DNA of 64,000 nucleotides from Leeuwenhoekiella sp. MAR_2009_132 (lineage in GTDB: Bacteria; Bacteroidota; Bacteroidia; Flavobacteriales; Flavobacteriaceae): assembly GCF_000687915.1 (NCBI RefSeq), contig NZ_JHZY01000004.1, positions 2,254,060-2,318,059 of the forward strand, written 5' to 3'. The translations under genes and the position numbers were made by a program. The notes beneath the pieces are model-generated. The model worked only from the letters and a program-made list of their open reading frames with translations, was not told the DNA's origin and searched no databases. This document shows, one piece after another, positions 1-64,000 of the stretch. Each line of letters starts with the position of its first letter. Positions within the stretch are counted from its first letter, which is position 1.

Positions 1-128
1 TAAGAGACTCACCATTTAAAGGTGATGCGTCTAAGTCTATGACACTGAGTCTTGCTGAACGTGGTCGCGGAAAAGACAAGGAAGGATTTAGAGCAGAATT
101 TATAAGGCTGGTTAAGGCCGCTAATTAA
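1..128 (+). CDS. C-terminal end of a von Willebrand factor A (YfbK-like, DUF3520) protein, partial
   Basis: The window opens inside this gene; the frame is open from base 3 to a TAA at 126-128 and encodes about 41 residues. The tail reads SLAERGRGKDKEGFRAEFIR followed by LVKAAN. This resembles the conserved C-terminus of YfbK/DUF3520 proteins, in which a run of Ala, Arg and Asp is followed by GYRAEFxxLVxxA. Such proteins combine a vWA metal-binding domain with a DUF3520 tail and are usually lipoproteins or periplasmic. Only the end is visible, so the assignment rests on this one motif. The next gene starts 37 bases downstream on the same strand. Confidence 0.6.
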   Translation, partial: RDSPFKGDASKSMTLSLAERGRGKDKEGFRAEFIRLVKAAN

Positions 129-165
129 TATTATTTTTATTCCTTTGTAACACAAATTAAGAATT

Positions 166-633
166 ATGAAATATATTTTTTTCATTGCTACAGTGGTTTT
201 AATGGGAGTTTATGATGCATCAGCACAGTATGGTTACGGTGGTGGGTATGGTGGTAATGGTTACGGCCGCAGTCGTATGGGAAGTAGTATGATGGGAGCG
301 GGTGCTACACAACAGGGGCCTAAAGAAGAGCCTAAAACTTCAGCAGAACTTGTTGATGAGCGCATAGATGAATATGTAACAGAGTTTGAGTTAGATCCTT
401 TTGAGACTGAAGTATTGCGTACGTATCTAGAAACGCATTTTGACAATGTAATGGGGCTTCAAAAAGACAAAACTAAAGATGCAGAAACCATGCGCAAAGA
501 TTTTGAACGTATGCAAACTGAATTTAAAACCAACTTGAAGTCTATTCTTTCTGAAGAAGAAATAGAAAAATTTATCACCATGGATTTTACATCCTCCGCA
601 GTGCGTAAGCGAAAGAAAAACAGAGAGAATTAG
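166..633 (+). CDS. Small secreted Gly/Tyr-rich protein with helical C-terminal half
   Basis: The 155-residue product begins with a signal peptide (residues 1-20, cleavage after ASA). A flexible Gly/Tyr/Ser/Met-rich stretch follows (about 21-48, repeats of YGYGGGYGG type). Residues 57-150 are charged and should be largely helical, with many Glu, Lys and Met. The end is strongly basic (RKRKKNREN). I do not recognise the family with certainty; it resembles small periplasmic Spy/DUF-like helical proteins only in general character. It ends just before a good intrinsic terminator, so it is probably the last gene of the unit that includes the vWA gene. Confidence 0.7.
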   Translation: MKYIFFIATVVLMGVYDASAQYGYGGGYGGNGYGRSRMGSSMMGAGATQQGPKEEPKTSAELVDERIDEYVTEFELDPFETEVLRTYLETHFDNVMGLQKDKTKDAETMRKDFERMQTEFKTNLKSILSEEEIEKFITMDFTSSAVRKRKKNREN

Positions 634-640
634 TTTTAAA

Positions 641-663
641 AGGTGCCTTGAGCACCTTTTTTT
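641..663 (+). terminator. Intrinsic terminator
   Basis: AGGTGC and GCACCT form a 6-bp stem around a 5-base loop (641-657), directly followed by a T-run. It sits 8 bases after the stop of the secreted protein and separates it from the peptidase gene. Confidence 0.75.
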
Positions 664-709
664 ATTGGGGGTTAATGCGTATTTTCGACTATCAATTTTA
701 TTCTTTTTT

Positions 710-2029
710 ATGCGTTATTTAATACTCTTCTCCATTTCTTTATTTTGTTTTTACAATACTGCTCAGTCGCAAATTTTACCAGAGCGCGACCGCGCTGTTT
801 TAGTAGATAGAATACTTGCCGATCGTTTTGAAAATGTACTGCCTAATCTTATGTACCGCACCGGTATAGACATGTGGGTGCTCATTTCAAGAGAATATAA
901 TGAAGATCCTGTAATGCGAACGATGTTGCCGGCTACTTGGCTAAATGCACGCAGACGCACGATTTTAGTGTTTTATTGGAATGAGTCTAAAAATAAGCTA
1001 GAGAAACTTGCCGTTGCCAGATACAATATAGGTGATAGTATAACATCTGCCTGGGATAAGGAGCAGGAGCCAGACCAGTGGAAAGCCTTAATTAAAATCA
1101 TAGAAGAGCGTAATCCTAATAAAATAGCGCTTAATTATTCTAATGATTATGGTATTGCAGATGGTCTTGTAAAAACAGATTACGAGGCATTTATGAATGT
1201 TTTACCAGAAACGTATAAATCTAAAGTAGTATCGGCAGAACCATTAGCTGTAGGCTGGGTAGAAACGAGAAGTCCGTTAGAACTTCAACTTTTTCAAGAG
1301 CTTGTAGGCATCACGCACAATATCATTAGAGAAGCATTTAGTAGTAGCTTTATAAAGCCGGGAAAAACCACGACAGAAGATGTAGTCTGGTTTTTAAGAC
1401 AAAAAGTTACAGATTTAGGGCTGGAGACCTGGTTTCACCCTACAGTAGATATACAGCGGGCAAATGAAAAGTTAGAAAGTCACCTTACTGCTTTCACAAA
1501 CCATAATGAGGCACAGGTAATTTTACCCGGTGATTTAATTCACTGTGATTTTGGTATATCTTATTTACGTCTCAATACAGATTGCCAGCAGCATGCCTAT
1601 ATTTTAAAGGACGGGGAAATGACAGCTCCTCAGTTTTTAGTAGATGCATTTGCTAAAGGAAACCAACTTCAAGACATTCTTACTTCAAAATTTGAAACCG
1701 GGAAAACCGGAAATACAATCCTAAAGGAATCTCTTACCGAGGCGAAAGCAGCAGGTTTAATACCTTCAATTTACACCCATCCGCTAGGTTTATACGGCCA
1801 CTCTGCAGGTACCACAATAGGTATGTGGGATGCACAGGACGGTGTTGAAGGGTCTGGTGTTTACAAACTGTTTCCCAATACAGTTTATGCAATAGAATTA
1901 AATACAACAGTAAATTTACCAGAATGGAATAAAGACATACGAATAATGCTTGAAGAAGCCGGTTTATGGACTTCTAAAGGCTTTAGCTATGTTAATAAGC
2001 GCCAGCAAGAGTTAATATTGATAGATTAA
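710..2029 (+). CDS. M24 family metallopeptidase (Xaa-Pro aminopeptidase-like), exported
   Basis: I take ATG 710 as the start because it gives a clean signal peptide (MRYLILFSISLFCFYNTAQS); a longer frame from TTG 665 would overlap the upstream terminator region. The 439-residue product has an N-terminal creatinase-like domain and a C-terminal pita-bread M24 domain. The five expected metal ligands can be picked out: Asp in HCDFG, Asp in NTDCQQ, His in the YGHSAG region, Glu in YAIELN and Glu in MLEEAGL. M24 enzymes remove N-terminal residues before proline or hydrolyse related amide bonds; the exact substrate is not evident. Its stop overlaps the convergent gene by the four bases TTAA. Confidence 0.85.
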   Translation: MRYLILFSISLFCFYNTAQSQILPERDRAVLVDRILADRFENVLPNLMYRTGIDMWVLISREYNEDPVMRTMLPATWLNARRRTILVFYWNESKNKLEKLAVARYNIGDSITSAWDKEQEPDQWKALIKIIEERNPNKIALNYSNDYGIADGLVKTDYEAFMNVLPETYKSKVVSAEPLAVGWVETRSPLELQLFQELVGITHNIIREAFSSSFIKPGKTTTEDVVWFLRQKVTDLGLETWFHPTVDIQRANEKLESHLTAFTNHNEAQVILPGDLIHCDFGISYLRLNTDCQQHAYILKDGEMTAPQFLVDAFAKGNQLQDILTSKFETGKTGNTILKESLTEAKAAGLIPSIYTHPLGLYGHSAGTTIGMWDAQDGVEGSGVYKLFPNTVYAIELNTTVNLPEWNKDIRIMLEEAGLWTSKGFSYVNKRQQELILID

Positions 2030-2733
2030 AACGTGTAGGCTATACCTAATCCCGTTCTAATACCTGACCAATTTGTTCGAACAGCAGAACCTCTATTGTT
2101 TTCTAAATAGGCTTCCTTATTTTCAGAAAAAATAAGCTTACCGCCAAACACATAGTCATAACCTGCTTTAATTCTCAAACTAAATATTGAAACTGGTTGT
2201 TCAAAGAGTAAAAAACTTCCTAAACCAATATCTCTTGAAGAGAATTTATAAGATTCTTCGGTTGTCGTATTATTAAATTTTGAATAGTTGTCAATCTCAA
2301 AGAATGAGAATGTATTTATAGATTTTAAACCTAGTTTTAATTTACTAGGAGATTCTTTAATTAAATCAATATGGTAAATCCCACCAATAGAATAACCTGT
2401 TACAGGTTGTAAAATTCGTATTTGTCCAGAGTAATCACCGTATGAAATCTTTCCTCCTGTAGTGTTATAGCTAAAATAAATCGCAGTTTTTATATTCACA
2501 AATTCATAGCCTAACGTAAATCCTACATTTGCGGGGAAGTTATCTACAGTTTTAACATTAACGGGTTCTAAATCCTGTACAAATTCCTCTTGAAACTGTT
2601 TTAACTTTGAATGGCTAAATGTATTGTAGTCAATATCTAAAAATAGCTTACTTTCCTGTAAGTATGCGTGTTGACTGCACCCCAATACAACTATATAGGA
2701 GATTATCTTGTATATCTTTTTAAAAATAGCCAT
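2026..2733 (-). CDS. Outer-membrane beta-barrel-like protein
   Basis: The 235-residue product has a hydrophobic N-terminus (residues 5-20) ending near Gln/Ala typical of a signal peptide, then a series of alternating polar/aromatic strands and a terminal aromatic (AYTF), as in outer-membrane barrels. No family name is evident. Its ATG lies 14 bases inside the upstream lipoprotein gene, so the two are probably translationally coupled and work together at the cell surface. It converges on the M24 peptidase gene, sharing the palindromic stop TTAA. Confidence 0.7.
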   Translation of the reverse strand: MAIFKKIYKIISYIVVLGCSQHAYLQESKLFLDIDYNTFSHSKLKQFQEEFVQDLEPVNVKTVDNFPANVGFTLGYEFVNIKTAIYFSYNTTGGKISYGDYSGQIRILQPVTGYSIGGIYHIDLIKESPSKLKLGLKSINTFSFFEIDNYSKFNNTTTEESYKFSSRDIGLGSFLLFEQPVSIFSLRIKAGYDYVFGGKLIFSENKEAYLENNRGSAVRTNWSGIRTGLGIAYTF

Positions 2734-4558
2734 CTAGATAAATACCGTTATTTGAAATTATTACATCGTTTATAAACTCAAATGATCTTCCGTGATGCGT
2801 TTCAGCGCAGTTGAGTGATTTTTTTGTTGAAGTGTTAAAATCATAGACAATTATTTTTTCAGGGTAGTCTTGCGAGTTATCGTTTTGATGCACATATACT
2901 TTATTACTACCTGAGTCGTAATTAATATAGCTTATTTCTGTGGCGAGGTCGAAATAACTTCTAGTACCGCTATCTACGTTGTAAACAATTGATCGTTTGT
3001 CTGAATAGAAATCACCATAAATAACTTCATTTCTTTCAGGTATAAAATCGACATAATGCAGCTGAGCCCCGTTATTTAAAGATTCAACAAATTCTACTTT
3101 TTGATTTATTAAACTATATAGTTTGTCTCCATTGATGAAGTTTTTACCATCATCAGAAAAAAAGAAGCGATAATCTGTTGTAAAGCTCTTTATAAGTGTG
3201 CTGTTTTCAGCATCATATATTTCAATTAATCCCCGGCTTAGATACCTTATAATTGTGCCATTGCGGTAATATGATCTATAACCTTGGTATATAGTTTCAG
3301 AAACCGGAATTTTTAAAGTTTCAGTAATTGTTAAATTGTTTAAATCAACAAATAGTATCTCTGAGTTTGTACTAACTACTAATTGATTTTTCTGAACAAT
3401 TAAATCGCCAGTAGTATTTCTTACGGTTTTTAATTTATTTGAGCTAATAATTGAAAAATCTTCGGGATCTAATTTATAGATGATGAGGTCTAATGAAGCA
3501 TTGTAATAACTATCTCCTATTAATTGAAGTGCATAGTATGCATTAGATACTTTATCAAATGTAATACTGTTTATTTGCTTTAAAGACATCTCCTTACCAA
3601 GGAAATATTTTACTTCTAAATTATCAATCCAGGCATCAGAATCGTTCTTGTATAATGAGATTTGAATGTAATTTTTTTGTCCAAAAATAAGTGATTCATT
3701 TACAATAAAAGATCCGCCATTTTTGTTGAATTTATCATCAAACCTACTATTAATATTAAAGCTTAGTTCATCAAAGTTCCCATATAGTGGGTGTTGGGTA
3801 TATGTAAACTGGTAACTGTTCTCATTGATTATATCAACAGAAATTTTAGGGGGTGGTAATGTTTTGCCTAGGGTATTACTGGTAGTCTCTCCGTAATTAT
3901 TAGAAAGTGTAATCGTGTAAGAAAAATCTAATGTTGTGGTTTGTTTATCTATAAAGGATAATGATTCTATTTCTTCCCGGGTTAAAGCTAGTTTTTCTGA
4001 AAAATACCCGTGCGTATAAATAGTTAAATAGCCTGTTTCAAAATTAGCATCTTTAGACAACTCCCATTTTAAAACCGGTTTTCCATCATTTATTTCAATT
4101 GATGAAAGCGTAATGTTTTTTGGTAAAGATTTATCTGTCGTAAATGTATATTCTCGTTCGGCTTGATAAACTTCAAGGTTATTTGCATCAGCAATACTAC
4201 CCGTACCTGATGAAAATTGAAATATAACTTTTAAACTATGTTGGTCACCTTGCAGTTCGTCTATGTTTAGAAGAAAGGTACCTGTAGGTTCATTGGAAAA
4301 GTGTATTTGGTTTCCATCAACGAGTATTTGAATCCCAAAGAGGCGATGAATATTATTAGAATTAAATACAAACTCAATATTTTTAGATTTTCTAAGAACC
4401 TCATTTGAAGTTAAACTTAAATCAAAAGTAGCTGAAGGTTCTATTTGTTCTAATTCTATAAAATAATCCTCGCCAAATTCATAGGAACATGAATTACAAG
4501 AAAGTATTAATAGAATGTATGTAAATAATATATTCCTTTTGTAGTTATTTGCTCTGAT
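2720..4558 (-). CDS. Beta-propeller-like surface lipoprotein lacking a standard start codon
   Basis: The first ATG/GTG/TTG in this frame is TTG at 4060, but the frame stays open and clearly coding up to about 4565. Translated upstream it yields a lipoprotein signal, KRNILFTYILLILSC, followed by NSCSYEFGEDYF and Ig/FN3-like sequence that runs into the downstream part without a break. The mature protein (about 590 residues) has N-terminal beta-sandwich regions and a C-terminal half with repeated short strands like a WD/YVTN propeller (for example LKTVRN, EILFVDLNN, YSLINQKVEFV). No ATG exists in any minus-strand frame between 4651 and 4510. ATC at 4558 would give MRANNYKRNILF, a normal n-region. 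Either a rare start is used or the start has been lost by mutation. It overlaps the barrel gene downstream. Confidence 0.65.
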   Translation of the reverse strand: MRANNYKRNILFTYILLILSCNSCSYEFGEDYFIELEQIEPSATFDLSLTSNEVLRKSKNIEFVFNSNNIHRLFGIQILVDGNQIHFSNEPTGTFLLNIDELQGDQHSLKVIFQFSSGTGSIADANNLEVYQAEREYTFTTDKSLPKNITLSSIEINDGKPVLKWELSKDANFETGYLTIYTHGYFSEKLALTREEIESLSFIDKQTTTLDFSYTITLSNNYGETTSNTLGKTLPPPKISVDIINENSYQFTYTQHPLYGNFDELSFNINSRFDDKFNKNGGSFIVNESLIFGQKNYIQISLYKNDSDAWIDNLEVKYFLGKEMSLKQINSITFDKVSNAYYALQLIGDSYYNASLDLIIYKLDPEDFSIISSNKLKTVRNTTGDLIVQKNQLVVSTNSEILFVDLNNLTITETLKIPVSETIYQGYRSYYRNGTIIRYLSRGLIEIYDAENSTLIKSFTTDYRFFFSDDGKNFINGDKLYSLINQKVEFVESLNNGAQLHYVDFIPERNEVIYGDFYSDKRSIVYNVDSGTRSYFDLATEISYINYDSGSNKVYVHQNDNSQDYPEKIIVYDFNTSTKKSLNCAETHHGRSFEFINDVIISNNGIYLDGYF

Positions 4559-4651
4559 AGTGTATGATTAAATTATTTAAAATTCAATTATACAATAAAA
4601 CTCTTTACTATAAAATATTGATAAGTAATAATTTATTAAATCTGAAGATAA

Positions 4652-5827
4652 CTAAGCTCCTTTTAAGAGTTTTTTCTGTTGCCTTTTTCGGTAATATATT
4701 ACGCTTATAGATAAGCCTACACCACAAAATGCTAAAACTGCACCTACTAGTTCTGGTGAAGTATAGCCGTAACCTGCTGCTATAGGAAGTCCGCCTAAAA
4801 ATGCGCCAATCGCATTAGCAACATTAAAAGCAGCCTGATTTACAGAAGAGGCTAGCATTTCAGACTCTTTAGCAGATTTTATCATTAACATCTGTATAGA
4901 TGGAGCCGTAGAAAAGGCAAAAGCTCCAGTTACAAAAACCATGATAAGCATCATCCATTGTATAGGTGCTATAAAAGATATGGTGATTAAACAAATGGTC
5001 ATTGCTCCCAGAAGTATTGCAGTCGCTTTGATAGGCGAAAATTTATCTGCTAATTTTCCTCCTAAAACATTTCCAAACGTCATACCTAAACCAGCTAGCA
5101 TTAAAATGAAGATAACCATCTTGTTGTCAAACCCGCTTACTTCAGTAAGTAGGGGAGTGATATAACTATACCAGGCAAAGAAGCCACCGGTCCCTATTGC
5201 GGTAATTCCCAGAATAAGCCAAAGTTCGGTACGCTTAAAGATTTTAAGAGCATCTTTTATGGGGATAGGTTTGTTTTTTTCAATTTTTGGTAACCAGAAT
5301 GTAATTGCTAAAAGAGTAAGTAAACCCACTGCTACGACAATCATAAAAGTGTACCTCCAGGAGATGTTATGTCCTACATATGTACCTAAAGGAATACCTA
5401 TAATATTAGCCACTGTTAAACCGCTAAACATCATAGCCACAGCGCTTGCAGCTTTTTCTTTAGGAACTAACCTACTTGCTACTACAGCACCTACACCAAA
5501 AAAGGCACCATGTGGTAAGCCAGAAAGTAACCGAGATATAAACATGAGGTTGTAACTTGTGGCAAATATAGAAAGAGCGTTAAATGCGGTAAATGCCAGC
5601 ATCAAGGCTAATAGTATTTTTTTAGGTGAATAGTTTCCTGCAATAGCCACTAAAATGGGAGCACCTATAACTACTCCCAAGGCATAAGCCGAGATAAAAT
5701 GCCCCGCCTGCGGTATACTTATATTGAGATCTTTAGCGACATCAGGTAATATTCCCATCATCACAAACTCGGTCATTCCTATTCCAAAACCACCTATAGC
5801 TAAGGCAATTAGACTCTTCTTAAACAT
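4652..5827 (-). CDS. araJ: MFS transporter, AraJ-like (DHA1 family efflux permease)
   Basis: The 391-residue product has about 12 membrane helices. It follows the AraJ/YdhP pattern closely: a start with GGFGIGMTEFVMMGILPDVA, then ISIPQAGHFISAYALGVVIG, the loop-2/3 region RLLSGLPHGAFFGVGAV, and GIPLGTYVGHNISWRYTFM. These proteins are proton-driven exporters of sugars or drugs in the inner membrane; the native substrate cannot be read from sequence. ATG 5825-5827 is the natural start. A TATCTTTG promoter element lies about 50 bases upstream, so the gene is probably transcribed alone. Confidence 0.88.
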   Translation of the reverse strand: MFKKSLIALAIGGFGIGMTEFVMMGILPDVAKDLNISIPQAGHFISAYALGVVIGAPILVAIAGNYSPKKILLALMLAFTAFNALSIFATSYNLMFISRLLSGLPHGAFFGVGAVVASRLVPKEKAASAVAMMFSGLTVANIIGIPLGTYVGHNISWRYTFMIVVAVGLLTLLAITFWLPKIEKNKPIPIKDALKIFKRTELWLILGITAIGTGGFFAWYSYITPLLTEVSGFDNKMVIFILMLAGLGMTFGNVLGGKLADKFSPIKATAILLGAMTICLITISFIAPIQWMMLIMVFVTGAFAFSTAPSIQMLMIKSAKESEMLASSVNQAAFNVANAIGAFLGGLPIAAGYGYTSPELVGAVLAFCGVGLSISVIYYRKRQQKKLLKGA

Positions 5828-5878
5828 AAAATAGTGTTTTGAATTACCATTTAAATATGCTTAAACGATAATTTCGCG

Positions 5879-5886
5879 CAAAGATA
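5879..5886 (-). promoter_or_regulatory. Predicted -7 promoter element for the AraJ-like gene
   Basis: On the minus strand the sequence reads TATCTTTGCG, a perfect TAnnTTTG flavobacterial -7 box. It lies about 50 bases upstream of the start codon. No clear TTG -33 box is present at the ideal distance. Confidence 0.5.
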
Positions 5887-5989
5887 GGATAGATAGATGT
5901 ACTACTGTAATGTTTACTTAACCGATTTAGTTATTGAATTGAGGGAATATAATATTAGTAATCTTATAAGGAGATGATCTTTTTAAGAT

Positions 5990-7096
5990 TTAGTGAGAAG
6001 TTGTTTTCTTAAAAGTTATTATAAATGTTGTACCCGCATTAGGGGTACTCGTTACTTCTATTGTTCCGCCCAGACTTGTAATATGATTATAAACGAGATA
6101 TAAGCCTATACCATTGCTATCTTTTTGAGACGTGTTGTGAAAGCGCTGATGCAGTTTAAAAATGGAATCTCCTGCTTTATCCATATCTATTCCTATACCG
6201 TTATCCTTATAGATAAGCTGTACAGTACCGCGCATTTGCTCTGTATGAATTTGTATTTCGGGAGTTTGGTTTGGTTTTGAATACTTGATAGAGTTGGTAA
6301 TCAAATTTAGAAAAACACTCGTAAGATAATTGGGAGAGAAAACAACTGAAGGAGCTTTCTCAAAATTCGTTTTAAACTTTACGTTATCTCGTAGTATGAG
6401 TTGGTGAATAGATGCTTTTGCTTCATTCAATACAGTTTCAAAATCAACTTCTTTTAGTTGTAATGCTAACCGGTCTTTTTTGATCCAGTTATTCATGTAG
6501 GAGTTAATGACCTCATTGAGATTTTCGGTAGCAATTTTAAGTAAGCGTATATATTCTGCAGCTTCGGGGTTATCAATATTTGTAGTTTCTAACAATTGAT
6601 GTAAAGCCATAAGGTTACTCAGCGGTGATCTTAAATCGTGAGAACTTGAGTAATTAAAAAACTTAAGGTCCTTATTACTTTCATTTAAATTTTGCAAAAG
6701 GTGATTACGCTCAATTTCAATATTTTTCTTAGCGGTTATATCTTTTGCAATTGCATAAACTATTTGTTCTTCTTTTAAGGCTATTGAAGACCAACTCAAC
6801 CATACGGTACTTCCGTTTTTATGAACATAGCGATTTTCAAATTGAGTTAAGAGAGTGCTTTGTAATAGGTTTTTTCGTTTATTTCTAGTGAGAACTCTAT
6901 CTTCTTCAAAAATGAATTCTGAAATAGGTTTAGAAAATAACTCTGTTTCAGTATAGCCTAATGTATTTATAAATGCCGGATTTACCTTTTTAAAATAACC
7001 GTCAAAACCCGCTACGCACATTAAATCTGGAGATAGCTCAAAAAAGAAATCTAGATTGTAGATTTCAGACGCTATATTGTGCTCATTAGATAGCAT
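5990..7096 (-). CDS. PAS-domain sensor histidine kinase
   Basis: The 368-residue product has a PAS domain (about residues 12-125, ending in the typical AKDITAKK), a short coiled coil, a HisKA domain with phospho-acceptor His153 in SSSHDLRSPLSNL, and a HATPase_c domain with N-box (NLITNSIKYSKP), G1 box (DNGIGID) and G2 box (NGIGLYLV). There is no transmembrane segment, so it should be cytoplasmic. No response regulator is adjacent. The gene starts 3 bases after the preceding 142-residue membrane protein and 450 bases after the carboxylase gene, which suggests a three-gene transcript; a link to acyl-CoA metabolism is inference only. Confidence 0.88.
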   Translation of the reverse strand: MLSNEHNIASEIYNLDFFFELSPDLMCVAGFDGYFKKVNPAFINTLGYTETELFSKPISEFIFEEDRVLTRNKRKNLLQSTLLTQFENRYVHKNGSTVWLSWSSIALKEEQIVYAIAKDITAKKNIEIERNHLLQNLNESNKDLKFFNYSSSHDLRSPLSNLMALHQLLETTNIDNPEAAEYIRLLKIATENLNEVINSYMNNWIKKDRLALQLKEVDFETVLNEAKASIHQLILRDNVKFKTNFEKAPSVVFSPNYLTSVFLNLITNSIKYSKPNQTPEIQIHTEQMRGTVQLIYKDNGIGIDMDKAGDSIFKLHQRFHNTSQKDSNGIGLYLVYNHITSLGGTIEVTSTPNAGTTFIITFKKTTSH

Positions 7097-7099
7097 AGT

Positions 7100-7528
7100 C
7101 TAATTTTTATAAAGTTCTGGTGTTATCTTTAAGGTTGCCGCTGGCAAACCATCATATCCTAAGTAATGGTAGTAAAGGGTTACATCATTATCTCTAAAAT
7201 AATCCATTTCAGGATTACTTTTTAAACGGGCTATTATTGTAGGTTTTACATATTTAGCTACGGTATCTTTATTTACAGAATCGGCTTTATATATAAGTGT
7301 GTAATAGTAATCAAAACTTTTTTCACCACGAGCCACAGCGCTATCTAAAGTGGTCTCTTCATCTAATTTAATGGGAGTTTGCTTATTGATTTTAATAGCT
7401 TCTTTTTTTAATATACTATATACATTATCTTTTTTAAAAAAGAAATAGTGAACAGCATAATAAGATAGCGCCGCTGTAACTAAAAATACAATTGCAGTAA
7501 GAATAAGCTTAGAGACCTTAGTATTCAT
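7100..7528 (-). CDS. Single-pass membrane protein of unknown function
   Basis: The 142-residue product has one N-terminal transmembrane helix (about residues 8-30) and a predicted periplasmic domain rich in Lys, Tyr and Asp (about 33-142) with the phrase DYYYTLIYKADSVNKDTV. I do not recognise a named domain. It sits between the carboxylase (11-base gap) and the histidine kinase (3-base gap), all in one direction, so co-expression is likely. It might serve the neighbouring kinase as an accessory protein, but nothing in the sequence proves this. Confidence 0.7.
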   Translation of the reverse strand: MNTKVSKLILTAIVFLVTAALSYYAVHYFFFKKDNVYSILKKEAIKINKQTPIKLDEETTLDSAVARGEKSFDYYYTLIYKADSVNKDTVAKYVKPTIIARLKSNPEMDYFRDNDVTLYYHYLGYDGLPAATLKITPELYKN

Positions 7529-7539
7529 AAGTTAGAAAA

Positions 7540-9168
7540 CTAAACCTGTATTATTCCTAAATTAAACTTCTTTTCAATAGGTGCGTGGTTAGCAGCTTCA
7601 ATACCTGTAGAAATCCAATTGCGTGTTTCTAAGGGGTCTATAATAGCATCTGTCCAAATACGTGATGCAGCATAATACGGTGAAACCTGCTCATCATAAC
7701 GAGCTTTTATACGGTCGTACAGCTCTTTTTCAACTTCTTCAGTAATCTCTTTACCTTGTTTTTTAAGTGAAGCAGTTTCTATTTGTAATAAAACTTTTGC
7801 AGCACTATTACCACTCATAACAGCAAGCTCTGCAGACGGCCAGGCGACTATTAGGCGTGGGTCATATGCTTTTCCGCACATAGCATAATTACCGGCACCA
7901 TAAGAGTTACCTATTACAATGGTAAATTTTGGCACTACCGAATTACTAACGGCATTTACCATCTTTGCACCATCTTTAATAATACCACCATGTTCACTTT
8001 TGCTTCCTACCATAAAACCGGTAACATCTTGTAAAAAAACCAGAGGAATTTTTTTCTGATTACAGTTAGCAATAAAACGTGTGGCTTTATCTGCACTGTC
8101 GCTATAGATCACACCACCAAACTGCATTTCGCCATTCTTAGTTTTTACAATTTTTCGCTGGTTAGCAACAATACCTACTGCCCAGCCATCTATACGTGCG
8201 TATGCTGTAATAAGTGTCTGCCCGTAGCCCTCTTTATATTCTTCAAATTCAGAATTATCAACAAGACGTTTGATGATATCTTTCATGTCATATTGATCAC
8301 TGCGCTTGGCAGGTAAAATCCCAAATATATCTTTAGGGTCTTCGGTAGGTTTTGAAGCGGCAATTCGGTTAAAACCTGCCTTATCAAAATCACCTATTTT
8401 GCCCATTATATTCTTTATTCTGGTAAGTGCATCTTTATCGTCTGTAGCTTTGTAATCTGTTACGCCACTTATTTCACAATGTGTTGTAGCGCCACCCAGC
8501 GTCTCATTATCTACACTTTCACCTATAGCAGCTTTGACCAAATAACTGCCGGCAAGAAAAATACTACCTGTTTTATCTACAATCATTGCCTCATCACTCA
8601 TAATGGGCAGGTAGGCACCACCGGCAACACAACTTCCCATTATAGCACTAATTTGAGTAATGCCCATACTACTCATTACCGCATTGTTTCTAAAAATGCG
8701 TCCAAAATGTTCTTTGTCTGGGAAAATCTCATCCTGCATAGGTAAATAAACTCCGGCACTGTCAACTAGATAAATGATAGGCAGTCTGTTCTCAATGCTT
8801 ATTTCTTGAGCTCTTAAATTTTTCTTACCTGTAATAGGAAACCACGCTCCGGCTTTTACAGTGGCGTCATTCGCAACCACAACGCAAAGTTTACCGCTTA
8901 CCTTTCCTATTTTAACAACTACACCGCCACTTGGGCAACCGCCGTGTTCTTCATACATACCGTCACCGGCAAATGCAGCTATTTCGATAGCCTTTTCGGG
9001 TTTGTCAAGTAGAAAATTTATGCGTTCACGTGCAGTAAGTTTACCTGCAGCGTGTTGTTTAGCGATACGTTGCTCACCACCTCCCAGCTTAACTTTAGCA
9101 AAACGTTGTTTAAGGTCTGAGGTAAGTAGTTTATTGTGATCTTCGTTTTTGTTGAATTTGATGTCCAT
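7540..9168 (-). CDS. Acyl-CoA carboxylase beta subunit (methylcrotonoyl-/propionyl-CoA carboxylase type)
   Basis: This is the carboxyltransferase subunit of a biotin-dependent acyl-CoA carboxylase: carboxyl-biotin transfers CO2 to an acyl-CoA. The 542-residue product has two crotonase-fold halves. Phrases such as GKLTARERINFLLD, VANDATVKAGAWFP, IYLVDSAGVYLPMQDE, FPDKEHFGRIF and MGSCVAGGAYLPIMSDE match methylcrotonoyl-CoA carboxylase beta better than propionyl-CoA carboxylase; the FLQDVTGFMVG and GNSYGAGNYAMCGKAYDPR motifs are in the second half. ATG 9168 is preferred over GTG 9192, which falls inside a structured RNA element. No biotin carboxylase/BCCP subunit is in the window. A Flavo-1-like element ends 11 bases before the start. 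Confidence 0.92.
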   Translation of the reverse strand: MDIKFNKNEDHNKLLTSDLKQRFAKVKLGGGEQRIAKQHAAGKLTARERINFLLDKPEKAIEIAAFAGDGMYEEHGGCPSGGVVVKIGKVSGKLCVVVANDATVKAGAWFPITGKKNLRAQEISIENRLPIIYLVDSAGVYLPMQDEIFPDKEHFGRIFRNNAVMSSMGITQISAIMGSCVAGGAYLPIMSDEAMIVDKTGSIFLAGSYLVKAAIGESVDNETLGGATTHCEISGVTDYKATDDKDALTRIKNIMGKIGDFDKAGFNRIAASKPTEDPKDIFGILPAKRSDQYDMKDIIKRLVDNSEFEEYKEGYGQTLITAYARIDGWAVGIVANQRKIVKTKNGEMQFGGVIYSDSADKATRFIANCNQKKIPLVFLQDVTGFMVGSKSEHGGIIKDGAKMVNAVSNSVVPKFTIVIGNSYGAGNYAMCGKAYDPRLIVAWPSAELAVMSGNSAAKVLLQIETASLKKQGKEITEEVEKELYDRIKARYDEQVSPYYAASRIWTDAIIDPLETRNWISTGIEAANHAPIEKKFNLGIIQV

Positions 9169-9179
9169 ATGCAATGTTT

Positions 9180-9270
9180 GGGCGTTCCCCACACTAAGGT
9201 GTGGGGCGGGCTCGCAGCGCTACACGCCAGCCGTTGGCTTTGGCGGGGTAACTGCTTTGATCCCTAACGC
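9180..9270 (-). ncRNA. Structured RNA element, minus-strand copy (Flavo-1-like)
   Basis: Read on the minus strand, the element starts GCGTTAGGGATC and ends GGGGAACGCCC. An outer stem pairs GCGTT with AACGC (9266-9270 with 9182-9186). An inner hairpin CGCC-AA-AGCC/GGCT-GGCG occupies 9225-9245, and a perfect 8-bp hairpin CCCCACAC/GTGTGGGG with loop CTTA occupies 9187-9206. Conserved unpaired blocks AGGGAT, GTAGCG and AGCCCG are shared with the plus-strand copy at 9362-9462. The base-paired parts differ but stay complementary. The match to the Rfam family Flavo-1 is from memory and unverified. Confidence 0.65.
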
Positions 9271-9361
9271 AGGATTGAATTGTAACGAAAATACGAAATC
9301 GACATCGTAATCTTCAGTTATATTTATATGAAAAAAACGATATTTGTTTTTTACATTACTT

Positions 9362-9462
9362 GCGTAAGGGATAGCAGCGGCATCCTGCTCTGAAACTTAA
9401 ACGAAAGAGCAGATATAGCGAATAGCCCGACTCTATTAGTTTTTACTAATAGAGTTACGCCC
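9362..9462 (+). ncRNA. Structured RNA element, plus-strand copy (Flavo-1-like)
   Basis: The element starts GCGTAAGGGAT and ends GTTACGCCC. The outer stem pairs GCGTAA (9362-9367) with TTACGC (9455-9460). A 7-bp hairpin CTGCTCT/AGAGCAG spans 9385-9412, and a 10-bp hairpin ACTCTATTAG/CTAATAGAGT spans 9430-9455. It shares AGGGAT, AGC-G, ATAGCG and AGCCCG with the minus-strand copy, while the stems are rebuilt from different bases. It ends 15 bases before the ATG of the small membrane protein. Together the two copies describe a three-way junction. Confidence 0.65.
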
Positions 9463-9477
9463 TAAATCTAAAAACCA

Positions 9478-9657
9478 ATGATGAATAAAAATACAGTACT
9501 AAGCTGGGCAACCTTTATTATGATTGTTGTAGGTCTGGCACTTATAGCATTAGGTGCTTTTAGATATAACGAAATCGCCGGTTACGGTTTTGCCGCAGTG
9601 GGAGTTGGTTTTTTTGCAATTGCCTGGGTATTTAATGCATTAAAGGGTCGTGTCTAA
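9478..9657 (+). CDS. Small two-helix membrane protein (59 aa)
   Basis: Read directly from the DNA: MMNKNTVLSWATFIMIVVGL, then a Gly-rich turn (GAFRYNEIAGYG) and a second helix ending FNALKGRV. Two transmembrane helices are evident. It resembles a small membrane protein family widespread in flavobacteria (CAL67264 type), which has no known function. Its stop overlaps the next start in the arrangement TAATG, a classical coupling signal, so it and the DinB gene form an operon. The structured RNA element lies immediately upstream. A second ATG one codon later could also be the start. Confidence 0.75.
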   Translation: MMNKNTVLSWATFIMIVVGLALIALGAFRYNEIAGYGFAAVGVGFFAIAWVFNALKGRV

Positions 9658-10127
9658 TGTCTAAAGCACAACTTAAATCTCATTTATTAAGACACTTAAA
9701 AGGTGGGGAGGCATTTATGCCTATAGATGATTTGCTTGACAAAATTAGTTTTAAAAATATAGGGGATCGCCCCGTAGGATTGCCTTATTCTTTTTATGAG
9801 ATTTTTTATCATATAAATTATGCTCAGAAAGACATTTTAGACTTTTGCACTTCAGAGCATTATACATTACCTAACTGGCCTGCAGATTACTGGCCATTAG
9901 AGAAAACAGCTGAAACTAAAAAAGAATGGAAACTTCTTAAAGAGCATTTTTTTACAGACAGAATGCTATTAACAAGTTTTATCGAGAATGAGGAAACAGA
10001 TTTAATGGCTGTAGCAAAACATGGCGAGAAGCAATCTGTATTGCGGGAATTAATGCTCGTTATTGAACACAATGCCTATCATACAGGGCAGCTCGCCATT
10101 ATTTTACGACTTTTAGGTTTACATTAA
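9657..10127 (+). CDS. DinB-family putative metal-dependent protein
   Basis: The 156-residue product is a four-helix-bundle DinB/YfiT-like protein. The three expected metal-binding histidines are His52 (IFYHINYAQ) and His138 and His142 (IEHNAYHTGQ). Members bind divalent metal and include thiol-dependent transferases, but the substrate here is unknown. It starts within the stop of the small membrane protein (TAATG) and ends 4 bases before the convergent molybdenum-subunit gene. Confidence 0.85.
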   Translation: MSKAQLKSHLLRHLKGGEAFMPIDDLLDKISFKNIGDRPVGLPYSFYEIFYHINYAQKDILDFCTSEHYTLPNWPADYWPLEKTAETKKEWKLLKEHFFTDRMLLTSFIENEETDLMAVAKHGEKQSVLRELMLVIEHNAYHTGQLAIILRLLGLH

Positions 10128-10131
10128 AGTA

Positions 10132-12309
10132 TTAAGCGACTTCAACTGGTGTAGTAATTATTTTTTCAGGAGTGATAGGCAAATCGCGTACACGCTTACC
10201 GGTTGCATTAAACACAGCATTAGAGATCGCTGCTGCAATACTTGTAATTCCTAATTCTCCTATACCTTTCACACCCATCGGGTTAGCGATATAATCCTCC
10301 TCGGGTAGAAAAATAACATCTATTTTACCTAAATCTAGATTTACAGGTACATGATAATCTGCAAATGAACGTGTTATAAAATTACCGTGATTAGGCTCTA
10401 TTTGCGAGTGCTCTGTTAAAGCCTGACCTATTCCCCAGGTAATACCGCCTATTATTTGCCCGTAAGCTGTTTTTGGATTTAAAATTTTACCAGCAGAGCC
10501 CACATTTACAAAATGCTTAAGACGTATCATCCCGCTATATTTATCTACCCATACCTCACAAAAGTTTGCACCAAAAGAATATACCGAGTATTTATCAAAT
10601 TCAGCAGTAGGTCCTGCTGTACCTTCGGCTTCAAATTCTTTAAGTTTTGCTTTTTTCATAAGCTCTGCAATACTTAAATCTTCGCTGGTATTTGCCAGGG
10701 TTTTTAAGGAGGTAAAAGCATTATCGCAAGCAGCTTTAGCGCCATTTGTATACGAGGCTGCACCCCATGACCCACCCGAACCCGGTGTTTTTGGAAATTT
10801 AGAATCCCCTAATTCTACACTTATTTGCTCAATAGGAATTTTTAAATATTCTGCAACCGTTTGTCCTATAATAGTATAACTGCCGGTTCCTATATCTGTA
10901 GCATCAGATTGTACGGTTGCAAGTACTTTTTCTCCCTCTAGTTTCAGGCTAATTTTAGCCGAACTTTCCATATATGGAGCCTGTCGTGATGATGCGCTCA
11001 TGCCGTAACCTACCAGCCAGTTTTCCTTTTTGGTATGACCGGGATTTGGATTCCATTTATTTTTCCAATCAAACTTTTTTGCACCTATGCGTATACATTC
11101 TACGAGTTGTCTTGAAGAAAACGGTTTGTCAACACTCAAATCGTGTTGTGTATCATTTTTAATGCGAAGTTCTGCAGGATCCATTTGCAATTTAAATGCA
11201 AGCTCATCCATGGCAGATTCTAAAGCAAAGCTACCCGGCGCTTCACCCGGTGCACGCATCCATCGTGGTGACGGTAAGTTAAGCTTCATTAATTTATGCG
11301 TAACTAGCGAATTGGGTGTGTTGTATAACATACGCGTCATCGCGCCACATTGTTCCTGAAATTCTTCATAAACAGAAGTTGCTGCAGTAGTTTCGTGAGC
11401 TACGGCGGTAAGTTTACCCTCTTTGTCTGCACCCAATCGCATATGCTGGCGGTTGTGTTGTCTAAAACCTACAGCAGTAAACATTTCATGACGGGTTACG
11501 GTAAGCTGCACCGGTCTGCCGGTCATTTTTGCTGCCATGATTCCTAAAATACCGTGCTCTCTAAGCTGTAGTTTAGAACCAAATCCTCCTCCAACATAAG
11601 GAGTAATTACACGTACATTATCTTCAGAAATCTGAAAGGTATCTGCAATGGTTTTTACTGCGTGCGCAACAATTTGAGTAGATGCATAGGCAGTTACTTT
11701 GTCACCTTCCCAGGTTGCAATTATATTGTGCAACTCCATAGGGTGGTGATGTTCTATAGGTGTGTTATAGGTGACATCTACTGTTTTAAAGGCTTCGTTC
11801 ATACCTTTTTCAACATCTCCCCATTGCGTATTTGTATGAGAATCCCCATTAATTTTTTTGGGCATGTAGAGTTCGTCTGTATGCTTATCAAAATCTATTT
11901 TAGGGTTCTCCTGATCGTATGTAACTTTAACAAGATTTGCTGCATAACGTGCCTGCTCAAAGGTTTCTGCTACTACAACACCTATGTACTCACCATAATA
12001 ATGAACATCTGTTGTTTGTAAACTGGGAGAAATACTTTTTGTATCTGGAGATTCGAAGCGACCGCCATACCCTTTAAGTTTCATAGCATTTTCATGCGTA
12101 ATAATTTTGAGAACGCCTTCTTGCTTTTCGGCTTCAGTAGTATCTATACTAAGTATTTTACCTGCTGCAATAGTACTTTGTATTCCCTGAGCAAATGCCA
12201 AATTATCTATGGCAAATTCTGAAGAATATTTTGCTTTCCCCATTACTTTTAAAGTCCCTTCCAAGCGACTTATAGCATTGCCTGTTCCTGATTTTTTTTG
12301 ATCTTTCAT
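10132..12309 (-). CDS. Xanthine dehydrogenase family, molybdopterin-binding subunit (PaoC/YagR-like)
   Basis: The 725-residue product is the large catalytic subunit of a heterotrimeric molybdenum hydroxylase. It contains the molybdopterin-contacting VGGGFGSK motif in the middle and the active-site Glu in GVKGIGELGITS near the C-terminus, the base that activates water in this family. With its two partners it most resembles the periplasmic aldehyde oxidoreductase PaoABC, which oxidises aldehydes to acids. It is the third gene of a three-gene operon, starting 10 bases after the FAD subunit. No XdhC/PaoD maturation chaperone is in the window. Confidence 0.9.
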   Translation of the reverse strand: MKDQKKSGTGNAISRLEGTLKVMGKAKYSSEFAIDNLAFAQGIQSTIAAGKILSIDTTEAEKQEGVLKIITHENAMKLKGYGGRFESPDTKSISPSLQTTDVHYYGEYIGVVVAETFEQARYAANLVKVTYDQENPKIDFDKHTDELYMPKKINGDSHTNTQWGDVEKGMNEAFKTVDVTYNTPIEHHHPMELHNIIATWEGDKVTAYASTQIVAHAVKTIADTFQISEDNVRVITPYVGGGFGSKLQLREHGILGIMAAKMTGRPVQLTVTRHEMFTAVGFRQHNRQHMRLGADKEGKLTAVAHETTAATSVYEEFQEQCGAMTRMLYNTPNSLVTHKLMKLNLPSPRWMRAPGEAPGSFALESAMDELAFKLQMDPAELRIKNDTQHDLSVDKPFSSRQLVECIRIGAKKFDWKNKWNPNPGHTKKENWLVGYGMSASSRQAPYMESSAKISLKLEGEKVLATVQSDATDIGTGSYTIIGQTVAEYLKIPIEQISVELGDSKFPKTPGSGGSWGAASYTNGAKAACDNAFTSLKTLANTSEDLSIAELMKKAKLKEFEAEGTAGPTAEFDKYSVYSFGANFCEVWVDKYSGMIRLKHFVNVGSAGKILNPKTAYGQIIGGITWGIGQALTEHSQIEPNHGNFITRSFADYHVPVNLDLGKIDVIFLPEEDYIANPMGVKGIGELGITSIAAAISNAVFNATGKRVRDLPITPEKIITTPVEVA

Positions 12310-12319
12310 GAGGGTTGTT

Positions 12320-13309
12320 TTAACTTCTGGAAGTTGCTTGAAGAAGAGCTCTTACGAGTGTTTTCTTAGCTAATTCAATTTTATATTCGTTCTGGTCTAA
12401 CGGTTTTGCATCTTGAAGCGCAAGATCTGCCGCTGCTTCAAAAGTTTCTTTTGTTGCTTTTTTGCCAATTAGAAATTTTTCGACTTTGTCTAATTTCCAA
12501 GGTTTGTGAGCAACCTTACCTAATGCTAAACCGGCTTTTGTGATGGTATTATTTTCAATTTGTAAACCCACTGCTGCAGATACTAATGCAAATGCATAGC
12601 TTGAGCGTTCTCTTACTTTTAAATAATAATAATGTTTAGGATAAGCAGATTTAGGTAAATCTATAGCTGTGATTAACTCACCAGTATTTAAATTGGTGTC
12701 TTTTTCCGGTTGATCTCCCGGTAATCTGTGAAATTCTGAAAATGGAATGGTACGGGTTTTTCCTTCCTGATTTTGAACAGTGACTGTCGCATCAAGAGCG
12801 GCAAGCGCCACACTCATATCTGAAGGATGCGTTGCAACGCATGATTCACTCCACCCAAAGATTGCATGTTTACTATTAATACCGTTAAGTGCTCCACACC
12901 CGGTGCCGGGCTCTCTTTTATTACAAGGCATTGAAGTCTCATAAAAATAAGGACATCGTGTGCGCTGTAAAAGATTGCCGCCATTTGTAGCCATATTGCG
13001 TATTTGCTCTGTTGCAGCGGCAAGAATAGCCATTGATAGCAGGGGATAATTTTCTTTTACTAAAGGATTATTTGCGGTATGGGTGTTACTTACCATAGCT
13101 CCTAGCGAAAGGCCTCCCGAAGCATTTTTTTGAATCTCTTTAAAAGGAAGATCTGCAACTTCTACGATATGATCTGGGCGTTCTACATCTTCTTTCATTA
13201 AATCAAGAAGATTAGTACCGCCACCTAGATAATGCGTTTTTTTATTCTGCTTGTGTTGTGATACAGCTTCTGAAGCAGATTGCGGACTGTGAAATTGAAA
13301 AGGTCTCAT
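12320..13309 (-). CDS. Xanthine dehydrogenase family, FAD-binding subunit with [4Fe-4S] motif (PaoB/YagS-like)
   Basis: The 329-residue product has the FAD-binding signature (YLGGGTNLLDLM, residues 27-38; ATNGGNLLQRTRC, 107-119) and a C-terminal CO-dehydrogenase-flavoprotein domain. Four cysteines, Cys119, Cys129, Cys138 and Cys157, lie in the pattern RCPYFY-MPCNKREPGTGCG-SCVATHPSD. This is the extra [4Fe-4S] insertion known from E. coli PaoB and absent from ordinary xanthine dehydrogenases, which makes a PaoABC-type aldehyde oxidoreductase the best assignment. It passes electrons between the 2Fe-2S subunit and FAD. It lies 16 bases after the 2Fe-2S gene. Confidence 0.9.
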   Translation of the reverse strand: MRPFQFHSPQSASEAVSQHKQNKKTHYLGGGTNLLDLMKEDVERPDHIVEVADLPFKEIQKNASGGLSLGAMVSNTHTANNPLVKENYPLLSMAILAAATEQIRNMATNGGNLLQRTRCPYFYETSMPCNKREPGTGCGALNGINSKHAIFGWSESCVATHPSDMSVALAALDATVTVQNQEGKTRTIPFSEFHRLPGDQPEKDTNLNTGELITAIDLPKSAYPKHYYYLKVRERSSYAFALVSAAVGLQIENNTITKAGLALGKVAHKPWKLDKVEKFLIGKKATKETFEAAADLALQDAKPLDQNEYKIELAKKTLVRALLQATSRS

Positions 13310-13325
13310 TGTGTTAGTTCTTTAA

Positions 13326-14126
13326 TTAGTCTGCAGATCTACTGCTGTTAAGTTCTTCTTGGGTAGCAAAGCTCCAGCTAGGGTCTTTACCTTCTCCTAG
13401 ATGCACTTCTTTAATAGCTTCAACAATATTGTTATAGGCCCCGCATCTACAAATGTTACCAGACATACGCTCACGTATTTCTTCATCAGAAAGCGTGGTT
13501 ATCTTATCCTGTACATTAGGAGTGACATAACTTACTTCGCCGCGTTTTGCTTCATCTAAAAGGGCAACAGCAGAGCAAATTTGCCCTGGTGTGCAGTAAC
13601 CACATTGAAAACCATCGTGTTTTAAAAAGGCTTCCTGTATGGGATGCATTTTATTGTTTTGAGCAAGACCTTCTACCGTGGTAATCTTTTTGTCTTTACA
13701 TGTAGCAGAAAGCGTTAAGCATGAAAGTTTACGCTCACCGTCAATAATCACAGTACAGGCGCCGCATTGACCGTGATCGCAACCTTTTTTAGAACCGGTT
13801 AAATCTAATCGTTCGCGTAGCGCATCAAGTAATGTCATTCGGGAATCAACCATCAGCGGATGGATGTCACCGTTAATTTGAAGATTAACTTCAATAGCGT
13901 TTATTAAAGCTTTTGAATCCAATGGTGCTAAGTTTTTAGTTTTTTGAGCGAATAAATCTGATGTAAAATGCGGAAGCGCCATAAGGCTAATTCCTGCTGC
14001 AGACATTTGACCTAAAAAAGAACGGCGTGCGTTACCAAAAATTCCTAATTCGTCAAGTATTTTTTCTTCATCTTCGTGCATTCGTTTATTGGCATAGTCG
14101 CCAGAACTGTTTTTTGAATCATCCAT
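13326..14126 (-). CDS. Xanthine dehydrogenase family, 2Fe-2S subunit with Tat-type signal (PaoA/YagT-like)
   Basis: The 266-residue product carries two [2Fe-2S] sites: the plant-ferredoxin type with Cys116, Cys121, Cys124 and Cys136 (GCDHGQCGAC), and the alpha-helical type with Cys175, Cys178, Cys226 and Cys228 (CGYCTPGQ and CRCG). Residues 33-60 read ARRSFLGQ plus a hydrophobic stretch, a twin-arginine export signal preceded by an unusually long 32-residue n-region. As in PaoABC, this subunit would carry the folded trimer to the periplasm. It is the first gene of the operon and is divergent from ettA. The last residues are a poorly conserved tail. Confidence 0.9.
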   Translation of the reverse strand: MDDSKNSSGDYANKRMHEDEEKILDELGIFGNARRSFLGQMSAAGISLMALPHFTSDLFAQKTKNLAPLDSKALINAIEVNLQINGDIHPLMVDSRMTLLDALRERLDLTGSKKGCDHGQCGACTVIIDGERKLSCLTLSATCKDKKITTVEGLAQNNKMHPIQEAFLKHDGFQCGYCTPGQICSAVALLDEAKRGEVSYVTPNVQDKITTLSDEEIRERMSGNICRCGAYNNIVEAIKEVHLGEGKDPSWSFATQEELNSSRSAD

Positions 14127-14370
14127 CTACAATCGTTTTATTGATTAGCTACTAGTATTGTGAATAGTTCTAAATCTTGTAGTTACAAAAATCAGAGAAC
14201 ACTATTCGGCTTTGTTTCTTGGCATTTTTATAAAATTGAATAATATTTTTAAAAGTGTTGTTTTTCGGCTTGTTATATTTTTGCCAAATAACTTAAATAT
14301 GGGAAATCGGCTATTTTTAAATACACGGAATTCAGGTTAATTAGGTGTTTTCTAACACAAGCCTTTTCAA

Positions 14371-14378
14371 TACCTTTG
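14371..14378 (+). promoter_or_regulatory. Predicted -7 promoter element for ettA
   Basis: TACCTTTGCA matches the flavobacterial -7 consensus TAnnTTTG and lies 60 bases upstream of the ettA ATG. A second candidate, TATTTTTG at 14276-14283, is farther upstream. The 311-base gap between the oxidoreductase operon and ettA must hold promoters for both directions; I see no clear minus-strand box. Confidence 0.5.
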
Positions 14379-14437
14379 CACGGCTATACGACAACCTATT
14401 AAAGGTCTTAAAGCATTAATTTAAAAGAGAAACGCAT

Positions 14438-16129
14438 ATGAGCGACGATAACAAAATAATTTTTTCAATGTCTGGGGTGAGTAAAACCTATCCCGGTGCA
14501 AATACTCCAGTATTAAAAAAGATATACCTGAGCTTTTTCTACGGAGCAAAAATTGGTATTCTAGGTCTTAACGGATCTGGTAAATCTACCTTGATGAAAA
14601 TTATTGCAGGTTTAGATACTAATTTTCAGGGAGATGTAACTTCAGATAAAGAATTTTCGGTAGGCTACTTAGAGCAAGAGCCTAAACTTGATCCTGAGAA
14701 AACCGTTCTTGAAATCGTAAAAGAAGGAGCTGCGGAAACCGTAGCAATACTTGATGAGTATAATAAAATAAATGATTCTTTTGGTCTTGAAGAAGTGTAT
14801 TCTGATGCAGATAAGATGGATAAGCTTATGGCTCGTCAGGCTGTTTTACAAGATGAGATAGATGCACGTGGTGCGTGGGAGCTAGATAACAAACTTGAAG
14901 TTGCTATGGACGCATTACGCACGCCACCGGCAGATCAAAAGATAGGAGTACTTTCTGGTGGTGAAAAGAGACGTGTTGCTTTGTGTCGTCTGCTATTACA
15001 GGAGCCAGATGTATTGCTTCTTGATGAGCCTACTAACCACTTAGATGCAGAATCTGTACACTGGTTAGAACATCATTTAGCTCAATATAAGGGTACTGTT
15101 ATCGCTGTAACTCACGACCGTTATTTCTTAGATAATGTCGCAGGATGGATTCTTGAATTAGATCGCGGCGAAGGTATCCCCTGGAAAGGAAATTACTCAT
15201 CCTGGCTAGATCAAAAATCTAAGCGAATGGCTCAGGAAAGTAAAACGGCTTCTAAACGCCAAAAGACGCTTGAGCGTGAGTTGGAGTGGGTGCGTCAGGG
15301 AGCTAAAGGTCGCCAGACAAAACAAAAAGCCCGTTTACAGAACTATGACAAAATGATGAGTCAGGATCAGAAACAGGTTGATGAGAAACTTGAGATTTAC
15401 ATACCTAATGGACCTCGTTTAGGTACTAATGTAATTGAGGCTAAAGGAGTAAGTAAAGCTTTTGGAGATAAGTTATTGTATGAAGATTTAAACTTCAATC
15501 TTCCTCAGGCAGGTATAGTAGGTATTATAGGGCCTAACGGTGCTGGTAAAACAACCATTTTCAAAATGATTATGGGTGAATTGCAGGCAGATAAAGGGGA
15601 GTTTGTGGTAGGAGATACAGCGCAGATTGCTTACGTAGATCAGAGCCATAGCAATATAGATCCCGAAAAAACAATTTGGCAGAACTTCTCAGACGAGCAG
15701 GAGCTTATTTTAATGGGAGGTAAAGAGGTAAACTCTAGAGCATATTTAAGTCGTTTTAACTTTAGCGGAAGCGAGCAAAACAAAAAAGTATCTACACTTT
15801 CTGGAGGAGAGCGCAATCGTCTACACCTTGCCATGACTTTAAGAGAAGAAGGTAACGTACTGCTGCTTGATGAGCCTACAAACGACCTTGACGTTAATAC
15901 ATTAAGAGCGCTTGAAGAAGGGCTTGAGAATTTTGCAGGTTGTGCTGTGGTTATTTCTCACGACCGCTGGTTCTTAGACCGTATCTGCACACATATTTTA
16001 GCATTTGAAGGGGATAGCCAGGTTTACTTTTTTGAAGGTGGTTTCTCTGAATATGAAGAAAATAAGAAAAAACGTTTAGGTGGGGATTTAATGCCCAAGC
16101 GTATTAAGTATAAAAAATTAGTTCGCTAA
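14438..16129 (+). CDS. ettA: Energy-dependent translational throttle protein EttA (ABC-F ATPase)
   Basis: The 563-residue product is a soluble ABC-F protein with two ATPase domains. Domain 1 has Walker A GLNGSGKST (43-51), signature LSGGEKRR (172-179) and Walker B LLLDEPTN (193-200). Domain 2 repeats them as GPNGAGKTT, LSGGERNR and LLLDEPTN. Between them lies the charged P-site linker with KRQKTLERELEWVRQGAKGR-type sequence, and the arm region is short, as in EttA. The family binds the ribosomal E-site and gates translation according to ATP/ADP ratio. It is monocistronic: own promoter and a strong terminator after the stop. Confidence 0.95.
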   Translation: MSDDNKIIFSMSGVSKTYPGANTPVLKKIYLSFFYGAKIGILGLNGSGKSTLMKIIAGLDTNFQGDVTSDKEFSVGYLEQEPKLDPEKTVLEIVKEGAAETVAILDEYNKINDSFGLEEVYSDADKMDKLMARQAVLQDEIDARGAWELDNKLEVAMDALRTPPADQKIGVLSGGEKRRVALCRLLLQEPDVLLLDEPTNHLDAESVHWLEHHLAQYKGTVIAVTHDRYFLDNVAGWILELDRGEGIPWKGNYSSWLDQKSKRMAQESKTASKRQKTLERELEWVRQGAKGRQTKQKARLQNYDKMMSQDQKQVDEKLEIYIPNGPRLGTNVIEAKGVSKAFGDKLLYEDLNFNLPQAGIVGIIGPNGAGKTTIFKMIMGELQADKGEFVVGDTAQIAYVDQSHSNIDPEKTIWQNFSDEQELILMGGKEVNSRAYLSRFNFSGSEQNKKVSTLSGGERNRLHLAMTLREEGNVLLLDEPTNDLDVNTLRALEEGLENFAGCAVVISHDRWFLDRICTHILAFEGDSQVYFFEGGFSEYEENKKKRLGGDLMPKRIKYKKLVR

Positions 16130-16152
16130 CTACAACTAATCAAAATCTTTTA

Positions 16153-16190
16153 AAGCCTCTTAATTCTGTAAAGAATTAAGAGGCTTTTCT
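16153..16190 (+). terminator. Intrinsic terminator after ettA
   Basis: A perfect 14-bp stem (AAGCCTCTTAATTC with its complement, 16153-16166 and 16173-16186) with a 6-base loop, followed by a T-rich tract. Confidence 0.9.
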
Positions 16191-16294
16191 CTTTATACGT
16201 TATAGAACAATTGATTTAGTGTAGCCCTTCAAAATTGCTAATAAAATAATTCTATTTTTATTAATTCTAAATAGAGTAAAATCATTTGGATTTT

Positions 16295-16302
16295 TATATT
16301 TG
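16295..16302 (+). promoter_or_regulatory. Predicted -7 promoter element for the PepSY gene
   Basis: TATATTTGCAC is a perfect -7 box 90 bases upstream of the PepSY start. Just upstream, an imperfect palindrome TCTATTT/AAATAGA (16251-16257 and 16269-16275) could be an operator, possibly for an iron regulator, but this is speculative. Confidence 0.5.
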
Positions 16303-16392
16303 CACTCAATTTAAAAGCAGTCTAAATAAAGAGAATTAAATTTTATAAATCCTGCTGATTAATTTTTAGATATAACCCTTTGATTACATAAA

Positions 16393-17517
16393 ATGAAGAA
16401 AAAAAAGAAGTATACCCTTAGAAAGTTAATAAATGACGTTCACCTCTGGTTGGGTTTGGGAAGTGGCATTATTTTATTTTTAGTATGTCTAAGCGGTACA
16501 ATACTGGCTTTTGAACACGAGATTAAAGCTGCCTTTTCACAGAATTTAGTTGTAGAGCCTAGCGGGGAGAAACTAAATATAGAAGAACTAAAGACTACAC
16601 TTGCTAAAACGCATAAAGGTATTCTTACAAGTATAACGATACCTGAAAAATCAAATGAGCCTTATACATTTACGATTAAAGAAAATCCTAGAGAACGTCG
16701 CGGTACAAATCTTCAGGTTAATCCTTATACAGCTGAAACCTTAATTCCTGAAGCAAATCCTGCTGATGCATTCTGCTTTTTCTTTTTTAAAATGCACCGT
16801 TGGTTACTTTTAGACTCTGCAATAGGAAGGCCTATTGTAGGTGTAGCGACAATTTTATTTTTAATTCTCTCCATAACCGGATTAGTACTGTGGTTTCCGA
16901 AGAAGTTAAAATGGAAAAATTTAAAATCGGGTTTCAAAATAAAAACTAAAGCAAATTGGAAACGTGTTAACCATGATTTGCATAATACTCTTGGCTTTTA
17001 TGCATTAATTTTTATAGTTATAATGGGCATAACTGGCTTATGCTGGTCATTTGAGAGTTATAAAAACGGATTGAGCGATTTAATAGGTGCAGAAATATTT
17101 AATAGGTCATCGCCAAAGTTTGATTATGAAGAAAACACTAACGATATCACTGCTAGTTTAGCAGAAGTTATAACCACTGTCAATGCAACTCTTGATTATC
17201 CCGGAGAATTATCTGTTAATTTACCTGGCGAGCGTTCTGCCTATTACAGTATTAGAAAATATAATGCTTCTAATTTTTCACCGGTAACCTATGATGCGGT
17301 TTATATATCTAAAGCAGGTGCTGTTTTAGGAGTAGAAAAATTTAGTGAAAAACCATTCAATGTGCAGGTAGCATCTCTCATTAGGCCTATACATACAGGA
17401 GAAGTGTATGGCTTTTTTTCAAAGCTTATTTATTTTATAGCGTGCCTTATCGCTACAAGTCTTCCGGTTACGGGAACGTTGATCTGGCTTAATAAAATGA
17501 AGAAAAAGAAAAAATAG
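16393..17517 (+). CDS. PepSY-associated transmembrane protein (putative siderophore/iron reductase-like)
   Basis: The 374-residue inner-membrane protein has a basic n-terminus and four main helices (about residues 22-44, 137-160, 190-215, 340-362). A periplasmic PepSY-like domain lies between helices 1 and 2. Conserved membrane-edge histidines typical of haem-binding PepSY_TM proteins are visible: in NDVHLWLGLGSG, KMHRWLL, NHDLHNTLGFYA and RPIHTGEVYGF. In other bacteria such proteins (PiuB/FoxB-like) reduce ferric siderophores, which fits the upstream AT-rich palindrome, but no siderophore genes are near. It lies 122 bases before the haem peroxidase gene on the same strand, with no terminator seen between. 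Confidence 0.8.
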   Translation: MKKKKKYTLRKLINDVHLWLGLGSGIILFLVCLSGTILAFEHEIKAAFSQNLVVEPSGEKLNIEELKTTLAKTHKGILTSITIPEKSNEPYTFTIKENPRERRGTNLQVNPYTAETLIPEANPADAFCFFFFKMHRWLLLDSAIGRPIVGVATILFLILSITGLVLWFPKKLKWKNLKSGFKIKTKANWKRVNHDLHNTLGFYALIFIVIMGITGLCWSFESYKNGLSDLIGAEIFNRSSPKFDYEENTNDITASLAEVITTVNATLDYPGELSVNLPGERSAYYSIRKYNASNFSPVTYDAVYISKAGAVLGVEKFSEKPFNVQVASLIRPIHTGEVYGFFSKLIYFIACLIATSLPVTGTLIWLNKMKKKKK

Positions 17518-17639
17518 TTTTCTCAGTTTAAGAAAAGGGGTTTTTTCCCTTAGTTCATAATGCAGAAAGGGTGTTTTACGTAATTATTTAATATTCAGTT
17601 TCTTATAATTTTAGATTCAACTTAAAATCTTTTATTATT

Positions 17640-19076
17640 ATGAAACCACTAAACCATCACGGGCTTAAGGAAATGCCGCAATTGCGCTATATGTGCTCGC
17701 ATCAATCTATACACGAAGAGCGCATAGGTCGTTTTGGACGTATCTTTCAAGACCATCCTGCAATGATGCTAAATCCTTCATCATTAATAGAAATGGGTAA
17801 AAAAGGAGGACCTATGGATGGTGGAACTTCTGATGATCTTACTCAAAATGTTCCTTTGGGTATGGTTTATCTGGGGCAATTTATTGATCACGATATAACC
17901 TTAGACACGACTTCTTCTTTTAATACAGCTAATGAAGCGACAGAGATAGAAAACTTTAGAACACCGGCTTTAGATCTTGATTGCATTTTTGGAGAAGGTC
18001 CTGAAGATGAGCCATTTTTATATGAATCTAATAGTTTACGTCTCTTAACCGGAAAAACGAATAATAATATTGGTCAGGGGGTTAGTTTAGAAAGTGAAGA
18101 TCTGGCGCGTAATGGTCAGGGAAAAGCAATTATAGGAGATCCTCGCAATGATGAAAACCGAATAATATCACAGCTACAACTTGCTTTTATACGTTTTTAC
18201 AATGCGATTTACACAGATATAGAGTCTCATAATCCTACTGCAGAAGCGAAACATATTTATGAGGAAGCTCGTAAACTAACAACCTGGCACTATCAATGGA
18301 TTGTTATTTATGAATTTTTGCCTACGATGTGTGGGGAAGTTATTGTAGATAAAGTTTTGGGTAGAGGGCGTCAATATTACAAACCCTATGAGCGGGCGTT
18401 TATTCCCGTAGAATTTTCAATAGGTACGTATCGATTTGGACATTCTATGATTACTCAAAAAGTAAAATTGAAACAAGGAGGTTCTACGTTTGATTTATTT
18501 TCTAATAATATAGGCGGAGGCTTCAGTAAAATTACGAGTCTCAATCAGGTAATTGATTGGGAATGTTTTTTCGATTTTGACGGTAGCTATCAACGTGCTG
18601 CAAAATTAGATATGAAATTAGCAAGTACATTATTAGAGCTTCCCTTTGTGCAGCCTGTTTCGCATCTAAGTTCACTAGCAACACGTAATTTATTGAGAGG
18701 GCAATCATTCTTTATGCCTTCGGGAGAAGTGATAGCAGAATGTATGGGAAGAGAGGCTTCAGAAATTGCAGATGTACGCAGTCATATTTTAAACACAATT
18801 AACGGTCACGATATTGATTTTGATGCGGGAAGCCCATTGTGGGCATACGTTCTTGCCGAAGCAGCAGATATAGGGCGTCACGATAAAGATGGTTTTAAAC
18901 TGGGAGAAGGTATGGGACCCGTAGGAGGAACAATAACGGCAGAAGTTATAATTGGTTTGATGGAGCTCGATGCAAATTCATTTATGGGAAGTGATCGCAA
19001 CTGGCAACCCACTCTAGGAACCGGCGGAAAATTCACAATCAAAGATTTACTTACGATATCAAAAAACGGTATTTAA
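17640..19076 (+). CDS. Animal-type haem peroxidase family protein
   Basis: The 478-residue product belongs to the peroxidase-cyclooxygenase (animal haem peroxidase) superfamily. The distal His84 lies in LGQFIDHDITLD, matching the family's GQFxDHD motif; a catalytic-Arg region is NRIISQLQLAFIRFYNAI; the proximal haem ligand is probably His268 in TYRFGHSMITQ. There is no signal peptide, so it should be cytoplasmic or exported by a non-Sec route. Substrate and physiological role are unknown. It follows the PepSY membrane protein and ends at a strong terminator. Confidence 0.88.
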   Translation: MKPLNHHGLKEMPQLRYMCSHQSIHEERIGRFGRIFQDHPAMMLNPSSLIEMGKKGGPMDGGTSDDLTQNVPLGMVYLGQFIDHDITLDTTSSFNTANEATEIENFRTPALDLDCIFGEGPEDEPFLYESNSLRLLTGKTNNNIGQGVSLESEDLARNGQGKAIIGDPRNDENRIISQLQLAFIRFYNAIYTDIESHNPTAEAKHIYEEARKLTTWHYQWIVIYEFLPTMCGEVIVDKVLGRGRQYYKPYERAFIPVEFSIGTYRFGHSMITQKVKLKQGGSTFDLFSNNIGGGFSKITSLNQVIDWECFFDFDGSYQRAAKLDMKLASTLLELPFVQPVSHLSSLATRNLLRGQSFFMPSGEVIAECMGREASEIADVRSHILNTINGHDIDFDAGSPLWAYVLAEAADIGRHDKDGFKLGEGMGPVGGTITAEVIIGLMELDANSFMGSDRNWQPTLGTGGKFTIKDLLTISKNGI

Positions 19077-19094
19077 AATAAAAGCTGAACGGAT

Positions 19095-19135
19095 AAAGGC
19101 ATCTTCAAATATTCTTGAAGATGCCTTTTGTTTTT
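19095..19135 (+). terminator. Intrinsic terminator after the haem peroxidase
   Basis: A perfect 14-bp stem (19095-19108 with 19115-19128) and a 6-base loop, followed by TTTTGTTTTT. Confidence 0.9.
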
Positions 19136-19148
19136 AATGATGCCGTGT

Positions 19149-19313
19149 TTAAGGTAATTTTTCAATTTTTTTCATGATTATATCAGCTTCAGCATACTTA
19201 TCATCACTGGCAGAGCGGTTACTTGTAGAAAGATGAAAAGCTTCTTTCATAAGCTTTTCATACTGCTGTTGTAATTTCTCTTTTTCAGTTTTCTTTTTAA
19301 ATAATCCAAACAT
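19149..19313 (-). CDS. Small Lacal_2735-family-like protein (54 aa)
   Basis: Read directly on the minus strand: it begins MFGLFKKKTEKEKLQQQYEK and continues with LMKEAFHLSTSNRSASDDKY, ending KKIEKLP. The N-terminal MFGLFKKK and the STSNRxASD phrase are hallmarks of a short flavobacterial family known from genome annotation as Lacal_2735. The protein is a charged two-helix hairpin without a signal or membrane segment. Function unknown. It is transcribed toward the peroxidase terminator and stands alone. Confidence 0.75.
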   Translation of the reverse strand: MFGLFKKKTEKEKLQQQYEKLMKEAFHLSTSNRSASDDKYAEADIIMKKIEKLP

Positions 19314-19453
19314 GGTTCTTAATTTAAGTGAGCAATTTTTTCTTAAAGTTACTAAAGAAAAAGGGTAAGGCTAGGTATTAAGGTGTAAAGTATTGTTATT
19401 ACTAAGCAGCCTGGTGTACTTGAATTATACTTTTAAGCGGCTGTTAGTTTGAG

Positions 19454-19461
19454 TACTTTTG
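19454..19461 (+). promoter_or_regulatory. Predicted -7 promoter element for the HAD gene
   Basis: TACTTTTG matches TAnnTTTG. Transcription starting just after it would exclude an upstream TTG at 19449, which supports TTG 19488 as the true start of the HAD gene. Confidence 0.45.
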
Positions 19462-19487
19462 TTTTCAAACTTAAATTGTATTCTATT

Positions 19488-20180
19488 TTGAATTTAAATC
19501 AGATAAAAGTCATCGCATTTGATGCAGATGATACGCTTTGGGTCAATGAGACTTTCTTTAGAGATGCCGAAATCGCTTTTGCAAAACAACTGTTAGATTA
19601 TGGTGAGGAAGATGATATTGTAAGAATGCTTTTAGATACCGAAATTAAAAATTTGGATACCTATGGTTATGGAATTAAAGGTTTTACCTTATCTATGCTA
19701 GAAACCGCTCACCAGCTTATGGGAGACCGTATGAATTCTGAAATTACTGCATTTATTCTTGAAAAAGGAAAGCAAATGCTTGCCGAACCGGTAGAAGTAT
19801 TGCCGCATATTGAAGAGGTTTTAGCGCAGCTTTCAAAAAAATATAAACTGGTCGTTGCTACTAAAGGAGATTTACTCGATCAGGAGCGAAAGCTTATTAA
19901 AAGCGGACTTATAGACTACTTCCATCATGTAGAAATTGTTTCAGACAAAAAGGAAACCCAGTATAAAAAGCTGGTGAGGCACTTAGATATAAATGCTGAT
20001 GAATTTTTGATGATTGGAAACTCGCTAAAGTCAGATGTTATTCCTGTGCTTGCGATGGGAGGATATGCAGTTCATATTCCATTTCATACTACGTGGTCGC
20101 ATGAACAGGTAGATGAAGATATTAATCACTCAAAATTTAAAGCCCTTAAAAGTGCTAAAGAATTATTAGAATTGCTTTAA
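19488..20180 (+). CDS. HAD family hydrolase
   Basis: The product (230 residues from TTG 19488) is a HAD-superfamily phosphatase. Motif I is VIAFDADDTLW with nucleophile Asp12 and acid/base Asp14; motif II is VVATKGD; the motif III lysine lies in ETQYKKLVRHL; motif IV is MIGNSLKSDV. The cap domain between motifs I and II is helical (subclass I). Substrate cannot be predicted. The start is chosen over TTG 19449 because a promoter box occupies 19454-19461 and because related proteins begin a few residues before the KVIAFD strand. Confidence 0.85.
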   Translation: MNLNQIKVIAFDADDTLWVNETFFRDAEIAFAKQLLDYGEEDDIVRMLLDTEIKNLDTYGYGIKGFTLSMLETAHQLMGDRMNSEITAFILEKGKQMLAEPVEVLPHIEEVLAQLSKKYKLVVATKGDLLDQERKLIKSGLIDYFHHVEIVSDKKETQYKKLVRHLDINADEFLMIGNSLKSDVIPVLAMGGYAVHIPFHTTWSHEQVDEDINHSKFKALKSAKELLELL

Positions 20181-20181
20181 A

Positions 20182-20346
20182 TCACTGTCTTTTAGGTAAA
20201 AAACTACGCAGAATATATATTAGAGCAGCGATACCTAAGCCTAGTAATAGACCTTTACCAAAGCTGGCATTAAACAGCCATGTGATGATAGCAATTATGG
20301 CGAGAGCTCCAAAAAGAATGATTGCACGTTTATGTTCTTCCTTCAT
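20182..20346 (-). CDS. Small membrane protein (54 aa)
   Basis: Read directly on the minus strand: it begins MKEEHKRAIILFGALAIIAI, continues ITWLFNASFG and KGLLLGLGIAALIYILRSFL, and ends PKRQ. Two hydrophobic helices flank a short polar turn. The family is not recognised. It converges on the HAD gene, with stops 2 bases apart. Confidence 0.65.
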   Translation of the reverse strand: MKEEHKRAIILFGALAIIAIITWLFNASFGKGLLLGLGIAALIYILRSFLPKRQ

Positions 20347-20423
20347 AAAAACAAAGATACATATATGCAGAATATTACTTAATTCATTTTAATAATAATA
20401 AACAAACGTGTTTTTCTTTTTTG

Positions 20424-20431
20424 TAAGTTTG
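20424..20431 (+). promoter_or_regulatory. Predicted -7 promoter element for the coiled-coil protein
   Basis: TAAGTTTGC fits TAnnTTTG and lies about 155 bases before the start codon, implying a long leader. The leader contains a direct repeat of ACAGTAAATTA, with copies near 20475 and 20537. Confidence 0.4.
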
Positions 20432-20582
20432 CTCGCTTTTTAAGGGCAGAAATCTAGTGGTTTCATTTAAAAACAGTAAATTAAAGTCGCTGTTTTATTA
20501 ACGGTTACACACTTTTGAATCTTGAAAAGCGTTAACAGTAAATTAGCCAGATAAGCTTAACACTAATCAAATTTAGAATTTT

Positions 20583-21467
20583 ATGGAAAATGAGAATAAA
20601 AACAACGGTATTAAGATCATAACGGGTATTCTAGCCGTTCTTCTTATCATAGCCGGTGCTTTTGCAATTAAACTGTACAACCAGGAAAAAAACACAAAAG
20701 CAGAATTAACTGAAGAAAAAGAGCTTGTACTTAATGACCTTAAACAAATGGTTACCAAGTATGATGCTGTTATTGAAGAAAACAATCTTAAAGATACAGA
20801 GCTTAACCAGGCTAGAGATCGTATTCAAACTTTAATTGATTCTGTACAAAAAATGGAAGCTAATGTTTCTGTTTTACGCAAATACCGCGATGAGGTTTAT
20901 AAGCTTAAAAAAGAACGCGATTATTTATTTGCTCAGAACGACAGTTTAAAAGGTATGAATCGTGTTTTAGCTATGCGAGTAGATAGTACTACTTATGAGT
21001 TAGAGGTATCACAGATGAAGCGTGATAGTCTTACTTTAGCAAAAGACGCTCTTGCTGAAAAAGTTGCTTTAGGTTCTACTCTTGCAGCAAATAAACTGGT
21101 AGGTACCGGTGTCATCGTAAGAAACAGTGGTAAACTTGTAGAAAATGATAATGCACGTCGTGTAGATCGTATTAGAGCTTGTTACACAGTACCTCAAAAC
21201 AGAATTGCTGAAGCAGGTGATAAAGAACTTTATGTGCAGGTTTTAGATCCTCAGAATAATATTCTAGGAGATAATAAAACTGTTACTATAGATAATACAA
21301 CAAGTATTACATATAGCACAATTTCTAAGTTCTACTATGAGAATACAGCTCTTGATATCTGTGAAAATATTGCTCCTAAAGGAAGAGATTTTCCTAAAGG
21401 ATTATACAAAATCAATGTTTTTGATGGTGGTAAGGTAATTGCTACAACCAGTCTGGTTTTAGATTAA
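20583..21467 (+). CDS. Membrane-anchored coiled-coil protein of unknown function
   Basis: The 294-residue product has one N-terminal membrane helix (about residues 12-31) and then a long coiled coil (about 33-170, with regular Leu/Glu/Lys heptads and DSL/DSV turns). A compact C-terminal beta domain (about 172-294) contains VGTGVIVRNSGKLVEN and two cysteines. It is a conserved type of flavobacterial hypothetical protein, probably facing the periplasm. Nothing indicates an enzymatic activity. It is monocistronic, with a strong bidirectional terminator after the stop. Confidence 0.75.
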   Translation: MENENKNNGIKIITGILAVLLIIAGAFAIKLYNQEKNTKAELTEEKELVLNDLKQMVTKYDAVIEENNLKDTELNQARDRIQTLIDSVQKMEANVSVLRKYRDEVYKLKKERDYLFAQNDSLKGMNRVLAMRVDSTTYELEVSQMKRDSLTLAKDALAEKVALGSTLAANKLVGTGVIVRNSGKLVENDNARRVDRIRACYTVPQNRIAEAGDKELYVQVLDPQNNILGDNKTVTIDNTTSITYSTISKFYYENTALDICENIAPKGRDFPKGLYKINVFDGGKVIATTSLVLD

Positions 21468-21483
21468 GTTATCAAACTTCTCT

Positions 21484-21528
21484 AAAAAAAAGCGACCGTT
21501 TTAGATTTCTAAAACGGTCGCTTTTTTT
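21484..21528 (+). terminator. Strong intrinsic terminator
   Basis: A near-perfect palindrome, AAAGCGACCGTTTTAGA against its complement, flanked by A- and T-runs. It can serve both the coiled-coil gene and the convergent protease gene. Confidence 0.92.
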
Positions 21529-21545
21529 ATGTAGTACAATGAAAT

Positions 21546-22337
21546 TTATTTTCCGCCATTGGCTTGTAAATCTGCGAGACAGAATTCGTCAAAAGTAGGC
21601 AGGCTATTCATAACACCACCTACCGCATTGCCTACTGTCTGAAAGTACATTAAACAATCTTCTTGATTACAATGTTTGTTTAATTTGTCTACGCCGGCAT
21701 CATCAGGTTGCTCATCTTCATGTGGGGTTACCATAGCTGTACCTAAATTAACCAGGCCAAAAAGGTGTCCAAATTCGTGCTGAGTTGTAATGCTTTCGAG
21801 TAGGGTTAGATTAGCACCTCCTATACGATTGCTAAATTCTTTTAGAGTTTTTTCAAAAATAATACACGACGTGTTTAGGTATGCGGTACCTAGAATACGA
21901 CTATTTCCCTCATCACTCTCTGAGTTTTGGTCAGCAAAAAAAATCCAGACAGCAAGCTCATCTCCCGCATTAAAAATAGTTCTGTTATCTTTCTCAATCT
22001 TTACATACTCTTCTCTACTTAAACTACCTACTGTTGTGGCGGGTACAACTGTTTCGGTGATGGTGATGCCATCTGGTTTATTAAGGCGTGCGTTAAAGAA
22101 GGCTCTCAAGTTATTAATTGTAGTTGCAGATGGTTTGAAACCGTTAACATAAGCGATCTCAACGTGCAATCCAGTAAAACTTTCAGCGCTCAAAAAGTCT
22201 CGTGCAGCTGTTCCTAGGCTTTTATTATTTGCTGCTTTAGGATCTACCGTGACTTCATTGCCACTGTCGCTAGAACAGGATATAGTAAGGAATACGAATA
22301 CTAGTATTAAGTAGGGGGTAATTGATTTTAAGTTCAT
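21546..22337 (-). CDS. Zincin-type metalloprotease lipoprotein
   Basis: The 263-residue product starts with a lipoprotein signal (residues 1-21, FVFLTISC). The catalytic zinc motif HEFGHLFGL is in the second half. It is followed by HEDE, then KHCNQEDCLMYF, which looks like a Met-turn with flanking cysteines. The arrangement is that of metzincin/archaemetzincin-like enzymes, but the cysteine spacing does not fit the archaemetzincin signature exactly. Flavobacterial relatives are annotated as membrane metalloproteases. It should be anchored in the outer membrane or periplasm. It stands alone. Confidence 0.8.
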   Translation of the reverse strand: MNLKSITPYLILVFVFLTISCSSDSGNEVTVDPKAANNKSLGTAARDFLSAESFTGLHVEIAYVNGFKPSATTINNLRAFFNARLNKPDGITITETVVPATTVGSLSREEYVKIEKDNRTIFNAGDELAVWIFFADQNSESDEGNSRILGTAYLNTSCIIFEKTLKEFSNRIGGANLTLLESITTQHEFGHLFGLVNLGTAMVTPHEDEQPDDAGVDKLNKHCNQEDCLMYFQTVGNAVGGVMNSLPTFDEFCLADLQANGGK

Positions 22338-22481
22338 TTTTTTGTTTTAAAAGGTGCTAAAAGTAACTAAACGTAGATTTATTAGCTCTTGTTGTATTGG
22401 GTTTAATACAGTTTTAGCACTTTTGAATATTAAGGTTTTGTAATTGTAATCTTCTTCAAATAATTTACGTAACTATTCTAT

Positions 22482-23207
22482 TTAAGGTTTCGTAAGCTTC
22501 GCGAGGTATTCAAAATGTGGCCCGTCTGCAATTTTCTCACATACTAAACCTATTGATAAAGCTTCTTTTTTTAAGGTTTCAAAATCAAGATAGAGCCAGT
22601 CAAATGATTTAGAGGTTTTATTTTTATAAGATATTTTAAAAGTTACTTCGCCATAGTAATCCCGAGTTGCATCGCGCCAGTAACTCCCGTCTTCCTCTTC
22701 ATACATAAAAGCGATGTCTGAAGAATCTACCAGAATTTGGCCAGAATCATTTAAAAGAAGCTCCAAATGTTTGAGATAGTCCTGTACAAATTCTAACCGC
22801 TGAAAAATACCGGTACCATTCATCATTAAGAGCAGCGTGTCAAATTTTTCTTCAGAATAGTTACGTATATCGGCCTGTATTGTTTTATGTATGCCCCTTT
22901 TCTTACATACTTCAATAGCTCCTGTAGATTGATCTAGCGCTATTACATCAATACCTTTCTCCTGTAAGTATAGCGCGTGACTCCCTGCACAGGAGCCTAT
23001 ATCAAGAGTTTTTCCTGTAGTCAGATCTAATGCCTTTTGTTCGAGTTCGGGCATTTCTGCATACGATCTAAAAAGATAGGGTACAGGTATCACGTCATCT
23101 TCGGTTAATGAAGAAATTACTGTGATGTCTTCTGTATAGTTATTATTGTAAAAATCAAGTAGCGCCCTGCCAAATATATCAGGGTTTTCAGAATCTTTTT
23201 TCAGCAT
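22482..23207 (-). CDS. Class I SAM-dependent methyltransferase
   Basis: The 241-residue product has the Rossmann SAM-binding core: motif I TLDIGSCAGSHALYLQ, motif II VIALDQSTGAIEVC, then a DIRNYSEEKFDTLLLMMNGTG strand ending the SAM pocket. The substrate-binding C-terminal part is not diagnostic. The gene is divergent from the YkgJ gene with only 34 bases between the two start codons. The methyl acceptor is unknown. Confidence 0.82.
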   Translation of the reverse strand: MLKKDSENPDIFGRALLDFYNNNYTEDITVISSLTEDDVIPVPYLFRSYAEMPELEQKALDLTTGKTLDIGSCAGSHALYLQEKGIDVIALDQSTGAIEVCKKRGIHKTIQADIRNYSEEKFDTLLLMMNGTGIFQRLEFVQDYLKHLELLLNDSGQILVDSSDIAFMYEEEDGSYWRDATRDYYGEVTFKISYKNKTSKSFDWLYLDFETLKKEALSIGLVCEKIADGPHFEYLAKLTKP

Positions 23208-23241
23208 ATAATGAGGCCGTTTATTTACTTATTTTTGTGGT

Positions 23242-23739
23242 ATGGATGAATTTATTGAGCAGTTACCCAATCTTGCCAAAGATAAGCATAAAGAAAATGC
23301 TGCCTATTTTAAAAAACTGAAGCGTAAGCCGCCAAAGGATTTAGATTATCAAATGCAGGAATTGCACGAAGAGGAATTTAAGCAAACAGATTGTCTTGAA
23401 TGTGCAAACTGCTGCAAAACTACCGGTCCGCTTTTTACAGATAGAGACATAAGCCGCATTGCAAAACATTTTAGAATGAAAGATGTGCAGTTTATAGATA
23501 CCTATTTGCGCATAGACGAAGACAAAGATTATGTCTTACAAAGCGTGCCGTGTACCTTTTTAGGTGCAGATAATTACTGTATGATTTACGATGTTCGGCC
23601 AAAAGCCTGTGCCGAATTCCCGCATACAGATCGAAAGAAATTTCAACAGATTACAAATATCACACTTAAGAATATTCCGGTATGTCCCGCAGCCTATAAT
23701 ATTGTCGAGAAAATGAAAGAACGCATTAAATTGAAATAA
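23242..23739 (+). CDS. YkgJ-family cysteine cluster protein
   Basis: The 165-residue cytoplasmic protein has the zinc- or iron-binding cysteine pattern of this family: CLECANCCKTTGP, then VPCTFLG, YCMIYDVRPKACAEFPHTD and VCPAAYN. YkgJ proteins are small Fe-S or zinc proteins of poorly defined function, sometimes linked to oxygen sensing. A TATTTTTG box (23230-23237) lies only 5 bases before the ATG, which would imply a nearly leaderless mRNA. The downstream DUF1028 gene follows after 11 bases, so the two are probably co-transcribed. Confidence 0.82.
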   Translation: MDEFIEQLPNLAKDKHKENAAYFKKLKRKPPKDLDYQMQELHEEEFKQTDCLECANCCKTTGPLFTDRDISRIAKHFRMKDVQFIDTYLRIDEDKDYVLQSVPCTFLGADNYCMIYDVRPKACAEFPHTDRKKFQQITNITLKNIPVCPAAYNIVEKMKERIKLK

Positions 23740-23750
23740 AAATAGAAGCT

Positions 23751-24737
23751 ATGAAAACAGTATTTACCTTTTTAATTTTACTACTAACAGCAGTTGGGTA
23801 TAGTCAAAATATTCCAGCAGATAAAAGTGCATTTGCGCACACCTTTTCAATAGTAGCCAGAGATGCAAAAACCGGTGAGATGGCAGTTGCTGTGCAAAGC
23901 CACTGGTTTAGTGTAGGCTCTTTAGTCTCCTGGGGAAAGAGTGGGGTTGGCGTAGTAGCGACCCAGTCTTTTGTAAATCCTGCATATGGGCCTAAAGGAT
24001 TAAAGTTAATGCAGGATGGCCTGTCTGCAGAAAAAGCACTAGAGCAACTTATTGCCGAAGATGAAGGCAAAGCCTACCGCCAGGTGGCTTTTCTAGATGT
24101 AAACGGAACAGCATCAGCATACACCGGTGCAAAATGTGTGATGTATGCAGATCAGATTACCGGTGATAATTTTTCGGTACAGGCAAATATGATGTTGACC
24201 GATAAAACGGTTCCTGCGATGGAAAAAGCCTTTAAAGAAAATGAAACTCTGCCGCTGGCAGAACGTATGGTTGCGGTTTTAAAAGCGGCAGAGCAGGCCG
24301 GTGGGGATATCCGCGGAAAGCAAAGTGCAGCATTAATCGTAGTGGGTCCTGATTTAGTTGAAAACCCGTGGGAAGAATATAAGATTAATTTACGTGTAGA
24401 TGATCACGAGAATCCTATTGAAGAACTAGATCGTTTACTGAAAGTGGCTCGTGCTTATGAGTATATGAATAATGGAGATCTGGCCGTTGAAGCAGGCGAT
24501 ATGCCCGAAGCGTTGAAACAATACGGTACTGCTGAAACCTTGTTTCCTGATAATCTTGAAATGAAATTCTGGAAAGCAGTTGCTATGGCAAATGACGGTC
24601 AGTTAGAAGAATCTAAGCCTATATTCAAAGGTATTTTTGAGCAAAATGAAAACTGGAGGGAGATGATAGGCCGTTTAGTTAAACCGGGACTGCTAACGGT
24701 GAGTGAAGAACAGGTTAAGGAAATTCAAAACCTGTAG
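23751..24737 (+). CDS. DUF1028 domain protein, exported
   Basis: The 328-residue product has a signal peptide (MKTVFTFLILLLTAVGYS) and a DUF1028 domain (about residues 28-215) recognisable from TFSIVARDAKTGEMAVAVQS, GVGVVATQSFVNPAYG and AYTGAKC. The fold resembles Ntn-hydrolases such as asparaginase-type or flavin-related enzymes, but no reaction has been fixed. The C-terminal 100 residues contain TPR-like helices (ALKQYGTAETLFPDNLEMKF). It is second in an operon with the YkgJ gene and ends at a bidirectional terminator. Confidence 0.85.
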   Translation: MKTVFTFLILLLTAVGYSQNIPADKSAFAHTFSIVARDAKTGEMAVAVQSHWFSVGSLVSWGKSGVGVVATQSFVNPAYGPKGLKLMQDGLSAEKALEQLIAEDEGKAYRQVAFLDVNGTASAYTGAKCVMYADQITGDNFSVQANMMLTDKTVPAMEKAFKENETLPLAERMVAVLKAAEQAGGDIRGKQSAALIVVGPDLVENPWEEYKINLRVDDHENPIEELDRLLKVARAYEYMNNGDLAVEAGDMPEALKQYGTAETLFPDNLEMKFWKAVAMANDGQLEESKPIFKGIFEQNENWREMIGRLVKPGLLTVSEEQVKEIQNL

Positions 24738-24788
24738 ATTAAATACATTAATGTTCAACTGAAAAAAAATTAGTAGATAATTAAATTA

Positions 24789-24822
24789 AAAATCCCCGGA
24801 GAATTCTCTTCGGGGATTTTAT
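24789..24822 (+). terminator. Bidirectional intrinsic terminator
   Basis: AAAATCCCCG pairs with CGGGGATTTT around an inner GAGA/TCTT stem (24789-24820), with A- and T-runs on the two sides. It lies between convergent genes. Confidence 0.85.
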
Positions 24823-24851
24823 TATAAAAAAATAGGTCTTTGATTTAGAAC

Positions 24852-26402
24852 TTAATCATCTAGTCCGCCACGGCGTGTACTATCTCTAGCCTCAGGCCAG
24901 GTCATTTGCTCTCCGGTTCTTTTGTTTATAGGCAAAACAATTTGTTCACGGGAAGTCTTATCTTCATCTTCACTTGCCATATAGGCTAAAACTGCAGTAA
25001 GGATTACATTATTTTGCACATCGTCCCAAACGATTTTGTCATAGGTGTCACGGTTAGTGTGCCACGTATAATTCCAGTAATCCCAGCTTAGCGAGCTTAG
25101 ATTAAATGCCGGTGCGCCAGCAGCTACAAAGGAAGCGTAGTCAGAACCTCCACGCCCCGGAGCTCCAGGAAAATTAGTTTCTATACTCGCAACTTCATCA
25201 GGTACTGCATTTAACCAGCTTCCCAAATAATCATAAGCGTTTAAAAAACCGTTGCCTGAAATCGTTGCAACACGACCAGTCCCGTTATCCTGATTAAATA
25301 CGGCTTGTACACCTTCAACAATCTCTGGGTGGTCTTTTACAAATGAACGAGAGCCGTTAAGACCTTGTTCTTCGCTTCCCCAATGTCCTACGAGTATAGT
25401 ACGTTTTGGGTTAGGGTATACTTTTTTAAGAATACGCATAGCTTCCATCATAACAAGTGTACCGGTTCCATTATCTGTGGCTCCCTGGGCTCCATCCCAA
25501 GAATCAAAATGTGCTGATAGAATTACATATTCCTCTGGTTTTTCAGTTCCTTTAATTTGAGCAATTGTATTAAAAGTAGGCGCTTCTCCCATATTCTTGG
25601 ATTCTGCTATCACCTTTATAGTAGGTTTGTCACCATAATCTGCAAGACGGTACAATAGGCCATAATCTTCTAATGCGATATCAACCATAGGTATTTTATC
25701 AGTATAAGCAGAAAATACTTTGTTTACACCAAAACCTCTAGACCAGTTGCTTGTAATTACACCTACAGCCCCTGCTTTCTCAAGTATTTTAGGTAGTTCG
25801 CGAGAAGAATATCCGGTTGTTTTAATACGTGTATTCCACGCATCGTTTTGAGCTTCTCTATCTTTTTTCATTTTTTCAAATGATTCTGGTGTTGCCCATT
25901 TTTCCCAGTTATCATCTGGTCTTCCGGTAGGCTGTGGCATAGAAATTAAGACAAATTTTCCTTTTACCTGAGAAAGCATATTTTGAAAACTAATCGAGTC
26001 TTTTGCCTCTGGAAGTATTACGACTTCGGCTTCTACACCTTTTGACGATGTCGAAGGACTCCACGCAAGTTGCATACCTTCGAGACTTACGCTACGCGGG
26101 CTTACTAAATCTATATGTGTGATACCGCGGTCCCAGCCTTTCCATACTCCCCATTGCTCATTTTCTGCAGGGATGCCCCAATCTGTATAGGTCTTTACTG
26201 CCCAGTCGTGAGCTTGTTTCATTTCTGGAGAACCTACAAGTCGCGGTCCTACCACATCAAGTAATTGATGGGCTAGTAATTTGAGTTGCGAGTTTGTTGT
26301 AGCTTCATCTACAATACTTTTTACAATTTCCTGCTGATTTTGAGCAAAAATACCTGTACTCATCATTAGACCTAAAACTGGTAGATAAAAGTTTTTTTTC
26401 AT
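24852..26402 (-). CDS. M28 family metallopeptidase with PA domain, exported
   Basis: The 516-residue product has a signal peptide (residues 1-20). A protease-associated domain occupies roughly 130-260, and the M28 catalytic domain the second half. Dinuclear-zinc ligands are visible: His and Asp in LSAHFDSWDGAQGATDNGTG, Glu in WGSEEQGLNGS, Asp in FNQDNGTG and His in TWHTNRDTYDK. The closest architecture is carboxypeptidase Q/glutamate carboxypeptidase-like dipeptidase. It ends with a hydrophilic C-terminal tail. The upstream serine hydrolase gene has its own terminator, so this gene is probably transcribed separately. Confidence 0.9.
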   Translation of the reverse strand: MKKNFYLPVLGLMMSTGIFAQNQQEIVKSIVDEATTNSQLKLLAHQLLDVVGPRLVGSPEMKQAHDWAVKTYTDWGIPAENEQWGVWKGWDRGITHIDLVSPRSVSLEGMQLAWSPSTSSKGVEAEVVILPEAKDSISFQNMLSQVKGKFVLISMPQPTGRPDDNWEKWATPESFEKMKKDREAQNDAWNTRIKTTGYSSRELPKILEKAGAVGVITSNWSRGFGVNKVFSAYTDKIPMVDIALEDYGLLYRLADYGDKPTIKVIAESKNMGEAPTFNTIAQIKGTEKPEEYVILSAHFDSWDGAQGATDNGTGTLVMMEAMRILKKVYPNPKRTILVGHWGSEEQGLNGSRSFVKDHPEIVEGVQAVFNQDNGTGRVATISGNGFLNAYDYLGSWLNAVPDEVASIETNFPGAPGRGGSDYASFVAAGAPAFNLSSLSWDYWNYTWHTNRDTYDKIVWDDVQNNVILTAVLAYMASEDEDKTSREQIVLPINKRTGEQMTWPEARDSTRRGGLDD

Positions 26403-26428
26403 TAAAATAGTGTGTTAGTTATGTCTTA

Positions 26429-26490
26429 AAAATAAAACAACCGTTTTTAATAAAACACTTAGCAGCTAAGGTTTTATCAAGAACGGTTGT
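26429..26490 (-). terminator. Compound intrinsic terminator
   Basis: On the minus strand ACAACCGTT pairs with AACGGTTGT (26482-26490 with 26437-26445), enclosing a second stem of GTTTTAT with its complement and an inner CTTAG/CTAAG. A U-rich tract follows. It lies 20 bases after the serine hydrolase stop. Confidence 0.85.
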
Positions 26491-26510
26491 TCTTTAACAG
26501 ATTTACAAAC

Positions 26511-27797
26511 TTAATTTGCTATTGAGGAGAATACAATGTTTCTAAACTTCCACGGGGTTTCATCTTTAGCATTTACGGTTTGCTTCATTATAATACCAAT
26601 TATATTCTCTACAGGATCTGCAAAATATTGTGTGTTAAAATAGCCGCCCCATTCAAAAGTCCCGGCACTTCCCTGACCACCTTTTTTAGAACCGGCTTCT
26701 TCAATTACTTTAAAAGCCAGGCCGTGACCCGCTCCCTGATCTGCCCAGATATCACCCATTTGATTACTTAAGATAACAGCTACTGTAGAAGGGCTTAGAA
26801 TGCGTTTTCCGTTTAAAGTTCCGCCGTTGAGATACATTTGTAAAAATTGTGCATAGTCTGTTATAGTACTTGAAAGTCCTGCTCCACCCGCAAAGAAAGT
26901 CTTAGCACCTTTTATAGGGTAATCTGGTTCAAAAAAATCTGTAGCCTTAGCGTCTACCCAATTGTTATTCTCGTCAAGAGATTGTATTGCAACGAGACGA
27001 TCTTGTTTGGCTTTTGGTAAATAGAACCAGGTGTCGTGCATACCTAAAGGGTCTAGAACTTCTTTTCTTAAAAACTCATCTAAGGGCTGGCCGCTTAATA
27101 GTTCAATCAAATAACCTACAACATCAACGCCTTCGCTGTATACCCAGTTTTCACCGGGATTATGATGCAAGGGTAGTTTTGCCAATTTTGGTTCGTTTTC
27201 TGCAAGTGTTACCGGTTTTGTAGTAAAACCATCTATAATACCTGCATCTGCATAAATTTTTCTAAATCTGGGGTCACTGTCTATACTGCCATAACCTATG
27301 CCCGAAGTATGGGTTAATAAATGTCTTATTGTAATGGGATTTGAAGCAGGATATGTGGTATAGCTGCCATCTGGTAATAAACTATCTAATACCTGAGCAT
27401 CTTTAAATTCTGGAATGTATTTGCTTATAGGGTCGTCTAATTGAAATTTACCACGTTCCCATAAAATCATTGCTCCTGTAGAAGTGATTGCTTTAGTCTG
27501 TGAGGCAATTCTAAAAATGGCGTCTTTCTTAAGTTCTTTATTATCTGATGTTGAAGTACCGAAGGCTTTGTGATAAACAAGCTTACCATTTCTAGCAACC
27601 AGAGCTACAATTCCAGGTATTTTATTATTCTTAATAGCAGAAACAGCCATAGAATCTATATAAGATAAATGTTGTGCACTCATCCCTTCTTTGTCGGGGT
27701 TGGCAGTAGGTAAGAGGATCTGATTTTGTTGAGCTGCCAGATTAAGGCAAAAAAATAACGCCCCATAAAAGGCGTATTTGTGTATTTTAAATTTCAT
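26511..27797 (-). CDS. Serine hydrolase, beta-lactamase class C / esterase family, exported
   Basis: The 428-residue product has a signal peptide (cleavage after NLAA, about residue 22) and the beta-lactamase/penicillin-binding fold. The nucleophile is Ser99 in SQTK (SxxK motif); the Tyr motif is NWVYSEGVDVVG (YxN replaced by YSE, as in family VIII esterases); the third motif is in the GGQGSAGTFEWGG region instead of KTG. This pattern points to an esterase or D-amino-peptidase rather than an antibiotic-resistance enzyme. It may share a transcript with the upstream small exported protein (43-base gap). Confidence 0.87.
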   Translation of the reverse strand: MKFKIHKYAFYGALFFCLNLAAQQNQILLPTANPDKEGMSAQHLSYIDSMAVSAIKNNKIPGIVALVARNGKLVYHKAFGTSTSDNKELKKDAIFRIASQTKAITSTGAMILWERGKFQLDDPISKYIPEFKDAQVLDSLLPDGSYTTYPASNPITIRHLLTHTSGIGYGSIDSDPRFRKIYADAGIIDGFTTKPVTLAENEPKLAKLPLHHNPGENWVYSEGVDVVGYLIELLSGQPLDEFLRKEVLDPLGMHDTWFYLPKAKQDRLVAIQSLDENNNWVDAKATDFFEPDYPIKGAKTFFAGGAGLSSTITDYAQFLQMYLNGGTLNGKRILSPSTVAVILSNQMGDIWADQGAGHGLAFKVIEEAGSKKGGQGSAGTFEWGGYFNTQYFADPVENIIGIIMKQTVNAKDETPWKFRNIVFSSIAN

Positions 27798-27840
27798 ATT
27801 ATATAATTGAAAGCATTACTATTAAGTCGAAAAATAAGTT

Positions 27841-28215
27841 TTATTTAGAGGTTTTGTGCGATGATGCGCCTAAGGTTATTATTTTTCCTGAAGAGCTTGA
27901 ATTTTTAGTGTTTATTTTTTCTTGAGATAATTTTATCTCATTATTTTGGGATTGATATTCTCTCAATGTAAGACTCAATGTTTGATATCCTACCATATTA
28001 AAAAGAATTGTGTCTTCCTGCTTAACCCCATTTGCTTGCTCAAAATAGAATACTCCGTTATTTTTTGAGGTAACACCTTTCTTAATAGATTTTATAAAAA
28101 CATTTACCCCTGCGATGGGTTTTTCTGTTTTAAGATCTGTTATGGTGCCATACAAACGTTGTCCATAAAATGTAGACGTAAATACTAAACAAATAATGAC
28201 TATAAACGATTTCAT
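27841..28215 (-). CDS. Stand-alone carboxypeptidase-regulatory-like domain protein
   Basis: The 124-residue exported protein (signal peptide ending FYGQ) consists of one CarboxypepD_reg-like beta-sandwich: LYGTITDLKTEKPIAGVNVF, then a G..S.NNGVFYF turn and FNMVGYQTLSLTL. This domain usually forms the N-terminus of SusC-like TonB-dependent receptors, but here it is followed only by a Ser/Lys-rich tail. Whether it is a remnant of a longer receptor or an independent adaptor cannot be decided. Confidence 0.75.
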   Translation of the reverse strand: MKSFIVIICLVFTSTFYGQRLYGTITDLKTEKPIAGVNVFIKSIKKGVTSKNNGVFYFEQANGVKQEDTILFNMVGYQTLSLTLREYQSQNNEIKLSQEKINTKNSSSSGKIITLGASSHKTSK

Positions 28216-28367
28216 TTCTGCTTTACTTTTAAACTTAAATGTGCTTCATTAAGAAGCTTTTAAAAAATTAGATATTAAAAATACAGAAATATATATCGTT
28301 TGCGTAATTAATATTGAAAATAATTAAGTTAAAATAGGATTGAATTTTAAAATTAAAAGTTCAAAAT

Positions 28368-29651
28368 TTACTCTTTGTAAAGCAAATATTTAGAACGTAT
28401 TTGTTTGAAATGTTCTAAATCTTGTGACCACCCGGCTTTAATTTCACTAAATGAAACGCCGCTTTCTATTTGCTTCTGAAGTTTTGCGGTACCTGCGTGG
28501 GCAGTGAAATTGGCTGTGTTAAAGAATGCATCTTTCTTTGAGTAATTTGCATACGCGTCAATAATATAAGTAAGGTTTACCTCGCGTAAATTAGAAATTT
28601 CTCTTAGGTCTAAACCATTACAAACCTCACCATTAAATTTTGGGCTTTTAGAGCCAAAGTTAGGTGCAGGCTTATAGCTCAGCTTGTATTTTGAAGCAGG
28701 TAAATACGGTGAACCTATAATTTGAAATTGCATTTCGGTGCCACGACCCGCATTGAGTGCAGTACCCTCACATAAACCAAGGCTGGGGTACAACATAACA
28801 GATTGATCGTTAGGTAAATTAGGTGATGGTCGTACTGGTAATGAATACGGCAAGCTATGACTGTAATCTTGCATGGGAATAACGGTGAGTTTTACTGGTT
28901 TGGTGGTTTTTAACCAACCTTCTTGAGTCATCATCGTGGCATACTCACCTATGGTCATGCCGTGTACTAATGGTACTCCTGCGTGCATACCCAGAAAACT
29001 GGTGTGCGCCGCTTCCATAACAGGGCCATCTACATAACTTCCGTTAGGATTAGGCCGGTCTAAAACCAATACCTCAATACCCGCATCTGCAGCAGCTTCT
29101 AAAACATAATGCAATGTGGCTATATAGGTATAAAAACGAACACCCACATCCTGAATATCAAAAACAAGAATGTCTATACCCGCTAACTGTTCTGGTTTTG
29201 GCTTTTTATGGTTTCCATATAATGAAATAACCTCAAGACCTGTTTTAGGATCTCTTCCATTTTTAACTGCTTCACCGGCGTCTGCGGTACCTCTAAAACC
29301 ATGTTCTGGAGAAAATACTTTTATAATATGTTGATTAAGACTTAGTAGTGAATCAACAAGATGTGTATAGACTTGAGTACCATCCTGTTGTTCTCCTTTT
29401 AAGATAAGTGAGCTTGGATTCCCCACTATGGCAATTCGTTTGTTTTTAAGGAGTGGCAGATAAGCTTCTGTACGATTAGCTCCTAAAACAAGTTTTGATG
29501 TTTCGGTAGGAGTGAGGGTAGTCAAAGCAGGCGCTGACGTATTTTTTAATTCTAATGGGGTTGTGTTTGTTTTTGATTGTTGACCGTTTCCACAGGAAAT
29601 TGCAAACACAAAAACTAAAAAAAGGGTACTTTTGAGCGAATAAAACGCCAT
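28368..29651 (-). CDS. DUF1343 lipoprotein (NamZ-like exo-beta-N-acetylmuramidase family)
   Basis: The 427-residue product from ATG 29651 has a lipoprotein signal (FLVFVFAISC). The DUF1343 domain shows KRIAIVGNPSS, HIIKVFSPEHGFRGTADAGE, DILVFDIQDVGVRFYTYI, VLDRPNPNG, and NAGRGTEMQFQIIGSPYL. Members related to NamZ cleave N-acetylmuramic acid from peptidoglycan fragments, so a cell-wall recycling role is reasonable. A longer frame reaching 29855 runs backward into the divergent permease gene and is rejected because the lipoprotein signal starts at 29651. Its ATG is only 4 bases from the start of the permease gene. Confidence 0.87.
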   Translation of the reverse strand: MAFYSLKSTLFLVFVFAISCGNGQQSKTNTTPLELKNTSAPALTTLTPTETSKLVLGANRTEAYLPLLKNKRIAIVGNPSSLILKGEQQDGTQVYTHLVDSLLSLNQHIIKVFSPEHGFRGTADAGEAVKNGRDPKTGLEVISLYGNHKKPKPEQLAGIDILVFDIQDVGVRFYTYIATLHYVLEAAADAGIEVLVLDRPNPNGSYVDGPVMEAAHTSFLGMHAGVPLVHGMTIGEYATMMTQEGWLKTTKPVKLTVIPMQDYSHSLPYSLPVRPSPNLPNDQSVMLYPSLGLCEGTALNAGRGTEMQFQIIGSPYLPASKYKLSYKPAPNFGSKSPKFNGEVCNGLDLREISNLREVNLTYIIDAYANYSKKDAFFNTANFTAHAGTAKLQKQIESGVSFSEIKAGWSQDLEHFKQIRSKYLLYKE

Positions 29652-29655
29652 ACGA

Positions 29656-30885
29656 TTGAATTTTGAATATTTTACAGCTAAACGCATAATTGGCGCAAAG
29701 AAGTATAAAAGTACTGCTTCAACTCCTATTATAAAAATCGCCATAATTGCAATTATTTTGGGGATGGTGATGATGATGATAACCATCGCTACCGGAGTAG
29801 GTCTGCAACAAAAGATACGAGAAAAAGTTTCGGCCTTTAATGGTGATATTATCATCTCTCAGTTTGATGGTAATAACAGTGATATTACTTTAAATCCTAT
29901 ACCTAAAGATCAACCTTTCTATCCTCAATTTACAGCCGTGCCCGACGTAAGCCACATTCAGGCTACAGCAACAAAAGCAGGGGTAATACGAACTCCTACA
30001 GATTTTGAAGGAATAATCGTAAAAGGCGTAGGAGCAGATTATCGCTGGGATTATATGAAAGATTTTCTTATAGAAGGGCGAATACCAGATTATAATGCAG
30101 GGCTAAACACAGAGATTTTAGTAAGTAATTACCAGGCTAAACGTTTAGGGTTTAAAAATGGAGATAAAGTAATCGTGTTTTTCTTAAAAGAAGATGGCGG
30201 ATTTTTAAATCGACGTTTTGATATAGTAGGAATCTACGATAGCGGTTTTCAGGAATTTGATGAGAGTTTCTTGTTTGCAGATATACGACACGTTCAAAAA
30301 CTAAATAAATGGGATGACAACCAAGTGGGAGCATTTGAAGTATTTGTTTCAGATTTTGATCGTCTTGATGCTATAGGAAACGAGGTGTTTGAGAATACGG
30401 GTTCGTTCTTAAATTCTATGACAATCACAAAAAAGTACTATTCTATTTTTGAATGGTTATCGTTATTTGATTTTAATATCGCACTTATTATCGTAGTGAT
30501 GATTATTGTGGCCGGTATTAATATGATAGTCGCTTTACTCGTACTTATCTTAGAGCGAACACCTATGGTAGGTATTCTTAAAGCTTTAGGAGCCAGCAAT
30601 TGGAGCATACGTAAAATATTTATGTACAATGCACTTTATTTGGTAGGTATAGGTTTATTCTGGGGTAACATTATTGGTATAGGTTTACTACTGCTTCAAA
30701 AATATTTGGGTATTATAACATTAAATCCCGAAACATATTATGTGAGTGAAGCTCCTGTTTATATAGACTGGTACTATATTGTTCTTCTTAACGTGGGCAC
30801 GTTTATTTTATGTGCTGTAATGCTTCTGGTACCATCTTATGTAATCACACGTATTTCTCCTGTAAAGACTATAAAATTTAATTAA
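29656..30885 (+). CDS. FtsX-like ABC transporter permease (LolC/LolE/MacB type)
   Basis: The 409-residue product starts at TTG 29656 (MNFEYFTAKRI), which matches the usual beginning of flavobacterial FtsX-type permeases. It has four membrane helices (about 26-50, 270-298, 322-348, 373-398) with a large periplasmic domain after the first, as in LolC/E lipoprotein-releasing permeases. No ATPase gene is adjacent. It is divergent from the DUF1343 lipoprotein gene with 4 bases between start codons, so its promoter should lie within that gene. Confidence 0.85.
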   Translation: MNFEYFTAKRIIGAKKYKSTASTPIIKIAIIAIILGMVMMMITIATGVGLQQKIREKVSAFNGDIIISQFDGNNSDITLNPIPKDQPFYPQFTAVPDVSHIQATATKAGVIRTPTDFEGIIVKGVGADYRWDYMKDFLIEGRIPDYNAGLNTEILVSNYQAKRLGFKNGDKVIVFFLKEDGGFLNRRFDIVGIYDSGFQEFDESFLFADIRHVQKLNKWDDNQVGAFEVFVSDFDRLDAIGNEVFENTGSFLNSMTITKKYYSIFEWLSLFDFNIALIIVVMIIVAGINMIVALLVLILERTPMVGILKALGASNWSIRKIFMYNALYLVGIGLFWGNIIGIGLLLLQKYLGIITLNPETYYVSEAPVYIDWYYIVLLNVGTFILCAVMLLVPSYVITRISPVKTIKFN

Positions 30886-31026
30886 GACCTTTTTTACTTT
30901 CGCATTCGCGGAAATTTTCTAGAGATATTACAATCGGGTGGTTGTTTTTGACAACTGAGTAATTTCTAATTTTCAAACTGTGATTAGTGATACATCTTTG
31001 ACACGCTAATCAATACATTTATAAAA

Positions 31027-31674
31027 TTGGAAACTACAATTACAATCGCTATTTACATTCACGCTTTTTTCGGAGCTATAGGTTTAATCGCCGGGACGCT
31101 AAGTTTTGTGGTTAAGAAAGGAAGTAAACTTCACAAAAAAGCAGGCAACTGGTTTGCGATAGGAATGCTTGTGAGTTCAGGAATATCATTGCCTGTAGCG
31201 TGTATGCCGGGTCATAAAAATCAATTTTTGTTTTTAATAGGTTTGTTTACTATTTATATGGTAATCGTAGGTAAACGGGCATTAAGATTCAAATCAATTA
31301 AAGTTGAGGTGTCTAAGGTAGACTGGCTAATTACGGGTCTTATGATTTTAATTTCGCTTTTTATGATGGTTTATGGGAGTTTAGCATTTGCTGAGGTTTC
31401 CTTTTTATATGTCTATTTTGGTATAATAGGGCTAATAATATGTACTACAGATATCCGTTTTTTAAAAAATCCAAGAAAGACCAAAACTGCCTGGCTTGTG
31501 CAACATATAGGAAAAATAATGGGAGCTTACATCGCTTCAGTAACGGCATTTCTAGTTGCCGGTTTAAGTATTCCCGGTGTTGCGGTATGGGTTTTACCTT
31601 CAGTATTAGGAACGTTTAGTATTCTATATTGGATACGTAAAACTAAGAAAAAGAAGGTCTTAACAATAAAATAA
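31027..31674 (+). CDS. Multi-pass membrane protein, DUF2306-like
   Basis: The 215-residue product has six to seven hydrophobic helices, with conserved-looking features of DUF2306-like predicted membrane proteins: an early IHAFFGAIGLIAGTLSFVV, KKGSKLHKKAGNWFA, and a late LVQHIGKIMGAYIASVTAFL. The histidines could bind haem or metal, but this is unproven. The start is a TTG at 31027, since no ATG fits the first helix. It is monocistronic or follows the permease gene after 141 bases. Confidence 0.72.
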   Translation: METTITIAIYIHAFFGAIGLIAGTLSFVVKKGSKLHKKAGNWFAIGMLVSSGISLPVACMPGHKNQFLFLIGLFTIYMVIVGKRALRFKSIKVEVSKVDWLITGLMILISLFMMVYGSLAFAEVSFLYVYFGIIGLIICTTDIRFLKNPRKTKTAWLVQHIGKIMGAYIASVTAFLVAGLSIPGVAVWVLPSVLGTFSILYWIRKTKKKKVLTIK

Positions 31675-31849
31675 CTTAGTCGCCTCAAAGAATTACAATC
31701 CTAAAAGCTCAAAATTTAGTAGTTAAAAAGTCTTGTAAATTCTCATTTTAAATGATTTTCTCTCTTTATTTTTTTCGGAATAAATAGTGTGAGTGAGTAA
31801 TATGTAGAAATTTATTAAAATTATAACTTGCGACCCTAAGTAGATTTTT

Positions 31850-32830
31850 ATGCAATACGCCCAGAATATTCTTGAAACAATAGGTAATACACCGCTTGTA
31901 AAACTCAATAAACTTACTGCAGAACTCCCCTGTTTGGTTTTAGCCAAATACGAGACTTTTAACCCCGGGAATTCTGTAAAAGATAGAATGGCTCTTAAAA
32001 TGGTTGAAGATGCAGAAGCAGCCGGGATTTTAAAACCGGGAGGTACAATTATTGAAGGTACTTCTGGCAATACAGGAATGGGGCTTGCGCTTGTAGCTAT
32101 TGTAAAAGGCTATAAAATGATTTGCGTAATCTCAGATAAACAAAGTAAAGAGAAAGTAGATATTTTAAAAGCTGTAGGGAGTGAGGTAATTGTTTGCCCT
32201 ACAGATGTAGAGCCAGATGATCCCAGGTCTTACTACAGTACTTCAAAACGTCTTGCCGAGGAAACACCCAATTCCTGGTACGTAAATCAATATGACAATC
32301 CCAGCAATTGTAAAGCGCATTTTGAATCTACAGGACCCGAGATATGGGAGCAAACTGCTGGTAAAATCACTCATTTTGTAGTAGGAGTAGGTACAGGTGG
32401 TACCATTTCTGGTGTAGGATCTTATCTAAAAATGAAAAACCCAAACGTAAAAGTTTGGGGTGTTGATACTTATGGCTCCGTTTTTAAGAAATACCACGAA
32501 ACCGGAATATTTGATAAAAATGAGATCTACCCTTACATTACGGAAGGGATAGGCGAAGATATTCTGCCGCTAAATGTGAATTTTAATGTTATTGACGGTT
32601 TCACAAAAGTCACAGATAAAGATGCTGCAGTTTACACACAACGCTTATCTAAAGAAGAAGGTTTCTTTTTAGGTAATTCTGCCGGTGCAGCTATAAAAGG
32701 ATTGCTTCAACTGAAAGAGCATTTTACAAAAGATGACGTGGTAGTAGTCCTTTTTCACGATCACGGTAGCCGCTATGTTGGTAAAATGTATAATGACGAC
32801 TGGATGCGTGAAAAAGGATTTATTGATTAA
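31850..32830 (+). CDS. PLP-dependent cysteine synthase / cystathionine beta-synthase family enzyme
   Basis: The 326-residue enzyme is a fold-type II PLP protein. It has IGNTPLVKLNKL near the N-terminus, the PLP-binding Lys in NPGNSVKDRMA, the substrate loop GTSGNTGMGLAL, the phosphate loop GTGGTISGVG, and EGIGEDILPLN, the last more typical of cystathionine beta-synthase than of CysK. There is no C-terminal CBS domain. Either O-acetylserine or serine plus homocysteine/sulfide chemistry is possible. Its stop overlaps the convergent gene by TTAA. Confidence 0.88.
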   Translation: MQYAQNILETIGNTPLVKLNKLTAELPCLVLAKYETFNPGNSVKDRMALKMVEDAEAAGILKPGGTIIEGTSGNTGMGLALVAIVKGYKMICVISDKQSKEKVDILKAVGSEVIVCPTDVEPDDPRSYYSTSKRLAEETPNSWYVNQYDNPSNCKAHFESTGPEIWEQTAGKITHFVVGVGTGGTISGVGSYLKMKNPNVKVWGVDTYGSVFKKYHETGIFDKNEIYPYITEGIGEDILPLNVNFNVIDGFTKVTDKDAAVYTQRLSKEEGFFLGNSAGAAIKGLLQLKEHFTKDDVVVVLFHDHGSRYVGKMYNDDWMREKGFID

Positions 32831-33354
32831 ATATCTTCTTTAGATGCGTTTAAACGTTCTATTTTATAATCTTCATCTTCTCCATTTTTAGAGATGGTTG
32901 CATAGCCATTATAGGTTTCAGAATTACCATCTTTAGTTTTAATTGTATACCGTAGCGGCAACTTGATGTTTGTACCATTATCTTGAGTTGTAACTGTGGC
33001 TTTTTCGGTTTCTGTAAAAGTTACCGTTACGGTCTCAATATTAGCATGCTTATCTGAAAAATCACTTCTAGTACCTCGATCACTAGTGATTGACATTGCT
33101 TCATAAGCTTTCATATCATCTCCTTCATTTAAGGCATCAAAGTATTTATTTATCTGATTTTTAGCGCTATTTATTTCAGCGAGGTCTTTTTGATTAGTTG
33201 ACACATCACTTAGTTCAACCTGGGTGGTGCCGTCTTCAGCTATTTTTTCGGTTTTGTCTTCAAGCCTCATTTCATCGCTATTTGTTTTTCGGTTTACACA
33301 AGATGAAATAACTAATGTTGTAGCCAGACTAAGTATAAAAATTGATTTTTTCAT
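32827..33354 (-). CDS. Lipoprotein of unknown function
   Basis: The 175-residue product has a lipoprotein signal (TLVISSC, Cys19) followed by a polar linker and a DUF4878/NTF2-like cone-shaped domain: an AKNQINKYFDALNEGDDMKA helix and antiparallel strands with ETYNGYATISKNG. This fold is common in periplasmic binding or immunity-type lipoproteins. Function unknown. It overlaps the PLP-enzyme gene by four bases at the stops. Confidence 0.72.
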   Translation of the reverse strand: MKKSIFILSLATTLVISSCVNRKTNSDEMRLEDKTEKIAEDGTTQVELSDVSTNQKDLAEINSAKNQINKYFDALNEGDDMKAYEAMSITSDRGTRSDFSDKHANIETVTVTFTETEKATVTTQDNGTNIKLPLRYTIKTKDGNSETYNGYATISKNGEDEDYKIERLNASKEDI

Positions 33355-33445
33355 AGTATTGTTTCTTTGATTTTTTTTTAAAATTAAGAAGCACGAGCGG
33401 TTGATGTTATTAAGGTTATGCTAAATTTTAATTACATTTATAAGA

Positions 33446-34738
33446 ATGAAAGAAGCATTACTTCATTACTTATGGAAATTTAGAAAGTTGGGTAATGCCG
33501 CAACGTCGCAATCTCTTTTTACAACTTCTAATGAGAGTATTGAAATTATAAATCCCGGAACCCACAATCAGCTTTCTGGTCCAGATTTCTTTAATGCTCA
33601 AATACGTATTAATAATCAGCATTGGGCAGGTAATATTGAAATTCATGTACGCTGTTCAGATTGGTTTCTGCACAATCATGAGCAAGATTCTGCCTATAAT
33701 AATGTGATTTTGCATGTTGTCTGGGAGGCAGACTGTGAAGTTTATGATGTTTCTAATCAACCCATACCTACGTTAGAGCTGAATAATATTATAGACAAGC
33801 AGATACTATTAAATTATCAAAAACTTTTAGAGACTAAGAATTATAAGTTTATTAACTGCGAAGCAGACTTTGCTGAGGTTTCTGACCTCCTAGTACAGAA
33901 TTGGCTCGAGCGAATATATTTTGAACGGTTAGAACGAAAAGTTTTAGAGGTAGAGCGGTTATTAATGCTTCAAAAGGGTGATTGGGAAGCTGTTCTTTTT
34001 GCTATGCTCGCCCGCAATTTTGGGACTGTTGTAAATGCGGATGCTTTTGAGGAAATCGCATTGATAATTCCGTTTAAAACAATACGTAAATTGGCTGTCG
34101 CTAACAATCAGTTAGAAGCTGTATTTTTAGGTATATGTGGTCTTTTAAACACTCCCGGTGAACGCGATGCGCAGACAGAAAGCTGGCTTAATGATTTTGA
34201 ATTTAATAAAAGTAAGTTTGATTTAAAAGATTCGTTACACCATGCAATTCAGTTTTTTAAGTTGAGACCTCCTAATTTTCCTACAATACGCTTATCACAA
34301 CTTGCGCAATTGTATGAGAAACATACTACTATTTTTGCTCAGATAAATGCAGCTAAAACCCGTAAGGAATTTCAGTCTCTATTCACTATTGAAACTTCAA
34401 CATATTGGCAAACGCATTACAATTTCAATAAAACACATAAAAAACGTATTAAAAAATTAACGCCGGCTTTTGTAGATTTATTAATTATAAATTCTATTAT
34501 ACCCGTCAAATTTGCTTTTGCAAAAGCTCAGGGAATTGCAATTGAAGAGAACCTTTTAGAATTAATTACGGCAATTCCTAGTGAGAAAAATTCAATTGTC
34601 TCAGGTTTTCATAGTTTAAAGCCTCTAAAGCATAATGCGTTGAACACTCAGGCATTTATTGAACTCAAGAAAAATTACTGTAACCTCAACAGATGTCTTT
34701 CGTGCCAAATAGGGAATTCTATACTCAACAGAGGATAA
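33446..34738 (+). CDS. DUF2851 family protein
   Basis: The 430-residue cytoplasmic protein matches DUF2851: it begins MKEALLHYLWKFRKL and contains NPGTHNQLSGPDFFNAQIRI, WAGNIEIHVRCSDWFLH and NNVILHVVWE. The N-terminal half looks nuclease-like (conserved His, Asp and Glu in GPDF and GNIEIH, reminiscent of PD-(D/E)XK folds). A C-terminal CxxC-type pair lies in NRCLSCQIGNSIL. Function has not been established. It heads a run of genes with pspC and the potassium channel (55-base gap). Confidence 0.85.
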   Translation: MKEALLHYLWKFRKLGNAATSQSLFTTSNESIEIINPGTHNQLSGPDFFNAQIRINNQHWAGNIEIHVRCSDWFLHNHEQDSAYNNVILHVVWEADCEVYDVSNQPIPTLELNNIIDKQILLNYQKLLETKNYKFINCEADFAEVSDLLVQNWLERIYFERLERKVLEVERLLMLQKGDWEAVLFAMLARNFGTVVNADAFEEIALIIPFKTIRKLAVANNQLEAVFLGICGLLNTPGERDAQTESWLNDFEFNKSKFDLKDSLHHAIQFFKLRPPNFPTIRLSQLAQLYEKHTTIFAQINAAKTRKEFQSLFTIETSTYWQTHYNFNKTHKKRIKKLTPAFVDLLIINSIIPVKFAFAKAQGIAIEENLLELITAIPSEKNSIVSGFHSLKPLKHNALNTQAFIELKKNYCNLNRCLSCQIGNSILNRG

Positions 34739-34792
34739 GCTAATCTTACACGGTTAATTTTAGTAATTTGCACGTACTACAGAACTTTTAAA

Positions 34793-35020
34793 ATGAAGTT
34801 AATATTTAATATTAGGCACTTTTTTGAACGCAACGGGTTTTATGTTTCATCTCGTCTCGCAGATCGAATGGGTATTAGAGCAAAAAATGTGCGTTTGTTT
34901 TTCATCTATTTATCATTTGCCACAGCAGGTTTAGGATTTGCTGTGTATTTAGTTTTAGCTTTCTGGTTAAAATTAAAAGATCTCGTCTATACAAAACGCA
35001 CTTCTGTGTTTGACTTATAA
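34793..35020 (+). CDS. PspC-domain protein
   Basis: The 75-residue protein carries one PspC domain: FYVSSRLADRMGIRAKNVRL followed by a hydrophobic helix with YLSFATAGLGFAVYLVLAFW. PspC proteins sense or respond to membrane stress in other bacteria. The gene is followed after 2 bases by the potassium-channel gene, so they are translated from one mRNA. Confidence 0.82.
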   Translation: MKLIFNIRHFFERNGFYVSSRLADRMGIRAKNVRLFFIYLSFATAGLGFAVYLVLAFWLKLKDLVYTKRTSVFDL

Positions 35021-35022
35021 GA

Positions 35023-36030
35023 ATGGGAAGTATATTAAAAAATAGATTTTACGTAGCTATATTACTGGTTATAGGTACGCTGTGTTTAGGAATATTGGGC
35101 TTCCGGTTTTTAGCGCTTTACACTTGGGTAGATGCGGTTTATATGACTATAATAACCATAAGTACAGTAGGATTTGGAGAAGTGCAACCCTTAAATGATA
35201 CGGCAAAATTATTTACGGTAGTTTTAATTTTAGTAAGTGTAGTAGTACTGGGTTATGCCATTTCGGTAATTACAGAATATATTTTAAAACGTAGTAATGT
35301 AGAATTATTAAAAAAACGCAGGGTGCAAAAGATAATAGATAATTTGAAAGATCATGTTATAGTAGTAGGTTATGGTCGTAATGGTAAACAAGCTGTTCAA
35401 AAACTTACAACCTATAAAAGATCTTTTGTCGTAATAGAGCGGGATGAAGAGATCGTTAACAGATTTCAATCTGAAGAAATGCCGTTTATTTTAGGAAATG
35501 CTAATGAAGATGAGGTGCTTATAGAAGCAGGGGTTAAGCGTGCTTCTACATTGATATCTGCATTGCCAGATGATTCTGATAATTTATTTGTGGTGCTTTC
35601 TGCGCGTCAAATGAATACCGCTATGAAAATTATTAGTCGTGCTTCTGAAGAAACCACATATCGAAAACTAAAGTTTGCCGGAGCCGATAATGTTATTATG
35701 CCCGATAAAATAGGCGGTGACCACATGGCATCTTTAGTGGTTGTGCCAGATTTAGTTGAATTCTTAGATAATTTACAGGTAACAACCGCTGGGAGAGTCA
35801 ATGTTCAGGAGATAACCTATGAAGCTGTTTGCCCAGACCACGTAACGCGTACCATTAGAGACATTGACCTGAGAAATAGGACTGGATGCTCAATTATAGG
35901 CTATAAATCTCCTCAGGGAGATTATGTTATCAATCCTGAAGCTTCTATGCTTTTAGAAAAAGATTCAAAATTAATTGTAATTGGAAGACCTGAACAGATT
36001 GAAAATTTACATAAAGAATTTGCGATTTAG
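35023..36030 (+). CDS. Potassium channel with RCK (TrkA-N/TrkA-C) domains
   Basis: The 335-residue product has two membrane helices (about 9-30 and 65-88) around the pore, with selectivity filter TVGFGE (48-53). The cytosolic RCK N-domain has the nucleotide-binding motif VIVVGYGRNG (about 112-121), and a C-terminal RCK_C domain (about 250-335) completes it. It should form a tetrameric ligand-gated K+ channel in the inner membrane. It is in an operon with pspC, which suggests envelope or osmotic stress. Confidence 0.92.
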   Translation: MGSILKNRFYVAILLVIGTLCLGILGFRFLALYTWVDAVYMTIITISTVGFGEVQPLNDTAKLFTVVLILVSVVVLGYAISVITEYILKRSNVELLKKRRVQKIIDNLKDHVIVVGYGRNGKQAVQKLTTYKRSFVVIERDEEIVNRFQSEEMPFILGNANEDEVLIEAGVKRASTLISALPDDSDNLFVVLSARQMNTAMKIISRASEETTYRKLKFAGADNVIMPDKIGGDHMASLVVVPDLVEFLDNLQVTTAGRVNVQEITYEAVCPDHVTRTIRDIDLRNRTGCSIIGYKSPQGDYVINPEASMLLEKDSKLIVIGRPEQIENLHKEFAI

Positions 36031-36121
36031 TAGTATGTTTACTAAATCGTGAAGAGTAATTAGATAAACCTGTCAAATACTTGATAGTACTCTATTTTTA
36101 ATTTAATGTTTTTTCCAATTT

Positions 36122-37806
36122 ATGAAACACCTTTCCATAGCAAGTTTCTTGCTTTTATCTGCATTTAACATGTCTGCTCAAGAAGTAACCGAAGTAGGTA
36201 TAGACCAGCAAATTGATCAGGCATTTGCACCCATATCAGATTTTTTCTTCAATATCATTTTCTTCAATGTTTTTGGGATTCCTTTTGTACTTATTCTTTT
36301 AGTATTTAGTGCAGTATTCTTTACATTATATTTTGGTTTTCCAAATTTCAGATACTTTTGGAGAGCCATACAAACTGTACGTGGTAAGTATGAAGATATT
36401 GAAAATCACGGGGCTAAATTACTCTATGGTGAAGATGGTATAGCAAACGGGGTTGACTTAAATAAAGTTAATCTTGAGGAGCATATAGAAAATCTGGACG
36501 GCGATCTAGCTATAGACGGTGATATCGTAGATACTATTCGCGACGAATCTTCCGCTGGTGAAGTAAGTCATTTTCAGGCTTTAGCAACTGCGGTCTCAGG
36601 TACCGTAGGTAACGGTAATATTGCCGGTGTGGCATTAGCAATTGCTTTAGGTGGTCCCGGTGCAACTTTCTGGATGGTTGTTTGCGGTCTTCTGGGTATG
36701 TCAACAAAATTTGTTGAATGTACCTTAGGTGTTCAGTACAGAGATGTAGGTGAAGATGGTACCGTTTACGGTGGTCCAATGTACTATCTGACTAAAGGTT
36801 TGAAAGAAAAGGGCTTTGCAACTTTAGGAAAGATAGCAGCAGTAATATTTGCTATTTTTTGTGTAGGTGGTTCTTTTGGTGGGGTAACGCTGCTCAGAGC
36901 AATCAGGCAACAATAGTTTTAAAAGAACTTTTTAATTTAGAAAGTACAGGTGCAGGATTCACAATAGGTATTGTAATTGCAATTCTTGTAGGTGTTATAA
37001 TCATAGGAGGTATTAAGCGAATTGCTCAAGTTACTGAAAAGGTTGTGCCATTTATGGCCATTATGTACTTAGTAGCGTGTCTATATATTATTGGTTCAAA
37101 TTTTTCACTTTTAGATGACGCTATCGCCTTAATTATTCAGGAAGCTTTTAATCCTACCGCGATTGGAGTAGGTAGTGTTATTGGGGTTTTATTAGTGGGT
37201 TTTAAAAGGGCTGCATTTTCTAATGAAGCAGGAGCAGGTTCTGCTTCTATTGCTCACTCGGCCGTACGTACAAAATATTCTGCAAGTGAAGGTTTGGTAG
37301 CTTTATTAGAGCCATTTATTGATACAGTGATTATTTGCACAATGACTGCTTTAGTTATTATAATTTTTAATTTTGGAGGCTATTTTGAGTATGGGGGTGA
37401 TGGATCAGGGGCTGTTATTATTGATGGTCTTTCCTATGAAGGTGCAGGTATCACTTCAAAGGCATTTCATGAATATATTCCTTTTTCAAATATCTTTTTA
37501 ACTATTGCTGTAGTGTTATTTGCAGTTTCAACGATGATCTCATGGTCGTACTACGGCTTACAATCCTGGAAGTTTCTCTTCGGAAGAGGGAAAGTAGCAG
37601 ATATAGTCTATAAAATGTTATTCTTAAGCTTTATTGTAATAGGTGCTGCAGCAAATATGGGCTCTATTTGGCAATTTTCAGATGCTATGATTTTTGCAAT
37701 GATTTTTCCGAATATGGTAGGTTTATTCTTTTTATTCCCGGTTGTTAAAAAGCAACTCAACCGTTATTTAGCCGCTATTAAATTAAAAAAGGAAGCCATT
37801 AGTTAG
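36122..37806 (+). pseudogene. Alanine/sodium symporter (AGCS family), interrupted by a frameshift
   Basis: Two overlapping frames together encode one AGCS symporter of about 561 residues. The first frame (36122-36916) gives a signal-like N-terminus (ending FNMSAQ), a membrane helix, an acidic insert and the family block HFQALATAVSGTVGNGNIAG; it runs to SFGG and then breaks. The second frame resumes with GNAAQSNQATIVLK and continues to the usual end. The break is at a G4 run (36881-36884); adding one G restores the GGSFGGGNAAQ sequence, matching GASFGGGNMFQ in the neighbouring paralogue. It is either a sequencing undercall or a real -1 mutation. Function if intact: Na+-coupled uptake of alanine or glycine. 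Confidence 0.85.
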
Positions 37807-37830
37807 AAAAAATAGATTGAAGTATCTGTA

Positions 37831-37870
37831 AAAACACCCTCTTTAATTAATTTTAAAGAGGGTGTTTTTT
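37831..37870 (+). terminator. Intrinsic terminator
   Basis: AAAACACCCTCTTTAA pairs with its complement (37831-37846 with 37853-37868), followed by a T-run. It separates the two symporter genes. Confidence 0.92.
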
Positions 37871-38007
37871 ATTGAATAAATCCTTAATAACTAAGAGATT
37901 TGTTTGAAGTATTCTTTGTAGAATGTAGAAACATCAACAGTTTTAACGGCTGTAGCCTTTGTAATAGACTATTTTTTTAGCATCTTGCAACTTCTGACTA
38001 AATCTAT

Positions 38008-40104
38008 ATGAACTTAATAAAAGCTATGAAAGAAAAATTATTTTTTTTAGTCTTCGTATTGCCTGTTATGGTATTTGCGCAGGATCTAAAAGTAACAGCA
38101 GAAATCCTTAACCCTACTTCAAAAATTAATGATGGTGTTGCTAAAATAGTAGTTTCTGGAGGCCAGTCGCCTTATAGTTATAAGTGGAGTGATCAAAGTA
38201 CATCGCTTACTTCAAACACTGCAGAATCTCTTACCGAAGGTGTTACCCATCAAGTAATGGTGACTGATGCTGCAGGAACTTCTATTACAAAGGAATTTAA
38301 AATAGAAGCAGAGTCTATAACCGAAATTTTTAATGGTACGATGACTCCTGCTGTGGCAGCTATGGGCTCTGTTTTATTTTGGGACCCTTTTGCAGCTTTA
38401 AATTTGTATGATCCTGTAATTTATGCAGATTTAAAAATGGTGTCTATACCGGGATGGACTGCAGATACTGAAGATATTTTCACGTTAGAAAGATGGCTTG
38501 TCGAAGACGGTGCAAAAGTTAAAAAAGGTCAGGAAATTGCCATAATTTCAGAAAGCAACGGTACTGAAATTAAAATTATCGCCGATGCAAATGGTGAAAT
38601 TAAACACTTAGAAGAAGAAGGCGGGATCATATATAATCCCAATAATCAAAAGCATTTAATTGAAACTAATGCAGATGTTTTTGCAGAAATAATATATGAT
38701 GATCCGGTACCATTAGTTTATGCTAATGGTGATAAACAAACAAATAGTATCCCATTTATAGTGGTGTGGCTAATTTTTGGAGCTGCATTTTTTACTGTGC
38801 GTATGGGCTTTATCAACTTTAGAGGCTTCAAACATAGTTTAGAATTAGCAAAAGGAAAGTACGACGACCCTAATGCTCCAGGTAGTATTACACACTTTCA
38901 AGCATTGGCAACTGCAGTATCAGCTACCGTAGGTTTAGGAAATATAGCAGGTGTGGCAGTAGCAGTATCATTAGGTGGTGCAGGTGCTACGTTCTGGATG
39001 ATTGTTGCAGGTTTACTAGGGATGTCTTCAAAATTTGTGGAATGTACTTTAGGGGTAAAATACCGTGATATTTTACCTGATGGTCGTGTCTTTGGAGGGC
39101 CTATGAATTATTTACGTTACGGTCTCGAAAAACGCAATATGGGCGGTTTTGGAAAAGTATTGGCGACAGCATTTGCCGTATTAGCGATTGGGGCTTCTTT
39201 TGGAGGTGGAAATATGTTTCAGGCAAACCAGTCTTTTGAAATATTAAGTGGTCAATTTCCAGGATTAGAAGGAAACGGATTTTGGTTTGGAGTTATAGTA
39301 GCTGTGCTTGTAGGTATCGTTATTATAGGAGGTATAAATAGTATCGCTAAGGTTACGGGAAAAATTGTACCGTTTATGGCAGGTATTTATGTTTTAGGAG
39401 CTCTTACGGTTATTTTTATAAACATTGAAAATATTGGACCGGCATTTACCGCAATTATTGATGGTGCATTTAGTCCAAGTGCTTTAAAAGGTGGTATACT
39501 GGGAGTTTTAATTGTAGGATTTCAACGAGCTGCATTTTCTAATGAGGCAGGTGTGGGTTCTGCAGCTATAGCACATAGTGTGGCAAAGACAAACCATCCT
39601 CCTTCAGAAGGTTTTGTTGCACTTTTAGAGCCTTTTATTGATACAGTTGTGGTGTGTACATTAACAGCACTAGTTCTAATATTTACAGGTATGCATGAGG
39701 TGACAGGTGTTGCAGGTGCAGATCTAACTTCAGATGCATTTGGTAGTGTGATATCGTGGTTTCCATATGTTCTTGCTGCGGCTGTATTTTTATTTGCATT
39801 CTCTACGATGATTTCCTGGTCGTATTATGGGATGCGTGCATGGACTTATCTTTTTGGTAAAAGCAAAAAGATGGAATTATTATATAAAGTATTATTTTTA
39901 TTCTTCGTAGTTGTAGGAGCTTCTGTAAGTTTAGGTGCAGTGCTCGACTTCTCTGATATGATGATATTAGCTATGTCTTTTCCTAATATTATAGGATTGT
40001 ACATACTTAGTGGAGAGGTTAGAAGTGATTTACGGGAGTACTTCAGGAAATTAAAAGCAAACGAGTTGTTTAAAAAGCAACGTGTAGCTAAACAGAAAAG
40101 TTAA
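38008..40104 (+). CDS. AGCS symporter with N-terminal SprB-like and lipoyl-like domains
   Basis: The 698-residue product is far longer than the usual 450-550 of AGCS symporters. It has a signal peptide (residues 1-25, MVFAQ), a SprB/PKD-like repeat (about 38-100, SGGQSPYSYKWSDQS), and a biotinyl/lipoyl-like hammerhead (about 143-222, LERWLVEDGAKVKKGQEIAI then ADANGEIKHLEEEGG). The symporter follows (about 248-670, with HFQALATAVSATVGLGNIAG and the GGGNMFQANQ loop). The hammerhead has ESNG where a modified lysine would be expected, so it is probably not lipoylated. The N-terminus of AGCS proteins is periplasmic, so the extra domains should face the periplasm. It is followed after 17 bases by the HhH protein gene. 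Confidence 0.9.
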   Translation: MNLIKAMKEKLFFLVFVLPVMVFAQDLKVTAEILNPTSKINDGVAKIVVSGGQSPYSYKWSDQSTSLTSNTAESLTEGVTHQVMVTDAAGTSITKEFKIEAESITEIFNGTMTPAVAAMGSVLFWDPFAALNLYDPVIYADLKMVSIPGWTADTEDIFTLERWLVEDGAKVKKGQEIAIISESNGTEIKIIADANGEIKHLEEEGGIIYNPNNQKHLIETNADVFAEIIYDDPVPLVYANGDKQTNSIPFIVVWLIFGAAFFTVRMGFINFRGFKHSLELAKGKYDDPNAPGSITHFQALATAVSATVGLGNIAGVAVAVSLGGAGATFWMIVAGLLGMSSKFVECTLGVKYRDILPDGRVFGGPMNYLRYGLEKRNMGGFGKVLATAFAVLAIGASFGGGNMFQANQSFEILSGQFPGLEGNGFWFGVIVAVLVGIVIIGGINSIAKVTGKIVPFMAGIYVLGALTVIFINIENIGPAFTAIIDGAFSPSALKGGILGVLIVGFQRAAFSNEAGVGSAAIAHSVAKTNHPPSEGFVALLEPFIDTVVVCTLTALVLIFTGMHEVTGVAGADLTSDAFGSVISWFPYVLAAAVFLFAFSTMISWSYYGMRAWTYLFGKSKKMELLYKVLFLFFVVVGASVSLGAVLDFSDMMILAMSFPNIIGLYILSGEVRSDLREYFRKLKANELFKKQRVAKQKS

Positions 40105-40121
40105 TCGAATAGTAAATATTT

Positions 40122-40988
40122 ATGAAACTAAAATCCCACTTGATGCTTGATTCTAAAAAGCGCAGTGGGATTTTACTTTTAGTTATAATTCTTAGTGCCT
40201 GTTGGATTTTTTATTTTTGGACTATTCAAAAAGAAAATTCGTTAGAATCTATTGATGATATTGCAATTTATCAGGCGCGCATAGATTCTTTAAAAGAAAT
40301 AGAAACTTTAAAAAGCACACCAAAAATATATCCTTTCAATCCTAACTTCATAACAGATTACAAAGGATATACATTGGGATTGAGTACACAAGAACTCGAT
40401 AAACTTTTCAGTTTTCGTAAAGAAGGTAAGTGGATTAACTCTTCTGAAGATTTTCAAAAAGTTACTGGTGTTTCAGATTCTTTACTTGCGGCGATCTCTC
40501 CATATTTTAAATTTCCAGATTGGGTTAATAATCCCAAGAAGACAATTAAAAAAGAATCCTACAATGCGTTTAAATCGTTTAATGATCAGAAAGATTTAAA
40601 TAAAGCCACATTTGAAAACTTAATAAATTTGCCAGAAATGACTGAAGAGAGTGCAAGGCTTATTTTAGCATACAGAAAGAAAATAGGAGGTTTTATAGAA
40701 GACAATCAGTTATACGATATATATAATGTTAAGCGCAATCAAGTTATTGAAGTAAAAAAAGAATTCACAGTTAAATCGAAACCGGTTATTGTTTTGATAA
40801 ACGTCAACAAGGCTAATGCTTCAGACCTCGCAACGGTGCCTTTTTTGACATTTGATATAGCGCGATCAATTATAGACTACCGAATACTTAATGAGGGAAT
40901 TAAAAATCTTGATGAACTTCTTAAAATTGAAGGCATAACCCCTTACAAATTAGATCGAATTAAATTATATTTGTCAACCAGCCAGTAA
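40122..40988 (+). CDS. Helix-hairpin-helix (ComEA-like) membrane-anchored protein
   Basis: The 288-residue product has one N-terminal membrane helix (about 17-35), a linker and three helix-hairpin-helix units. Recognisable units are GVSDSLLAAISPYF, DLNKATFENLINLPEMTEES followed by ARLILAYRKKIGGF, and NVNKANASDLATVPFLTFDI followed by ARSIIDYR. In ComEA this motif binds double-stranded DNA during uptake, and similar proteins occur widely in Bacteroidetes. The domain should be extracytoplasmic. Location directly after the symporter suggests a shared transcript but not a shared function. Confidence 0.8.
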   Translation: MKLKSHLMLDSKKRSGILLLVIILSACWIFYFWTIQKENSLESIDDIAIYQARIDSLKEIETLKSTPKIYPFNPNFITDYKGYTLGLSTQELDKLFSFRKEGKWINSSEDFQKVTGVSDSLLAAISPYFKFPDWVNNPKKTIKKESYNAFKSFNDQKDLNKATFENLINLPEMTEESARLILAYRKKIGGFIEDNQLYDIYNVKRNQVIEVKKEFTVKSKPVIVLINVNKANASDLATVPFLTFDIARSIIDYRILNEGIKNLDELLKIEGITPYKLDRIKLYLSTSQ

Positions 40989-41072
40989 TACATAGGTTTA
41001 TTTGAGAATAATGCAATTTCTCCTTGCAAAACTTCCTTTCCAATGACCTATTAACAATATAAAGCTTAATAA

Positions 41073-42242
41073 ATGAAAAATGTAAACTTTTCAGAAGAGC
41101 ATGAGCTCTTTAGAGAAAGTCTTAGAGAATTTCTACAAAAGGAAGTTGTTCCTCATATTGAGAAATGGGAGAAGACAGGCCAGATAGAGCGTTTTATCTG
41201 GACAAAAATGGGAGAGATGGGTTATTTTGGCTTAGCCTCTCCTGAAGAATATGGCGGCCTGGATCTTGATATTTTTTATACGGTAATTTTTCTTGAAGAA
41301 TTGCAACGTGTAAACAGTGGCGGTTTTGCTGCAGCAATGTGGGCTCACGCGTATTTAGCGATGACGCACTTAAAAGCTGAAGGTTCACCAGCTATTAAAG
41401 AAAAATATTTAACATCAAGTGTAACCGGAGAATTAATAGGGTGTCTGTGTATTACAGAACCATTTGGAGGATCTGATGTTGCTGGGATGCGAAGTACCGC
41501 TATTCTTAATGGAGATCATTATATTTTAAACGGATCCAAAACTTTTATTACTAATGGCGTTTATTCAGATTATTTAATAGTAGCTGCTAAAACAGATCCT
41601 GAAAAAGGTAATAAAGGTCTTAGTATTTTTATAGTAGATAGAGACACACCAGGTATTAGTGCTACAAAACTTGACAAATTAGGATGGCGAGCGTCAGATA
41701 CCGGTGAGATTGCTTTTAGTGATGTAAAAATCCCAAAAGAAAATCTTATGGGAGAAGAGAACAAAGGATTCTCATATATAATGCAGCATTTTGCTTTAGA
41801 GCGCCTTATAATGGGGGTTAATGCACATGCTCGTGCAGAGTATGCATTAGACTATACAATGGGTTATATGGCAGAGCGTACAGCTTTTGGGAAAACCATA
41901 GATAAATTTCAAGCGCTTAGACATTCAGTAGCAGAAATGGCAAGTGAGATTGAAATGGTAAAATCTTTTAATTACACTATTGCTAATAGTCTGAATACAG
42001 GTGAATATGTGGTTAAAGAGGCAAGTATGTCTAAATTGCTTTCTACTAAAATAGCAGATGAAGTTATTTATAAATGTCTTCAAATGTTGGGAGGTTATGG
42101 TTATATGGAAGAATATCCATTAGCAAGAATGTTTAGAGATAGTAGGCTAGGGCCTATAGGAGGGGGTACATCTGAGATATTAAAAGAGATAATAGCTAAG
42201 ATGATTATCGATAAAAAAGAATACAAGCCGGCAGCAAAATAG
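41073..42242 (+). CDS. Acyl-CoA dehydrogenase
   Basis: The 389-residue flavoenzyme shows the family's N-terminal helical domain, the ITEPFGGSDVAGM flavin/substrate segment, ITNGVYSDYLIVAAKT and the C-terminal QMLGGYGYMEEYPLARMFRD region. At the position where short- and medium-chain enzymes carry their catalytic Glu (the YEGT segment) it has GGGT. A Glu at residue 243 in HFALERLIMG occupies the alternative position used by isovaleryl-CoA and long-chain dehydrogenases. So the enzyme likely acts on branched or long-chain acyl-CoA. This would fit with a methylcrotonoyl-CoA carboxylase-type gene elsewhere in the window, but the pairing is inference. Confidence 0.9.
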   Translation: MKNVNFSEEHELFRESLREFLQKEVVPHIEKWEKTGQIERFIWTKMGEMGYFGLASPEEYGGLDLDIFYTVIFLEELQRVNSGGFAAAMWAHAYLAMTHLKAEGSPAIKEKYLTSSVTGELIGCLCITEPFGGSDVAGMRSTAILNGDHYILNGSKTFITNGVYSDYLIVAAKTDPEKGNKGLSIFIVDRDTPGISATKLDKLGWRASDTGEIAFSDVKIPKENLMGEENKGFSYIMQHFALERLIMGVNAHARAEYALDYTMGYMAERTAFGKTIDKFQALRHSVAEMASEIEMVKSFNYTIANSLNTGEYVVKEASMSKLLSTKIADEVIYKCLQMLGGYGYMEEYPLARMFRDSRLGPIGGGTSEILKEIIAKMIIDKKEYKPAAK

Positions 42243-42271
42243 GTTGTTATAATATTTAAATAAAAACAGGC

Positions 42272-42301
42272 TTGTTAGTTTTAAAGTTTAGATTATATTT
42301 G
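42272..42301 (+). promoter_or_regulatory. rpsU promoter (-33 TTG, -7 TATATTTG)
   Basis: TTG at 42272-42274 and TATATTTG at 42294-42301 are separated by exactly 19 bases, the ideal flavobacterial arrangement. It gives an rpsU leader of roughly 40 bases. Confidence 0.8.
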
Positions 42302-42330
42302 CAGCCTGTAAACTGAAAAGAATTTTAAAG

Positions 42331-42339
42331 AAAGGAGGT
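42331..42339 (+). promoter_or_regulatory. rpsU: Strong Shine-Dalgarno sequence of rpsU
   Basis: AAAGGAGGT lies 6 bases before the rpsU ATG. It can pair with the 16S rRNA 3' end nearly perfectly. Such sequences are essentially absent from other genes in this window. In flavobacteria S21, S18 and S6 occlude the anti-SD, and the strong SD of rpsU is thought to let translation of S21 respond to its own absence from ribosomes. Confidence 0.9.
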
Positions 42340-42345
42340 ACCACT

Positions 42346-42540
42346 ATGTTAATTATACCAGTAAAAGACGGAGAAAATATCGATAGAGCGCTGAAGCGTT
42401 TTAAAAGAAAATTTGATAGAACGGGAACAATGCGTAAGCTGCGTGATCGTCAAGCTTTCACTAAGCCTTCTGTTTCTAGAAGACGTGAGATTCAAAAAGC
42501 TTCTTATATTCAAGGACTTCGCGATCAAGAGAATATTTAA
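42346..42540 (+). CDS. rpsU: 30S ribosomal protein S21
   Basis: The 64-residue basic protein matches S21: it begins MLIIPVKDGENIDRALKRFK and ends with SRRREIQKASYIQGLRDQEN. Length is normal for Bacteroidetes. It has its own promoter and terminator. The strong SD upstream is the notable feature, consistent with autoregulation through anti-SD availability. Confidence 0.97.
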   Translation: MLIIPVKDGENIDRALKRFKRKFDRTGTMRKLRDRQAFTKPSVSRRREIQKASYIQGLRDQENI

Positions 42541-42612
42541 TAATTTCCGTCTGTAAGATTTTATTCTTACATAGGATTATTAACAGAGAGACTAACCCTC
42601 TTTCACAAAATA

Positions 42613-42648
42613 AAAAATCCGTTAAGATTTATCTTAGCGGATTTTTCT
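42613..42648 (+). terminator. Intrinsic terminator after rpsU
   Basis: AAAAATCCGTTAAGA pairs with TCTTAGCGGATTTTT (one G-T pair), followed by TTCTTGTTTT. It lies 72 bases after the rpsU stop. Confidence 0.88.
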
Positions 42649-42680
42649 TGTTTTAGTATCTTTCTCTCCTTAAGTATATC

Positions 42681-43577
42681 ATGAACACAAAAGCCTTTTT
42701 AGATTATTTAGAATTTGAGTGTAATTACAGTTCGCATACAATCTTGGCTTATAGTGGCGATATAAATGATTTCTTTCAATTTATAGCCATTCAATATGGT
42801 GTTGAAGATGCTAAAGATGTTGTTTATTCTTATGTTAGAGCCTATGTCGCGCATCTTTCGGAAAGGGATTTAACTCACAGGAGTATTAATAGAAAAATAG
42901 CCTCGTTAAAGGCGTATTTTAAATTTCTACAAAAAATAGGTGATGTTGAAATTTCGCCATTGGCAAAACATAAATCTTTAAAAATAAAAAAAGAGATTCA
43001 GATTCCGTTTTCTCAAAGTGAAGTTAATGCTGTTCTCCAGGGTTTAGGTGAAGCAGATGATTTTAAATCAATCAGAGATTTTACAATAATAACGCTCTTT
43101 TATGCTACTGGAATGCGTAGAAGTGAATTAATAAATTTGAAACTTTCTGATATAGATTTTTCAACGGGCACAATTAAAGTACTTGGTAAAAGAAATAAAG
43201 AGCGATTAATACCTTTAATAAATTGGCTGGAGAATATTTTAAAAAAATATTTAAGTGTAAGGTTAGTAAGCTGGGGTTCAGTTGATTTGCCTTATTTGTT
43301 ACTTACAGATAAGGGCGATAAATTGTATGAAACCTTTGTTTACCGAATTATAAATCGCTACTTTAGTGAAGCGTCTAAAAAAACAAAAACGAGTCCTCAT
43401 ATGCTTAGGCATACATTTGCAACTCATTTGCTTAATAATGGCGCAGATTTAAATGCTGTAAAAGAATTGTTAGGGCATTCTAGTCTGGCTGCAACTCAAG
43501 TTTATACACACTCAAGTATTGCAGAACTAGGTAAGGTTTATAAAAATGCACATCCTCGCAATATTAAAAAGCAGTAA
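42681..43577 (+). CDS. xerC: Tyrosine recombinase of the XerC/XerD family
   Basis: The 298-residue product has the N-terminal SAM-like DNA-binding domain (about 1-90) and the catalytic domain with all active-site residues: Arg146 (ATGMRRSEL), Lys170 (VLGKRNKER), His240 and Arg243 (HMLRHTFATH), His266 (LLGHSS) and Tyr275 (VYTHSS). Chromosome-dimer resolution at dif is the usual role. The conserved flavobacterial position between rpsU and hpf argues for a chromosomal Xer protein rather than a phage integrase. It is followed by hpf after 36 bases. Confidence 0.9.
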   Translation: MNTKAFLDYLEFECNYSSHTILAYSGDINDFFQFIAIQYGVEDAKDVVYSYVRAYVAHLSERDLTHRSINRKIASLKAYFKFLQKIGDVEISPLAKHKSLKIKKEIQIPFSQSEVNAVLQGLGEADDFKSIRDFTIITLFYATGMRRSELINLKLSDIDFSTGTIKVLGKRNKERLIPLINWLENILKKYLSVRLVSWGSVDLPYLLLTDKGDKLYETFVYRIINRYFSEASKKTKTSPHMLRHTFATHLLNNGADLNAVKELLGHSSLAATQVYTHSSIAELGKVYKNAHPRNIKKQ

Positions 43578-43613
43578 TTTATTTCTAAATAAGTAACTTT
43601 TAAACCCAAACCT

Positions 43614-43916
43614 ATGAAAGTAAATGTTCAAACCCCAAACTTTGTAGCAGATCAAAAATTGATCAATTTTATTCAAAAGAAGATGGATAAGCTCGAACAA
43701 TTTCACGATCAGATAATTTATGCTGATATTTTTTTAAAAGTTCAGAAAACTAGTGGTAGGGATAACAAAATTGTAGAAATTTTACTGAGTATTCCCGGTA
43801 ACGAGTTGATTGTTAAAAAACAAGCTAAGTCTTTCGAGGAAGGTGCTTATAATTGTGCGAGCTCTTTAGAGCGTTTATTAATTAGAAATAAGGAAAAAAA
43901 TAGAGCAGTTGCGTAA
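43614..43916 (+). CDS. hpf: Ribosome hibernation promoting factor, short form (HPF/RaiA)
   Basis: The 100-residue protein has the beta-alpha-beta-beta-beta-alpha fold of RaiA/HPF: MKVNVQTPNF, then a KLINFIQKKMDKLEQFHDQI helix, IYADIFLKVQK strand and a final helix with AYNCASSLERLLIRNKEKN. It binds the 30S subunit between A and P sites in stationary phase. No long C-terminal dimerisation domain is present. It shares an apparent transcript with xerC. Confidence 0.92.
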   Translation: MKVNVQTPNFVADQKLINFIQKKMDKLEQFHDQIIYADIFLKVQKTSGRDNKIVEILLSIPGNELIVKKQAKSFEEGAYNCASSLERLLIRNKEKNRAVA

Positions 43917-43935
43917 AAAAAAATGAAAAAAGGTT

Positions 43936-43964
43936 TTGTCAATCTAAAATTTGTTTTACATTTG
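43936..43964 (+). promoter_or_regulatory. Promoter of the tRNA-Thr/Tyr/Gly/Thr cluster
   Basis: TTG at 43936-43938 and TACATTTG at 43957-43964 are 18 bases apart. The first tRNA starts 49 bases downstream. Confidence 0.75.
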
Positions 43965-44013
43965 CACTCCGTTAGAAATAGCGGAGTTTTTTACACTTGA
44001 AAAAGTAATAAAA

Positions 44014-44087
44014 GCCGATGTAGCTCAGCTGGCTAGAGCAGCTGATTTGTAATCAGCAGGTCGTGGGTTCGAGTCCCTCCATCGGCT
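44014..44087 (+). tRNA. tRNA-Thr (anticodon TGT)
   Basis: Acceptor GCCGATG pairs with CATCGGC; the D-arm is GCTC...GAGC; the anticodon loop in GCTGATTTGTAATCAGC gives TGT; the T-arm is GTGGG-TTCGAGT-CCC. Discriminator base T, CCA not encoded. First gene of a four-tRNA cluster. Confidence 0.95.
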
Positions 44088-44181
44088 CTTTTAAAACTAA
44101 GTTTTTTAATTCTCTTAGGATTTATTAAACTTGCGCTAAGCGCGGTAAAAGCGTTTTTTGAAATATTGATTTACCAATATT

Positions 44182-44264
44182 GGGGAGATACTCAAGCGGC
44201 CAACGAGGACAGACTGTAACTCTGTTGTTTTACGACTTCGCAGGTTCGAATCCTGCTCTCCCCA
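44182..44264 (+). tRNA. tRNA-Tyr (anticodon GTA)
   Basis: Acceptor GGGGAGA pairs with TCTCCCC; the anticodon stem-loop ACAGACTGTAACTCTGT gives GTA. A long variable arm follows, as expected for bacterial tRNA-Tyr (83 bases in total). T-loop GGTTCGAATCC, discriminator A. Confidence 0.95.
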
Positions 44265-44302
44265 CATTTAATGCAAAACTTTTAATTTATTTAAAAGTTT
44301 AT

Positions 44303-44375
44303 GCGGGAGTAGCTCAGTTGGTAGAGCGTCAGCCTTCCAAGCTGAATGTCGCCGGTTCGAACCCGGTCTCCCGCT
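44303..44375 (+). tRNA. tRNA-Gly (anticodon TCC)
   Basis: Acceptor GCGGGAG pairs with CTCCCGC; the anticodon stem-loop TCAGCCTTCCAAGCTGA gives TCC; T-arm CCGGTTCGAACCCGG. Length 73, discriminator T. Confidence 0.95.
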
Positions 44376-44380
44376 CTAAG

Positions 44381-44553
44381 TTGTGATTGATTAAATTAAT
44401 CACAATTAAAATTGAAGAATATTTTTCAATTTTTATTAAACCAAATCTGATAGGCTTTGGTTGTAGTCATTTATGGCTTTTATGAGCCCTTTAGCTGAGA
44501 AGGTCAGCCCTGGGTAATTCAGACTTCGGTCTTGTTTATAGGGTATATTCTAA
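44381..44553 (+). other. Structured spacer between tRNA-Gly and tRNA-Thr
   Basis: This spacer is longer than the others in the cluster. It begins with a palindrome, TTGTGATT and AATCACAA (44381-44405), and near its end has AGAC-TTCG-GTCT (44521-44532), a stem closed by a stable UUCG tetraloop. Between them CTGA/TCAG could pair (around 44493-44507). No complete cloverleaf can be drawn and no ORF is present. It may be a processing signal or an unknown RNA. Confidence 0.4.
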
Positions 44554-44625
44554 GCCGACGTAGCTCAGGGGTAGAGCGTTTCCTTGGTAAGGAAGAGGCC
44601 ACGGGTTCAAATCCCGTCGTTGGCT
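44554..44625 (+). tRNA. tRNA-Thr (anticodon GGT)
   Basis: Acceptor GCCGACG pairs with CGTTGGC (one G-T pair); the anticodon stem-loop TTTCCTTGGTAAGGAAG gives GGT; T-arm ACGGGTTCAAATCCCGT. Length 72, discriminator T. Confidence 0.95.
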
Positions 44626-44649
44626 CAATAGCAGTCGCTGCTAATTAAA

Positions 44650-44676
44650 CGAGTGTATTTTTACGCTCGGTTTTTT
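44650..44676 (+). terminator. Intrinsic terminator of the tRNA cluster
   Basis: CGAGTGTA pairs with TACGCTCG (one T-G pair) around loop TTTT, followed by GTTTTTT. It ends the tRNA transcript 25 bases after the last tRNA and separates it from tuf. Confidence 0.8.
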
Positions 44677-44763
44677 GCGTTTAGTAAAGAATCTATAATC
44701 AGCGTGTCAGGTAAGTTTAAAAATTAAACACTAATAATAACTAAGATTAAAATTATTTAAATC

Positions 44764-45948
44764 ATGGCAAAGGCAACATTTGATCGTTCCAAACCTCACT
44801 TAAATATTGGTACTATAGGGCACGTTGACCACGGTAAAACTACCTTAACTGCTGCTATTACTACTGTACTTGCTAACGCAGGTCTTTCTGAAATGAGAAG
44901 TTTTGACTCTATTGACAACGCTCCTGAGGAAAAAGAAAGAGGTATTACTATTAACACTTCACACGTAGAATATTCTACAGCTAACCGTCACTATGCTCAC
45001 GTTGACTGTCCAGGTCACGCGGATTATGTTAAGAACATGGTAACTGGTGCTGCTCAAATGGATGGTGCTATTCTTGTTGTTGCTGCAACAGATGGTCCTA
45101 TGCCACAAACTCGTGAGCACATCCTTTTAGGTCGTCAGGTAGGTATTCCTCGTATCGTTGTATTCATGAATAAAGTGGATATGGTTGATGATGAAGAATT
45201 ACTTGAATTAGTAGAAATGGAAGTAAGAGATCTTCTTAGTTTCTATGACTATGATGGTGATAATGGTCCTGTTGTACAAGGTTCTGCTTTAGGTGCTTTA
45301 AATGGTGAGCAAGTATGGGTTGATAAAGTTATGGAGCTTATGGAAGCTGTAGATAGCTGGATCGAACTTCCTGCTCGTGATGTTGATAAGCCTTTCTTAA
45401 TGCCTATCGAAGATGTATTCTCTATTACTGGTCGTGGTACTGTTGCAACTGGTCGTATTGAAACAGGTGTAGCTAATACTGGAGATCCTGTTGAGATTAT
45501 TGGTATGGGTGCTGAAAAACTTACTTCTACTATTACTGGGGTTGAAATGTTCCGTAAAATATTAGATAGAGGTGAAGCTGGTGATAACGTAGGTATCCTT
45601 TTAAGAGGTATTGAAAAATCACAAATAACTAGAGGTATGGTTATTGTGAAGCCAGGTTCTGTTAAGCCACACGCTAAGTTTAAGGCAGAGGTTTATATCT
45701 TGAAAAAAGAAGAAGGTGGTCGTCACACTCCATTCCATAATAACTACCGTCCACAGTTCTACGTTCGTACTACTGATGTAACTGGTAACATTGCTCTTCC
45801 AGAAGGAGTAGAGATGGTAATGCCAGGAGATAACTTAACAATTACTGTAGAGTTAATTCAGCCAATCGCTATGAGTGTAGGTCTACGTTTCGCTATCCGT
45901 GAAGGTGGTAGAACTGTAGGTGCTGGTCAGGTAACTGAAATATTATAG
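44764..45948 (+). CDS. tuf: Translation elongation factor Tu
   Basis: The 394-residue GTPase has G1 GHVDHGKT, G2 [10 protein letters not shown]3 DCPGHADY and G4 NKVD motifs, followed by the two beta-barrel domains. It delivers aminoacyl-tRNA to the ribosome. Codon choice is strongly biased (CGT for Arg, GGT for Gly), typical of a highly expressed gene. It is followed by a terminator-like hairpin and tRNA-Trp, the standard flavobacterial order. Confidence 0.98.
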
Positions 45949-45975
45949 TAATTACGGATTATAATTTATAAGATT

Positions 45976-46008
45976 AAGGCGTCCGTTTCTACGGATGCCT
46001 TGATTTTT
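45976..46008 (+). terminator. Terminator-like hairpin after tuf
   Basis: AAGGCGTCCGT pairs with ACGGATGCCTT (one G-T pair) around loop TTCT, followed by GATTTTTAT. Readthrough into tRNA-Trp is possible because the U-tract is interrupted. Confidence 0.75.
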
Positions 46009-46044
46009 ATTAAGAGGATAGGAGTTGATTTTATTCTTTTAAAT

Positions 46045-46117
46045 ACGGGCTTAGCTCAGTTGGTAGAGCACTGGTCTCCAAAACCAGGTGTCGGGAGTTC
46101 GAGCCTCTCAGCCCGTG
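46045..46117 (+). tRNA. tRNA-Trp (anticodon CCA)
   Basis: Acceptor ACGGGCT pairs with AGCCCGT; the anticodon stem-loop CTGGTCTCCAAAACCAG gives CCA; T-arm GGGAGTTCGAGCCTC; discriminator G, as expected for tryptophan. It lies between tuf and secE. Confidence 0.96.
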
Positions 46118-46226
46118 CAAAATCATTAGAAATTTAGAGCATTTTTTAATGAAATTTAAGCTATCGTAATATAATAGCGGTAGTTAGTTTAAAAGGTATA
46201 AAGCCTTATAAATCACAAATAATAAT

Positions 46227-46424
46227 ATGGCTGGATTAATTAATTACATTCAAGAGTCTTATAACGAATTGAAAAATCACGTAACCTGGACTCCACTTTC
46301 TGAGGCACAACGTTTAACTGTTGTGGTTGCTGTTTTTACAATAGTTTTTTCGTTAGCGATTTGGGGTGTTGATACTGTTTTTAGTAGAGCTATCAAGGCA
46401 TATTTTAATCTGGTAGGAGCTTAA
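46227..46424 (+). CDS. secE: Preprotein translocase subunit SecE
   Basis: The 65-residue protein has an amphipathic helix (LINYIQESYNELKNHVTWTP) followed by one membrane helix, the minimal bacterial SecE. It clamps SecY in the inner-membrane translocon. It is followed by nusG after 10 bases. Confidence 0.96.
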   Translation: MAGLINYIQESYNELKNHVTWTPLSEAQRLTVVVAVFTIVFSLAIWGVDTVFSRAIKAYFNLVGA

Positions 46425-46434
46425 AACAATCACA

Positions 46435-46995
46435 ATGGCTATAGCAAACAATACCAAAGATAAAGACTGGTACGTGGTAAGGGCCGTAAGTGGTCAAGAA
46501 AATAAAGTAAAGGGTTATATAGAACAGGAAATTTCTAGATTCAACCTTGAAGATTACATTGAGCAAGTACTCGTTCCTACAGAGAAAGTAATTCAAATTC
46601 GTAACGGAAAGAAAATTAATAAGGAGCGTGTTTATTTTCCTGGTTACATAATGATTCACGCAAATCTTGGTGGTGAGGTGACTCACATGATAAAATCTAT
46701 AAATGGAGTTATCGGCTTTCTGGGTGAGACTAAAGGAGGAGATCCTGTGCCACTTAGAATTTCTGAGGTTAATAGAATGCTAGGTAAAGTAGATGAGTTA
46801 TCTGTTAAATCTGACAGTGTAGCTATTCCTTTTGTAATAGGAGAAACGGTAAAAGTAATTGATGGTCCTTTTAATGGCTTCAATGGTACTGTTGAGAAAG
46901 TGAATGAAGAAAAACGTAAGCTTGAAGTTATGGTTAAGATTTTCGGAAGAAAAACACCATTAGAATTGAGTTACATGCAAGTTGAGAAAGTATAA
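46435..46995 (+). CDS. nusG: Transcription termination/antitermination protein NusG
   Basis: The 186-residue protein has the NGN domain (WYVVRAVSGQENKVKGYIEQ at the start; VYFPGYIMIH) and a C-terminal KOW domain (KVIDGPFNGFNGTVEKVNEE). It binds RNA polymerase and couples it to Rho or ribosomes. It is in an operon with secE and followed by rplK. Confidence 0.97.
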   Translation: MAIANNTKDKDWYVVRAVSGQENKVKGYIEQEISRFNLEDYIEQVLVPTEKVIQIRNGKKINKERVYFPGYIMIHANLGGEVTHMIKSINGVIGFLGETKGGDPVPLRISEVNRMLGKVDELSVKSDSVAIPFVIGETVKVIDGPFNGFNGTVEKVNEEKRKLEVMVKIFGRKTPLELSYMQVEKV

Positions 46996-47064
46996 GTGTT
47001 ACACATATATTAGATATTGTTCTACTGCTTCCACTAAAGAACGTATCAAACTAAATTTTTAAAA

Positions 47065-47502
47065 ATGGCAAAAGAAATAAGTAAGGTTGTTAAGTTGCAA
47101 GTTAAGGGAGGTGCTGCAAACCCTTCCCCACCTGTTGGACCAGCTTTAGGTGCTGCCGGAGTTAACATCATGGAGTTCTGTAAGCAGTTTAATGCTAGAA
47201 CACAAGATAAGGCCGGTAAAATATTGCCTGTAGCTATCACTGTTTACGGTGATAAGTCTTTTGACTTTGTGGTAAAAACACCACCAGCTGCCATCCAATT
47301 AATGGAAGCAGCTAAGATCAAAGGAGGTTCTGGTGAGCCTAACCGTAAAAAAGTTGCTAGCGTAACATGGGATCAAATTAAAGCTATCTCAGAAGACAAG
47401 ATGCCAGACTTAAACGCTTTTACAATTGAAAGCGCAATGAAGATGGTTGCAGGTACTGCAAGGTCTATGGGAATAACTGTAAAAGGACAAGCTCCTTTTT
47501 AA
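47065..47502 (+). CDS. rplK: 50S ribosomal protein L11
   Basis: The 145-residue protein shows the L11 signature: [20 protein letters not shown] at the N-terminus and a C-terminal rRNA-binding domain with [20 protein letters not shown]. It forms the GTPase-associated stalk base. Confidence 0.98.
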
Positions 47503-47523
47503 CATCCAAAAAAGCAATTTAAA

Positions 47524-48222
47524 ATGGCAAAAGTAACAAAAAAGCAAAAAGAGGCTCGCGCTAAAGTAGACAGTAGTTCTACTTATACATTAGCCGAAGC
47601 ATCTGCTTTAATAAAAGAAGTAAGCAAAGTTAATTTTGATCCTTCTGTTGATTTGGCTGTACGTCTTAACGTAGATCCACGTAAAGCGAACCAAATGGTT
47701 CGTGGTGTGGTAACGCTTCCTCATGGAACTGGTAAAGATGTTAAGGTTCTTGCTCTGGTAACTCCAGATAAAGAAGCAGAAGCTAAAGAAGCTGGAGCTG
47801 ACTTTGTAGGTCTTGATGAATATCTTGAGAAAATTAAAAACGGTTGGACAGATGTTGATGTTATCATCACTATGCCAAGTGTTATGGGTAAATTAGGTCC
47901 ATTAGGACGTGTATTAGGTCCTCGTGGTTTAATGCCTAACCCAAAAACTGGTACTGTAACTATGGATGTAGCAAAAGCTGTATCTGATGTGAAAGCTGGT
48001 AAAATAGATTTTAAGGTTGATAAGACTGGTATTGTACATGCTGCTATAGGTAAGGCATCTTTTGATGCTGAAAAAATAGCTGATAATGCAAGAGAATTGA
48101 TAACCACATTAGTAAAATTGAAACCTACTGCAGCAAAAGGTGTTTATATAAAAAGCATCTTTATGTCTAGTACTATGAGTCCTAGCGTTCAAGTAGATTC
48201 AAAACGTTTTGCTGAGCAGTAA
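47524..48222 (+). CDS. rplA: 50S ribosomal protein L1
   Basis: The 232-residue protein contains the L1 rRNA-binding hallmark [20 protein letters not shown] and the N-terminal [20 protein letters not shown]. It forms the mobile L1 stalk; in many bacteria it autoregulates its mRNA. It follows rplK after 21 bases. Confidence 0.98.
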
Positions 48223-48232
48223 AAGTTAAATT

Positions 48233-48754
48233 ATGACAAGAGAAGAAAAATCACAAGTAATAGAAGATTTGACTGCGCAGTTAGCTGATAGTGCTCATAT
48301 ATATTTAGCAGATATTTCTGGCTTAAATGCAGAAAGTACTTCTAGATTAAGAAGAGCTTGCTTTAAAGCAAACGTTAAGCTAGCCGTGGTTAAAAATACA
48401 TTGCTTGCAAAGGCAATGGAAAGTTCAGATAAAGATTTTGGTGAATTACCTTCTATCTTAAAAGGTAATACATCTATAATGCTTGCTGAAACAGGAAATG
48501 CACCAGCAAAGGTAATCAAAGAATTTCGTAAGAAATCTAAAAAACCTTTACTTAAAGGAGCATTTATAGAAGAAGCGATTTACATAGGTGATGATCAATT
48601 AGATGCTCTAGTTGATATTAAATCTAAGGAAGAGCTTGTAGGAGAGATTATAGGTCTTCTTCAATCACCTGCTAAGAATGTAATTGGCGCTCTTAAGTCA
48701 GGAGGTCAAACAATCGCAGGTCTTCTTAAGACTCTTTCTGAGAAGGAAGGTTAA
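48233..48754 (+). CDS. rplJ: 50S ribosomal protein L10
   Basis: The 173-residue protein matches L10: MTREEKSQVIEDLTAQLADS at the N-terminus and a C-terminal helix that holds L7/L12 dimers. It starts 10 bases after rplA and precedes rplL by 56 bases. Confidence 0.97.
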   Translation: MTREEKSQVIEDLTAQLADSAHIYLADISGLNAESTSRLRRACFKANVKLAVVKNTLLAKAMESSDKDFGELPSILKGNTSIMLAETGNAPAKVIKEFRKKSKKPLLKGAFIEEAIYIGDDQLDALVDIKSKEELVGEIIGLLQSPAKNVIGALKSGGQTIAGLLKTLSEKEG

Positions 48755-48810
48755 TAATTACGTACGCACAAATAATAATAATAGAATAATTTTTTTTTAA
48801 AACGATAGAA

Positions 48811-49185
48811 ATGGCAGATTTAAAAGATTTCGCAGAACAACTAGTTAACTTAACTGTAAAAGAAGTAAATGAGTTAGCTACTATTTTAAAAGACGAGTAT
48901 GGTATCGAGCCTGCAGCAGCTGCTGTATCTATGGCTGGTCCTGCTGGTGGTGGTGAGGATGCCGCTGAAGAGCAAACAGAATTTAATGTAATTCTTAAGG
49001 CAGCTGGTGGTTCTAAACTTGCAGTAGTAAAATTAGTTAAAGAATTAACTGGTGCTGGTCTTAAAGAAGCAAAAGAATTAGTTGACAATGCTCCTAGTCC
49101 AATAAAAGAAGGTATCGCTAAAGATGAAGCTGAAGCTATTAAAGCTCAGTTAGAAGAAGCTGGTGCTGAAGTTGAGCTTAAGTAA
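48811..49185 (+). CDS. rplL: 50S ribosomal protein L7/L12
   Basis: The 124-residue acidic protein has the N-terminal dimerisation domain, an Ala/Gly-rich hinge (about residues 36-52) and the C-terminal factor-binding domain with [20 protein letters not shown]. It is followed by a strong hairpin before rpoB. Confidence 0.98.
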
Positions 49186-49207
49186 GCTTAGCATTTATAA
49201 TTACAAG

Positions 49208-49246
49208 GGTTTAGGTCTTTTCGATTTGTCGAAATAGACCTAAACC
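49208..49246 (+). other. Strong hairpin between rplL and rpoB
   Basis: GGTTTAGGTCT and TTTCGA pair with their complements across 49208-49224 and 49229-49246, giving 17 base pairs with one bulged T at 49235 and loop TTTG. It has no U-tract, so it is unlikely to be a full terminator. In other bacteria a processing or attenuation site lies at this point and sets the ratio of ribosomal protein to RNA polymerase mRNA; the same role is likely here. Confidence 0.75.
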
Positions 49247-49373
49247 ATTTGTCGTATATAAGGTTTTCCTATTATTTACGACTATTATTGCCTTAGATTT
49301 CTTATGTTAAGAGATCAATAGATCTGATTTTACAGATCTTTAATTTATTTTAATTAAATTCCGTTCGTTGAAG

Positions 49374-52300
49374 ATGCAAGCAAAACAAGCTGAAAGACTG
49401 AATTTCTCATCGGTAAAGAACAGACCTGAGTATCCTGACTTTTTGGATATCCAGATTAAATCCTTCCAAGATTTCTTTCAATTAGAGACCAAGTCTGAAG
49501 AAAGAGGAAATGAAGGACTTTACAACACATTTCTAGAGAATTTCCCAATTACGGATACCCGTAATAACTTTGTACTAGAATTTTTGGATTACTTTGTAGA
49601 TCCGCCTAGATACTCTATTCAAGAATGTATCGAACGAGGCTTAACGTATAGCGTTCCTTTAAAAGCCCGTTTAAAATTATACTGTACTGATGATGAGCAC
49701 GAAGATTTTGAAACTATAGTACAGGATGTATATCTGGGTACTATACCATACATGACGCCAAGTGGTACTTTTTGTATCAATGGAGCTGAGCGTGTGGTGG
49801 TTTCTCAATTACACCGTTCACCTGGTGTTTTCTTTGGCCAGTCTTTTCATGCTAATGGTACCAAGCTTTATTCAGCTCGAGTAATTCCTTTTAAGGGTTC
49901 TTGGATTGAATTTGCTACAGATATTAATAGTGTAATGTATGCTTACATTGATCGTAAGAAAAAATTACCTGTTACAACACTTTTCCGTGCAATTGGATTT
50001 GAACGTGATAAAGATATTCTTGAAATATTTGACCTTGCAGAAGAGGTTAAAGTTTCAAAAACCGGTCTTAAGAAATACTTAGGTCGCAAACTTGCTGCTC
50101 GTGTTCTTAATACTTGGCATGAAGATTTCGTTGATGAAGATACTGGAGAAGTGGTATCTATAGAACGTAATGAAATTGTTTTAGATCGTGATACAATTCT
50201 TGAAAAAGAACATGTAGATGAGATTTTAGATGCTGGTGCTAAAACTATTCTTCTTCATAAAGAAGATAATCAACTAGGTGACTATGCGATTATCCATAAT
50301 ACTTTACAAAAGGATCCTACTAACTCAGAAAAAGAGGCAGTAGAACATATATACCGTCAACTGCGTAATGCCGAGCCACCAGATGAGGAAACAGCTCGTG
50401 GTATTATAGACAAGTTATTCTTTAGTGATCAACGTTACAATTTAGGTGAGGTAGGTCGTTATAGAATGAATAAGAAACTAGGTCTTGATATAGGGATGGA
50501 TAAGCAAGTGCTTACCAAACAAGATATCATTACTATAGTTAAGTATTTGATTGAGCTTATTAACTCTAAGGCAGAGATTGATGATATTGATCACCTTTCT
50601 AACCGTCGTGTACGTACTGTAGGTGAACAATTATCAACTCAATTTGGTGTTGGTTTAGCACGTATGGCTCGTACAATTCGTGAGCGAATGAATGTACGTG
50701 ATAATGAGGTTTTTACTCCTATTGATTTGATTAATGCGAAAACACTTTCGTCTGTAATCAATTCATTCTTCGGTACAAACCAGTTATCTCAATTTATGGA
50801 TCAAACTAATCCTCTTGCAGAGATTACGCACAAGCGTCGTCTTTCGGCATTAGGACCCGGTGGTCTTTCTCGTGAGCGTGCAGGTTTTGAGGTTCGAGAT
50901 GTACATTATACGCATTATGGTCGTCTTTGTCCTATTGAAACTCCTGAAGGGCCAAACATTGGTTTGATCTCTTCTTTAGCTGTTTATGCTAAGGTTAATA
51001 ATATGGGATTCATTGAAACACCATATCGTACAGTTACTAATGGAAAAATTGATTTAGAAACTGAACCGAGATATTTAAGTGCAGAGGAAGAAGAAGGTAT
51101 GTTGATTGCGCAGGCAAACAACCCAATGACTGATGATGGGTCAATCACTGAAGAGAAAGTTATTGCTCGTATGGAGGGTGACTTCCCGGTTGTTGAACCT
51201 AATACAGTTCATTATGCCGATGTATCTCCTAACCAGATTGCTTCTATTTCAGCATCTTTAATTCCATTCCTGGAACATGATGATGCAAACCGTGCGTTGA
51301 TGGGATCAAACATGATGCGTCAGGCAGTACCACTTTTACGAGTAGATTCTCCTATTGTAGGAACAGGTCTTGAGCGTCAGGTAGCTTCTGATTCACGTGT
51401 ATTGATAAATGCAGAAGGTGATGGTGAGGTAGAATATGTAGATGCAAATGAAATTACTATCAAATATGATCGTACCGAAGAAGAGCGTATGGTTAGTTTT
51501 GAAGGTGATAGCAAAACATATCAGTTAATAAAATTCCGTAAGACAAACCAGAGTACTTCTATTAACCTGAAACCTATTGTAAGTAGAGGTGATCGTGTTA
51601 AAAAGGGTCAGGTTCTTTGTCAGGGATATGCTACCGAAGCCGGGGAACTAGCTTTAGGTCGTAATATGAAAGTAGCCTTTATGCCTTGGAAAGGGTATAA
51701 CTTTGAGGATGCAATCGTAATTTCTGAAAAAGTAGTACGTGAAGATATATTTACATCAATTCACGTTGATGAGTATTCACTTGATGTACGTGATACTAAA
51801 TTAGGTAATGAAGAATTAACTAATGACATTCCTAACGTTTCTGAAGAGGCTACTAAAGACCTCGATGAAAACGGAATGATACGTATAGGTGCAGAAGTGA
51901 AGCCTGGAGATATTTTAATAGGTAAGATTACTCCTAAAGGAGAGTCTGACCCAACTCCAGAAGAAAAACTTCTTCGTGCAATATTTGGTGATAAAGCAGG
52001 TGATGTTAAAGATGCATCTTTAAAAGCTTCTCCTTCTTTAAGAGGGGTTGTTATTCAAAAGAAACTTTTTGCACGTGCAATAAAAGATAAGCGTAAGAGA
52101 GCAAAAGATAAAGAAGATATTTCTGCTCTAGAGGCTGAGTACGATCAAAAATTTGATGATCTTAAAGCTGTTTTAGTTGATAAGTTATTCCATTTAGTTA
52201 ATGGAAAAACAGCTCAGGGTGTTAAGAATGATTTAGGTGAAGAGATTCTTCCAAAAGGAAAGAAATTCACTTTAAAAATGCTTAATTCTGTTGAAGACTA

Positions 52301-53186
52301 TACGCATTTAAATCAAGGTACCTGGACAACTGACGATACAACTAACGTTATGATCGCAGACTTGTTACACAATTACCGTATCAAAGAAAATGATCTTCAA
52401 GGAAATTTACGTCGTGAGAAATTTACAATTTCAGTAGGTGATGAGTTACCTGCAGGAATTATAAAACTTGCTAAAGTATACGTCGCCAAAAAACGTAAGT
52501 TGAAAGTAGGTGATAAAATGGCGGGCCGTCACGGTAACAAAGGTATTGTTGCACGTATAGTGCGTGAAGAAGATATGCCTTTCTTAGAAGACGGAACACC
52601 AGTAGATATCGTATTGAACCCACTTGGTGTACCTTCTCGTATGAACATTGGACAGATTTATGAAACTGTTCTCGGATGGGCAGGTCAAAAATTAGGTCGT
52701 AAGTATGCAACTCCAATATTTGATGGTGCTACTTTAGATCAGATTAATGAACTTACAGATGAAGCTGGTATACCACGTTTTGGTCATACGTACTTATACG
52801 ATGGTGGTACAGGAGAGCGTTTTGATCAGGCTGCAACAGTAGGTGTGATTTACATGCTTAAACTGGGTCACATGGTTGATGATAAGATGCATGCTCGTTC
52901 AATAGGACCATATTCATTAATTACGCAACAACCGTTAGGTGGTAAAGCACAGTTTGGTGGTCAGCGTTTTGGAGAGATGGAAGTTTGGGCGCTTGAGGCT
53001 TATGGAGCTTCAGCAACATTACGTGAGATTCTAACCGTAAAATCTGATGATGTAATAGGAAGAGCTAAAACATACGAAAGTATTGTTAAAGGAGAGCCTA
53101 TGCCAGAACCGGGATTACCAGAATCGTTTAACGTATTAATGCACGAGCTTAAAGGTCTTGGACTAGACATACGTCTAGAAGATTAG
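49374..53186 (+). CDS. rpoB: DNA-directed RNA polymerase subunit beta
   Basis: The 1270-residue product from ATG 49374 ([13 protein letters not shown]) is the beta subunit. A TTG two codons upstream is less likely. The rifampicin region reads [15 protein letters not shown] and [12 protein letters not shown], with the usual Asp, His and Ser present, so no known rifampicin-resistance substitution is seen. The C-terminus has [20 protein letters not shown] and [20 protein letters not shown]. It lies between two hairpins and upstream of rpoC. Confidence 0.98.
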
Positions 53187-53193
53187 ATATTTT

Positions 53194-53225
53194 ATAAGTT
53201 CCGCTTCTTAGGAAGCGGAACTTAT
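53194..53225 (+). other. Perfect hairpin between rpoB and rpoC
   Basis: ATAAGTTCCGCTTC pairs perfectly with GAAGCGGAACTTAT around loop TTAG (14 bp), starting 8 bases after the rpoB stop. It lacks a U-tract. It may protect or process the rpoB mRNA 3' end, or tune rpoC expression. Confidence 0.75.
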
Positions 53226-53274
53226 TATGAATATCAAAGGATAGTAAAAAGAATAATTTTCGACATAAGGTATT

Positions 53275-56200
53275 ATGGCAAGAGATAATGATAAGAATGC
53301 AGTGAAGAGGTTTAATAAAATCTCTATTGGTCTTGCGTCTCCTGAAGCAATTTTGGCTGAATCGCGCGGAGAGGTGTTAAAACCAGAAACTATAAATTAC
53401 CGTACTCACAAACCAGAACGTGACGGTTTGTTCTGTGAGCGTATCTTTGGTCCTGTTAAGGATTATGAGTGTGCTTGTGGAAAGTACAAACGTATACGTT
53501 ACAAGGGTATTGTATGTGACCGTTGTGGTGTTGAAGTTACAGAAAAGAAAGTACGTAGAGATCGTGTAGGTCACATCAATCTTGTTGTGCCTGTTGCTCA
53601 CATCTGGTACTTTAGAAGTTTGCCAAATAAAATAGGGTACATATTAGGTCTTCCGTCTAAGAAATTAGATATGATTATCTATTATGAGCGCTATGTAGTA
53701 ATACAGCCAGGTATAGCTAAGAGTGAAGAAGGTGAAGATTTAAAGAAAATGGATTTCCTTACTGAAGAGGAATATCTAAATGTTCTTGAGTCTATACCTC
53801 AAGAAAATATGTATCTAGATGATAGCGATCCTAATAAGTTTATCGCTAAAATGGGTGCAGAATGTTTAATTGAGCTTTTAAAGAGAATCAATCTTGATGA
53901 GCTGTCTTATGATTTACGTCATAAGGCTAACAATGAGACTTCAAAACAACGTAAAACGGAAGCATTAAAACGCCTTCAGGTAGTTGAGTCTTTACGAGAT
54001 GCTAATAAAAATCGCGAGAATCTTCCAGAATGGATGATTATGAAAGTGATTCCTGTAATTCCACCAGAATTACGTCCATTAGTACCTCTTGATGGTGGTC
54101 GTTTTGCAACTTCAGATTTAAATGATTTATACCGTCGTGTTATTATTCGTAATAACCGTTTAAAGCGTTTGATGGAAATCAAAGCTCCTGAAGTTATTTT
54201 ACGTAATGAGAAACGTATGCTTCAGGAAGCTGTTGACTCTTTATTTGATAACACACGTAAATCATCTGCAGTTAAAACAGATTCTAACAGACCTTTAAAA
54301 TCACTTTCAGATTCATTGAAAGGGAAGCAAGGTCGTTTCCGTCAAAACTTACTTGGTAAACGTGTTGATTATTCTGCGCGTTCTGTAATTGTTGTTGGAC
54401 CAGAATTAAAACTTTATGAGTGCGGTCTTCCTAAAGATATGGCTGCCGAACTTTACAAGCCTTTCGTAATTAGAAAACTAATTGAGCGTGGTATTGTAAA
54501 AACTGTAAAGTCTGCTAAAAAGATTATAGATAAGAAAGAGCCGGTAGTTTGGGATATTCTGGAAAATGTACTTAAAGGACATCCAGTATTGCTAAACCGT
54601 GCTCCTACACTTCACCGTTTAGGTATACAGGCATTTCAGCCAAAACTTATTGAAGGTAAGGCGATACAATTACATCCGTTAGTTTGTACAGCATTTAACG
54701 CCGATTTTGATGGAGATCAGATGGCAGTGCATTTACCATTAGGGCCAGAAGCAATTCTAGAGGCTCAGATGTTAATGCTTGCTTCAAACAACATTTTAAA
54801 CCCTGCAAACGGTGCTCCAATTACGGTACCTTCACAGGATATGGTTCTTGGTCTTTATTATATGACTAAGGCGCGTAAGAGTACTCCTGAACATCCTATA
54901 TTAGGTGAAGGGATCACATTTTATAGCCCAGAAGAAGTTGTAATTGCACATAATCAAAAGCGTGTTAATATTAACGCTATGATTAAAATACGTACTAAAG
55001 ATTTTAACGAGGAAGGAAAACTAGTTTCTCAAATTATTGATAGTACTGTAGGACGTGTATTATTTAATGAGAGTGTTCCAGAAGAGGCAGGTTACATCAA
55101 CGAAGTATTGACAAAAAAGTCACTTAGAGATGTAATTGCTCGTATTTTAAAATTAACTAACGTTCCGCGTACTGCAGAATTCTTAGATAGTATTAAAACG
55201 CTAGGTTACACATTTGCATTTAGAGGTGGTCTTTCTTTCTCACTTGGGGATATTATAATTCCTAAAGAAAAATATGAAATGATTGACGAGGCCAATACAC
55301 AGGTAGATGGTATTATGTCTAGCTACAATATGGGTCTTATTACCAACTCTGAACGTTACAATCAGGTTATTGATGTTTGGACGTCAACTAACGCATCGTT
55401 AACAGAGCTTGCTATGAAGCGTATTCGCGAAGATCAGCAAGGATTTAACTCTGTATATATGATGCTTGATTCTGGTGCGAGGGGTTCAAAAGAACAGATT
55501 CGCCAGTTAACAGGGATGCGTGGTTTGATGGCTAAGCCTAAGAAGTCAAATGATGGAGGTGGTGCTATTATTGAAAACCCTATTCTTTCAAACTTTAAGG
55601 AAGGACTTTCAATTCTTGAATACTTTATATCTACTCACGGTGCTCGTAAAGGTCTTGCAGATACAGCTCTTAAAACAGCAGATGCCGGTTACTTAACACG
55701 TCGTCTGGTTGATGTTTCTCAAGATGTAATTATCAATAGTGAAGATTGTGATACTTTAAGAGGTGTAGAAGTTTCTGCCTTAAAGAAAAATGAAGAGATT
55801 GTTGAAACTTTAGAAGCGCGTATAATAGGTCGTATTGCATTAAATGATGTAATTAACCCATTAGATAGTGAGGTAATTGTTAAAGCCGGAGCAGAGATAA
55901 CTGAAGAGTTAGCTGCAGAAATAACTAAAGCTCCTATAGAATCTGTAGAAGTACGTTCTGCATTGACTTGTGAAGCTACTAAAGGTATTTGTTCTAAATG
56001 CTACGGTCGTAACCTTGCAACCAATAAAATGGTTCAGATGGGTGAGGCTGTTGGTGTTGTTGCTGCTCAATCTATTGGTGAGCCAGGTACACAGCTTACA
56101 CTTAGAACTTTCCACGTGGGAGGTATTGCTGGTAACATTTCTGAAGAAAATAAAGTGGTTGTTAAATTTAGCGGTCGTTTAGAAATTGAAGATCTTAAAA

Positions 56201-57576
56201 CCGTAGAAGGTGAAGCTCCAGATGGTTCAATTTCACAAATTGTAATATCACGTACCTCAGAAGCTAAAATATTTGACAATAAAACAGGTATATTATTAAG
56301 TACTAATAACATTCCTTATGGTTCGCAGCTATCTGCAAAAGACGGTGACCTTGTAACAAAAGGTGATGTTATTTGTAGTTGGGATCCATATAACGGGGTT
56401 ATTATTTCTGAATTTGCCGGTAAGATTAAATATGAAAATATTGAACAAGGTCTTACATATCAGGTAGAAACAGATGAGCAAACTGGTTTCCAGGAAAAAG
56501 TAATTTCAGAATCTCGTAATAAACGAATGATTCCTACTTTACATATTATAGGTAAAAAAGACGAAATTATTCGTTCTTATAACCTACCTGTAGGGGCTCA
56601 CTTAATGGTTGACGATGACGATAAAATTAAAATAGGTAAAATCTTAGTTAAGATACCTCGTAAATCTGCAAAAGCAGGTGATATTACAGGGGGTCTTCCT
56701 AGAGTTACTGAATTATTCGAAGCTCGTAATCCTTCTAATCCTGCTGTTGTAAGTGAGATTGATGGTGTTGTTTCCTTTGGTAAGATTAAAAGAGGTAACC
56801 GTGAGATTATTGTAGAGTCTAAACTTGGTGAGGTTAAAAAATATCTTGTTAAGTTATCTAATCAGATTCTTGTTCAAGAAAATGACTTTGTGAGAGCAGG
56901 TATGCCATTATCTGATGGTTCTGTTACTCCGGAAGATATTTTATCTATTAAAGGTCCTTCTGCTGTACAACAATATCTTGTAAATGAAGTACAAGAAGTA
57001 TATCGTTTACAAGGTGTGAAAATTAACGATAAGCATTTTGAAGTAGTAGTACGTCAAATGATGCGTAAAGTTAGAATTCAAGATCCGGGAGATACTATCT
57101 TCTTAGAAAATCAATTAGTTCATAAAGATGATTTCGTTACAGAAAACGATTCAATTTTTGGAATGAAAGTTATTGAAGAGGCTGGTGATTCTGCAACTCT
57201 TAAACCAGGACAAATAATTTCACCACGTGATTTACGTGATGAAAATTCAATCTTAAGGAGAGAAGATAAAGTTCTAGCTACCGCTCGTGACGTAGTTGCA
57301 GCAACTGCAACTCCAGTACTTCAGGGTATTACTAGAGCTTCACTTCAAACAAAATCATTTATATCTGCAGCATCGTTCCAGGAAACGACTAAGGTTCTTA
57401 ACGAAGCAGCAGTAAGTGGTAAGATTGATGATTTAGAAGGTCTTAAAGAGAATGTAATTGTTGGACATAGAATTCCTGCAGGTACTGGTTTACGTAGATA
57501 CGATAAAATTATCGTAGGAAGTAAACAAGAACTTGAAGAGCTTAATGCAGCTCGGGAAGAAGTAAATTTTAATTAA
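53275..57576 (+). CDS. rpoC: DNA-directed RNA polymerase subunit beta'
   Basis: The 1433-residue product has the N-terminal zinc finger ([20 protein letters not shown], about residues 68-87), the catalytic magnesium loop NADFDGDQM (about 475-483), and the second zinc site with [15 protein letters not shown] (about 900-914). The trigger-loop and jaw regions follow in normal order. The gene ends at a strong terminator. Confidence 0.98.
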
Positions 57577-57592
57577 TTTAACTGTATATATA

Positions 57593-57624
57593 AAAGCAGC
57601 TTCAGAAATGGAGCTGCTTTTTTT
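57593..57624 (+). terminator. Intrinsic terminator after rpoC
   Basis: AAAGCAGCT pairs with AGCTGCTTT across 57593-57620, followed by a T-run. It ends the rpl-rpo transcript. Confidence 0.9.
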
Positions 57625-57641
57625 ATTTAAACTATTTTATA

Positions 57642-57956
57642 ATGGCAGAAGATGAAAATGCTCAAAACCCTCAATTAAATATTGAACTTGATGAAACGAT
57701 TGCTCAGGGACAATATTCTAATCTGGCAATAATAAATCACTCGGTTTCTGAATTTGTAGTAGATTTTATAAATATAATGCCCGGTACTCCTAAGAGTAAA
57801 GTAAAATCACGAATTATTTTAACACCACAACATGCTAAACGTTTAGCTAAGGCTTTACAAGAAAATGTAAAGCGTTTCGAAAAAGCACACGGAGAAATAA
57901 AAGATTATGAAAAACAACCCGTGCCTCTTAATTTTGGTCCAACCGGTCAAGCTTAA
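57642..57956 (+). CDS. DUF3467 family protein
   Basis: The 104-residue acidic protein matches DUF3467: LNIELDETIAQGQYSNLAII, then SEFVVDFINIMPGTPKSKVK and RIILTPQHAKRLAKALQENV. It is found next to rpoC throughout flavobacteria, and its function is unknown. It has its own terminator, and the upstream rpoC terminator suggests either readthrough or a separate promoter. Confidence 0.9.
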   Translation: MAEDENAQNPQLNIELDETIAQGQYSNLAIINHSVSEFVVDFINIMPGTPKSKVKSRIILTPQHAKRLAKALQENVKRFEKAHGEIKDYEKQPVPLNFGPTGQA

Positions 57957-57958
57957 TA

Positions 57959-57992
57959 AAAAAAGCCTAAACATTTGTTTAGGCTTTTTTTA
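57959..57992 (+). terminator. Intrinsic terminator after the DUF3467 gene
   Basis: AAAAAAGCCTAAAC pairs with GTTTAGGCTTTTTT around loop ATTT, with a T-run at the end. The next 156 bases before the prfC stop hold nothing recognisable. Confidence 0.92.
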
Positions 57993-58148
57993 ATATAAGA
58001 TTATCCAATCAATTTGTTTGTAACAATAAGATTATCTTATTTAGATAAAAAACATAAGTCTTTTAGAGCTTGTTTTAGAGCTTTTTTTAAAAACTACAGG
58101 TTTATGTTAGTCTACGGAATTATAAACGCACAGGGGTCGTTAAAATAA

Positions 58149-59738
58149 TTATTTGTACTCTGAAACAAAATGTAGTTTGACGTTAGGGTATTTTTGTTGT
58201 GTCATTTGTAAAGTAAAAGGAGAGTCTGCTAAAAATACGAGATGTCCTCTTTTATCCTTTGCCATAAATCGCTGCTTTACTCTAATGAACTCTTTAAACT
58301 CTTCACTTTTAGAATCATTTGGCTCAACCCAACAAGCTTTATGAACACTTAGGGGCTCGTAAGTGCATTTAGCACCGTATTCATGCTCTAATCGGTACTG
58401 AATTACTTCATATTGTAGAGCACCAACTGTGCCTATGACTTTTCGACCGTTTAATTCGAGTGTAAATAACTGTGCTACACCTTCATCCATTAGCTGGTCT
58501 ATACCTTTTTCCAGCTGTTTAGACTTCATAGGGTCTGCATTATTTATATATCTAAAGTGTTCAGGAGAGAAGGCTGGGATACCTTTATAATGAATTTCTT
58601 CGCCTTCCGTTAAAGTATCTCCTATTTTAAAATTACCGGTATCATGAAGACCTACAATATCACCAGGATATGAAATGTCAACTATTTCTTTCTTTTCAGC
58701 AAAAAAAGCATTTGGGCTCGAAAACTTTACTTTTTTGCCATTTCGTACATGTAAATAAGGAGTGTTTCGTTCAAAAACTCCAGATACAATCTTCACGAAA
58801 GCAAGTCGATCTCTATGTTTAGGATCCATATTCGCGTGAATTTTGAATACGAAACCAGTAAAATCTTTTTCATCTGGTTTAACAATTCTTTCTTCACTTT
58901 GTTTTGGTCTAGGAGTAGGTGCTATTGTTACAAAACAATCTAAAAGTTCTCTTACACCAAAATTATTTAATGCAGAGCCAAAGAATACGGGTTGTTGTTC
59001 TGCTGCGAGATAAGCTTCCTGATCAAATGAAGGGTAGACGCCTTCAACTAATTCTAACTCTTCTCTTAAAGTTTTAGCAGGTTTTTCACCTATTAACTGA
59101 TCTAATTCTTCTGTTTGTATATCTTTTATATTGATAGTTTCTTCTATATTCTTACGACTATCACCACTAAAGAGATTAATATTTTTCTCCCAAATATTGT
59201 AAATTCCCTTGAAATCATAACCCATACCAATAGGGAAACTTAGTGGTGTCACGGTAAGTGAGAGCTTTTGTTCTATTTCATCTAAGAGTTCAAATGCATC
59301 TTTACCTTCTCGATCTAATTTGTTAATAAATACGATCATCGGTATTTTTCGCATTCTACATACCTGAACAAGCTTTTCTGTCTGTTCCTCTACACCTTTT
59401 GCAACATCAATTACCACAATAACGCTATCTACCGCCGTTAAGGTTCTAAACGTATCTTCAGCAAAGTCCTTATGCCCTGGGGTGTCTAATATGTTAATTT
59501 TAATGCCATTATATTCAAATGCAAGCACAGATGTGGCTACAGATATACCTCTTTGGCGTTCAATTTCCATAAAGTCACTAGTAGCGCCTTTTTTAATTTT
59601 ATTTGATTTAACGGCACCTGCTTCTTGAATAGCTCCACCAAATAATAAGAGTTTTTCAGTAAGAGTAGTTTTACCGGCATCAGGATGCGAGATTATGCCA
59701 AAAGTACGCCTACGTGCTATTTCTTTTTTAACGTTCAT
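58149..59738 (-). CDS. prfC: Peptide chain release factor 3
   Basis: The 529-residue GTPase has G1 HPDAGKTTL, the G2 region RGISVATSVLAF, G3 DTPGHKDF and G4 INKLDREG, followed by RF3-specific barrel domains (PVFFGSALNNFGVRELLDCF; VGALQYEVIQYRLEHEYGAK). It recycles RF1/RF2 from the ribosome. It is transcribed alone on the minus strand and converges on the DUF3467 gene. Confidence 0.97.
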   Translation of the reverse strand: MNVKKEIARRRTFGIISHPDAGKTTLTEKLLLFGGAIQEAGAVKSNKIKKGATSDFMEIERQRGISVATSVLAFEYNGIKINILDTPGHKDFAEDTFRTLTAVDSVIVVIDVAKGVEEQTEKLVQVCRMRKIPMIVFINKLDREGKDAFELLDEIEQKLSLTVTPLSFPIGMGYDFKGIYNIWEKNINLFSGDSRKNIEETINIKDIQTEELDQLIGEKPAKTLREELELVEGVYPSFDQEAYLAAEQQPVFFGSALNNFGVRELLDCFVTIAPTPRPKQSEERIVKPDEKDFTGFVFKIHANMDPKHRDRLAFVKIVSGVFERNTPYLHVRNGKKVKFSSPNAFFAEKKEIVDISYPGDIVGLHDTGNFKIGDTLTEGEEIHYKGIPAFSPEHFRYINNADPMKSKQLEKGIDQLMDEGVAQLFTLELNGRKVIGTVGALQYEVIQYRLEHEYGAKCTYEPLSVHKACWVEPNDSKSEEFKEFIRVKQRFMAKDKRGHLVFLADSPFTLQMTQQKYPNVKLHFVSEYK

Positions 59739-59756
59739 TTATAAAATTTAAGACCG

Positions 59757-59764
59757 CAAATATA
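59757..59764 (-). promoter_or_regulatory. Predicted -7 promoter element for prfC
   Basis: On the minus strand TATATTTGCGG fits TAnnTTTG and lies about 20 bases upstream of the prfC ATG. Confidence 0.6.
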
Positions 59765-60197
59765 AGATTTGTTAAGCATTTAGTTTGGAAATCATTTAAA
59801 TCACTCTCAACCTTTTATGATTAGAATTTTATAAAAAGGACATATATTCTTTTAGTTGATAATATTTAGACTTACGAATTTTAGATATAATCTAATACCA
59901 TACTTAAATTTTGATGGGTGATTAATTGTTTAAATAATCAGCTGCAATTAGCGAAATTATTATTTCTTGATTAATGAGAATTTTGAACCCTTAAAAATCA
60001 TATTTAAGGTCTAATTTCATGTAATTAAGTAAGTTAGGAGGCTTGTATTGATGAGAATTTGAGAGGAAAACCACTGAAAATGTAGGATATTTAAGCCTAA
60101 ATTCTTACTAAAATTAACAATAATGTGTCGATTTTCCGACTATCGTGTATTACAACTAATATTGTGTAGCTATAGATAAATTCACTTAATCGATTAA
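59765..60197. other. Gene-free AT-rich intergenic stretch
   Basis: No ORF with coding character, no RNA gene and no strong hairpin is visible. Short AT-rich words recur (for example ATTTTAGA). It separates prfC from the adhesin locus and may hold regulatory sites for the latter. Confidence 0.6.
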
Positions 60198-60205
60198 TAT
60201 ATTTG
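60198..60205 (+). promoter_or_regulatory. Predicted -7 promoter element for the adhesin locus
   Basis: TATATTTGTG matches TAnnTTTG. It lies about 195 bases before the first gene, implying a long leader. No TTG lies at the ideal -33 position. Confidence 0.4.
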
Positions 60206-60400
60206 TGCCACCCAACTTAATACGTTCATTACCCTATTTCTGAATAATTTTAGAACGGGGCTTATTATATTAATAGAGTATTATTGGGTTCTTCTTTTAA
60301 AGTAGGTTCTGATATTATCTCAAAATAAATTATAAAATTATTTACAATAGTTCTAAAACGCTAAAGTAATTTTTTACGTATATCTACAACTTAACCTACT

Positions 60401-60925
60401 ATGAATAATAAAACTTCAGTTTTTGATAACCTTTTTGTGTTAGCAAATCTACCTCGCTTAATTCTGATTTCCGTATTTATGATGTTTAGCAGCATTTTTT
60501 ACGCCCAGAATGCCTTATCTGAGGGGCCGGGACAATCTTCTAGTTTATTAACGATTGAATATACTCGTCAAGAAGGTATAGGTATAACTGCAAAACAGAT
60601 AGATTATTTTGTAAAATTGAAAAATTCTACTGCAAAAGTTGAAAATTTAAGTTTATCAGCAAAATCTATTACGTGTAATGAAGATAGTCTCCCAAGTTCA
60701 AGTGTTGAGTTTGAATTATTGTCATTAGAAGGAGTTTCTATATCTAAAATTGATATCGCTGCGGGCTCTAATGCTGAGTTTATTTTAAGAACTATCAAGA
60801 AAGATAATATACAAAATAGCTCTTGGAGTTGTGTGGAAGTTATTGCTACACCACAAGGGTCAAACGCCGATGCGGCATCAGTGATTATAAAACAACTTAA
60901 TCCGAACGCATCAAACTTCAAATAA
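60401..60925 (+). CDS. Exported protein of the adhesin locus, unknown function
   Basis: The 174-residue product has an N-terminal segment of about 35 residues ending in SSIFYAQ, a long signal peptide with an extended n-region (MNNKTSVFDNLFVLANLPRL). The mature part is one beta-sandwich-like domain with alternating strands (SSLLTIEYTRQEGIGITAKQ, VKLKNSTAKVENLSLSAKSI) and two cysteines (ITCNED, SSWSCVEV). No family is recognised. It lies 7 bases before the adhesin gene, so the two proteins are probably made and used together at the surface. Confidence 0.72.
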   Translation: MNNKTSVFDNLFVLANLPRLILISVFMMFSSIFYAQNALSEGPGQSSSLLTIEYTRQEGIGITAKQIDYFVKLKNSTAKVENLSLSAKSITCNEDSLPSSSVEFELLSLEGVSISKIDIAAGSNAEFILRTIKKDNIQNSSWSCVEVIATPQGSNADAASVIIKQLNPNASNFK

Positions 60926-60932
60926 AAACCTT

Positions 60933-62540
60933 ATGAAAATAAAAATTACTCTCTCCCTTTTAGGGTTTCTTATTGTTGGTGGGATTTTTACTGGGCAGGC
61001 TCAGCTTAAGAACTCATTTGATGTGCGTTATTCTGAAACATTGCGTGGTAATTTTACTACCATTGCCAATAATAACATGTCTAGAACTGCTACTTCAGCT
61101 TATACAGGTGAAGATGGCAATCATAACTTTCAAGATAATGTTTATGTAGATATAGATTCAGATGTGACTACTTTTAACTCGAGTAGTGCGTCTCTAAGTT
61201 CTGTGGGTACTGGATCTTGTGTGTCTATACGCAAGGTCTATTTGTACTGGACAGCAGGAGATAAGGAGCCTGGAGATAGAAATTCTTCAGATAATCAACC
61301 TAATTGGAATTACAATCAGGTAAAACTAAAGTTACCAAGACAAACAGCATATACAACGGTAACTGCTGATGAAGTTTTGTATAGAGGTCGTACTGAGCAT
61401 TTTTCTAATGATCCTTATGCTTGTGTAAAAGATATTACATCACTGGTTCAAGGTATTGGCGATTATACTGGTAGTTATACTGTGGCAAACGTCGAAGCCA
61501 AAACCGGAACGATCATAGGTCATCAAGGTGCTAATGGTGGCGATATTATTGGAGCTTCTGCCGGATGGCAGATTGTTGTCGTTTATGAAAACACCAATCT
61601 TCCTGCAAGAAATGTGACCATATTTGATGGTTTTGCTAATGTTACTCGTAATAATGGAGAGAATAATTACGATATACGTGTTGAAGGTTTTAGAACTATT
61701 CCTGTTGGGGCGGTAAATGCTGATGTTGTATTTGGAGCTTTAGAAGGTGATCGTGATTTAACTGGAGATAGATTGCAAATTAGAAATGCTTCTAATTCTT
61801 ATACAGATATAAGTACAGCACTAAGACCTGAAGATAACTTTTTTAATAGTAAAATTACCAGATATGGTCAGGATGTTACTAATAGAGTTCCTGCAAGTAC
61901 AAATACATTAGGTTTTGATGCAGGTGTTTTTACACTTAATAATCCTAATAATAGTCTACTAGGTAATGATCAGACAAGTACGATTTTAAGATTAACTTCT
62001 ACTCAGGAGACATACAGTTTATATATGGTGGGTCTCGCTGTTGAAGTGTATGAGCCAGAGCTTTCTCCTTTATTATTGACCACAAATTTAGGAGCTCAAA
62101 ATGAATTAATTATTGATCAGACCGTTCGTGCAACTTTTCAGGTGAAGAACTTTGGTAATGACGATATGAAAAATTTATCAATTTCATATGTAGTACCTTC
62201 CTCTGTAAATTATGTGCCCAATGCAAGTCTTCTTCCAGCTGGCGTAACTGTTAATTATGTAGCAGGAACAAGAACGCTAAATTTTGGATTTGCAGATAAT
62301 ATAGTTGAAGTGGGTGATGCTGTTCTTTCTGTTGGTTTTGATTTGAAAGCATCTTCAGATTGTTCTCTAGCTGGAACTCAATTTAATCTACAATTAAATG
62401 CTAACTATAGAGGTGTAAAAAATACCACTCAAAAAACAACACTTTCATCTTCAGCATTATCAGGTGCGTGTCCTGTAGGAAACTTACAGCCATCACGTAT
62501 TACTCTTGTTGCGAGTGGGCGTGTAAGCCAACTGCGGTAA
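60933..62540 (+). CDS. Large surface adhesin with DUF11-like domain, N-terminal part
   Basis: The intact first frame encodes 535 residues: a signal peptide (ending FTGQAQ), a domain of about 350 residues with [18 protein letters not shown], a [20 protein letters not shown] block and [15 protein letters not shown], then a DUF11/CARDB-like beta-sandwich (about 385-510, [20 protein letters not shown]). The last 10 or so residues are frameshift-derived; the true frame continues from about 62517. Such architecture is typical of flavobacterial cell-surface proteins exported by the type IX system, although the C-terminal sorting domain lies outside the window. Confidence 0.78.
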
Positions 62541-64000
62541 ATGATAGTGCAAGTACACAAGTTGATAGTCCTTTAAATATTGACGTTGTTATCAATGATA
62601 ATTTTGGTGGTGATGGTCCTGCCTCTCAGGCTATTGTGGTTGCTAGCAATCCTTCAAATGGTACAGCGGTTGTAGATACTAATGGTACACCTAATGATCC
62701 TACTGATGATACTATTTTATATACACCAGCTTTAGGATATGTGGGTTCAGATTCTTTCACATATACAATAAAGATGCAAATGGTGATACGAGTACAGCTA
62801 CTGTTGACGTTACAGTATCTAATGTAATCGTTACTCCCCCGGGTCAGCGTAATTGTGATTGTGCTCCATTTTATCAAAATTCTAATTTTGTAAATCCGGT
62901 TAAAATATCTGGGACTAATCTTCAGCCGGGTGCTGTTTATAGGTTCTCAAATGTATTTACAGATAGTCCTTCTCCTATAGATGCACTTGTAAAAATCGTT
63001 AAATTTAATAACGGTGCTTCTTTATTAAATATAGATGTAGCTGGACAAGGTGTGCCTGCAAACTTTCAGCCACAAATTAAGAGTTCTACAAATGGAGATC
63101 AAAGTGTGGAATTTGAAATCACATTTGTAACTGGTGGAGGGAATTATGGAAATGAGGTGGTTATTTCATTTTTTGGAACCCATTTGATATTGATGGTGAT
63201 AGTCAGAGAACCCGTGAGTATGCAGAGTTAAGTTTGCCTGATGCGTATTACCAATCGGCAGATACTCGGATTTCTATTCAAAGAAAAATAGGTTCTGTAC
63301 GCGGTACAGCTATTAATCCTACTACTGCACCTGGAGGGGATATTTCTTCAGATGCTCGTTATACTTTTAGTAATTATTGGGAGGGCAAATCAAAACTTAA
63401 TTATACAATAGGTAAAGAAAACGGTAATAGCGACAGGTATTATTCACTAGCTCTCAAAAATGCTAATTATGCAAATCCGCAATCTACTATAGTAACAGCT
63501 CCTGTTATCTGTGGTAATGTTTCTGATGAAGGTGAGATCCTTTGAGAGGTGTAAAAGTAAATATTACTGGTACAGATGGAAGTTCTGCTACCTTGAGTAC
63601 TGATATAAATGGTAACTATAGATATCAAACTTCAATACCTTCAGCATTAGTAGATGTAACATATACGATTACTGAAACAGATCTTGAAAATTATGTAAGT
63701 ATTAGTGATGCTGATGGTGGCCTGATTTTAATAAAATTACTAGAGTTGTAATTTAATGTCAACTTGTCAGAATAATTTTGTTGATGATGGAAGGCCTTTG
63801 GCTCAGGATGATGCGGCTCAGGCAAGTCCTTTAAGACCTATTCAAACCGGTTACATTAGAGTTCTTGAGAATGATATTTTTGCCCTGATGGTCCATCAAC
63901 AGGAACTATAACAATTGTATCTCAACCAGCAGTAGGTTCTGCAGTTGTTAATAACTCAGGTACTCCTAATGATCCAACAGATGATTTTATTACTTATAAT
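62541..64000 (+). pseudogene. Continuation of the adhesin with repeat domains, interrupted by seven frameshifts, 3' end outside window
   Basis: Joining the frames gives one continuous protein. It has a cadherin-like repeat ([20 protein letters not shown] to [12 protein letters not shown]), an unclassified beta domain ([20 protein letters not shown] onward), a Cna-B/SdrD-like domain (LRGVKVNITGTDGSSATLST) and a second cadherin-like repeat (PLAQDDAAQAS to [14 protein letters not shown]) at the window edge. The breaks fall at G3 62517, A3 62770, C3 63179, CC 63539, CC 63721, T3 63752 and C3 63883. Every one is repaired by adding one base to the run. This pattern fits sequencing undercalls at least as well as gene decay. 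Confidence 0.72.

Follow-up and report, generated by a model that had tools for sequence, protein, structure and literature searches.

A SprB-type domain and a nested, lysine-less lipoyl-like hammerhead define a conserved subfamily of AGCS symporters

The window, a stretch of 64,000 nucleotides from Leeuwenhoekiella sp. MAR_2009_132, contains on its forward strand an open reading frame (38008-40104) that encodes an AGCS-family symporter of 698 amino acids. Translation probably starts at 38026, as the second methionine is the start in most aligned homologs. The parts of the gene product and the gene that follows it are:

38008..40104, + strand: AGCS-family symporter gene, 698 aa; homology favours the start at 38026
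38026..38079, + strand: predicted signal peptide, ending at A24, without a lipobox cysteine (sequence; model helix 2-23)
38080..38307, + strand: SprB-type beta domain, residues ~25-100 (PF13573 E 2.4e-5, under the cut-off; model strands 28-98)
38308..38385, + strand: AGCS N-terminal helix and its end, residues 101-126 (ITEIFNG...LFWD; model helix 104-123; kept in insertless relatives)
38386..38424, + strand: linker 1, residues 127-139 (PFAALNLYDPVIY; PFAA..YDPV), strongly conserved
38425..38694, + strand: lipoyl-like hammerhead insert, residues ~140-229, without a carrier lysine (models, family profile, loop spacing)
38548..38571, + strand: hairpin tip within the insert, the would-be carrier lysine site, residues 181-188 (entropy 2.70 bits)
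38695..38748, + strand: linker 2, residues 230-247 (YDDPVPLVYANGD...; ..NGD), N240 and G241 invariant (conservation, loop comparison)
38749..40101, + strand: AGCS membrane core with LeuT-type fold, first transmembrane helix (TM) 250-266 (TIGR00835; match to the 6cse AgcS structure)
40122..40988, + strand: helix-hairpin-helix (HHH) protein with one N-terminal hydrophobic segment, by eye (HHH_3 E 8.6e-27)

The membrane core scores well above the curated cut-offs (PF01235, 413.8 bits against 24; TIGR00835, 393.3 against 272.65), and its predicted structure matches 6cse_M with an E-value of 1.7e-21, a TM-score of 0.86 (target length) and 40% identity. AgcS (PDB 6cse/6csf; TIGR00835/PF01235), which we take to be a Methanococcus maripaludis protein, thus has a like membrane core (phmmer E 7e-92) but differs in what precedes it: residue 17 of 6cse aligns with the first TM here (249), so that a signal peptide, a SprB domain or an insert would have no space in front of it. 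The core would by homology carry out ordinary sodium-coupled uptake of alanine, glycine or similar amino acids.

The PF13573 match covers residues 41-64 and reaches 24.3 bits against a cut-off of 28, which one relative (L064) exceeds with 28.6 bits; among the best 120 of 409 homologs, a PF13573 label is already precomputed for most. Known SprB repeat proteins share with the symporter this repeat-type domain and the GG..PY.Y.W pattern. Here, however, a single copy sits on a transporter, whereas the other matches of the genome search are mostly open reading frames of 500 to several thousand residues, often with many copies each.

The initial annotation had proposed a signal peptide, a SprB-type domain and a biotinyl/lipoyl-like hammerhead without the modifiable lysine, an unusual architecture for an AGCS protein, and this domain content in front of an AGCS core is borne out. 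The structure models show a hammerhead fold. Although the window protein alone stays under the Pfam cut-off with its Biotin_lipoyl match at residues 161-204, Biotin_lipoyl is matched with E <= 0.01 in 48 of 51 family members (best 1.7e-9; 51 of the 54 extracted domains were used, three near-copies being left out). Against the PDB, a profile of these domains finds E2 lipoyl and biotin carrier domains with a best E-value of 1.2e-5, the top matches being E2 lipoyl domains. No other case of a lipoyl fold within a LeuT-fold carrier is known to us.

What had to be revised is the position of the hammerhead, which does not lie before the transporter but is nested between the AGCS N-terminal helix and the first TM, in the order N-terminal helix, linker 1, hammerhead, linker 2 and first TM. 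The spacing between the loop motif and the core motif is exactly 83 residues in all nine insertless relatives with the loop motif, and 173 residues in 63 of 84 distinct insert-bearing proteins (153-179 in the others). All nine insertless relatives keep the loop; eight have the SprB domain and no hammerhead, and one (L147) has neither. Because the loop is ~90 residues shorter in insertless relatives, the insert can be placed at approximately residues 140-229. These counts refer to 85 insert-bearing proteins, one of which is a truncated copy of the window gene, leaving 84 distinct ones. Architectures were labelled by simple patterns, with two proteins of unusual SprB motif counted as insert-bearing, and four of 150 AGCS proteins that do not have the core motif used for cutting were left out (L113, L114 and L119, all insert-bearing, and L178). 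The eight insertless SprB-AGCS proteins (L057, L058, L059, L124, L126, L127, L128 and L130) have the same SprB domain, linkers and core, and differ in having no hammerhead.

The same loop before the first TM holds another insert of ~90 residues in an AGCS paralog without a SprB domain (L179:536-2485, minus strand). This second insert has no Pfam match and is absent from a close relative (L185:534-2156, minus strand). The loop may be a repeated insertion site.

The symporter is also distinct from periplasmic adaptor (membrane fusion) proteins, in which a lipoyl domain occurs together with a long alpha-hairpin and other adaptor domains. The HlyD-type adaptor lipoyl domain (PDB 5c21) has such a hairpin, whereas the models show none in residues 129-248; here, moreover, the AGCS core follows the hammerhead, so that the domain is an integral part of the transporter. 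E2 lipoyl and biotin carrier domains (PF00364) have the hammerhead fold and sequence similarity in common with the insert but possess an attachment lysine, whereas the insert does not, is probably exported and is nested in a transporter.

Depending on the alignment used, the carrier-lysine position in the window protein is occupied by N184 or G185. Among 109 relatives, lysine is found at 184 in 13 and at 185 in two proteins, and in the wider set of 51 domains at 184 in 10 and at 185 in four. Might the hammerhead of some relatives then function as a lipoyl or biotin carrier, for instance in periplasmic redox reactions or carboxyl transfer? Those 13 proteins with K184, the 59 of 109 with any lysine within 181-188, the five of 109 with a carrier-like [DET]K[AG] motif and the fact that the nearest relatives of the domain are lipoyl carriers speak for it. 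We nevertheless consider it highly improbable, given that the window protein has N184/G185, that no lysine is conserved, and that the domain lies behind a signal peptide whereas lipoyl and biotin are attached in the cytoplasm. We reject carrier function as a conserved property, since there is no conserved lysine; the hairpin tip, moreover, varies more than any other segment measured, with a mean entropy of 2.70 bits compared to 1.98 for the whole insert, 1.48 for the SprB domain and 0.54 for the core. Within the insert, W163, V171, A178 and G196 are conserved. The variability of the lysine hairpin points away from a carrier, so that the remaining roles are a structural one or docking.

Counting the genome of the window, at least 29 of the 199 genomes sampled from its family have full-length strong matches to residues 25-248. 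These 29 genomes span nearly as many genera, and five of them have two copies. Three further family genomes have a partial match to the SprB part only and are insertless on reading. In a sample of the phylum, at least eight of 395 genomes have full-length strong matches, every one of them in the window's family (strong match, E < 1e-50; counted among the matches listed, with at most 14 candidates per genome scored for the family and at most seven for the phylum). Among 79 named loci, which stem from the best 80 of 306 confirmed stretches and are hence a ranked selection and not a rate, 56 cover the SprB domain and the insert (L069-L123, L125), six match over the SprB part without the insert region (L124, L126-L130, with L129 lying at a contig end) and 17 match partially. 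Loci L069-L130 belong mainly to Flavobacteriaceae (52 of 62; NCBI ranks, by title), and the insert-bearing loci include Marivirga, Brumimicrobium and a Flexibacter metagenome-assembled genome (MAG). The nearest named relative among the best 80 of 306 is Leeuwenhoekiella aequorea, with 84% over the N-terminal part. Within the window's genus, six of 12 other species searched have a strong insert match; as half of the congeneric species searched have none, the module is dispensable. One locus (L092) is from a MAG titled Algicola sp., a genus that ranks under Pseudoalteromonadaceae, and has flavobacterial gene order around the symporter gene, so that the label may be a misnomer.

Selection on the individual parts was compared in 24 disjoint close pairs, none of which includes the truncated copy of the window gene; for each segment, pairs whose dS was saturated or small were not counted. 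The insert has a pooled dN/dS of 0.10 (16 pairs counted), the SprB domain one of 0.081 (19 pairs), linker 2 one of 0.04 (13 pairs) and the core one of 0.016 (20 pairs); in single pairs, the insert ranges from 0.022 to 0.386. The insert is under purifying selection yet evolves faster than the core. Breadth and selection together decide on the suspicion, prompted by SprB and Biotin_lipoyl Pfam scores below the cut-offs in the single protein, that the domain is no more than neutral baggage or an artefact of assembly or gene fusion. The same architecture recurs in 56 of the 79 best-ranking named loci and in at least 29 of 199 family genomes, and the pooled dN/dS of 0.10 argues against neutral baggage. 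Such an origin is scarcely credible, and an assembly or fusion artefact is ruled out by the breadth of the family and the dN/dS. The AGCS subfamily with a SprB-type domain and a nested lysine-less hammerhead is a real, conserved design, found in many flavobacteria of the sea.

The initial annotation had also raised the possibility that this AGCS subfamily has been known for long and its role described. The domain combination is indeed already present in databases in the form of automatic labels; as for a described role, a literature search with most subscription journals outside its scope found no paper on AGCS proteins with SprB- or lipoyl-type domains, which is weak evidence.

Trees were computed from the core only, taking 78 and 49 of 146 aligned proteins that were hand-picked for spread, the truncated copy of the window gene being in neither. 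In the first, 49 of 50 insert-bearing proteins form one clade (SH-aLRT 95), and in the second 29 of 30 (bootstrap 95, SH-aLRT 93), with insertless SprB-AGCS proteins branching just outside the insert-bearing clade. The exception is L125, from the Flexibacter MAG, in which the insert is present and which is placed outside the clade. A single clade of all insert-bearing proteins is rejected (AU p 0.0002), and a single clade of SprB-bearing proteins with or without insert is weakly rejected (AU p 0.031). Most proteins suggest one insertion event, which L125 and the rejected clade leave unproven; L125 may owe its placement to an exchanged N-terminal part, to a second insertion or to several losses. 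With this one conflicting protein, tree and synteny point to an insertion into an older SprB-AGCS gene at an ancient locus. A broken insert copy in another family of the order (L210), beside HHH-like and acyl-CoA dehydrogenase-like open reading frames identified by eye, suggests that the insertion may be older than Flavobacteriaceae. Insert-bearing copies broken into separate reading frames were seen at L065:2996-5080 and L210:2570-4622, both on the minus strand.

In a search of 31 genomes, the further matches to the insert profile are mostly open reading frames of ~390-600 amino acids, with a few exceeding 1000. The matched frame that we examined, from the genome of the window, is an E2 protein with lipoyl, E3-binding and catalytic domains, and shares 41% identity over 46 amino acids. 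An E2-type lipoyl domain is thus, judging by similarity, the likely source of the insert.

Two insert-bearing symporters of different type were observed near each other in several genomes (loci L093, L094, L097, L098, L102 and L105; L060 and L061). The second-type copies form a clade of their own (18 proteins, including one in Brumimicrobium, Crocinitomicaceae) and mostly stand elsewhere, away from the HHH locus (e.g. L116-L118, L120-L123).

The old locus has the order AGCS-HHH-acyl-CoA dehydrogenase-Xer-HPF-tuf. To tabulate neighbours, five genes on each side were clustered in 51 of the 62 loci L069-L130 and in the window, and the families were named in the window; 11 loci were left out, among them L113, L114, L119 and L129 (contig ends early). 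Across these 52 focal loci, HHH genes are found in 39, acyl-CoA dehydrogenase genes in 38, HPF and DUF2851 genes in 33 each and TrkA-type potassium channel genes in 25, while a Xer recombinase gene is near 40 (in two cases on the other strand and in unrelated surroundings). In 35 loci the HHH gene is the next gene downstream of the symporter gene and shares its strand, with a median distance of 14; in the window the same count gives 18 (17 bases between). The two genes are probably co-transcribed.

Four of the five insertless loci with usable flanks also adjoin an HHH gene, two of them in opposite orientation, and the insertless relatives adjoining an HHH gene include Bacteroidales and Chlorobiota MAGs. 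The HHH protein is therefore no insert-specific partner, and among the five clustered genes on each side none was found that is. Judging by the shared flanks, the genes look like orthologs that occupy one old locus, and their neighbours offer no explanation for the insert.

A signal-peptide-like start is predicted by a crude rule for all 84 distinct insert-bearing proteins, for all eight SprB-only proteins and for 15 of the 53 other AGCS proteins, in agreement with the signal peptide first read from the window sequence. Because of this signal peptide the head is most likely periplasmic, and SprB domain and hammerhead would both lie on that side. The residues near the first TM (267-295) include four basic and three acidic ones, a charge difference that is small and adds little. 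As several related AGCS proteins without a SprB domain share such starts, the exported N-terminus may predate the head.

What would such a head do? A lipoyl-type carrier fold would have been borrowed and its carrier function then lost, and the head surface would now be diverging lineage by lineage while the fold residues are kept. SprB domain and hammerhead would together form a periplasmic head that carries nothing. This head may serve as a scaffold that, less certainly, would most likely tie the transporter to a periplasmic or envelope partner. Our preferred, though tentative, reading is hence a conserved AGCS subfamily in which the SprB domain and the lysine-less hammerhead make up a periplasmic scaffold, most likely for docking an envelope partner. 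As the insert is poorly conserved in sequence, one shared partner is not suggested.

Docking is slightly favoured over a purely structural or protective role, in which the head would steady the N-terminal helix and the first TM or shield the outer face with no specific partner involved. This role, which we hold to be rather unlikely but worth serious consideration, would account for the kept fold (W163, V171, A178, G196) under a divergent surface (2.70 bits at the hairpin tip), for insertless relatives standing beside the same neighbours and for a loop that tolerates additions, as with the different insert of ~90 amino acids in L179. On the other hand, a dN/dS of 0.10 for the insert and its presence in at least 29 of 199 genomes ask for more than tolerated filler, although stability might suffice.

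Capture of substrate, which the initial annotation had raised beside partner docking, or gating of the outer vestibule by the head is less likely than either and, in our estimate, improbable. In the models the head would be joined directly to the first TM helix on the presumed periplasmic side. That helix, however, is an additional one on the N-terminal side of the GxGN helix (here taken to be LeuT TM1), the conserved insert residues look fold-related, and the hairpin tip is variable. We also know of no lipoyl fold that binds free amino acids.

The docking reading can be extended to a more specific proposal, which is speculative and which we regard as doubtful. A metabolic lipoyl domain would have been captured, would have lost its lysine and been exported, and would now sit inside the outer loop of a symporter with LeuT fold; together with the SprB domain it could form there a docking head linking amino-acid uptake to a periplasmic partner, possibly the HHH protein. 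If true, bacteria would have in a single chain the counterpart of those transporters that depend on a large external subunit. Whatever the role of the head, a metabolic domain of cytoplasmic origin would here have been reused outside the cytoplasm. Insertless relatives with the same neighbours amount to natural deletion variants, which makes the role of the head cleanly testable.

Upstream of the symporter gene lies a second AGCS gene (36122-37806), which a frameshift near 36880 divides into two overlapping frames. Intact copies are found in the same place in Leeuwenhoekiella aequorea (L069:8025-9710) and at a same-genus locus (L212:849-2534); the frameshift may be a real lesion or a sequencing error. 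Between both AGCS genes, at 37830-37869, a hairpin with A and T tails was noted by eye and resembles a terminator, so that the symporter gene probably starts its own transcript. A promoter and terminator scan gave counts near chance, and this hairpin was not in its output. The upstream paralog (36122-36916) and its kin also carry an extra stretch, ENHGAKLLYGEDG...TIRDES (residues ~88-145), after the first TM, which by topology would be cytoplasmic.
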